From Ignavibacteria bacterium (GTDB lineage Bacteria > Bacteroidota > Ignavibacteria > Ch128b), in assembly GCA_016873845.1 (NCBI GenBank), contig VGVX01000019.1:1-37737 (forward strand): a DNA stretch of 37,737 bases, in the 5' to 3' direction. Position numbers and translations under genes: made by a program. This document shows positions 1 through 37,737 of the stretch, in pieces (position 1 is the stretch's first letter; the number at the start of each line of letters is the position of its first letter). The notes beneath the pieces were generated by a model. It was given only the letters and a program-made list of their open reading frames with translations. It was not told where the DNA came from and did not search any database.

Positions 1-1
1 T

Positions 2-808
2 GGCACTTTACGTTTCTTAGACGCTATTAGAGAAGTCGGATTAAAACAGGTCCGATTTTACCAAGCATCGACAAGTGAACTATTTGGCAAAGTTAAAATT
101 AGTCCTCAAAATGAATCTACACCTTTCTATCCAAGATCTCCCTATGGAGTAGCAAAACTATATGGTTACTGGATAATCGTAAATTACCGGGAAGCATATA
201 ATCTTTTCGCTTGTAATGGTATACTATTCAATCATGAATCTCCCCGTCGTGGGGAGACTTTTGTAAGTCGTAAAATTACACGTGCAGCCTCAAGAATTGT
301 GACTGGTTTACAAAAAGTATTAACTCTTGGTAATCTTGAAGCAAAAAGGGATTGGGGTTTTGCTCCGGAATATTGCGAAGGAATGTGGAAGATTCTCCAG
401 CACGAAAAAGCAGATGATTTTGTCCTTGCAACAGGAGAGACCAATACTGTGCGTAAGTTTGTTGAATTAGCTTTTGGCGAACTTGGAATAATGATAGAGT
501 GGAAAGGCAAATCAGCGGATGAGTTTGGTAGGATTAGTGAGATAAATATTGAGAGAGCAATTGATCTCCTGGATCAAACTAATGGAATAAAAAAAAAAGA
601 CACATTATATAAGAGTAGACTTAAAACAGGTGATGTGGTTGTTCGTGTTGATAAAAATTATTACAGACCAACAGAAGTTGATTTATTAATCGGAGATTCA
701 TCTAAGGCAGAGAAATTACTTAGTTGGAAAGCACAAACAAATTTAAATGAGCTTGTTCATATCATGATGAAATCAGATTTAAATAAAGTTTTAGTGAGAG
801 GTTTTTAG
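2..808 (+). CDS. gmd: GDP-mannose 4,6-dehydratase, 5'-truncated by the window edge
   Basis: Converts GDP-mannose to GDP-4-keto-6-deoxymannose, the first step to GDP-fucose, GDP-rhamnose and related surface sugars; a cytosolic short-chain dehydrogenase family enzyme. The frame is open from base 2, so the NAD-binding N-terminus lies outside the window. Visible family signatures are STSELFGK, the catalytic YxxxK in [31 protein letters not shown], and near the end FRPAEVDLLLGD-like [13 protein letters not shown]. Between the ATGET block and the RPTEVD block, about bases 500-625, there is an extra charged segment ([11 protein letters not shown], then KKK) that I do not remember from canonical GMD. 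It contains a run of ten A residues at 589-598. The reading frame resumes correctly afterwards, so the gene appears intact. It probably belongs to a polysaccharide locus to the left. Confidence 0.93.
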
Positions 809-1104
809 TGGACAGTTTATTAAACAGGTGGCATTTTTCATGTTCTATTCTCAGACTGAAGCATGTAGAGAGCCATGAAGTATATTCACTCTCGCAAACT
901 CTATTGCAATGGAGCACGTCTTAAATTGAGATGGTGTAACATATTGTAATGTAATAAGTTAGAAGTACAATAAATTATGCTCCGACTATTGGAGCACGCC
1001 TCGTAATCAGTACATTTTTTACACGCCCGTTACTTAGTGACGGGCTTTTTTGTTTCTAGTCGAAATGAAAAAATAAATTGATTCAGTAGATTTCTTATTA
1101 ATTT
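809..1104. other. Noncoding stretch with short repeats and hairpins
   Basis: No credible coding frame. An 8-base direct repeat, GGAGCACG, lies at 911-918 and 991-998. The second copy forms a hairpin with TGCTCC at 978-983, which looks like a tRNA D-arm. Bases 854-875 (GACTGAAGCATGTAGAGAGC) resemble the conserved region near the 3' end of bacterial tmRNA, but no complete tmRNA or tRNA can be folded. The stretch ends with a clear terminator (separate entry). Confidence 0.5.
1025..1052 (+). terminator. Rho-independent terminator downstream of gmd
   Basis: Nine-pair stem, GCCCGTTAC (1025-1033) with GTGACGGGC (1037-1045), one G-U pair, a three-base loop and a run of six T at 1046-1051. It is about 215 bases after the gmd stop, so it ends either the gmd transcript or a small RNA made from the intervening stretch. 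Confidence 0.85.
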
Positions 1105-1467
1105 TCACCGATCAATTTTAAGTCCTAAAAATATTAAACTCAAGATAATAAGTGCGGCAGTCAAGGGAAGTGTGACAATAAGAATTATGGGGTCCTTGTC
1201 ATAAAACTTCACATCACGAAAGATCCAAAGAAAAATTGGGAATTGAATCATTATGGAATTTATAATGAAAAGTATCCAATAATAACTTCTCCGCATTAGA
1301 TATATACCATATCCAAGGATTAGATAAATAACAATTTGAAATCCAGGCTCAAATGCAGAAATTGTTTTACCAAGTCTCAAGTAGTGTAAAATTAATATAC
1401 CATCTATTATTACTGAAAGAGTGATAAGTGCCAATACAACATTTGTTATTTTTTCTTTTGTCATCAA
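1105..1467 (-). CDS. Small four-helix membrane protein, unknown function
   Basis: A 120-residue protein that I do not recognise. It has a short charged N-terminus (MMTKEKI) and about four hydrophobic segments, near residues 8-28, 40-60, 64-84 and 92-115, with a short charged loop (RDVKFYDKDP) before the last. The layout suggests a small inner-membrane protein; no catalytic motif is visible. Two ATG codons are adjacent at the start and no good ribosome binding site precedes them. It stands alone, between the gmd terminator and the tRNA-Ala gene on the opposite strand. The hydrophobic pattern makes chance coding unlikely. Confidence 0.65.
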   Translation of the reverse strand: MMTKEKITNVVLALITLSVIIDGILILHYLRLGKTISAFEPGFQIVIYLILGYGIYLMRRSYYWILFIINSIMIQFPIFLWIFRDVKFYDKDPIILIVTLPLTAALIILSLIFLGLKIDR

Positions 1468-1606
1468 AGTGGATTCAATTTACAGAAATGCTCTGAAAGT
1501 ATAAATGTTTCAAAATATGTGCTTTTTCATTATCATTGTAATGAGAATTCAAAATAGAAGTAATAATTATCAATTCTTAATTATACATTTTTAATTTTAT
1601 TGATGT

Positions 1607-1679
1607 GGGGTTGTAGCTCAGCTGGGAGAGCGCTTCGTTCGCAACGAAGAGGTCGGGAGTTCGATCCTCCTCAACTCCA
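1607..1679 (+). tRNA. tRNA-Ala (anticodon CGC)
   Basis: A complete cloverleaf. Acceptor GGGGTTG pairs with CAACTCC and contains the G3-U70 pair that identifies alanine tRNA. The anticodon stem CTTCG/CGAAG encloses loop TTCGCAA, anticodon CGC at 1640-1642. The T-arm is GGGAG-TTCGATC-CTCCT. The discriminator base is A1679. The following bases are CAA, so CCA is not encoded and must be added afterwards. It reads GCG codons. The SRP RNA begins 8 bases downstream. Confidence 0.97.
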
Positions 1680-1687
1680 CAAATTTT

Positions 1688-1779
1688 GGTCAGGTTTACT
1701 CGACTTGAATTTACCCAACTCCGTCAGGTCCGAGAGGAAGCAGCGGTCAGTAAATTTCTCGTGTGAGTATTCCCTGACC
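1688..1779 (+). ncRNA. ffs: 4.5S signal recognition particle RNA (small bacterial type)
   Basis: RNA core of the signal recognition particle; it binds Ffh and directs membrane proteins to FtsY and the Sec translocon. The hallmark apical domain GTCAGGTCC-GAGA-GGAAGCAGC is present at about 1723-1744, with a GNRA-type GAGA tetraloop. The 5' end GGTCAGG pairs with CCTGACC at the 3' end, and inner helices (TACTC/GAGTA, GAATTTAC/GTAAATTT) give the expected rod. The T-run after 1779 makes the closing helix double as a terminator. Its position 8 bases after tRNA-Ala suggests one shared precursor transcript. Confidence 0.95.
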
Positions 1780-1784
1780 TTTTT

Positions 1785-2261
1785 TTATTTAAATATTTTT
1801 GGAGTGATTAAGAATTCCAAAATCCCTGCACCAATTCGAGGTTCGCCTTCAAAAACGATTTTTGCGATTCCACCTTTTTTAAATTGTAAATTCACAGCAC
1901 CGCAAAGGTCTGATAATATTTGAGACATATCAGGTTCATGTCCAATTAAGGCAACTTTTTCATGTTCGAATAGAATATTTTCCAATAAAGTTTTTGCGTT
2001 GCATCCAGCTGCTAAGGTATTGTTAATTTCAAAATCGCACTCGTTTATCATATGATGGAGAAATATTTCTGCAGTTTGTTTCGCTCGAACCAATGGACTT
2101 GAATAAATTTTATCAAATGTAATTCCGAGATCATTCAGCCGAAGTGCGATTGACTCAATTTTGCGTCTTCCTTTTACAGTTAGCTCCCGGTCAAAATCCC
2201 GTCCACTCTCAGATTTTACTTCAGCTTTACCATGACGAATCAGATATAGATTCATTTTCAT
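1785..2261 (-). CDS. sixA: SixA-like phosphohistidine phosphatase (histidine phosphatase superfamily)
   Basis: A 158-residue protein of the SixA branch of the histidine phosphatase superfamily, which removes phosphate from phosphohistidine on phosphotransfer proteins. The catalytic RHG triad is at residues 9-11, with H10 the nucleophile. The second phosphate-binding arginine lies in SSPLVRAKQTAE (R59), and the second histidine is H108 in LIGHEP. Length and motif spacing fit SixA. The ATG overlaps the stop of the upstream L,D-transpeptidase in an ATGA junction, so the genes are translationally coupled. The stop codon lies inside the T-tract of the convergent SRP RNA gene. The true substrate is unknown; a phosphosugar phosphatase role cannot be excluded. 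Confidence 0.85.
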   Translation of the reverse strand: MKMNLYLIRHGKAEVKSESGRDFDRELTVKGRRKIESIALRLNDLGITFDKIYSSPLVRAKQTAEIFLHHMINECDFEINNTLAAGCNAKTLLENILFEHEKVALIGHEPDMSQILSDLCGAVNLQFKKGGIAKIVFEGEPRIGAGILEFLITPKIFK

Positions 2262-3142
2262 TCCAATAATTGTTCATAAAAAATATTGAGATCATAATTT
2301 CTGTTTATCCAGTTATGAATTTTTAATCTGTCTGCTGCTTGAATTGAAGTTAAGTTCAACGGAGGAATATAGTATTGACTATTTGGTATTAGTTGTAAAT
2401 TGCCGATGGATATTCCAGGATGCGAAATGTTATCTTCAGATATGATCATTTTATCTGTTTCTCTAATGAGAACTCTCCCTGAATATAAAAGACCTAAATT
2501 TCTTTCCGAAAGAATTGCTATCTCTTTTTTAGAAGGAGAAATAAACCGATCGATGTCATCTGTGAATGAAATTATTCGTGCATTGTTTTCAGAATGCACC
2601 ATGATTACAGTTCCGATTTCCACGTTATCATATACCTTTTGGCAATCTTCTCTTCCGACTCTAACACAGCCATGAGATGCAGCACGTTTTCCTAGAGTGC
2701 GATAATATGCGGAGCCATTTAGAGCGTGAATTCCAATTCCATAGTTGAATCCCATCCAATTAAGAAGCAGAGTGCTGTCAAATTGGGTTGAATAAACTTT
2801 TTTCGATTTATATTGAATAACAAAAATACCCTCATTTGTAATAACACCCTCTTCGATATTTGGATTTCCGGTTGAGCACAAATATTCGAATGTCCTTCCA
2901 TCTCTAAAATGATGTAATAGTCTTTGCGTTTTAAGATTAACTGTCAAATATGAATCTTTTGCTGTAAAAATTGTGTCGAGAATATTTGACAGCTTAATTC
3001 TAATAAATGGTCGACTTTGAAAACTTGAATTTGATTTGGAATCTGAAATTGAATTTGAATCGCTTAATGAACCAATTCCTATTCCAACTATCAAAACCAC
3101 GATGGAAGTCAGTAATATTTTTAGTGATACAAGCATATTCAT
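2258..3142 (-). CDS. L,D-transpeptidase (YkuD domain), membrane-anchored
   Basis: YkuD-type L,D-transpeptidases make 3-3 peptidoglycan cross-links or attach proteins to the wall, outside the inner membrane. The 294-residue protein has an N-terminal hydrophobic segment at about residues 5-25, a Ser/Asp-rich linker (27-42), and the YkuD domain at about 62-185. The active site is clear: H139 in GIHALNG and the motif SHGCVRV, with C159 the nucleophile, H157 and R161. The C-terminal 100 residues have no motif I can name. The start overlaps the uvrC stop in an ATGA junction, and its own stop overlaps the sixA start. A second ATG two codons later is an alternative start. Confidence 0.9.
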   Translation of the reverse strand: MNMLVSLKILLTSIVVLIVGIGIGSLSDSNSISDSKSNSSFQSRPFIRIKLSNILDTIFTAKDSYLTVNLKTQRLLHHFRDGRTFEYLCSTGNPNIEEGVITNEGIFVIQYKSKKVYSTQFDSTLLLNWMGFNYGIGIHALNGSAYYRTLGKRAASHGCVRVGREDCQKVYDNVEIGTVIMVHSENNARIISFTDDIDRFISPSKKEIAILSERNLGLLYSGRVLIRETDKMIISEDNISHPGISIGNLQLIPNSQYYIPPLNLTSIQAADRLKIHNWINRNYDLNIFYEQLLE

Positions 3143-4956
3143 TTTGAAAAATAGGCAATAATTTTTTGCGTCGAAGACTTTCCAATAATTTCCGAAATCT
3201 TTTTCATCGATGAATTTTTAATATTTTCAACACTCCCGAATTTCGTCAATAGTTTTTCTGCTGTTTTATTACCGATCCCTTCAATTGAAAGCAATTCTGT
3301 TCGAAGAGTTCTCTCATCCCTTTTTTTTCTATGAAACGTGATCGCAAAACGGTGTGCCTCATCTCGGATTTGCTGGAGAAGTTTTAGAGAGGAAGAAGTT
3401 TTCGGGATTAAGATAGAATCTTTTTCATTCGGGATAAAAATTTCTTCTAGACGTTTTGCTAAGCCAATTATGGGAATATTTGTTAAACCTAATTTCTTTA
3501 ACACCCTAACTGCGGATGATAGCTGTCCTTTCCCACCGTCGACCATAATCAAGTTTGGCTGCTTTTTGTTCTCAGCTAATACACGGCTGTAGTGCCTCTC
3601 GATTACTTCGGCCATACTTCTGAAATCATCAATCCCTGAATTATCTTTAATAATAAATTTACGATATTCACTTTTTTTCGGTTTACCATTTTCAAACACA
3701 ACAAGAGATGCAACTGTTTCCGAACCTTGGAGTGTTGAAATGTCAAAACACTCAATTCTTGCTGGAATGTTTTTCAAAAAAATATCTCTCTGAAGAGATT
3801 TCAGTACGTAAGAAATTTTTCCATCCTTTTTTAATCTCTGTAGTTTTATATCATTCAATTCGAGTAAAGCATTCTGATAACACATGTTTAGTAGTGACTT
3901 AATATCCTGGCTATCATCAGCAGTTAAAATTATTGTTTCGAGCTTTGATTTGTTTTTGAGATAAATTTCAAGCGCTGAGATGTCATAAGGTTCATTTTGA
4001 ACAACAATATTTTCTGGAATTTCAACAAAATCTGAATAATAATTTTTTATTACTGATGAGTATATTTCTCCCATTGAAGTTTCAATTGGATAGCTGAAAA
4101 TAAACTTCTTTTTACCAACTAATTTTCCATTTCGAATATTAAATATTGCAGCAACAGCATCTGGAATATCTGCAGCGATTGTTATTACATCTTTGTCCGA
4201 GTAATCTGAACTCACAACTTTTTGAGAGTTTGAATAAACTTGCAGTGCGTCAATTTTACTTTTAATTTCCGCTGCTTTTTCATACTTAAGTTCTTCGCTG
4301 AAGGTATTCATTTCGCTATGAAGCTCATTGATGAGCGAATCGATTCTTCCCCGTAACACTTTCTCAACCTGATTTATCATTTTTCGATATTCAGTTTTTG
4401 ATATTAATCCTTCACAAGGTCCGTCGCATTTTTGAATGTGATAGTCAAGACATATTTTAATTTTCTTTTTCCGAATAACTTCATCATCGATATGATATTT
4501 GCAGCTTCTTATCTTAAACACATCACGAAGAATTTTTAGAGCAAATTTCATTGTCTTTACATCAGTATATGGCCCAAAATATTTTGAACCGTCATTAATG
4601 ATTCTTCGGGTAGGGAAAACTTGTGGATAATCTTCATTTGTGATGACTATGTATGGAAATGATTTATCATCTTTTAGGTTGATGTTGTAGCGAGGTTTGT
4701 GTTGCTTGACTAAATTTGATTCCAAGATTAAAGCTTCAATTTCATTATCCGTTACGATTACTTCTAAATCAGAAATTTTATTAACCATCACTTCAGTTTT
4801 TGCGGATAATGGAGCCGAAGTAAAATAACTTTTAACTCTATTCTTAATGTTTTTCGCTTTACCGATGTAAATTATTTTTCCGCCAGCATTTTGAAAAAGA
4901 TAAACCCCAGGTAAGGGAGGTAAGTTTTCAATCTTATTTTTTAACTCAGAACTCAT
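3139..4956 (-). CDS. uvrC: UvrABC excinuclease subunit C
   Basis: Makes both incisions in nucleotide excision repair after UvrA and UvrB mark the lesion. All parts are present in 605 residues, close to the usual 600-620. They are the GIY-YIG nuclease (GVY at 17-19, YIG at 30-32, R40); a four-cysteine cluster (C152, C169, C177, C181) matching the site that binds an iron-sulfur cluster in studied UvrC; the UVR UvrB-binding helix at about 219-240; an RNase H-like nuclease (ECFDIS and MVDGGKGQL aspartates, DEAHRFA histidine); and C-terminal helix-hairpin-helix motifs (LLSIEGIGNKTAEKLL). It heads a coupled uvrC-L,D-transpeptidase-sixA group. Confidence 0.97.
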   Translation of the reverse strand: MSSELKNKIENLPPLPGVYLFQNAGGKIIYIGKAKNIKNRVKSYFTSAPLSAKTEVMVNKISDLEVIVTDNEIEALILESNLVKQHKPRYNINLKDDKSFPYIVITNEDYPQVFPTRRIINDGSKYFGPYTDVKTMKFALKILRDVFKIRSCKYHIDDEVIRKKKIKICLDYHIQKCDGPCEGLISKTEYRKMINQVEKVLRGRIDSLINELHSEMNTFSEELKYEKAAEIKSKIDALQVYSNSQKVVSSDYSDKDVITIAADIPDAVAAIFNIRNGKLVGKKKFIFSYPIETSMGEIYSSVIKNYYSDFVEIPENIVVQNEPYDISALEIYLKNKSKLETIILTADDSQDIKSLLNMCYQNALLELNDIKLQRLKKDGKISYVLKSLQRDIFLKNIPARIECFDISTLQGSETVASLVVFENGKPKKSEYRKFIIKDNSGIDDFRSMAEVIERHYSRVLAENKKQPNLIMVDGGKGQLSSAVRVLKKLGLTNIPIIGLAKRLEEIFIPNEKDSILIPKTSSSLKLLQQIRDEAHRFAITFHRKKRDERTLRTELLSIEGIGNKTAEKLLTKFGSVENIKNSSMKKISEIIGKSSTQKIIAYFSK

Positions 4957-5034
4957 TTTGAATTAAATATTTTGAAAAGAAAAACCAATTAGATTGACAT
5001 GAATTGTTTTTTTAGAAGTGTTTTCAAAAATAAT

Positions 5035-6297
5035 TTATTTTGCTTGTGTGATTGTTTTACCATCAAGAATTTGATTTTTGGCGATAACAACAATGCCTGA
5101 ATCTGTAACTGTAAATTTCTTTTTATCTTCATCGAGATCAAATCCTATTTCATAATTCTCCGGAACTTTAACATTCTTGTCAATGATTGTTCTTCTAATC
5201 CGCGCATGCCTGCCGACACTTACGTTATCCATTATGATTGAATCAGTCACATAAGAATAGCTGTTAACTCTAACGCCTGGACCAATTATTGAGCGCTCCA
5301 CTAAACCACCACTTACGATCGAACCATCGCAGATGATTGAGTTTAAAGTTCTTCCAACTCTTTCTCCTTCGTGTGATATAGTTTTTGCTGGTGGGTATTG
5401 CGATTGAAAAGTTCTAATGGGCCAATGCCTGTCATAGAAATTGAATTCAGGTGTAATATGAATCAAATCGATGCTTGATTCATAATAGCTGTCAATCGTA
5501 CCGATATCTCGCCAATAAATTTTAGATTTTTTGTTTTCATCTTCAAACGGAAAAGATAAAATTTTCATTCTCTCTCTAATCATGTAAGGGATTATGTCTT
5601 TGCCAAAATCATGAGATGAATTGGGATTATCATTGTCGCGATCAAGAATTTCATTTAATTCCTTTGCATTGAAGACATAGACGCCCATATTCACCCATGA
5701 AAATCCCTGTTCTCCAGGAATTTCGATTGGTGTTCGCGGTTTTTCTTGAAAATCTATCACCCAATTGTTTTCATCGGTGACAAGTACTCCGAATCTGCGA
5801 GCATTTTCTTTGGGATATTTAATTGAAGCAATCGTTAAAGTGGCATCGTTCTCTATATGGTGCTGAACCATTTTCAAGTAATCCATTTTGTAGATATGGT
5901 CGCCGCTAAGAATCAATATCCAGTCTGCCTTATCAGGTTTTATCAGGTTTTGATTTTGGTGTATAGCATTTGCAGTACCCAGATACCAATCTCCTGACAT
6001 TTTCAGCTGAGGAGGAACGCTGTAAATAAATTCACCTAGTTCTGATTTGAAGATGTTCCACCCCTCGTACAAATGTTGATTTAGCGAATCGGATTTGTAT
6101 TGAGTAAGTACATAGATTTTTCTGAAACCTGAATTCAAACAATTTGAGAGTGGAAAATCGATGATCCTGTATTTTCCTCCAAATGGTACAGCAGGTTTAC
6201 TTCTGTAAATCGTAAGAGGATAGAGACGTTCGCCTTGACCTCCCGCTAAGATCATCGCAATCGTGTTCCTAAGTATAGTCGAAGCAGCTATTAGCAT
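5035..6297 (-). CDS. glgC: Glucose-1-phosphate adenylyltransferase (ADP-glucose pyrophosphorylase)
   Basis: Makes ADP-glucose from glucose-1-phosphate and ATP, the committed step of glycogen synthesis, in the cytosol. The 420-residue protein has the nucleotidyltransferase signature MILAGGQGERLYPLT, the PAVPFGGKYRIIDFPLSNC block, ILSGDHIYKMDY and WVNMGVYVF. A C-terminal left-handed beta-helix starts around SIICDGSIVSGG. The start is supported by AGGGAG about six bases upstream of ATG 6297; it leaves a short leader (MLIAASTILRNTI) before the Rossmann core. No other glycogen gene is nearby. It shares a 97-base intergenic region with the divergent peptidase gene. Confidence 0.95.
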   Translation of the reverse strand: MLIAASTILRNTIAMILAGGQGERLYPLTIYRSKPAVPFGGKYRIIDFPLSNCLNSGFRKIYVLTQYKSDSLNQHLYEGWNIFKSELGEFIYSVPPQLKMSGDWYLGTANAIHQNQNLIKPDKADWILILSGDHIYKMDYLKMVQHHIENDATLTIASIKYPKENARRFGVLVTDENNWVIDFQEKPRTPIEIPGEQGFSWVNMGVYVFNAKELNEILDRDNDNPNSSHDFGKDIIPYMIRERMKILSFPFEDENKKSKIYWRDIGTIDSYYESSIDLIHITPEFNFYDRHWPIRTFQSQYPPAKTISHEGERVGRTLNSIICDGSIVSGGLVERSIIGPGVRVNSYSYVTDSIIMDNVSVGRHARIRRTIIDKNVKVPENYEIGFDLDEDKKKFTVTDSGIVVIAKNQILDGKTITQAK

Positions 6298-6394
6298 ATT
6301 TTTCTCCCTAATACAAACTATAAATTAATTTGCTCTTTAGCAATATGGATTTGGTTGGATGAAATTCTTTTATTAAAATTACATTAATTGAATA
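6298..6394. promoter_or_regulatory. Divergent promoter region between glgC and the M1 peptidase gene
   Basis: A 97-base space between two outward genes. It contains an inverted repeat TTGCT-CTTT-AGCAA at 6330-6343. On the minus strand, TATAGTTTG about 18 bases after a TTG resembles the Bacteroidota TTTG / TAnnTTTG promoter, though with one extra base. The inverted repeat sits between these two elements, where an operator could act. Assignment is by eye only. Confidence 0.35.
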
Positions 6395-8092
6395 ATGAAT
6401 TTTACGTCGATTAAAAAAATTGCTTTCCTTTGTGGTATAAATTTGCTGATATTCTTTTTGATTTTATCCACCGATGATTATTTTTCAAATCTACCTTTTG
6501 TAGTTCGAGATATTATTGGCTTTGGGAACAACAGAATTCAAGAAAAAATATTTCTTAGAAGTTATGAAAATAATTTTGAGCCAACACAAACTCTGTTTGA
6601 CGTTCATAAAGTTAATTTAAGAATTCAAGTTTTTCCAGAAAGCAAGTTTATTATCGGTCGAGTGCATTTCAAGATTCGTGTACTTAAAAGTTCTGATAGA
6701 ATAGTTTTCAATTTATTAGATAATTTAACAGTGGAAAACGTTTTTACTGAGGGAAAAGAATCAATTTTTTTTCACCTGGATAATAAAATTGAAATTTTGT
6801 TTGAAGAAAAATTGAGCCAAAGAGAAATCTTAGAAATAGAAATTAATTATCGTGGAGAACCACGCGACATTGGACTGGCTGGATTTGATTTTGTTGAAGG
6901 AACGCAACGATTCTATTCATTGAGTCAGCCGAATTTTGCTCAATCCTGGTGGCCCTGCAAGGATGATCCTTCCGATAAATTCTTAGCTGACATTGAAATA
7001 ATTGTTCCAAATAAAACCGTCGGAGTATCAAATGGGAAATTAGTGGACATTGTTCAGTTTGCTCCAAATTGGCTGTCTTATAAATATGAAGTTAGTTATC
7101 CAATTTCCAGTTATTCACTTTCAGTTTCTGGTGCGGATTATAAAGAGTTTGAAAATAGCTTTATAAGCATTTCTGGGAAAAACATTCCATTAAGATATTT
7201 CGTATCTGAATCTAAATTGAACAATGCTAAAAAAGATTTTGAAGTTATTCCCCAAATGATGACCGCATTTGAAAATTTATTTGGCGAATATCCATTTCAG
7301 AATGAACATTATGGTATCGTGGAATTCGATTGGAAATTTGGAGCAATGGAACATCAAACGATGACAAGTATCGGCTCAAATTTTATAACTGGTTTGAAAC
7401 TTTATGATCGATTATTGGCTCACGAACTGGCTCACGAATGGTTTGGAAATTCTGTAACACCATTCAATTGGAAAGAAATTTGGTTGAATGAAGGATTCGC
7501 TACTTATGCATCATACATCTATTTGGAGCAAACTGGAAAAAAGATAAATTTAAACTCCAGACAATTATTTTATGGTCCGGTTTATGACCCGAATGGATTT
7601 TTATTCGGGAATACAGTATATGAAAAAGGTGCTTGGATCCTCCACATGCTGAGACGGAAAGTCGGCGATGAGAATTTCTTCAAATCACTTCGGAAATACT
7701 ACGAAGCAAATAAATATAGTAATTCATCGACTACCTCATTAAAAGATATTTTTGAATCAACTTGTAGAGTCGATTTGACGAAATTTTTTAATCAGTGGAT
7801 TTATTCTTCAGTTGAAAAACCTTTTTATACTGTTTCTTACTCAACATCTAAGCGTAATAACGATTATATTTGTACAATAAATATCGAACAGACTCAGCCA
7901 AGGTTAATATTTGAAAACGATATTGAGATTAGATTAATATTAGAAAATAAGATGAATCTGAAACATATATTAGTAAACAATACGAAAAAACAAATTGTGT
8001 CTCTCATTATAGATTCACCAGTTATGGATTTAGTAGTTGATCCTGAAAATGATTTGCTAAAAGAAGTTATCTACAGGAAGTTTAGTGACTGA
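6395..8092 (+). CDS. M1 family zinc aminopeptidase, exported or membrane-anchored
   Basis: A gluzincin aminopeptidase of the PepN / leukotriene A4 hydrolase family, which trims N-terminal residues from peptides. It shows the exopeptidase motif GAMEH (316-320), zinc site HELAHEW (H343, E344, H347) with the third ligand E366 in WLNEGFA, and a catalytic tyrosine candidate Y409 in TVYEKGAW. A hydrophobic segment at about residues 8-25 suggests a signal anchor. At 565 residues it lacks the large C-terminal helical domain of PepN (about 870). The stop overlaps the GTG start of lpxH by eight bases, so the two are co-transcribed. Confidence 0.92.
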   Translation: MNFTSIKKIAFLCGINLLIFFLILSTDDYFSNLPFVVRDIIGFGNNRIQEKIFLRSYENNFEPTQTLFDVHKVNLRIQVFPESKFIIGRVHFKIRVLKSSDRIVFNLLDNLTVENVFTEGKESIFFHLDNKIEILFEEKLSQREILEIEINYRGEPRDIGLAGFDFVEGTQRFYSLSQPNFAQSWWPCKDDPSDKFLADIEIIVPNKTVGVSNGKLVDIVQFAPNWLSYKYEVSYPISSYSLSVSGADYKEFENSFISISGKNIPLRYFVSESKLNNAKKDFEVIPQMMTAFENLFGEYPFQNEHYGIVEFDWKFGAMEHQTMTSIGSNFITGLKLYDRLLAHELAHEWFGNSVTPFNWKEIWLNEGFATYASYIYLEQTGKKINLNSRQLFYGPVYDPNGFLFGNTVYEKGAWILHMLRRKVGDENFFKSLRKYYEANKYSNSSTTSLKDIFESTCRVDLTKFFNQWIYSSVEKPFYTVSYSTSKRNNDYICTINIEQTQPRLIFENDIEIRLILENKMNLKHILVNNTKKQIVSLIIDSPVMDLVVDPENDLLKEVIYRKFSD

Positions 8093-8822
8093 CGAGAAAC
8101 CATATTATTTTATTTCTGATCTTCATTTTGGTTTTCGTTCATATGCCGAAGAACGAGAGCAAATTAGGTTTTTTGAAAATGTTTGTGATGAGATCATTCG
8201 AGTTAGAGGTTATTTAGTAATTCTTGGGGACCTTTTCGATTACTGGTTCGAATATAAAACCGTTGTTCAAAAAAATTTTCATCGTATTTTAACGAAAATT
8301 GAAGATATTTCAGATGCGGGACTGAAAATATTCTATTTATCTGGCAATCATGATTTTGCTCACTTGGGCTATTTCAAAAATTCATTTGGTATTGAATTAT
8401 CGGAGCAGTCAATAACCTTCGAGTTAAGAAAGAAAAAATTTTTTTTAGCTCATGGTGACGGCTTAGTAAAAAATGACTTCGGATATCTTTTACTAAAATC
8501 AATTTTTAGAAATAAAATGCTGCAAAAATTGTATTCAAAAATTCATCCCTCAATTGGCGTGAAATTGGCAAGTGCATTCTCAAGAAAGTCACGTCACTAT
8601 ACCGATGGGAAAAATTATGGAACTATTGATGGTTTATCTGAGTTTGCCAAACAAAAAATTGAGGAAGGTTTTAATTTTGTAGTGCTCGGACATTCTCACG
8701 AACGAAAATTCGAACGGTACAATGACGGCTACTATATCAACTTGGGTACATGGCTTAAGCAGCCATGTTATGGACTGTATTCAAATGGAGAATTTAAAAT
8801 AATCGATAAAGAGAATGGCTAA
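8085..8822 (+). CDS. lpxH: UDP-2,3-diacylglucosamine pyrophosphohydrolase
   Basis: Hydrolyses UDP-2,3-diacylglucosamine to lipid X and UMP, the fourth step of lipid A synthesis, at the inner-membrane surface. The calcineurin-like metal-binding motifs are complete in 245 residues: SDLHFG (D12, H14), LGDLFDYW (D49), SGNHD (N88, H89), AHGDG (H123) and GHSHE (H202, H204). The start is GTG at 8085, preceded by AGGAAG, inside the end of the peptidase gene. Its own end overlaps the next start by eight bases. A gene of this kind shows that the organism has a lipid A outer membrane. Confidence 0.93.
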   Translation: MTDEKPYYFISDLHFGFRSYAEEREQIRFFENVCDEIIRVRGYLVILGDLFDYWFEYKTVVQKNFHRILTKIEDISDAGLKIFYLSGNHDFAHLGYFKNSFGIELSEQSITFELRKKKFFLAHGDGLVKNDFGYLLLKSIFRNKMLQKLYSKIHPSIGVKLASAFSRKSRHYTDGKNYGTIDGLSEFAKQKIEEGFNFVVLGHSHERKFERYNDGYYINLGTWLKQPCYGLYSNGEFKIIDKENG

Positions 8823-11124
8823 GAAAAATTTTTCAAGAGAAGAACTTCAAAAATATTTCACTGATCCAAAATACCGTAAAAATAATTCGAAGGGTTTTAT
8901 TAGTCGTCATAAAAAGTTTTTTATTTTCAGCGGAGTTGTGATCCTAATTTTATTTATTGCTTTATCTGTATATGTTTTCATGGGTTTACCTTCATTTGAA
9001 GAACTTGAAAATCCGCGTCCATCATTGGCATCGAATGTTTACTCGTATGATGGGCAATTGCTTGGACAATTTTTTATTCAAAATAGAATTGAAACTCATA
9101 TCGATTCACTTCCCAAACATTTAGTAAATGCATTAATCGCAACTGAGGACCGTAAATTTTATTCGCATTGGGGAGTTGACTTAGATAGGTTTGTTAAAGC
9201 TATTGTAAAAAATATCATAACTCTTTCTAAAAAAAGCGGTGGTGCAAGTACAATTACACAACAGTTAGCCAGAAACTTATATCAACTGGTTGAGCGAGAA
9301 GAAAATCTGCTCGATATCGCTTTGCGAAAAGTAAGAGAGTGGATTACAGCTGTTCAAATCGAAAAAACTTATACTAAAGATGAAATCCTAGTAATGTATT
9401 TTAATATCGCCTATTTTGGAAGGGGGAGTTACGGTATTGAATCAGCTGCCAGAAATTTCTTTGGAAAGCCTGCGAGCAAGCTTAATCTGCAAGAATCTGC
9501 ACTGCTTGTTGCAATGCTGCGAAATCCTTGGTATTACGATCCAATCAGAAATCCAGAAAATTCATACTCACGAAGAAATCTGATTTTAAGAATCATGAAT
9601 GAACAAGGATTCACAACTGAGGATAAGTACCAAGCTGCAATATCGGATAACATTCGTTTAATGAAAACTTCTGAGTTCACAAAATCAGCAGCTCCTCACT
9701 TCTTGGAGTATGTACGGCAGCAGTTGATTCAAAAAGCTGAAAAATATGAAGTTGATATCTATCGTGATGGTTTAAATATTTTTACAACCATAGATTTCAA
9801 TATGCAAAAGCATGCTAACGAAGCAGTTGCTGAGCATTTAAAAGAATATCAACCATTATTCGATAAAAGCTGGACGTGGAATAATAAATCTGATCTTATT
9901 AAATCAATTCTTGAGAAGGGGATAAAAAACCATCCAAGTTATCTTTCGGCTTCAAATGAGAATGAAAAACAAAATATTGCTTCACGACTAAGGACAGATC
10001 AAAGATTTATTGACTCACTAAAAAAAGTTGCGCAGACTATAGAAGCCGGCTTCATTGCAATCGAGCCGCGCACAGGGCACATACGTGCGATGGTAGGCGG
10101 AGCAAATCATGATTTCATGTATGGATTAAATCACACAACTCAAATTAAACGGCAGCCAGGTTCGGCATTTAAGCCAATAATTTACACTGTGGCGATTGAT
10201 AATGGTTATCCGCTTGCAACTGAAGTCTTAAATGAACCGATCACACTCGAAATTGGCAATCAAACTTATTCTCCAAGAAATTCGAATGATGAGTATGGCG
10301 GATATTTGAGTTTTCGAAAAGGTCTTGCAGGTTCAGTAAATATGATCTCTGTCAGACTAATTAGTGAAGGAATGGCTCCATTGCATGATATTCCAGTATA
10401 CTCGAAGAGATTAGGAATAAAAAATACTATTCAGCCATTTTATTCAATTGCGCTCGGAACTTCGGAGGTTACTCCACTTGAATTAACTACGGCGTACTCT
10501 ACGATCGCGAACAAAGGAGTTTTCATCGAGCCAATTGGGATATTAAAGGTTGAAGACAGAAATGGATTATTACTTGAAGATTTTAGAACATACGCACATG
10601 AAGCTCTCTCACAAGAAACTGCCTACTTAGTAACAGATTTGATGCAGGGTGTAGTGGATGGCGGTACTGCACAAGGTGTAAGAAGATTTTTCCATCTTCC
10701 TGCAGCTGGCAAAACTGGAACTACTCAAGATTTCGCTGATGCATGGTTTGTTGGCTTTACACCAAGCCTATGTGCTGGAGTTTGGGTTGGATTTGATGAT
10801 CAGCGTGTAAAATTCACCGGTTGGTATGGACAAGGTGCAAAAGCTGCAGCTCCAATTTGGGGCAGGTTCATGCAGAAGGTTTATGATGATAAAAGAATTG
10901 GTTTAATTCCGGAATATTTCGATCAACCTGAAAATATTACCACCGTAACATTTTGTGAAAAATCATTACAGCAAGGGATCCCGAAACTCGCAAATGAAAA
11001 CTGTCCAGTAAAAATAACGGATGTTGTAAATTCTAAATTCAATCCGGAAATGTGTGATATTCATACAACCGGCGGATTCACACCGTTGAATGTAGACACT
11101 ACATCTATTAAAATTGATTGGTAA
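8815..11124 (+). CDS. mrcA: Class A penicillin-binding protein (PBP1A family)
   Basis: A bifunctional peptidoglycan glycosyltransferase and DD-transpeptidase in the inner membrane. In 769 residues it shows a cytoplasmic tail, a transmembrane segment at about 35-56, a GT51 domain with IATEDRKFYSHWG (E111) and GGASTITQQLARNLY, and a transpeptidase domain with SAFK (S450, K453), an SVN motif and KTGTT (K633). The C-terminal region keeps three cysteines (FCEKS, ENCPVK, EMCD) in a short tail; their role is unknown. It is third in the peptidase-lpxH-mrcA group, whose overlaps imply joint translation. Confidence 0.94.
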   Translation: MAKKNFSREELQKYFTDPKYRKNNSKGFISRHKKFFIFSGVVILILFIALSVYVFMGLPSFEELENPRPSLASNVYSYDGQLLGQFFIQNRIETHIDSLPKHLVNALIATEDRKFYSHWGVDLDRFVKAIVKNIITLSKKSGGASTITQQLARNLYQLVEREENLLDIALRKVREWITAVQIEKTYTKDEILVMYFNIAYFGRGSYGIESAARNFFGKPASKLNLQESALLVAMLRNPWYYDPIRNPENSYSRRNLILRIMNEQGFTTEDKYQAAISDNIRLMKTSEFTKSAAPHFLEYVRQQLIQKAEKYEVDIYRDGLNIFTTIDFNMQKHANEAVAEHLKEYQPLFDKSWTWNNKSDLIKSILEKGIKNHPSYLSASNENEKQNIASRLRTDQRFIDSLKKVAQTIEAGFIAIEPRTGHIRAMVGGANHDFMYGLNHTTQIKRQPGSAFKPIIYTVAIDNGYPLATEVLNEPITLEIGNQTYSPRNSNDEYGGYLSFRKGLAGSVNMISVRLISEGMAPLHDIPVYSKRLGIKNTIQPFYSIALGTSEVTPLELTTAYSTIANKGVFIEPIGILKVEDRNGLLLEDFRTYAHEALSQETAYLVTDLMQGVVDGGTAQGVRRFFHLPAAGKTGTTQDFADAWFVGFTPSLCAGVWVGFDDQRVKFTGWYGQGAKAAAPIWGRFMQKVYDDKRIGLIPEYFDQPENITTVTFCEKSLQQGIPKLANENCPVKITDVVNSKFNPEMCDIHTTGGFTPLNVDTTSIKIDW

Positions 11125-11193
11125 AATATTAATTCATCGCTTTGCGTTAGCTGAAAGTCAAATTAGTTAGTTAATAATCATAAATTCTGTTCG

Positions 11194-11223
11194 TAAATCG
11201 TAATTTGAAATTTATTATCTTTG
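11194..11223 (+). promoter_or_regulatory. Bacteroidota-type promoter for tRNA-Leu
   Basis: TATCTTTG at 11216-11223 matches the TAnnTTTG -7 consensus of Bacteroidota primary sigma factors, and a TTCG lies about 21 bases upstream where TTTG is expected. The tRNA begins 23 bases downstream, leaving room for a short leader. Confidence 0.5.
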
Positions 11224-11246
11224 CACAGGATCTATTCAAAATATTT

Positions 11247-11330
11247 GCCGAAGTGGTGAAACTGGCAGACACGCTACGTTCAGGGCGTAGTGAGCATTCG
11301 CTCGTAGGGGTTCAAATCCCCTCTTCGGCA
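11247..11330 (+). tRNA. tRNA-Leu (anticodon CAG)
   Basis: A class II tRNA of 84 bases. Acceptor GCCGAAG pairs with CTTCGGC; anticodon stem CTACG/CGTAG encloses loop TTCAGGG with anticodon CAG; the long variable arm is TGAGCATTCGCTCGT; the T-arm is GGGG-TTCAAAT-CCCC. The discriminator is A11330, as leucine tRNA requires. The following bases are CAA, so CCA is not encoded. It reads CTG codons. It lies 31 bases before hpnC and may share its transcript. Confidence 0.96.
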
Positions 11331-11361
11331 CAAAAGCCTCACATAGTTTTTCCTGAATAAA

Positions 11362-12207
11362 ATGGCTTTCGATTTGAAATATTCTTATGACTATTGTAAA
11401 AAAATTGCCGTCAGTCATTATGAAAATTTTCCTGTTGCTTCTCTGTTAATACCTTCTGAAAAAAGAAAATATATTTTTGCTGTATATGCATTTGCTAGAA
11501 TTGCAGATGATATCGCTGATGAGGGTAGTGAGTTGTTCGAAAAAAGAATTGCTGAATTAACTTTATATAAGAATGATTTCATTCAGAGATCGAATGTGGA
11601 AAATTATCTTCACTTCCCGGCAGTATACGACACAATCGAGAAATACAATCTGAGTGAAATCCTCTTCACAAACTTAATTGAAGCCTTTATTCAGGATAAT
11701 GAAAAATTTGAATACCAAAATTTCGCAGAGGTACTCGAATATTGTAAAAAATCTGCGAATCCAGTTGGTCGAATTGTCCTGCAGATTTTTGATCATCATG
11801 ATCAAGAAATGTTTCGATTGTCTGATTTGATTTGCACGGCTCTGCAATTGACAAATTTCTGGCAGGATCTTTCTATTGATTTAAGGAAAGGACGATGCTA
11901 TTTACCTCAAGATGAGATGCAACAAAATCAAATCACTTTTAATGAATTGAAAAATACTGACTTATCTCCGGCATTGAAAGAATTACTAAAAATTCAGATA
12001 GACCGAACCGGTGAAATGTTTGATGAAGGGCAGAAACTTATTTTGCATCTTAAAGGTTTATTGAAATTAGAGATAAAGTTGACTATTCTTGGTGGTAAAA
12101 GTATTCTTAGAAAAATAAAAAAATTAGATTACAATATCTTGCTGCGACGTCCAAAACTAAATATTCTAAATAAAATATTTCTTTTTATAAAAATGCTTTT
12201 TGTTTAA
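11362..12207 (+). CDS. hpnC: Hydroxysqualene synthase (HpnC, squalene/phytoene synthase family)
   Basis: In the bacterial three-enzyme squalene route, HpnC turns presqualene diphosphate into hydroxysqualene. This 281-residue protein starts with the HpnC-like block HYENFPVASLLIP. It has the two aspartate motifs of the trans-isoprenyl synthase fold: DDIAD at residues 49-53 and QDLSID (D169, D173) followed by KGRCYLPQDE. The ATG at 11362 has no good ribosome binding site but gives the expected N-terminus. It is first of three tightly packed genes, with six bases before hpnD. The assignment of HpnC versus HpnD rests on the N-terminal block and gene order. Confidence 0.88.
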   Translation: MAFDLKYSYDYCKKIAVSHYENFPVASLLIPSEKRKYIFAVYAFARIADDIADEGSELFEKRIAELTLYKNDFIQRSNVENYLHFPAVYDTIEKYNLSEILFTNLIEAFIQDNEKFEYQNFAEVLEYCKKSANPVGRIVLQIFDHHDQEMFRLSDLICTALQLTNFWQDLSIDLRKGRCYLPQDEMQQNQITFNELKNTDLSPALKELLKIQIDRTGEMFDEGQKLILHLKGLLKLEIKLTILGGKSILRKIKKLDYNILLRRPKLNILNKIFLFIKMLFV

Positions 12208-12213
12208 TACTAA

Positions 12214-13089
12214 ATGAACCAGAACTCAGAAAAAAATAGTTCATTGCTTAAAGAAATCGAAATAATTTGTCAGCGAAAAAGCAACAGCAATTTTTATTAT
12301 ACATTTCTACTTCTTCCTAAGATAAAGAGGGATGCACTTATTACTGTTTATAAATTTTGCCGTGTAACAGATGATATTGTTGACCTTGATGGAAGCGACA
12401 ATAGACACAAATCTGAGCTATTGAATTACTGGAGATCCGAATTGGAAAAATCTATTGTATCAAAATCCGATGTAGAAATTCTCAATGAAGTTGCCTCAGT
12501 CATAAAAAAGTTTAATATACCCATAGCTCATTTTGAGGAATTAATTGGTAGTGTAGAAAAGGATATTGAACCGATACGTTTTCAAACTTTTGATGAACTT
12601 TACAGTTATTGTTATGGTGTGGCATCAACTGTTGGACTGATCTCCATTGAAATCTTTGGATACAAGGAAGAAAAGACGCGAGCTTTTGCTATAAATCTTG
12701 GAATAGCAATGCAATTAACAAACATACTTCGGGACTTGAAAAGCGATTCAGAAATTGGCAGATTTTATCTACCAAAAGATGAGCTTCTGCAGTTCAATTA
12801 TTCTCATGAGAAATTGTTGAAAAAAACTTGTGATGATAGTTTCAATAAGCTGATCGATCATCAAGTGAAAAGGGCAGAGAAATACTACATATCGGCTGGT
12901 GAATATTTAAAGACAACTGATCGGAAAAACTTATTTAGTGCAAGGGCAATGGGATTGATCTATCTAAAACTGTTGAAGAAAATAAAAAAGAATAAGTGTC
13001 AAGTATTGAAAACCAAGATTAAAATATCCCACATGCAAAAAATATTTCTGACTCTTGCAGTGTGGATTAAGTATAAAGTTGTTTACTAA
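12214..13089 (+). CDS. hpnD: Presqualene diphosphate synthase (HpnD, squalene/phytoene synthase family)
   Basis: HpnD condenses two farnesyl diphosphates to presqualene diphosphate. The 291-residue protein has the opening block NFYYTFLLLPKIKRDALITV, an aspartate motif DDIVD (53-57), SVEKDIEPIRF, and a second motif NILRDLKSD followed by GRFYLPKDEL. These features match the phytoene/squalene synthase family, and HpnD is favoured over phytoene synthase because HpnC and HpnE flank it. The stop overlaps the hpnE start by one base (TAATG), indicating coupled translation. It is a paralogue of the preceding gene. Confidence 0.88.
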   Translation: MNQNSEKNSSLLKEIEIICQRKSNSNFYYTFLLLPKIKRDALITVYKFCRVTDDIVDLDGSDNRHKSELLNYWRSELEKSIVSKSDVEILNEVASVIKKFNIPIAHFEELIGSVEKDIEPIRFQTFDELYSYCYGVASTVGLISIEIFGYKEEKTRAFAINLGIAMQLTNILRDLKSDSEIGRFYLPKDELLQFNYSHEKLLKKTCDDSFNKLIDHQVKRAEKYYISAGEYLKTTDRKNLFSARAMGLIYLKLLKKIKKNKCQVLKTKIKISHMQKIFLTLAVWIKYKVVY

Positions 13090-14387
13090 TGAAAAGTGTT
13101 TGCGTAATTGGTGGCGGTATCGCTGGACTTTCAGCGGCGGTATTTTTAGCAGAAGAAAATTTTAATGTAACACTTTTTGAGAAAAGGCAATCTCTCGGAG
13201 GGAGACTTTGTTCATATTTCGACAGAACATTGAATTGTTATTTTGATAACGGGCAGCACTTGTTGATTGGAGCATACGACTCTACTTTTTTGTTTCTGGA
13301 CATAATCGGAGCTAAAGAGAATTTCAAATTTCAATCCAGGCTTCGAATACCTTTCCTTTTATCAAACGGAAATGAGACTCTTTTTCAATTACCTAAACAA
13401 AATAATAAACTGAGTGCAGCTTTATCCTTCTTGAATTTAAAAACTCTCTCCATCTTGGATCGCTTCAAGATCATCAGTATGTTATATAAGTTGCAAAGAA
13501 TTGATTCCGATGAGTATCTCGAAAAAAGTGTCGTAGATTTTTTAACCGAAAATAATCAATCAAAAGTTTCGCAAGAAAGATTTTGGAATATAATTGCAAT
13601 TTCAACTCTTAATTGCTCACCTTGTGATGCTTCGGCAAAAATGTTTATCGATGTACTTAAGGTAATATTTCTTACGGGGACACAAAAATCGATTTTGGTC
13701 ATTCCCAAAATTGATCTATCAAATTCGTATGTCACCCGCTGTATTGAATATTTTAATAAAAAGAAATGTACAATCAATATTGGAGAAGGAATAGAAAAAA
13801 TTAATCTTTCTGAAAATTCAATTAGCTCGATTCTTACTAGTCAGAAACGTAAGTTAGAATATGATTACTACATTCTTGCAGTAGACTGGGAGAACTGCGA
13901 TGAAATACTAACTCAATCGTATGGGAGTAATCATAAGTTCAATTTACGCCGTAGTCCAATTTTATCTGTTCATTTGTGGACTGACAGAAGTTTTATGAAG
14001 GAAGAATTTTATTCTTTAGTTGGGTCACCAATTCAGTGGGTTTTTAGGAAAAATGGATTTGTTTCGATTGTAGTCAGCAATCCAGGCAAACTGATAGAAT
14101 TGTCGAAAGAAGAAATTGTTGAATTGTGTGACCAAGAATTAAAAAAATATTTTCGTTGTTATGGAAATGCTCGAATAGTTGATTTCAGAATAGTCAAAGA
14201 AAAAAAAGCTACGTTCATTCCAGATGCGAATTCATTTAGAATTCGACCAACTCAAGAGACTAATATTAAAAATTTATTCCTTTCAGGCGATTGGACAATG
14301 ACAAGTTTACCGTCAACTATTGAAAGTGCTGCCCTAAGTTCAAAAAAATGTGCTGAGATAATTTGTAACCGTGAAAAGGCAATCTAA
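13089..14387 (+). CDS. hpnE: Hydroxysqualene dehydroxylase (HpnE, FAD-dependent amine oxidase fold)
   Basis: HpnE uses reduced flavin to remove the hydroxyl of hydroxysqualene, giving squalene. The 432-residue protein has the N-terminal dinucleotide-binding motif GGGIAGLSAA (from residue 8) followed by FEKRQSLGGRL, and a C-terminal FAD-contacting block LFLSGDWTMTSLPSTIESA. It is homologous to phytoene desaturases, but its place after hpnC and hpnD makes squalene formation far more likely. No squalene-hopene cyclase or carotenoid gene follows; the next gene is convergent, only 14 bases away, with no obvious terminator between. Confidence 0.88.
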   Translation: MKSVCVIGGGIAGLSAAVFLAEENFNVTLFEKRQSLGGRLCSYFDRTLNCYFDNGQHLLIGAYDSTFLFLDIIGAKENFKFQSRLRIPFLLSNGNETLFQLPKQNNKLSAALSFLNLKTLSILDRFKIISMLYKLQRIDSDEYLEKSVVDFLTENNQSKVSQERFWNIIAISTLNCSPCDASAKMFIDVLKVIFLTGTQKSILVIPKIDLSNSYVTRCIEYFNKKKCTINIGEGIEKINLSENSISSILTSQKRKLEYDYYILAVDWENCDEILTQSYGSNHKFNLRRSPILSVHLWTDRSFMKEEFYSLVGSPIQWVFRKNGFVSIVVSNPGKLIELSKEEIVELCDQELKKYFRCYGNARIVDFRIVKEKKATFIPDANSFRIRPTQETNIKNLFLSGDWTMTSLPSTIESAALSSKKCAEIICNREKAI

Positions 14388-14401
14388 CTACATCTGCGTC
14401 A

Positions 14402-15265
14402 TTAATTGTTTTGCTGCTTCATAAAGTTATATACTAATTCCGAGATTTTGCCGATCACTTCATCGCCCAATTCCTGTTGAGGTAAGTCTTTGGTCATCAC
14501 AACAAGTATGTATTCAAAATCCTTGAAGTAAAATATTCCCATCTCACAGCGCACACCAGGAATCCCGCCTCCTTTACCTGCAATCTTAAAATCTTCTTTA
14601 ATATTTTTTGTTAGGGGAGAACTTTTTGAAACAGACAGTACGTCAATCATTCTCTTACAACTTTCCTCTGAAATTAAATTTCTTTCATAAATCTTTTTGA
14701 GGAGCGTTAGCTTATCTCTAGGTGTTGAAATATTATCAAGTCCTTTGGCTCGAGCTTCAAAGTCCATCATTATTCTTTGCAATTTCGTATTTGTTAATCC
14801 TAAATCTATAATAAATTTATTGATGTTATCCATTCCAAGTTCCTTGATGAGAATATTAGTAGCAGTATTATCACTTTGCTGTATCATTAAAAGTGCGAGA
14901 TTGTAATAACTAAGTTTCAAATCTGTATAATCAAAAAATTGTAAAATTCCGCTTCCATCTACTTTGATTCCAATCCTGACTTGGTCAGTGAGCTTAAAGT
15001 TGTTTTTAGCAGTTTGATTGAATAACTCTGCAAGGATTTCAATCTTGATTGCACTTGCAGTCGGAAACGGTAAATCCGGATTATGGAAATACCCATTGTT
15101 GCTTTTTAGATCAAAAAATGCTATTCCAATGGAGAAATTGTGCATTCTTACAATGGAATCAAGGTTTTTAACTAGATTTGAGTAGCTGATCGAAGAATCC
15201 GGTTGGCCTGTAATAGGCAAATTCAATCCTACAATTAATATAATCAAAATCTTCATTCTATTCAT
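14402..15265 (-). CDS. Class A beta-lactamase-like serine hydrolase, exported
   Basis: A 287-residue protein of the class A beta-lactamase / beta-lactamase-like superfamily with an N-terminal signal peptide (about residues 1-20). The catalytic SxxK is TASAIKI with S71 and K74, and SDN is present at 131-133, both spaced as in class A enzymes. The E166 region reads MMDFEARAKGLDN, which does not keep the usual ExxLN. The KTG position appears as KGG (K231). The fold is clear but hydrolysis of beta-lactams is uncertain; it may be a peptidase, a PBP-like protein or a low-activity lactamase. It stands alone between hpnE and the citrate synthase gene, facing away from the latter. Confidence 0.85.
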   Translation of the reverse strand: MNRMKILIILIVGLNLPITGQPDSSISYSNLVKNLDSIVRMHNFSIGIAFFDLKSNNGYFHNPDLPFPTASAIKIEILAELFNQTAKNNFKLTDQVRIGIKVDGSGILQFFDYTDLKLSYYNLALLMIQQSDNTATNILIKELGMDNINKFIIDLGLTNTKLQRIMMDFEARAKGLDNISTPRDKLTLLKKIYERNLISEESCKRMIDVLSVSKSSPLTKNIKEDFKIAGKGGGIPGVRCEMGIFYFKDFEYILVVMTKDLPQQELGDEVIGKISELVYNFMKQQNN

Positions 15266-15392
15266 TTTTTACTCACGCATTTAATTGATAAAAATTCTAT
15301 TATTTAGTAATTTGATGTGCGAACAATGACGATACACATCATAAAATATCAAACCGTTCTATTTAAAACTAACATAAATTTTGGGAGGAATC
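15266..15392. promoter_or_regulatory. Divergent intergenic region before citrate synthase
   Basis: A 127-base space between the lactamase-like gene and citrate synthase. It carries an inverted repeat GATGTG / CACATC at 15314-15319 and 15335-15340, a possible operator. A strong ribosome binding site GGGAGG at 15383-15388 precedes ATG 15393 and decides that start. No clear promoter consensus was found. Confidence 0.35.
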
Positions 15393-16676
15393 ATGCCCGC
15401 GTTAAAAGAAAAACTTGCTGAGCAAATCCCTGCTATACGCGAGGAGATCAAAGCGTTAATTAAAGAGCATGGAAACAAATCAATTTCTGATGTTACTATT
15501 GCTCAAGCTTACGGAGGAATGCGAGGTGTTAAAGCTTTAGTCTGCGACACATCTGCAGTACCACCAGAGACAGGATTATTGATTAGAGGAATTCCTGTTG
15601 GAAAACTTGCTGATCGATTACCGGAAGAAGTTTTATATCTTCTTCTTACAGGCGAGCTGCCTGATGAAGAATCATTAAAACAACTTCAAGCAGATCTTAA
15701 AAAGAGAAGAAAAGTTCCCGATTACGTTTGGAAAGTATTGGCTGCAATGCCAAAAGATTCTCATCCGATGTGTATGTTGAATACAGCCATTCTTTCGATG
15801 GAGAAGGAATCTGTGTTCAGAAAGAAATATGATAATGGATTAAATAAAGACGAGTACTGGATCCCAACTCTTGAAGATACATTAAACATCGTTGCTAGAG
15901 TTCCAATAATTGCTGCCGGAATCTATCGCATGCGTTTTGGAAAAGGAAAAAGGATCCCTTCAAATCCAAAATTAGATATGGGTGCAGACTTCGCACAAAT
16001 GCACGGCTTAAAAGATCCGAACGGAGAATTTGCTAAGCTGATGAGATTATATCTTGTTCTTCACAGCGATCATGAAAGCGGCAACGTAAGTGCTGCAACT
16101 ACTCATACCGTGGCTTCAGCTTTATCGGATTTGTACTATGCACTTTCCGCTGGATTAAATGGATTAGCTGGTCCTTTGCATGGATTAGCAAATCAAGAAT
16201 GCCTAAAGTTTGTTCTCGATTTAAAGAAGCATTTCAAAGGCGTACCAACGGATGAAGATCTGTATAAATTTTCTTGGGATTGGTTAAATACTGGAAAAGT
16301 AATTCCAGGATATGGACATGCTGTATTGCGAGTAACCGATCCGCGTTTTGACTCTTTCTTGAACTTCGGAAAGACTTATTGCTCAAAAGATCCTGTTTTT
16401 CAATTAGTTGAAAAAATATTTAATGTAGTTCCTAAAGTTCTAATGGAACAAGGAAAAGCAAAAGACCCATGGCCAAATGTTGATGCTGGTTCTGGCGCTT
16501 TACTATACTATTATGGCATGAAGGAATTCGATTATTATACTGTACTGTTTAGTGTCTCTCGTGCAATGGGCGTGTGCGCACAAGCCGTAATTGCGCGAGC
16601 CATCGGTTCGCCGATTGTAAGACCCAAATCAGTTACAACTAATTGGATCAAAAAATTTGTAGCTACACCTGCGTAA
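15393..16676 (+). CDS. gltA: Citrate synthase, eukaryotic/mitochondrial type
   Basis: Condenses acetyl-CoA and oxaloacetate to citrate, the entry to the TCA cycle. The 427-residue protein resembles mitochondrial citrate synthase much more than the common bacterial hexameric form. Near-identical blocks include NGLAGPLHGLANQE, PGYGHAVLR, EQGKAKDPWPNVDA and RPKSVTT. Catalytic H263, H309 and D364 have the same spacing (46 and 55 residues) as H274, H320 and D375 of the pig enzyme. An upstream in-frame TTG falls in the ribosome binding site, so ATG 15393, behind GGGAGG, is the start. It is a single-gene unit with its own terminator. Confidence 0.95.
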   Translation: MPALKEKLAEQIPAIREEIKALIKEHGNKSISDVTIAQAYGGMRGVKALVCDTSAVPPETGLLIRGIPVGKLADRLPEEVLYLLLTGELPDEESLKQLQADLKKRRKVPDYVWKVLAAMPKDSHPMCMLNTAILSMEKESVFRKKYDNGLNKDEYWIPTLEDTLNIVARVPIIAAGIYRMRFGKGKRIPSNPKLDMGADFAQMHGLKDPNGEFAKLMRLYLVLHSDHESGNVSAATTHTVASALSDLYYALSAGLNGLAGPLHGLANQECLKFVLDLKKHFKGVPTDEDLYKFSWDWLNTGKVIPGYGHAVLRVTDPRFDSFLNFGKTYCSKDPVFQLVEKIFNVVPKVLMEQGKAKDPWPNVDAGSGALLYYYGMKEFDYYTVLFSVSRAMGVCAQAVIARAIGSPIVRPKSVTTNWIKKFVATPA

Positions 16677-16688
16677 TTGAATGCAACA

Positions 16689-16720
16689 AAGAGGCGATCG
16701 AAAAATCGCCTCTTTTTTTT
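16689..16720 (+). terminator. Rho-independent terminator of citrate synthase
   Basis: Stem GAGGCGAT (16691-16698) with ATCGCCTC (16705-16712), six-base loop CGAAAA, extended by two A-T pairs, followed by eight T. It lies 14 bases after the gltA stop. Confidence 0.95.
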
Positions 16721-16779
16721 ATTTGTTCTTCATTTTATCCTGTATTAAAATTATAAATAGAGAGTTTTGTATCAAATAA

Positions 16780-18407
<1,628 letters not shown>

Positions 18408-18408
<1 letters not shown>

Positions 18409-19907
18409 TGCAACGAAAGTCCATTCCTTCCCTACTTATTCTTCTAATTCTTCTTTATTCGATTTGCGATGCAAATATTGAATATGAAAAAAAATTAATT
18501 GATGGAATTAATCACACCTTCAATTTTCAATTTGAAAAAGCGAAACGTATTTTTATCGATTTATCAAAACAAAACGACAATGATGCACGAAGCTATGTCT
18601 ATCTCGCGAATATTTATGTCATTCAGTACTTAAGTGATAAACGAGAGAAAGACTTTAGTCGTTTTGAATATTACTCCACCAAAGCAATTCAAACTGCTGA
18701 ATCCGCATTAAAAAAAAAATGGAACAATAAAACAGCGCTTTATAGTTTAGCAAGTATAAATGGATACCGAACACTGGTATTTCTGCTAGCAAAAAAATAT
18801 ATAGATGGCGTTTGGGCAGCAAAAAAATGTCTGGGTTATACTGATGATTTGCTTGAGCTCGATAAGAATCATTCTGATGCTTACTTATGGAAGGGACTGT
18901 TTGATTTTGCTTTATCTCAGATCCCATCTTCGGCAAAGTATGTTTTGAAAATTGCTGGAATCGAGGGAAATTTTATTTCAGGTATTCGAGGACTTCAACG
19001 AGCTTCCAGCGAGGGTGTATTAACAAATCCGGAAGCAAAATATTTTTTGTCACAGATTTATTCTTCATTTCTAAATGACAATCACTCAGCCGAAAAATAT
19101 TTAGTTGATCTGGTCCAACTTTTTCCGAAAAATATTTTGTTTAAATATTCGCTGGCATCTGTTAAAATTAAATTAGGAAAAATGGAAGATGCAGATGAAT
19201 TACTCGATGAAGTTTTACAATCAAACAATTATTCATTTAGGAATGTGTTCAATTTATCCTACTTTTTGAAAGGGGATTGTGCTTATTATCGAAATCAATT
19301 TGATCAGGCAAAACCATACTATTCAAAATTCATAGATCAGTACTCTGGGGAAGATTTTAAACCGAGTGCTTACCTGCGTCTCGGAATTTCGCATGAATTG
19401 ACGAATCAAAAAACTAATGCTAAATATTTTTATCGTATGGTGATAGATTGTAAAGGCGAAACTGAGGATGATCTATATTCAAAAAAGTTGGCTCGAGATT
19501 ATTTGAATAACGACATACCAGCAAATCAAACTCAAATCATTTTGGCCAAAAACTACTTTCAAAGTAAAAATTACGAATTGATGAAAAACGTTTTGCAGAG
19601 TAATTCGTCGTTTGAGATGAAAAATCACCTTAATTACTTTTTAGGGCGAATAGATTATGAACTGAATGATTTTAATAATGCTATTAAGAACTTTAATAAA
19701 GTTCGTTATACAGAAAATTCATTTGATAATTGGCTCGCTCCATATTCCAAGTATTATATCGCATTGTCACAATACGTAATGAATAGGAAAGCCGAGGCAA
19801 TGAGGATTTTAAAGAGCGTTGAAGACCATTCGGATTATGATTTCGAGAAACAGCTGGAAACCTGGATGAAGTCTTTGGCATTTTTAATCGATGGAGGACC
19901 AATTTAA
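18408..19907 (+). CDS. TPR-repeat protein with signal peptide
   Basis: A 499-residue exported protein. A hydrophobic signal sequence covers about residues 6-20, cleaved perhaps after CDA. The rest is helical with TPR-like units, for example AKYFLSQIYSSFLN, the stretch ending in LGKMEDADELLDEVL, AYLRLGISHELTN and LGRIDYELNDFNNAIKNF. Such proteins act as periplasmic scaffolds, but no partner can be named. The ATG overlaps the pyrG stop (TAATG), so it is co-translated with CTP synthase although the link is not obvious. The frame is open further upstream inside pyrG, but that extension is not credible. Confidence 0.8.
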
Positions 19908-19980
19908 ATTTTATGAACTCGCAGGATCAATGTTAAATTGATTAAATTTCATTCAATAGCTAAATTGCGTCGGTTCATTG

Positions 19981-20586
19981 ATGAATAAGGATTTGATGAG
20001 AATCGGCGTATTTGCTTCTGGTCGCGGCTCAAATCTTCATGCAATAATCAATTCTATAAATAAAGGTGAGCTTGATTGCAGAATTGAATTTGTATTGAGT
20101 AATAACTCCCGTTCAGGTGCTTTAGAGATAGCCCGTAGTCACCAAATTCCTGCGATTCATTTAAGCGAGAAAAATTTTTCTTCTGAGACATTTGAAGACA
20201 GTTTACTTCAGGTTTTGAAGATGTATAAACCAGAGTTGATAGTTCTTGCAGGTTACATGAAATTGATACCTAAAATTGTTGTAGACAAGTATGCGAAAAA
20301 GATTGTTAATATCCATCCAGCGTTGTTGCCAAAATATGGTGGAAAAAATATGTATGGGTTGAATATTCACAAAGAAGTTTTTGAATCGAAAGAGATTTAC
20401 TCTGGTGTTACGGTACACATTGTAAATTCAGAGTACGATAAGGGAAGAATTCTTTATCAGGAAAAAGTAGATTTAGCAAACTGCAAATCACCTGAAGAGA
20501 TTGCCGAAAAAGTCTTGAAAGTAGAACATCTGGTTTATCCAAAAGTGCTGCAAATGATCTCGGAGAAAAAAATAAAATTAAATTGA
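19981..20586 (+). CDS. purN: Phosphoribosylglycinamide formyltransferase
   Basis: Transfers a formyl group from 10-formyl-tetrahydrofolate to GAR, the third step of purine synthesis. About 201 residues. The family opening RIGVFASGRGSNLHAII is followed by the catalytic set N110, H112 (NIHPALLP) and D153 (YDKGRIL). ATG 19981 is the chosen start; ATG 19996, five codons later, gives an equally typical N-terminus, and neither has a ribosome binding site. The last bases overlap the TTG start of purH. Confidence 0.94.
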   Translation: MNKDLMRIGVFASGRGSNLHAIINSINKGELDCRIEFVLSNNSRSGALEIARSHQIPAIHLSEKNFSSETFEDSLLQVLKMYKPELIVLAGYMKLIPKIVVDKYAKKIVNIHPALLPKYGGKNMYGLNIHKEVFESKEIYSGVTVHIVNSEYDKGRILYQEKVDLANCKSPEEIAEKVLKVEHLVYPKVLQMISEKKIKLN

Positions 20587-22106
20587 GCGATAATATTAAA
20601 ATAAAACGTGCATTGATAAGTCTATCCGATAAAGAGAATTCTCTCGAATTGTGCACCGTTTTAGCAAAACATAATGTGGAAATTTATTCATCCGATGGGA
20701 CAAAAAGTTATTTGGAATTGAATGGACTCATTGTAAAATCTGTTTCAGACTTGACTGAGCTTCCTCCATTATTGAATGGGAGAGTCAAGACATTGCATCC
20801 ATTCATCCATGCTGCAATATTGGCTGATAAAAATTCGAGTCAACACAATAAAGAATTAAAAGAACTAAATCTTGAACCATTCGATTTAGTGGTCGTAAAT
20901 TTTTATCCATTTGAAAAAGTTATTAATGATGATTCAAGCAATGAGAATACAATTATAGAAAGAATTGATATTGGCGGACCGACTATGGTTAGGTCAGCAG
21001 CAAAAAATTTTCAAAATGTTGTTGTTCTTTCGGCTAAGGAGCAGTATTCAGCATTTATAACTGAGATTGAAGAAAACAATGGCTCAGTTTCTCTGAAAAC
21101 AAGACGGAAGTTTGCATCTGAAGCATTTCAACGAATCGCAGTTTACGATAATGCAATTTCAAGTTATTTCAATGGAGAGCGTGTTTTCAATCTAGCATAC
21201 CAAAAAGTTCAGGATTTACGTTATGGCGAGAATCAGCATCAGTCTTCGGCTTTATATGGAACTTTCTTTGAAAATTTTCAACAGATTCATGGAAAGGAAC
21301 TTTCATATAATAACATTCTCGATGTATGTGCCGCAGTTGATCTGATCGATGATCTTGAAGATTTTAGTTGTGTGATAATTAAACATAATAATCCTTGCGG
21401 TGCAGCAACAAGAACCAATGCATTCGATGCATACTCCGCGGCATTAAGTTGCGATCCGATTTCGGCTTTCGGTGGGATTGTTGCATTCAATAATCAAATT
21501 GATGAAGCAACTGCGCAGAAATTAAATGAGATATTTCTTGAAGTTATTATTTTACCAGTTGTTACTGAAGAAATTAAATCAATATTATATCTTAAAAAAG
21601 ATCGGCGCATTATTCTTTACAAAAAAAGTAAAGGACACGATTTGACTGAGTTCCGTTCTGTTCGGGGAGGAGTACTCGTTCAATCAAAAAATAATGTAAC
21701 TTATGAGAAAAATAAAATAAATATTGTAACTAAAAAAAAACCTTCTGAGAAGGAGATGAATGATTTGATATTTGCCTGGACACTTGTAAAGCACGTTAAA
21801 TCAAACGCAATAGTGTACGCGAAGAACAAGACAGCAATCGGAATAGGTGCCGGTCAAATGTCACGGATCGATTCAGCAAAAATTGCAAAAATGAAAGCCG
21901 AACAATTCAATCATGATACGCAAAATTGCGTTGTAGCTTCAGATGCTTTTTTCCCGTTTGCCGATGGTCTGGAAACAGCAATTTCAGTAGGTGCATCAGC
22001 TGTAATTCAGCCAGGTGGATCAGTAAGAGACCAAGAAGTAATTGAAGCTGCAAACAAAAAAAATATTTCAATGGTTTTTACAGATATACGTCATTTTAAA
22101 CATTAG
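20583..22106 (+). CDS. purH: Bifunctional AICAR formyltransferase / IMP cyclohydrolase
   Basis: Catalyses the last two steps of IMP synthesis. The N-terminal IMP cyclohydrolase domain (about 1-200) shows RALISLSDKE, GRVKTLHP and DIGGPTMVRSAAKN. The C-terminal formyltransferase domain has RYGENQHQ, IIKHNNPCGAA with the catalytic pair K267-H268, DPISAFGGIVAFN, and the terminal block PGGSVRDQEVIEAA ending in RHFKH. At 507 residues it is complete. No ATG lies near the conserved N-terminus; TTG 20583, within the TTGA overlap with purN, is the likely start. mreB follows after nine bases. Confidence 0.96.
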   Translation: MSDNIKIKRALISLSDKENSLELCTVLAKHNVEIYSSDGTKSYLELNGLIVKSVSDLTELPPLLNGRVKTLHPFIHAAILADKNSSQHNKELKELNLEPFDLVVVNFYPFEKVINDDSSNENTIIERIDIGGPTMVRSAAKNFQNVVVLSAKEQYSAFITEIEENNGSVSLKTRRKFASEAFQRIAVYDNAISSYFNGERVFNLAYQKVQDLRYGENQHQSSALYGTFFENFQQIHGKELSYNNILDVCAAVDLIDDLEDFSCVIIKHNNPCGAATRTNAFDAYSAALSCDPISAFGGIVAFNNQIDEATAQKLNEIFLEVIILPVVTEEIKSILYLKKDRRIILYKKSKGHDLTEFRSVRGGVLVQSKNNVTYEKNKINIVTKKKPSEKEMNDLIFAWTLVKHVKSNAIVYAKNKTAIGIGAGQMSRIDSAKIAKMKAEQFNHDTQNCVVASDAFFPFADGLETAISVGASAVIQPGGSVRDQEVIEAANKKNISMVFTDIRHFKH

Positions 22107-22115
22107 GAAATTGTA

Positions 22116-23141
22116 ATGGGATTTTTCAATATTCTATCATCTGACATAGCAATAGATTTAGGTACTGCCAATACTCTAATCTTCGTTCGAGGAAAGGGAA
22201 TTGTACTGAATGAACCTTCTATAGTCGCATTCGATCGGAATACAAAAAAAATAATTGCTGTAGGCAATAAGGCAAAAGAAATTCAGGGGAGAGAGCATCG
22301 GGAAATTCGTGTTACTCGTCCAATGCGTGATGGTGTAATAGCCGATTTCGAAATTGCTGAAGGAATGCTAAGAGCCTTTATTAAAATGATCCGCGGAGGT
22401 TTTTTTCCAAGCAGAAGAATTATCATTGCTGTACCAACAGGCATCACAGAAGTTGAAAAGCGAGCCGTTAGAGATTCAGCTGAACATGCTGGAGCGAAAG
22501 AAGTTCATCTAATTGCAGAACCAATGGCAGCTGCAATTGGAATCGGATGCGATGTAGAATCTCCAGTCGGAAATATGGTTATCGATATCGGAGGTGGAAC
22601 TACAGAAATCGCTGTAATAGCATTATCTGGAATTGTTAATGATGAATCAATTCGTGTCGCTGGAGATGAAATGAACAACTCAATCCAACAATTTTTTAAG
22701 AAAAATTACAATGTTTTAATTGGAGAGAGAACTGCCGAAATGATCAAGTGTCAAGTAGGTTCTGCTGCCCCCATGAAAGAAGAAGTTACAATACAAGTTA
22801 AAGGACGAGATTTAGTACAAGGAATCCCAACAGTTTGTGAAGTGAGCTCAGAGGAGATCAGAGAATCGTTGAGCGAACCCGTTAACCAAATAATCGAGGC
22901 AGTAAGGCAATCCCTCGAAAAAACTCCCCCAGAATTAAGTGCAGATATTATAGATAGAGGAATAATGCTGACAGGTGGAGGTGCACTCTTAAAAGGGCTC
23001 GACGAAAGAATCAGGATGGAAACAAATTTGCCAGTTCATGTAGTCGAAGATCCTCTATCAGCAGTTGTCCGTGGAGTGGGAAAAGTATTAGAGGACATGG
23101 ACAGATTCGAAAAAGTTATAATTAGAAGCAGAAGATATTAA
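22116..23141 (+). CDS. mreB: Rod shape-determining protein MreB (bacterial actin)
   Basis: An actin-like ATPase whose membrane-bound filaments guide the elongation machine along the cell width. The 341-residue protein has the phosphate-binding loop DLGTANT (14-20), the second loop VIDIGGGTTEIAV, AEPMAAAIGIG and the adenosine site MLTGGGALLKG. Length and motifs are canonical. It opens the mreBCD-mrdA-rodA order typical of rod-shaped Gram-negatives, so the organism is probably rod-shaped or curved. No ribosome binding site is visible before ATG 22116, and only nine bases separate it from purH. Confidence 0.98.
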   Translation: MGFFNILSSDIAIDLGTANTLIFVRGKGIVLNEPSIVAFDRNTKKIIAVGNKAKEIQGREHREIRVTRPMRDGVIADFEIAEGMLRAFIKMIRGGFFPSRRIIIAVPTGITEVEKRAVRDSAEHAGAKEVHLIAEPMAAAIGIGCDVESPVGNMVIDIGGGTTEIAVIALSGIVNDESIRVAGDEMNNSIQQFFKKNYNVLIGERTAEMIKCQVGSAAPMKEEVTIQVKGRDLVQGIPTVCEVSSEEIRESLSEPVNQIIEAVRQSLEKTPPELSADIIDRGIMLTGGGALLKGLDERIRMETNLPVHVVEDPLSAVVRGVGKVLEDMDRFEKVIIRSRRY

Positions 23142-23144
23142 AAA

Positions 23145-23975
23145 ATGTTACAGTGGTTAGCTAGGTTTATTAATGATTTCCGTCCTTATATTATTTTGTC
23201 AATACTTATTACCGCATCATTATTGCTGATCACATTCAATAAATCAACTCAATTAATATTTGTAAGACAAGTTTCCATCGGTTTTTTTGGTATTGCAAAA
23301 AGTATTTTACTCCCATTCGAACAAATTGTCACATTAAAAAAAGATGTTGAAGATCTTCAGAGAGTAAATTCTAACTTGATCTCTGAGCTTAACTCTCTAC
23401 GTGCATCTCGTGAAGAAGCTATTGAACTAAGGAAACTTTTAAGATTCAAGGAAGAGAATAAACTCACTTTTATTCCCGCAAAAATTTTATCAAAAATTTC
23501 ATCAACAGCAAAAAATAGATTCATTATTGATGCAGGAAAAAATTCCGGGATACTAATTAATTCTCCCGTTTTTACAGATGCTGGTGTTGTCGGAATTGTA
23601 GATTTAGTATCTGATGATGAGTCTATCGTTCAAACTTTGAACAATCTGGAGTTGAATATCAGTGTTCAAAGTTCGAGATCTAAAACTTTAGGAATACTCA
23701 AATGGAATGGAAAGAGATTCACAATTACGAATATCTCTAAGTCTGCTGATGTGAAGGAGAGAGATATATTTTACACTTCGCAGTACAGCACGATTTTTCC
23801 ACCTGATATTCCAATTGCATATGTGAAGAGAGTCATTTACGAGGGTGGCGAGAGTTTTTTTGATATAGAAGCTGAAACTACAGTCGATGTTGACAATATT
23901 AGAAATGTTCTTCTCCCACAGAATCCTGATTTACTTAAAAAACAGAAGTTAAATTTTTTGCTTGATGTAGAGTGA
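23145..23975 (+). CDS. mreC: Rod shape-determining protein MreC
   Basis: A periplasmic scaffold that activates PBP2-RodA. The 276-residue protein has one transmembrane helix at about residues 15-32, a coiled coil around 65-100 (VTLKKDVEDLQRVNSNLISE) and the two-barrel beta domain with the family pattern FIIDAGKNSGI, VVGIVDLVSDDESIVQ and a second barrel to about residue 255. It starts three bases after mreB; its end overlaps mreD by four bases (GTGA). Confidence 0.94.
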   Translation: MLQWLARFINDFRPYIILSILITASLLLITFNKSTQLIFVRQVSIGFFGIAKSILLPFEQIVTLKKDVEDLQRVNSNLISELNSLRASREEAIELRKLLRFKEENKLTFIPAKILSKISSTAKNRFIIDAGKNSGILINSPVFTDAGVVGIVDLVSDDESIVQTLNNLELNISVQSSRSKTLGILKWNGKRFTITNISKSADVKERDIFYTSQYSTIFPPDIPIAYVKRVIYEGGESFFDIEAETTVDVDNIRNVLLPQNPDLLKKQKLNFLLDVE

Positions 23976-24463
23976 TAAAAATTTATTTAAAGTGGTTTGC
24001 AATTTTCGTTTTATTGATTTTATTGCAAAGCACAGTTCTGGATTATTTTTTGATTTATGGACACAAGCCGGATCTCGTACTTATCGCTCTAGTTTTTTTA
24101 ACACTTACGTATGGTCAAGTTACCGGGATTCTTGTTGCCTTCTTTGCTGGATTAACTCTTGATTTGTTTGTTGGAGGAGTGCTCGGAGCATCTTCATTGT
24201 CAAAAGTTATTGCTATTTTTATCTGTGGATATTTTTATAACGAAAATAAGGTTGATATTGTCTTAAGAAATTATACATTTATTGTAATAGTTCTCCTAAT
24301 TTCTTTCGTTGAGAATTTAATTCATTCTTTAATTGTATTTTCAATCGATATTCCAACATTGTTTAGGATAATATTTTCGTATGGATTATATCCGGCTCTA
24401 TATACTACGTTGGTAAGCAGTATCGTTTTACTAAGACCAGGAAAAAAGCTTTTTAAAACATGA
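23972..24463 (+). CDS. mreD: Rod shape-determining membrane protein MreD
   Basis: An integral membrane subunit of the elongasome. The 163-residue protein is almost entirely hydrophobic with five to six membrane segments. It has the family pattern FLIYGHKPDLVLIAL, then GILVAFFAGLTLDLFVGG. The start is GTG at 23972, overlapping the mreC stop; its own stop overlaps the mrdA ATG (ATGA). The sequence is poorly conserved across phyla, so the assignment leans on gene order as well as topology. Confidence 0.9.
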   Translation: MIKIYLKWFAIFVLLILLQSTVLDYFLIYGHKPDLVLIALVFLTLTYGQVTGILVAFFAGLTLDLFVGGVLGASSLSKVIAIFICGYFYNENKVDIVLRNYTFIVIVLLISFVENLIHSLIVFSIDIPTLFRIIFSYGLYPALYTTLVSSIVLLRPGKKLFKT

Positions 24464-26259
24464 CATTTATAGATTTAAATTCTGAGACAAGAATGAAAGT
24501 TGTTACAATCGTCATTGTAACAATCTTCCTTTTCCTCGGTTTTCGATTGTATCAGCTTCAAGTTGTCGATTGGGAAAAATATGCCGTTGCATCAGAAAAG
24601 AATGCAGTTAAAGAAAAAATAATTGAACCCTTTAGAGGAGTCTTTTATGATAGGAATTGGAATCTTCTTGTAGATAATCAGCCCTCGTACACACTTCGCA
24701 TAACACCAAAGGAATTCGATAAGAGTTTAATCCCGTTGATCGAAGGTTACTTTAAATTTCCAAAAGGATATATGGCAAATGTTCTTCGGGCTAATCGAAG
24801 TTACTCTCCGTTTATCCCAATAAAAATTTTACGTGGATTAACTTTTAAACAAATTAGCTGGTTGGAAGAAAATGCCACACAGTTACTTGGTGTTGATTAT
24901 ACAATAGATATGGAAAGGATATATCCATTCGGTGTATCAGTTTCGCATTTGTTTGGTTACTGTAAAGAAATCTCTGATAAGCAGCTGAAGGAAAATCAAG
25001 AGTATTATTTACCTGGCGACTTTGTTGGTCACAATGGTCTAGAAAAATTTTATGAAGAATATCTTAGAGGCTTAAAAGGCAAGAGATTCGTTTTTATTGA
25101 TGCACATGGGAGAGAGATAAGTCGAGTTAACGAAGGGAACAACGATATCATTCCTCAACAGGGATATCACGCTCAACTCTCAATCGACGGCAATCTTCAG
25201 AAAAAAGCCGAAGAATTGATGCTGGATAAGCAAGGAGCTATTGTAATACTCGATCCACGAAACGGAGAGATACTTTCGTTTCTAAGCAAACCAGATTTTA
25301 ATCTGAAAAATTTCTCAGGTGTGACACCTGTGAAAGTATGGAGGCAATTGAATAATGACAATTCTCGTCCTCTTTTTAATCGAGCTACTAGTTCAATATA
25401 TCCACCTGGATCGTGTTATAAAATGTTGTCTGCCATTGGAGCTTTACAAGATAAAGTGATTACTGAGTCTTACACTTATAATTGCGGGGCAGGATTCTCT
25501 TATGGAAATCACTTCTATAAATGTATGGGAGTACATGGTTCGGTAAATGTGAAAACTGCAATTGAAAAGTCCTGTAATACGTTTTTTTTCAGTCTCATTT
25601 TAAAGATGGGTTTTGAAAGATGGACTAAATATGGAGATATGTTTGGATTTGGTAAAAAGACTAATATTGACATACTTGAAGATACCAAAGGAATATTGCC
25701 TTCGGTTGATTATTACAACAAAATATACGGTGTTAAAAAATGGACGCCTGGCTACATAGTAAGTCTTGGTGTTGGGCAGGGAGAATTAGGTGTGACACCA
25801 TTGCAAATGGCTTCATATATTTCGGCGATCGCAAACGGTGGAACATTGTATCGTCCTCATGCTGTGAAAAAATTTTTCAATCCTGCTGCAAAAGAAAAGG
25901 AAATCATAATTAAGGTCGAAGGAAAGAAACTTCCAATTGACAAAGCTGTAATGGATATAGTTCGTGAAGGGACATTTTTAGTTGTAAATGGAGCTGGAAC
26001 TGCTGGTATGGTAAGGATTGATGGCATCCATGTTGCGGGTAAAACTGGAACTGCACAAAATCCGCATGGCAATGATCACTCGTGGTTTGTGGGTTATGCA
26101 CCATACGAAAATCCTCAGATTGCAATTGCAATTATTGTAGAAAATGCAGGATTCGGCGGTACTGTCGCTGCACCAATTGGAAAGCAGCTAATAGAATTTT
26201 ATTTAAAGAAAGAAAAAGGAAGTGGCGTTATTTTCGCAGCAAATAAAACTGAAGAGTGA
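24460..26259 (+). CDS. mrdA: Penicillin-binding protein 2, elongation-specific transpeptidase
   Basis: A class B DD-transpeptidase that works with RodA to build the lateral wall. The 599-residue protein has one transmembrane helix (about 14-30), a PBP dimer domain ([18 protein letters not shown]), and the transpeptidase domain with SxxK as PPGSCYKM (S318, K321), SCN as the second motif, and KTGTAQ (K528). The residues SCYK instead of the common STFK are unusual but keep Ser and Lys. The 3' end overlaps rodA by 38 bases if rodA starts at GTG 26222. Confidence 0.96.
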
Positions 26260-27490
26260 AGATAAAGTTGAAATTCCAATTTCTGAGAAATTTGATTTTC
26301 TACTTGTATTTGCAGCACTTGGATTGATTTTGATCGGTATAATTTCAATCTATAGTGCTACAGTAAATTTTGAATCGAACCAGGTAAATTTTCAAAAACA
26401 AATTATTGTCACAGTTGCAAGCTTAGTAGTTTTTCTAATTGTTTATTTTTTTCCTATGAAGTATTTTCAATTACTTTCATTCCCTTCCTATGTATTGTCG
26501 ATTTTGTTTTTAGTCGCAGTGTTAGTTATTGGGAAAACAATCTCAGGTTCGAAAAGTTGGATACCTTTAGGTTTTTTAGATTTTCAGCCCTCTGAAGTTG
26601 CAAAGATTGCATTAGTCCTAGCTCTTGCTAATTATATGTCTATGCGAAATGTGAACATTAATTCTCCAAGACATTTCTTAATTGCTGTTATAATGGTCAT
26701 AGTTCCATTCGTTTTGATTTTAAAACAACCAGATTTAGGTACTGCATTAGTTTTTATATCAATATTTTTTGTTGGAATATTTTGGCAGGGACTCTCAGCA
26801 TTTGCAATGTTCGTAATTGTCAGTCCGATTATTGTTGGTCTCTCTTCGATTTTCAGTATTATCCCAGCAATAATCTTGCTAGCTTTTGTAATCGCGGCAC
26901 TCTACTTTTTTAAGAGAGATTTTTTTGTATCAACCGGTGTATTCATTTTAAATTTGAGTGCAATCTTTTTTGTTGATTATGCACTAAGAATTTTATCCCC
27001 ACACCAAATAAAACGAATTCAAACATTTCTTGATCCGGCAAGTGATCCGCTCGGAAGCGGATATAATGCTATCCAAGCAAAAGTCGCAGTCGGATCCGGG
27101 GGTTTCTTCGGTAAAGGGTTTTTGTCAGGCAGCCAAACACAGTTGAAATTTATCCCTGAACAGTGGACTGATTTCATTTTTTGCGTAATAGGTGAAGAAT
27201 TTGGTTTCATTGGAGCAATTTTTACTCTTTTGCTTTTTATGATATTAATTTTTAGAATGATTCGAATTGCAAAGTTGAGCAAATCAGATTTTAGAAGTAA
27301 TGTTACAATAATGTTTATTGCAATATTCATGACGCATATATTTATAAATATCGGCATGTCAATTGGACTGGTCCCGGTAATCGGAATTCCGCTTCCACTA
27401 GTGAGTTATGGTGGAAGCGCTCTTTTGACTAACATGATAATGATTGCAACAGTTATGAATTTTTACAAAAATCGAACCAGTTATTCTTGA
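26222..27490 (+). CDS. rodA: Peptidoglycan glycosyltransferase RodA (SEDS family)
   Basis: A polytopic SEDS polymerase that extends glycan strands from lipid II with PBP2. The 422-residue protein has about ten membrane segments and the family blocks [18 protein letters not shown] and [12 protein letters not shown]. The region [21 protein letters not shown] carries the essential aspartate (D275), and the end shows [15 protein letters not shown]. No ATG is near the N-terminus; GTG 26222, inside mrdA, is the best available start but is uncertain by a few tens of residues. This is the last gene of the long purN-to-rodA group; no hairpin terminator follows. Confidence 0.95.
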
Positions 27491-27564
27491 ATTTTCTTAA
27501 ATGTTTTTTTTATATTACAACTAATTAAAATAAATCGATAATATTAATCATTGTGAGGTTATAG

Positions 27565-30405
27565 ATGAAAAAAATCTTCACATGTTTCTTGTTTGTTACT
27601 ATTATTTTGATCCAGAATGGATTTGCTGGCAATACAGGAAAAATTGCCGGTAAAGTTATCGATTCTGACACCAAGGAACCAATCCCATTTGCAAATGTAA
27701 TTATTAATGGCACTTCACTCGGTGCGGCTACAAACCTTTCAGGAGAATTTGTAATTTTAAATGTTCCTCCGGGAGTACATACAGTCACAGCATCCGTTGT
27801 TGGCTATATGAAAAAATCAATTCGCGACGTGAGAGTGAATGTTGATTTTACAACTCGATTGGAATTCACTCTATCACAAGGTTCAATTGATCTGCCTGCA
27901 GTAGTTGTTCAAGGTGAAAGAAATCCATTGATAAGGCAGGACTTAACTAATCCAATTGCTTCAATCACTGATGAGACAATTGGTGAACTCCCGGTCGATC
28001 AAATTAATGATGTTATTAAATTACAAGCCGGAGTTGTGGTCGGTAATGATGGTGACATTCATATTCGTGGCGGTTTAGGGAATGAAATCGCATTCAATTT
28101 AAATGGCGTTACTCTCAATGATCCATACGGCAACCGAAGATCAGTTGGGCTCGCAACAAATGCAGTTCAAGAAGTTTCAGTTTCCAGTGGAACTTTTAGT
28201 GCCGAGTATGGAAATGCTTTAAGCGGAGTAGTGAATTACGTTACAAAGGAAGGTCCACAAAGATACACTGCAAGCATCAAAGCTTACGGCGGCGATTATC
28301 TCTCATCACGGAAAGAATTATTTACAAATATTGATGAGATCGATCCATTTAACCGTGCAAGAACAGAAGTTACGCTCGGAGGACCGTTTCCATTTCTGCC
28401 GAATAATTTTTCGTTCTTTCTTTCTTCGGTTTATGAGAGTTTTAAAGGATCGCTCTATGGTGTGAGATTATACAATCCAACAGATTCATATCTCGAAAGA
28501 AATAATTTCAGCTCATCCGATTCGAGATATGGCGCATCAACCACAAGTTATTTCTTTAATCCTTATTCAAAAGATTCTACCGGAATGCCATCTGGTGATG
28601 GAGCAATTGTTCCAATGAACTGGTCAAAGTCATTTAATTTTCAAGGCAACTTAGTTTACAAACCACTTTCAACTTTAAAATTCAGATATGAACTTGTGCT
28701 TGATAACGGAAAATCTCAAGATTATGAACGTGCATATAAATTTAATCCTGACGGCAGGGGAACAAATTACAGCAGTGGTTATATTAATTCTTTTGGAGTG
28801 ACACACACAGTATCAAATAATTTATTTTATAATTTAAAAGCATCGTTTGGAGTTAATGAATATAAATCGTACTTGTACGAAAATCCGCTTGATCCACGAT
28901 ATTTGCCATCTCTCTATGCCCGCGGAATTGGGAATACCGGATTTCTTGCTGGCGGCACTGATAGAAGCAGATTCAATAGAAAGACAGAGACAATTGGTAT
29001 TAAAGGAGATTTAGTCGCACAACTATTAAATGTGCATGAAGTTAAATTTGGATTTGAAATTAGGAAACACAAATTGAACGTAGAAAGTTTTTCAACTCAA
29101 GTTGGATATATTAATTCGTTTGGTGATTTTACTACGTTCAATCCCACTGATCTTTTATATGATTCGTTAAATATTGTACAGAAAATTCCAACGGATACTT
29201 CACTCTATACGGCTTATGCAAGAGAGCCATTCCAGGCTGCAGTATATTTGTTGGATAAAATAGAACTTGCCTCTTCTATGATTCTCAATGTTGGTTTACG
29301 ATACGAATATTTTGATCCTGCTGCGCAGTACAATCCATATGTCAGCAGGGATTTAAGTGATCTGAAAGCAGGTGCGATCACTCCAGGGATCGCCGATGCA
29401 TTACCGAAACACCGATTGAGTCCGCGCTTTAGTGTCTCGTATCCAATAACAGACGCTGGTGTGATCAGATTTTCTTATGGGCATTTTTATCAAGTCCCGT
29501 CATTGGCAAGTCTTTATTCAAATCCGAATTTTTATGTGGCGAACTTTGGCGAGAATCCGACTTTCGGTAATCCGAATGTTGAACCGCAAAGAAGTGTTCA
29601 ATACGAACTTGGACTTCAGCAGCTTTTAATGGAAGATCTCGGATTGAATGTGACAGGATTTTATAAAGATGTTAGCAATTACATTTATACTCAGCAAATT
29701 TTTACACCTGAAGGAAGAGGATTCTATCTTCTGACTAATCTTGCTTATTCAAACAGTAAAGGTGTCACAGTATCGTTATTAAAGCGAAGATCTCCAGGAG
29801 ACCTTTTCTCTGCAACACTTGATTATACATTTTCGCTTGCGGAAGGAAACAGAACTTATCCTTCTGATGAAATTTTCTTTAGCGAACAATCTGGGAAACA
29901 GTCTGAGACTTACCTTGTTCCATTTAGTTTCGATAGAAGTCATGTGATCAATGCAACTGTCGCATTCACAAAACAAAATGATTGGACTGCATCATTGATT
30001 GGTTATATGCAAACCGGGACTCCCTATACGCCGGTCTTCCCTTCCAATATAGTTGATATTACATTCGAGCAAGGAAGCGGAAGACAACCGATTCAATGGA
30101 ATGTTGATCTTAAACTTGAAAAATTCTTCATGCTTGGTAATTTGAAATTCTCGTTATTCTGCCAAGTCGAAAATCTATTCGATACGGAAAATGAATTATT
30201 TGTTTATGCGTCATCAGGAAGATCGAGATCCAATATTGAAGAAAAAGATATCCCCATAGTTTTTTCAGATATTATTAAGAGGATAAAACGTGGTGATGCA
30301 GGTCTAATGCCTCTGAACGAAATAGAAGAATATTATTCACTAAGACCTGAGAGAGTCAATCGACCTCGTGAAATTAGGGTTGGATTCTCGTTAATCTTTA
30401 ATTAG
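27565..30405 (+). CDS. TonB-dependent outer-membrane receptor with carboxypeptidase-regulatory domain
   Basis: An outer-membrane barrel driven by TonB. The 946-residue protein has a signal peptide (1-21), a CarboxypepD_reg-like beta domain (about 25-105; KIAGKVIDSDTKEPIPFANV), a possible TonB-box stretch DLPAVVVQ (109-116), a plug domain (about 125-230) with IHIRGGLGNEIAFNLNGV and FSAEYGNALSGVVNYVTKEG, then the barrel ending in RVGFSLIFN with a terminal aromatic-X-Asn. GAGGT at 27555-27559 supports ATG 27565. No SusD partner follows; the next genes are a giant exported protein and a PorV-like protein. The ligand is unknown. It may serve as a secretion-linked receptor rather than a nutrient importer. 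Confidence 0.92.
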   Translation: MKKIFTCFLFVTIILIQNGFAGNTGKIAGKVIDSDTKEPIPFANVIINGTSLGAATNLSGEFVILNVPPGVHTVTASVVGYMKKSIRDVRVNVDFTTRLEFTLSQGSIDLPAVVVQGERNPLIRQDLTNPIASITDETIGELPVDQINDVIKLQAGVVVGNDGDIHIRGGLGNEIAFNLNGVTLNDPYGNRRSVGLATNAVQEVSVSSGTFSAEYGNALSGVVNYVTKEGPQRYTASIKAYGGDYLSSRKELFTNIDEIDPFNRARTEVTLGGPFPFLPNNFSFFLSSVYESFKGSLYGVRLYNPTDSYLERNNFSSSDSRYGASTTSYFFNPYSKDSTGMPSGDGAIVPMNWSKSFNFQGNLVYKPLSTLKFRYELVLDNGKSQDYERAYKFNPDGRGTNYSSGYINSFGVTHTVSNNLFYNLKASFGVNEYKSYLYENPLDPRYLPSLYARGIGNTGFLAGGTDRSRFNRKTETIGIKGDLVAQLLNVHEVKFGFEIRKHKLNVESFSTQVGYINSFGDFTTFNPTDLLYDSLNIVQKIPTDTSLYTAYAREPFQAAVYLLDKIELASSMILNVGLRYEYFDPAAQYNPYVSRDLSDLKAGAITPGIADALPKHRLSPRFSVSYPITDAGVIRFSYGHFYQVPSLASLYSNPNFYVANFGENPTFGNPNVEPQRSVQYELGLQQLLMEDLGLNVTGFYKDVSNYIYTQQIFTPEGRGFYLLTNLAYSNSKGVTVSLLKRRSPGDLFSATLDYTFSLAEGNRTYPSDEIFFSEQSGKQSETYLVPFSFDRSHVINATVAFTKQNDWTASLIGYMQTGTPYTPVFPSNIVDITFEQGSGRQPIQWNVDLKLEKFFMLGNLKFSLFCQVENLFDTENELFVYASSGRSRSNIEEKDIPIVFSDIIKRIKRGDAGLMPLNEIEEYYSLRPERVNRPREIRVGFSLIFN

Positions 30406-30423
30406 AGTTTTAGGAGAAAGTTG

Positions 30424-33400
30424 ATGAAATCAAAAATTGTTTTTTTAATCTCGGCTTTATTGATCATATCTGCGAATTTATTTTCCCAGAAGAAAGATAA
30501 ATACGGCTATTACATCATAAAGGAATTAACCGAGGAAGAAGCACTTCGCATTTATGGCAAGCCTGCCGATGCATTGCAGAAATCTCTCGGCAATAAAAAC
30601 ATTATCAAAGAATCTATAATTCAAGGAAATAAAGTCAAAACGGTTTTATTCAATTACGGTTCTATTTGTGCCCCAAATTATCTCGGAAATGTGGCAGACT
30701 TGGTTTGGAATAATCTCGGTTACGGATTTGAATTCGGCCCGCTAGCAGCCGGTGAAGTTGTTTCTACTTACACAGATACACTTGGAAATACAAAAACAGA
30801 TACACTGCGGATCGTAGACGATTCTTTTATTCGATTCAGTCCATTGCAGGGAGATTATAATCCAGCAGGCACCATAAAATGGGGATGGCTGCCTAAGGAT
30901 GGATACGTCGATCCTTCACAAAAAGAAATCTCTAGATTGAATGCAACAGATAATAATGGTGACGGCAAACCCGATAGCTGGCCTGAAGGTTGGTATAATT
31001 CTGGGGCTGGAAAATATTTGTGGCCTGCGTTCCTTGGTGATCAAGCTACTGCACCAGACGAAGAAGTTTATTTTGTCTTAGATGATTTTACAAATGCAGA
31101 ATTTCCGTATTATCCATTTCCAGATGATGCAACAAAAAGAGGTCTCGGATTGGATATGGAAGTTCGTGTACTTCAATTTAATAATCCACTCGCTGAAGAT
31201 ATTATTTTCTTAGTTTACCAGACGACGAATGTGAGTCCAAAGACTTTGCCAAGAGTTTATTTTGGTATGCATGGTGATCCACACGTTGGAGGTCCTGGTG
31301 ACTATGGTGATGATAGAGCGTTTTTTATTCCATCTCTTGGATCACTTGCTGATCCGTATCCTCAACGAGCGAGAAGCATGGTTTATGCTTGGGATGATGA
31401 TATGAAAGGTGATGGTGGAAGAAAAGCCGGTTACTTCGGATGGAAATTCCTTGAAAGTCCAAGTAAACATTCAGATGCTAAAGATAATGATGATGATGGT
31501 ATTACAGATGAAAGTCCATTCAACGATGCAGGATTTTACATTGATGGAGTAGCTTATCCATTAACTACTGGAATAACCGATGTTGCAAAGTACACAGCGA
31601 CTTATGGGGCTCCAAAACCTCGCTGGTCTGGAGACGAAGATGGTGATTGGGACCCTGCAAGAGACGATGTTGGCGTTGATGGAATTGGTCCAGATTCACC
31701 AAATTATCCAGGTGCAGATTATGGCGAGGGAGATGGCAAACCAACACAAGCATGGTATTTAGATCTAAATGACAATGGAAGATACGATGCTGGTGAAACA
31801 ATTTCTGAAATTAGAATTGCTGGTTATAAATGGCTCGGTTCTGAAACTAATTTTGGATTAAGAGATATCTCTGAATCTGATCAAATAGGTTTAACAAGCT
31901 TCCATGCGGTGACTTATACTAATACATTTCCTAACGTTCCAGCAAATGATCCGCTAATGTGGGAATGGTTATCGAGTGATTCAATTGACGTCAATCAAGA
32001 ATTATTGAATGAACCAGGTGATAATATTTTTAATTTTGGCACTGGTCCCTTCAGACTTGAATCAGGTGAAACACAAAGATTCTCAATGTGCATTTTGTTT
32101 GGAGAAAATTTAAACGATTTAGTTTTGAACGCAGAAACATCAACAAGAATTGTTGAAGCGGATTACAGATTCGCACAGCCGCCTGCAAAACCGATTGTAA
32201 CAGCAGTTCCGGGAAATAAGCAAGTTACACTTTATTGGGATACTCGCGCAGAGGAATCGCTTGATCCACTTACTCAATTAAAAGATTTTCAGGGTTACAA
32301 AATTTACCGCAGCCAAGATCCTAAATTTGCAGATGTGTTCAAGATCACAGACGGTAATGGCGTTCCATTTCTTGGTGAAGCATTATTCGATCCGAACAAG
32401 AGCAAATATGCTCAATTCGATTTAAACGATTCTCTGTCAGGATTCCATCCTGTTGAATACGCCGGAAGAGGTGTCAAGTATTTTCTTGGCACAAACACGG
32501 GTTTAGTTCACGAGTATGTTGATTCAACAGTTCTTAACGGAGTAAAATATTATTACGCAATAGTGTCTTATGATGGCGGTTCACTTTTACCCGGTAAAGA
32601 ACTTCCACCAACTGAAAGTCAAGCTGTAATTATTCAAGATCCTATAACAGGCGAATTAAGGTTCGAATCAAATACATTAGAGATTATTCCCGGTCCTCCC
32701 ACAGATGGCACAATTTCTGCGGGTCTTGCAGCCAACGTAAAAAGAGAAAAAGGAATATCGACTGGTAAAATAAATTTAAAGGTTTATGATAGTAAAACAG
32801 TTAGAGACCAAAGTGAATTTCAGGTTCAATTTACCGATTCACTTGCATATGATGTTCTCAATTATACTGGTGTGACAGATAAATTTATTTCGAAGGATAC
32901 AGTATTTGTAAACTTATCAAATAAAAACATAGTATTGAGCAGCGTAATTGTAAAAGATGCTTCAGGCAATGTTGTTCCTCAATCAAAGTATAGTGTGAGT
33001 TCTTTAACGGGAAAGATCAAAGGAAATGCAAAGAACGATCTGCCAACAGGCCAAACGTTCACTATCTCTTATCAGTACTATCCCGTTTATCAAAGTAAAT
33101 TTGTAAAGGGAGAAGATGGTAATTCTTCATTTGATGGATTAAGAATTTTTGTTACTAAGGATACTCTGGGAGTGGATAGAAAAAATTCTGGCTGGCTTCC
33201 TGGAAGAGCTAATAATTTTAAGGATTCAATTCTTTGGGTTCCAAGAACTGTTAGTGGTTCAGCACCTCATCTTCCGACTGATTTAGATTTCAAGCTTGAA
33301 TTTACTAGTATGGACACAACTGCCGATGGTAAATTTGTCATTCCAGGCGACACGGTTTTATCTCAACCGATAAATCGACCGCTCATTTGTCCATTCAAAA

Positions 33401-34020
33401 TAACGATTACTACAGCAGATACAATGCTTGGGAGAAAAGCTGACTATTTTATTTTTGAGGGAATTGCATCCACACGGAATAACAACAAATGGGACCCAGG
33501 TGAAAATATCATTTTCTTTCCAAGAGTTCGATCAGGAATCAGAACTGCTTATCAAATCGATTTTAATTTACCGAGTACTGGTACAACACCAATCTATCCT
33601 AAAGCCGGTGATACTTATGTCTTGAGAACAACGAAACCATTTAAGAAGGGGGATATTTATTCATTTAAGACTAAAGGTGAAACGTATGATAAGACAACTG
33701 CAAAGGCCGCTTTATCCGATGTTTATGTAGTACCTAATCCATACATTGCGTTCTCCGAAGCGGAAGAGCCAGCGAAACTTCCTAATCGGCGTGGTGAACA
33801 GCAGCTTCAATTCAGGAATCTTCCGCGTGAATGTACTGTGCGTATCTACACAATTACAGGTGAATTAGTTGAAACGCTTAATAAGAATGATGACTCAAGC
33901 ATACTTGGTTGGAATTTACTAACATACGAGGGACAACGAATCGCGTATGGCGTTTACATCTATCATGTCGATGCACCAGGAATAGGTGAAAAAATTGGCA
34001 GATTTGCAGTCATTAAATAG
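30424..34020 (+). CDS. Giant exported protein with Fn3-like domain and T9SS-like C-terminal domain
   Basis: A 1198-residue protein with a signal peptide (about 1-21, ending NLFSQ). Acidic calcium-loop-like stretches occur in the first half: DNNGDGKPD (from 176), DNDDDGITDE (354), GDEDGDWDPARDD (404) and DLNDNGRYDAGE (447). A fibronectin type III-like domain starts near 586 (AVPGNKQVTLYWD, GYKIYRSQD). The last 98 residues, from VVPNPYIAF, end in the pattern VRIYTITGELV, AYGVYIYHV, GRFAVIK, as in type IX sorting domains. The rest I do not recognise. AGGAG at 30412-30416 selects ATG 30424 over the TTG just before. It is probably moved to the cell surface with the PorV-like protein encoded next. 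Confidence 0.82.
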   Translation: MKSKIVFLISALLIISANLFSQKKDKYGYYIIKELTEEEALRIYGKPADALQKSLGNKNIIKESIIQGNKVKTVLFNYGSICAPNYLGNVADLVWNNLGYGFEFGPLAAGEVVSTYTDTLGNTKTDTLRIVDDSFIRFSPLQGDYNPAGTIKWGWLPKDGYVDPSQKEISRLNATDNNGDGKPDSWPEGWYNSGAGKYLWPAFLGDQATAPDEEVYFVLDDFTNAEFPYYPFPDDATKRGLGLDMEVRVLQFNNPLAEDIIFLVYQTTNVSPKTLPRVYFGMHGDPHVGGPGDYGDDRAFFIPSLGSLADPYPQRARSMVYAWDDDMKGDGGRKAGYFGWKFLESPSKHSDAKDNDDDGITDESPFNDAGFYIDGVAYPLTTGITDVAKYTATYGAPKPRWSGDEDGDWDPARDDVGVDGIGPDSPNYPGADYGEGDGKPTQAWYLDLNDNGRYDAGETISEIRIAGYKWLGSETNFGLRDISESDQIGLTSFHAVTYTNTFPNVPANDPLMWEWLSSDSIDVNQELLNEPGDNIFNFGTGPFRLESGETQRFSMCILFGENLNDLVLNAETSTRIVEADYRFAQPPAKPIVTAVPGNKQVTLYWDTRAEESLDPLTQLKDFQGYKIYRSQDPKFADVFKITDGNGVPFLGEALFDPNKSKYAQFDLNDSLSGFHPVEYAGRGVKYFLGTNTGLVHEYVDSTVLNGVKYYYAIVSYDGGSLLPGKELPPTESQAVIIQDPITGELRFESNTLEIIPGPPTDGTISAGLAANVKREKGISTGKINLKVYDSKTVRDQSEFQVQFTDSLAYDVLNYTGVTDKFISKDTVFVNLSNKNIVLSSVIVKDASGNVVPQSKYSVSSLTGKIKGNAKNDLPTGQTFTISYQYYPVYQSKFVKGEDGNSSFDGLRIFVTKDTLGVDRKNSGWLPGRANNFKDSILWVPRTVSGSAPHLPTDLDFKLEFTSMDTTADGKFVIPGDTVLSQPINRPLICPFKITITTADTMLGRKADYFIFEGIASTRNNNKWDPGENIIFFPRVRSGIRTAYQIDFNLPSTGTTPIYPKAGDTYVLRTTKPFKKGDIYSFKTKGETYDKTTAKAALSDVYVVPNPYIAFSEAEEPAKLPNRRGEQQLQFRNLPRECTVRIYTITGELVETLNKNDDSSILGWNLLTYEGQRIAYGVYIYHVDAPGIGEKIGRFAVIK

Positions 34021-34051
34021 ATTTTGAAATAAAACTCTTTGGAGATATAAA

Positions 34052-35086
34052 ATGAAGAAAAAAGTTTTAATAACTCTGCTTCTATTAATTGGCATTGGAA
34101 GTAATTATTCCAATGCTCAGCTCGATAGGAGCACAACCAAAGTTGCAACAACTGCAGCTCAATTTCTGAAAATAGGTGCAGGCGCTCGTGCAATCGGAAT
34201 GGCTGGTGCATTTTCTGCTATGGAAAATGATATTTATTCTATTTATTGGAATCCTGCCGGTGTATCAAGAATTTATGGTACAGGTGCAGTCGCTTTCAAT
34301 CACGCAAACTGGCTTGCAGATATGGCTTATGATTTTGCAGCATTAACGATCAATATCGGAGATCTCGGAACGCTTGGATTTAGTTTTACATCATTCAGAG
34401 TACCTGAGGATAAAGTCCGTACGTTTGAAAATCCCGAGGGAGATGGAAGAGTTTGGGATGCAAGCTCGCTTGCTCTTGGTTTGACCTATGCAAGAAATCT
34501 TACAGATAACTTCTCTATTGGATTCACTGCAAAATATATTCGTGAAGCAATATGGAATATGTCTGCTAATACATTTGCGATAGATGTCGGGACGATGTAC
34601 ACGACTCCGTTCAACGGGTTGAAAATCGGTGCAAGCATCACCAACTTTGGTACAAAGATGCGGCTCGATGGGAGAGATATTTACATTAATGTTGATCCAA
34701 ACTCAAATCCAAACTCCGGTGCGAACAATGTGCCTGCAGAGTACAGAATGAATTACTATGACATTCCATTGACCTTTAGGATCGGTTTGGGAATGGATAT
34801 TATTCGAACTAATTTATTCACAGCGACTGCGGCTATTGATGCAGTTCATCCAAACGATAATACTGAATATGTTAACTCCGGTATCGAATTCAATTTTAAT
34901 AGAATGATCTTTGCACGAATCGGTTATAAATCACTGTTTATGCGCGACAGTGAACAAGGATTAACATTCGGATTCGGTGTTTCATATCCAATCGTAAACG
35001 ATATTGGATTGTCCTTCAATTATGGTTATGCTGACTTTAATAGATTGAAAAATGTGCAATTTTTTGATCTGACGATACAATTCTAA
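34052..35086 (+). CDS. porV: PorV/PorQ-family outer-membrane protein
   Basis: A 344-residue FadL-like beta-barrel of the PorV family; in T9SS, PorV shuttles cargo from the translocon to the attachment complex. The signal peptide ends about residue 22 (NYSNA). The family block follows: TAAQFLKIGAGARAIGMAGA, then YSIYWNPAGVSRI and FNHANWLADMAYDFAA, and the protein ends in an outer-membrane-like LTIQF. GGAG at 34041-34044 supports the start. It is third after the TonB receptor and the giant exported protein, so a dedicated role for that cargo is likely. Several paralogues are common in these genomes, so the symbol is tentative. Confidence 0.85.
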   Translation: MKKKVLITLLLLIGIGSNYSNAQLDRSTTKVATTAAQFLKIGAGARAIGMAGAFSAMENDIYSIYWNPAGVSRIYGTGAVAFNHANWLADMAYDFAALTINIGDLGTLGFSFTSFRVPEDKVRTFENPEGDGRVWDASSLALGLTYARNLTDNFSIGFTAKYIREAIWNMSANTFAIDVGTMYTTPFNGLKIGASITNFGTKMRLDGRDIYINVDPNSNPNSGANNVPAEYRMNYYDIPLTFRIGLGMDIIRTNLFTATAAIDAVHPNDNTEYVNSGIEFNFNRMIFARIGYKSLFMRDSEQGLTFGFGVSYPIVNDIGLSFNYGYADFNRLKNVQFFDLTIQF

Positions 35087-35105
35087 ACGAATTAATTTTT
35101 TTTTC

Positions 35106-35153
35106 AATGCCCAACTTTGTTTTTGAAATAAAATGAAAAAGTTGGGCATTTTT
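35106..35153 (+). terminator. Terminator of the TonB receptor-porV group, overlapping the next gene start
   Basis: A 13-pair perfect stem AATGCCCAACTTT (35106-35118) with AAAGTTGGGCATT (35138-35150), a 19-base loop, and T at 35149-35153. It lies 20 bases after the porV stop. The loop is long for a terminator. The ATG of the following gene (35133) lies in the loop and its first codons form the 3' arm. Confidence 0.75.
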
Positions 35154-35855
35154 GTTTTAAAGGTTAATTCAAGACTTTTAGAACATTTCGGAAAACCAAA
35201 ACGTAAGCTTGATTCTAAGCCACTCGATATTCTCATTGCAACGATTTTATCTCAAAACACATCCGACAAGAATTCGCTTAAAGCTTATCATAACCTTCGA
35301 AAGAAATTTCCTGCTTGGGCGGATATTAAAAAAGCATCTATCTCACAGCTTGCAAGAACTATTCGAATTGCTGGTTTGAGTAGGCAAAAAGCTAAGACAA
35401 TTAAAGAGTTATTTAAGTGGCTCGTAAACATAAATCAACATTACTCGTTAGGATTTCTCAACGATTTATCTAACGAAGAAGTACTTTCTGAGTTAACAAA
35501 GCTTCAAGGAATTGGCGTAAAGACTGCATCTTGTGTACTTTTATTTGGAATGCAAAGGAACGTTTGCCCTGTTGATACACATGTATTTCGTACTGTAAAC
35601 AGAATTGGTATAGTAAGTGGATCAACCCCTGAAAAAACTTTTTATGCTTTGGACAAAATTTTACCCTACGGTATTGCACACGAATTCCATACGAATTTAA
35701 TTATTTTAGGCCGTACGATTTGCAAACCAAAAAAACCTGAATGTTTCAACTGTCCCTTGGTCAAATTATGCAACTTTAAAAAGAAAAATCTCACTTCCGA
35801 TTTCTCTTCGGCGTCGAACAGAAGGAATGATATTATTCTGTTGGATGCAATATAA
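35133..35855 (+). CDS. nth: Endonuclease III-like DNA glycosylase/AP lyase
   Basis: An HhH-GPD base-excision repair enzyme that removes oxidised pyrimidines and cleaves the abasic site. The 240-residue protein has the helix-hairpin-helix LQGIGVKTASCVLL with catalytic K130, the aspartate D148 in PVDTHVFR, and the iron-sulfur loop C197-x6-C204-x2-C207-x5-C213. The opening motif LSQNTSDKNS differs from the E. coli enzyme's LSAQATD and is seen in a divergent Nth-like subfamily. The ATG at 35133 lies in the loop of a terminator hairpin without a ribosome binding site. Alternative starts are few, TTG 35142 being one, and the conserved core begins about residue 20. Confidence 0.88.
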   Translation: MKKLGIFVLKVNSRLLEHFGKPKRKLDSKPLDILIATILSQNTSDKNSLKAYHNLRKKFPAWADIKKASISQLARTIRIAGLSRQKAKTIKELFKWLVNINQHYSLGFLNDLSNEEVLSELTKLQGIGVKTASCVLLFGMQRNVCPVDTHVFRTVNRIGIVSGSTPEKTFYALDKILPYGIAHEFHTNLIILGRTICKPKKPECFNCPLVKLCNFKKKNLTSDFSSASNRRNDIILLDAI

Positions 35856-36062
35856 AGTCAATTTTATGTAATGGTATAACCGATACTATTTTTTGATTTC
35901 TTCCTAGTACTAGTCAGTGTAAACCGATCTTGTAATATCATCACACAAAAAAAGCATCAATAAAATCTTAGATTGGAATTTGTGAAAAGAACCGTAAACG
36001 ATAGAATCCTTGATTCCAGAATATTTTTTGAATAACTTAAGATAGTAACGAACTAAGTAATT
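35856..36062. other. Intergenic region between nth and the NfeD gene
   Basis: 207 bases with no coding frame I trust. The only pattern seen is a ten-base palindrome CTAGTACTAG at 35904-35913. It presumably contains the promoter of the NfeD-slipin pair, but no convincing consensus was found. Confidence 0.4.
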
Positions 36063-37340
36063 ATGGTAAAAAAATTTCTGTTCGCAATTATATTCAGCAT
36101 ACCAATTGTTGCATTATCACAACCGTATAAAATTTATTTGTTGACAATTGATGGTGCAATAAATCCTGCTTCCGCAGAGTACATACACGAGGGGATCAAA
36201 GCCGCTATTGATGATAAAGCTGAGTGTGTTATTATCAAACTGAATACACCAGGCGGACTGCTAAAATCCACCCGCGTAATTGTTACGGAATTTCTTCAAT
36301 CAAAAATCCCAATAGTAGTATATGTTCATCCGCAAGGTTCGCAGGCTGCATCAGCCGGCGTTTTTGTAACTATGGCTGCTCATATCGCTGTAATGGCTCC
36401 GGGAACGAACATTGGAGCGGCACACCCTGTGACGCTCGAGGGTCAGCAAGATTCAATTATGATGGAAAAAGCCACTAATGATGCCGCGGCTTTTATTCGA
36501 ACGATAAGTGAAAAAAGAAAACGTAACATTGAGTGGGGTGAAGATGCTGTTAGAAAAAGCCTTTCTATTACCGAATCGGAAGCTCTTAAGAAAAATGTAA
36601 TTGATATAGTTGCAGAATCCCTTAACGATTTAACTGAACAATTAGACGGCAGAAAAGTCGAGATGGTTGATGGAGAAAAAGCGATACACTCTAAAAATGC
36701 TGAAATCATTTCTTACGAAATGAGCTTTAAGCTAAAGCTATTAAATACTCTTAGCGACCCGAACATCGCTTATATTTTATTCATGCTGGGATTGTACGGA
36801 TTATTATTTGAGCTTTATAATCCTGGCTCGATATTTCCAGGTATAGTTGGAGGAATTTGTATAATTCTCGCTTTCTATTCTTTCCATACCTTACCGATTA
36901 ACTATGCAGGATTGGCACTTATAATCTTTGCTGTCATCTTGTTCATTTTAGAAATTAAAATCATCAGCCATGGACTTTTAACAGTCGGCGGTTCAATTTC
37001 ACTAATTTTAGGTTCTATCATGCTAATAGATAATGAATCAACGTTGGAATTTGTAAAAATATCTTGGCAGATTATAGTCCTTATTGTCGTAATGACGGTA
37101 CTATTTTTCATATTTGCGGTTGGACTCGGTATAAAAGCCCAACGTAGAAAACCGACTACAGGCACTGAAGGAATCCTGCTTGAAGTGGGAAATGTTGTAT
37201 CGGAGTTAAAACCAAATGGAACAATTCAAATTCACGGCGAAATATGGAATGCGGAGAGTATAGAAGGAAAAATTCCGAAAGGATGCCGTGTCAAAGTTGT
37301 TGAAGTGAACAATCTAACATTGAAGGTAAAAAAGGTTTAA
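36063..37340 (+). CDS. NfeD-family membrane-bound serine protease (ClpP class)
   Basis: A 425-residue long-form NfeD protein: a signal peptide (1-19), a ClpP-like protease domain (about 24-210), four to five membrane helices (about 240-365) and a C-terminal OB-fold NfeD domain (about 370-425). The catalytic dyad is visible: S97 in QAASAGVF and K136 in MMEKATND, closely matching S97 and K138 of the archaeal stomatin protease PH1510. That family cleaves the hydrophobic tail of partner stomatins. The slipin gene starts 21 bases downstream, as usual for this pair. The likely role is in membrane quality control or membrane domains. Confidence 0.93.
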   Translation: MVKKFLFAIIFSIPIVALSQPYKIYLLTIDGAINPASAEYIHEGIKAAIDDKAECVIIKLNTPGGLLKSTRVIVTEFLQSKIPIVVYVHPQGSQAASAGVFVTMAAHIAVMAPGTNIGAAHPVTLEGQQDSIMMEKATNDAAAFIRTISEKRKRNIEWGEDAVRKSLSITESEALKKNVIDIVAESLNDLTEQLDGRKVEMVDGEKAIHSKNAEIISYEMSFKLKLLNTLSDPNIAYILFMLGLYGLLFELYNPGSIFPGIVGGICIILAFYSFHTLPINYAGLALIIFAVILFILEIKIISHGLLTVGGSISLILGSIMLIDNESTLEFVKISWQIIVLIVVMTVLFFIFAVGLGIKAQRRKPTTGTEGILLEVGNVVSELKPNGTIQIHGEIWNAESIEGKIPKGCRVKVVEVNNLTLKVKKV

Positions 37341-37361
37341 TTATTTTTTAAGGAGGTTTAA

Positions 37362-37737
37362 GTGTATCCATCAATACTTTTAACGATAGCAATTTTTGTG
37401 ATTCTGCTTTTAGCAAGTGCAATCAGAATATTGAGAGAATATGAACGAGGTGTAATTTTTCGTCTTGGTAGGTTAATCGGTGCAAAAGGTCCAGGACTGA
37501 TTATCTTAATTCCCATTGTCGATAGAATGGTTAAAGTTAGTTTAAGAACAATAGTTATGGACGTTCCGCCGCAGGATATAATTACAAAAGATAATGTATC
37601 ACTAAAAGTTAATGCAGTTGTTTATTTCCGTGTAATTCAAGCCGAAAAGGCAATCGTGGAGGTAGAAGACTTTTTATTGGCGACTTCCCAGCTTTCGCAA
37701 ACAACATTGCGCAGCGTTGTCGGGCAATCTCAACTTG
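37362..37737 (+). CDS. Slipin / stomatin-like SPFH protein, 3'-truncated by the window edge
   Basis: The first 125 residues of a Band 7 (SPFH) protein that forms oligomeric rings on the membrane. It has an N-terminal hydrophobic helix (about 4-18), then the slipin opening [50 protein letters not shown] and AVVYFRV. The start is GTG 37362, behind an almost perfect ribosome binding site AAGGAGG (37350-37356), the strongest in the window. The preceding NfeD protease is its expected partner. Confidence 0.95.

Follow-up and report, generated by a model that had tools for sequence, protein, structure and literature searches.

The DNA analysed here (the window, 37,737 nucleotides) carries three open reading frames on the + strand at 27565-35086, with 15-31 nt between genes. 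We refer to their products as T, E, and V:

27565..30405, + strand: T, a TonB-dependent receptor of 946 aa with a CarboxypepD_reg-like domain, plug, and beta-barrel
30424..34020, + strand: E, an exported surface protein of an undescribed family, 1198 aa from the ATG at 30424
30589..32199, + strand: N-terminal module of E (residues 56-592), a predicted beta-supersandwich with invariant Asp/Glu-rich loops
32200..32628, + strand: FnIII-like domain of E (residues 593-735), placed by sequence pattern and model strands, with approximate boundaries
33703..34017, + strand: C-terminal domain (CTD) of E (residues 1094-1198), a PorZ/PorU-like variant of the T9SS type A CTD
34052..35086, + strand: V, a PorV/PorQ-family outer-membrane barrel of 344 aa (NF033709)
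35106..35157, + strand: terminator-like hairpin and T-rich tail closing the unit (RNAfold)

An alternative TTG start at 30421 would give an E of 1199 aa. An earlier note on this DNA had described a module of receptor, exported protein, and PorV-like barrel closed by a terminator. The open reading frames and domain matches confirm the three genes, and the hairpin AATGCCCAACTTT...AAAGTTGGGCATT at 35106-35150, with a T-rich stretch behind it, bears out the terminator (dG -19.5 kcal/mol, z = -3.6, RNAfold). The hairpin overlaps the nominal ATG (35133) of a downstream HhH-GPD reading frame. A promoter scan gave matches no more numerous than in shuffled sequences.

The recurrence of this arrangement was surveyed with E as the only query. 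Of 123 non-redundant E genes, drawn from Ignavibacteria, Rhodothermales, Neomarinimicrobiota, Calditrichota, KSB1, and Delongbacteria, 112 lie directly between T and V, with median gaps of 14.5 and 11.5 nt; most exceptions are contig ends. Relatives of E occur in 229 of the 245 Ignavibacteria genomes sampled. The genome that contributed the window has three paralogous copies of the trio, in which the two other receptors are 41% and 36% identical to T. Because a genome has about 7 PorV-family genes, random flanking of E by a TonB-dependent receptor upstream and a PorV-family gene downstream should be very rare. Moreover, the true E-V and E-T pairings gave the best score of 768 within-genome swaps, as expected for cognate partners. 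Near-invariable linkage and cognate pairing lead us to reject chance adjacency: T-E-V is one unit, self-contained as the earlier note had supposed, and recurs well beyond Ignavibacteria. No account of the trio turned up in literature searches.

T matches PF13715, PF07715, and PF00593 above the Pfam cut-offs and has a TonB-box-like VVVQGER stretch ahead of the plug. It scores 59 bits with the SusC/RagA model TIGR04056, far under the cut-off of 368. As had been noted, the receptor lacks a SusD partner: no SusD gene adjoins T, and PF07980 is absent from the whole genome. In Bacteroidota TonB-dependent receptors, the CarboxypepD_reg-like domain forms a structural extension with an Ig-like fold. 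It had previously been read as a regulatory domain, but 'regulatory' is merely part of its name. An STN (signalling) domain was not among the matches of T at E<=0.1, so the suggested sensing role is unsupported, and we rejected T as a signalling receptor. Thus, what stands of the earlier interpretation is the unit, its T9SS surface protein, its dedicated barrel, and the T9SS core; the regulatory and sensing part does not. Neither outcome named in the earlier note as refuting it, a genome lacking T9SS core genes or a trio that seldom occurs together, was observed.

V scores 210 bits with the PorV-family model NF033709 (cut-off 90), and falls under the equivalog cut-offs of NF033710 (86.5 bits, cut-off 250) and NF033711 (69.8 bits, cut-off 220); it is therefore neither PorV nor PorQ proper. 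Its one PDB match is PorV (6h3i chain F, E = 1.5e-13). The genome encodes SprA (1008 bits), which was present in 44 of 45 genomes tested, and PorU (1007.5 bits), adjoined by a canonical PorV above its equivalog cut-off (257.1 bits). Since this separate PorV lies beside PorU, V is an extra member of the family, and its pairing with E agrees with the partnership proposed previously between the PorV-like protein and the displayed protein. In the window's own genome the GldM (PorM) model was unmatched, and GldL (PorL) reached at most 18.7 bits there and in ten other genomes of the class or phylum, compared with 190-256 bits in four positive genomes. The PorL/PorM motor of these genomes may be divergent.

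E begins with a signal-peptide-like stretch, MKSKIVFLISALLIISANLFSQ, as read from the sequence, and inspection found no lipobox cysteine after it. Neither a Pfam family above cut-off nor a SusD match was found in E. Its FnIII-like domain follows the pattern KPxVTAVPGDGKVTLYWD...GYKIYRS...YYYAVVAYD, with which the strands of the model agree; Pfam fn3 itself is unmatched in the window's E. The AF2 model of full-length E (pLDDT 81.8, pTM 0.70) gave mostly FnIII/Ig-chain matches in Foldseek, with TM-scores below 0.15. Foldseek was informative only with the separately modelled N-terminal module (pLDDT 93.1, pTM 0.91), which matched supersandwich domains of sugar-active enzymes at low TM-scores (about 0.3). 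The periplasmic domain of YidC has the same fold, yet is not an importer. The invariant loops of the module, DNDxDG and DESDQIGL, are probable calcium loops. Because a SusD match is absent and the predicted fold differs, we rejected the idea that E is a disguised SusD.

The C-terminus of E had been described as sorting-like, on an exported protein of some 1198 residues, and E is probably a T9SS-type surface protein. Its matches to the sorting-domain models (TIGR04183/PF18962) are sub-threshold (15.3-17.7 bits, cut-off 23; 15.3 bits with TIGR04183), and HHalign profile comparison finds its CTD homologous to canonical type A CTDs (95.7%). The best PDB matches of the CTD are PorZ (5m11, E = 0.0041) and PorU (6za2, E = 0.04), and when the E sequence was compared with solved structures, the PorZ CTD was the sole match. 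Among 55 E members, the NCBIfam PorZ model matched 52 at E<=0.1, the PorU model 48, and TIGR04183 40, the PorZ and PorU matches being weak and below the full-model cut-offs; the type B model TIGR04131 matched one, weakly. The PorZ propeller and the PorU peptidase domain were unmatched in E. By sequence, then, the closest kin of the E CTD are the CTDs of PorZ and PorU, which stay on their proteins and bind PorQ and PorV (PMC10202324, PMC11285876, PMC5562754). This kinship suggests that V, besides delivering E, also holds it permanently; delivery would probably make up only half of its role.

Gene context offers a clue to the ligand. Four related subtypes of the trio adjoin LacI regulators, T9SS amylases, CBM20, MalK, GH31, GH77, or GH94; around 19 glycan-type triplets the neighbours include LacI (9), CBM20 (6), MalK (4), GH31 (3), alpha-amylase (3), GH77 (2), and GH94 (2). 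An alpha- or beta-glucan is the probable ligand in the subtypes linked to amylase, GH31, MalK, GH77, or GH94. One of the other triplets in the window's genome (C8) falls in subtype 7, where the remaining members have GH31/MalK/CBM20 context. There are no glycan genes near C8, near the window triplet, or among the commonest neighbours of the window's 32-member subtype, which include FG-GAP T9SS proteins instead of enzymes, so the glycan role is an extrapolation. Genomes with E carry fewer SusD copies (median 5 versus 14.5; within one family p = 1.4e-5, phylogeny ignored). E and SusD do not strictly exclude each other: 53 of 297 genomes carry both (Fisher p = 0.40).

On balance, we favor the hypothesis that the trio serves acquisition at the outer membrane as one unit, in which V carries and permanently holds E, E captures a ligand, and T imports it. 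E, equipped with a Sec signal peptide and a T9SS CTD, would exit through SprA. V would take E from the translocon and form a complex with it at the surface through the uncleaved CTD, as PorQ does with PorZ. There, the N-terminal module of E, which resembles sugar-active enzymes and bears the probable calcium loops, would capture the ligand, and E would present it to T, which would import it using TonB energy; the role of E would parallel that of SusD for SusC. We counted against this reading the absence of glycan genes around the window copy, its subtype, and C8, the co-occurrence of E and SusD, SusD copy-number statistics that ignore phylogeny, the weak CTD matches, the low TM-scores, the fold shared with YidC, and the unrecognised GldL and GldM.

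V could instead be a delivery shuttle only. PorU would then cleave the CTD, E would be released or attached to a glycolipid, and T would be a co-regulated nutrient receptor making no contact with E. The genome does encode PorU, the E CTD is homologous to those of canonical type A cargo, and such cargo travels via PorV and PorU (PMC10202324). However, the canonical PorV already present would make a dedicated barrel per cargo superfluous, and the CTD is nearest to the uncleaved CTDs of PorZ and PorU and matches other parts of E in conservation (mean pairwise identity 0.51 versus 0.48 for the N-terminal module). Together with the near-invariable linkage and the cognate pairing with T, this makes a pure shuttle unlikely.

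It is less likely still that E, held by V, has a structural or adhesive role at the surface, with T as a scaffold or docking site rather than an importer of an E-bound ligand. The FnIII-like and further beta domains of E, the FG-GAP neighbours of the window subtype, and the docking idea of the earlier note would all fit, but the plug and barrel of T are complete, nothing in T points to a loss of transport, and the LacI, amylase, MalK, GH31, GH77, and GH94 context of four subtypes speaks against it. Finally, the PorV family sits in the FadL-like fold group, and the FilD (OmpP1/FadL) model weakly matches paralogues, as if V were a transporter of hydrophobic compounds fed by E and T. Given the 210-bit PorV/PorQ-family score of V, PorV as its sole PDB match, and the T9SS CTD of its partner, we regard this as very improbable.

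Read as an acquisition unit, the trio resembles several known systems. Like SusCD and RagAB, the glycan and peptide importers of Bacteroidota, it pairs a TonB-dependent receptor with an adjacently encoded surface protein that would bind the ligand, and like SusCD, some subtypes are embedded in starch-utilisation loci with a secreted amylase. Unlike SusD, E is no lipoprotein: it is T9SS-type, 1043-1300 aa long across the family, and has its own barrel, while T falls well short of the SusC/RagA cut-off, in a genome without SusD. As in the PorZ-PorQ and PorU-PorV pairs of the T9SS attachment complex, whose CTDs are the most similar in sequence, a PorV/PorQ-family barrel would be the surface holder of a CTD protein; unlike PorZ-PorQ, the trio includes a TonB receptor and exists in several paralogous copies in differing gene contexts. 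Type B T9SS cargo likewise has a dedicated barrel gene directly downstream, PorP/SprF, which delivers and retains it (PMC12618676, PMC9143113), whereas V is of the PorV/PorQ family, the E CTD is type A-like, and a TonB receptor gene lies upstream. In BamG-BamH of the Bacteroidota BAM, a FadL-like barrel holds a surface protein (PMC12611786), but BamH is a lipoprotein, the pair functions in membrane-protein assembly, and V matches the BamG model weakly (23 bits, cut-off 250).

The trio thus seems to be a counterpart of the SusCD glycan importers that has not been described before. More tentatively, it may be a second widespread glycan-import architecture beside SusCD, in which a TonB receptor works with a T9SS-exported partner permanently held by a dedicated PorV/PorQ-type barrel, a secretion shuttle turned importer subunit. 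If so, the trio would account for genomes that keep several PorV-family genes, and would offer a natural way to test the proposal that CTDs are shielded from cleavage by cognate PorV-like barrels (PMC10202324). A large surface protein family that ranks among the commonest unannotated ones in Ignavibacteria and their relatives would also gain a function, and bacteria in several phyla that have few or no SusD genes would import surface-bound polymers through an importer built with T9SS parts.

The receptor (T), the exported surface protein (E) and the PorV-family barrel (V) form a triplet of consecutive genes on one strand, bounded as follows:

26222-27490: RodA/FtsW-type gene, upstream of the triplet
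27565-30405, same strand as E and V: T, a TonB-dependent receptor with an N-terminal CarboxypepD_reg-like domain, plug and barrel
30424-34020, same strand as T and V: E, an exported protein of 1198 aa
34052-35086, same strand as T and E: V, a PorV-family barrel (NF033709, 210 bits; cut-off 90)
3' of V: hairpin with a T-rich tail (dG -19.5 kcal/mol, z -3.6)
35133-35855: HhH-GPD DNA-repair gene, downstream of the triplet

A Pfam profile search assigned E to no family above cut-off. For the HhH-GPD gene, the nominal ATG falls within the terminator hairpin, and the true start probably lies downstream; this gene follows V in 12-13 of the 32 window-type loci.

The same genome encodes further relatives of E, and two of them (contigs C15 and C8) each sit in a T-E-V triplet of unchanged order, with identities among the triplets of 36-41% for T, 32-39% for E and 44-49% for V. 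Across the class, a relative of E was found at E<=1e-10 in 229 of 245 genomes and 125 of 129 genera, and almost all of 40 loci drawn from diverse families carried T-E-V. A scan of GTDB genomes with the E alignment returned more than 560 encoding stretches, and we kept 78 loci from Ignavibacteria, Melioribacteraceae, Rhodothermales, Neomarinimicrobiota, Calditrichota, KSB1 and Delongbacteria. Over all loci, T lay directly upstream and V directly downstream of 120/131 E genes (112/123 without duplicates), with median gaps of 14.5 and 11.5 nt. E alone served as the query, so this linkage was not built into the sampling. The self-contained unit proposed in the earlier note is genuine and conserved, and apparently undescribed so far. 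Most E genes outside this layout lie at contig ends or in split ORFs; one real variant, E-T-E-V, occurs at locus L093. Tandem pairs of triplets are present at L094, L095, L151, L173, L179 and L187, and these, like the L093 arrangement, suggest duplication.

T, E and V are also inherited jointly. Tree distances correlate between E and T (r=0.93) and between E and V (r=0.77). In eight genomes bearing two or three triplets, a design that keeps species identity constant, the true pairing scored highest of all 768 within-genome swaps, for E-V and E-T alike. Joint inheritance is necessary for physical pairing and is no proof of it.

The genome encodes the T9SS translocon SprA (1008 bits) and PorU (1007.5 bits), the latter with a canonical PorV directly downstream (257 bits, above the equivalog cut-off). 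Seven PorV-family genes exceed the cut-off. Besides canonical PorV and the V genes of the three triplets, these are a gene close to a half-size E relative (C17), one member of a tandem pair (C9) and a gene on C93. On C9 (L195:7775-11288), a 521-aa protein with a T9SS C-terminal domain (CTD) is followed directly by the two tandem PorV-family genes, without a TonB receptor, and is likely another cargo with dedicated barrels. The C17 cluster (about 20947-31184; L018/L194) is looser, comprising the E-like protein (656 aa), a T9SS protein (707 aa), a lipoprotein-like protein (536 aa), a TonB receptor (937 aa) and the PorV-family gene; it may represent the unit in a reduced or ancestral state. SprA was present in 44 of 45 genomes tested, some of them lacking E, which means that it does not suffice, though it may be required. 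Neither the GldL nor the GldM model recognised a motor in this genome; GldL likewise escaped recognition in ten further genomes from the class or phylum, and scored 190-256 bits in four reference genomes of the phylum. The T9SS may possess a different or highly diverged motor.

The sole solved structure matched by the E profile is the PorZ CTD. A CTD-only profile (55 members) matched PorZ (E=0.0041) and PorU (E=0.04) first, and of the 55 CTDs the NCBIfam PorZ model matched 52 and the PorU model 48, compared with 40 for the general type A sorting domain. Ahead of the GVY motif, E CTDs, PorU and PorZ share a longer stretch, which is absent from short canonical CTDs. Since some other T9SS proteins here share it, and mutants showed the corresponding hairpin to have no functional relevance (PMC11285876), this stretch is no more than consistent with PorU/PorZ kinship. 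In PorU and PorZ the CTD is retained, bound to PorV and PorQ, and a review proposes that cognate PorV-like barrels shield CTDs against cleavage (PMC10202324); PorQ anchors PorZ (PMC5562754). Type B cargo has a cognate PorP/SprF barrel gene directly downstream that is required for secretion (PMC12618676) and for anchorage (PMC9143113). V conforms to this pattern, with a different barrel family.

For E residues 56-592, a structure predicted from 112 sequences (pLDDT 93.1, pTM 0.91) was compared with the PDB by Foldseek. The best matches, with probability up to 1.00 and TM about 0.3, were dextran dextrinase, GH94 phosphorylases, GH116, a PL26 lyase and YidC's periplasmic domain. These proteins have a supersandwich domain in common, and the module is therefore predicted to adopt a galactose-mutarotase/supersandwich-like fold with large decorations, which favours sugar binding without proving it. 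The invariant acidic residues D354, D356, D362, E363, D404, D415, D419, D432, E435, D481, E484 and D486 suggest calcium sites.

Gene neighbourhoods vary between subtypes on the E tree. Sugar loci house four related subtypes (19 triplets), whose close neighbours include LacI regulators (9), CBM20 (6), MalK-type ATPases (4), GH31 (3), alpha-amylase (3), GH77 (2) and GH94 (2); at L085 the order is LacI-T-E-V-secreted T9SS alpha-amylase. The C8 triplet belongs to one of these subtypes, and no sugar enzyme was found among its immediate neighbours. The window's subtype (32 triplets) instead neighbours FG-GAP T9SS proteins, phosphomannomutase and the HhH-GPD gene, and its 25 most frequent neighbour families include no enzyme that degrades sugars. 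A T9SS protein of about 620 aa with FG-GAP repeats (L016:13197-15053 and relatives) adjoins triplets of three subtypes (window, C15 and Rhodothermales), with 41 such cases sampled. In a Rhodothermales/Marinimicrobia subtype, a T9SS protein that contains an Amidase_2 domain lies downstream. In subtype 3 (L139, L143, L168 and others), a T9SS-type family directly follows V in 14 triplets; an N-acetylmuramoyl-L-alanine amidase domain was recognised in the member tested, from L139, which raises the possibility of a peptidoglycan-derived ligand there. Judging by these neighbourhoods, the ligand probably varies between subtypes.

SusD is encoded by 57 of the 245 genomes in the class, and none was found in this one. 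The family richest in SusD copies (f24) wholly lacks E. Among 297 genomes of the phylum, E occurred in 110, SusD in 153 and both in 53, and mutual exclusion by presence was not upheld (p=0.40). SusD carriers had a median of 5 SusD candidates with E versus 14.5 without, and fewer with E also inside family f41, in tests that ignore phylogeny.

The best reading is a SusCD-like acquisition unit, in which the surface partner would be a T9SS protein, E, held by its own PorV/PorQ-like barrel. The analysis establishes the unit and its conservation, the pairing, the T9SS genes and the kinship of the CTD, whereas complex formation, retention, cooperation of E with T, ligand and transport are inferred. 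We judge the earlier note right that V delivers E; V would then retain E at the surface, in a complex where E and T may cooperate in ligand capture and transport.
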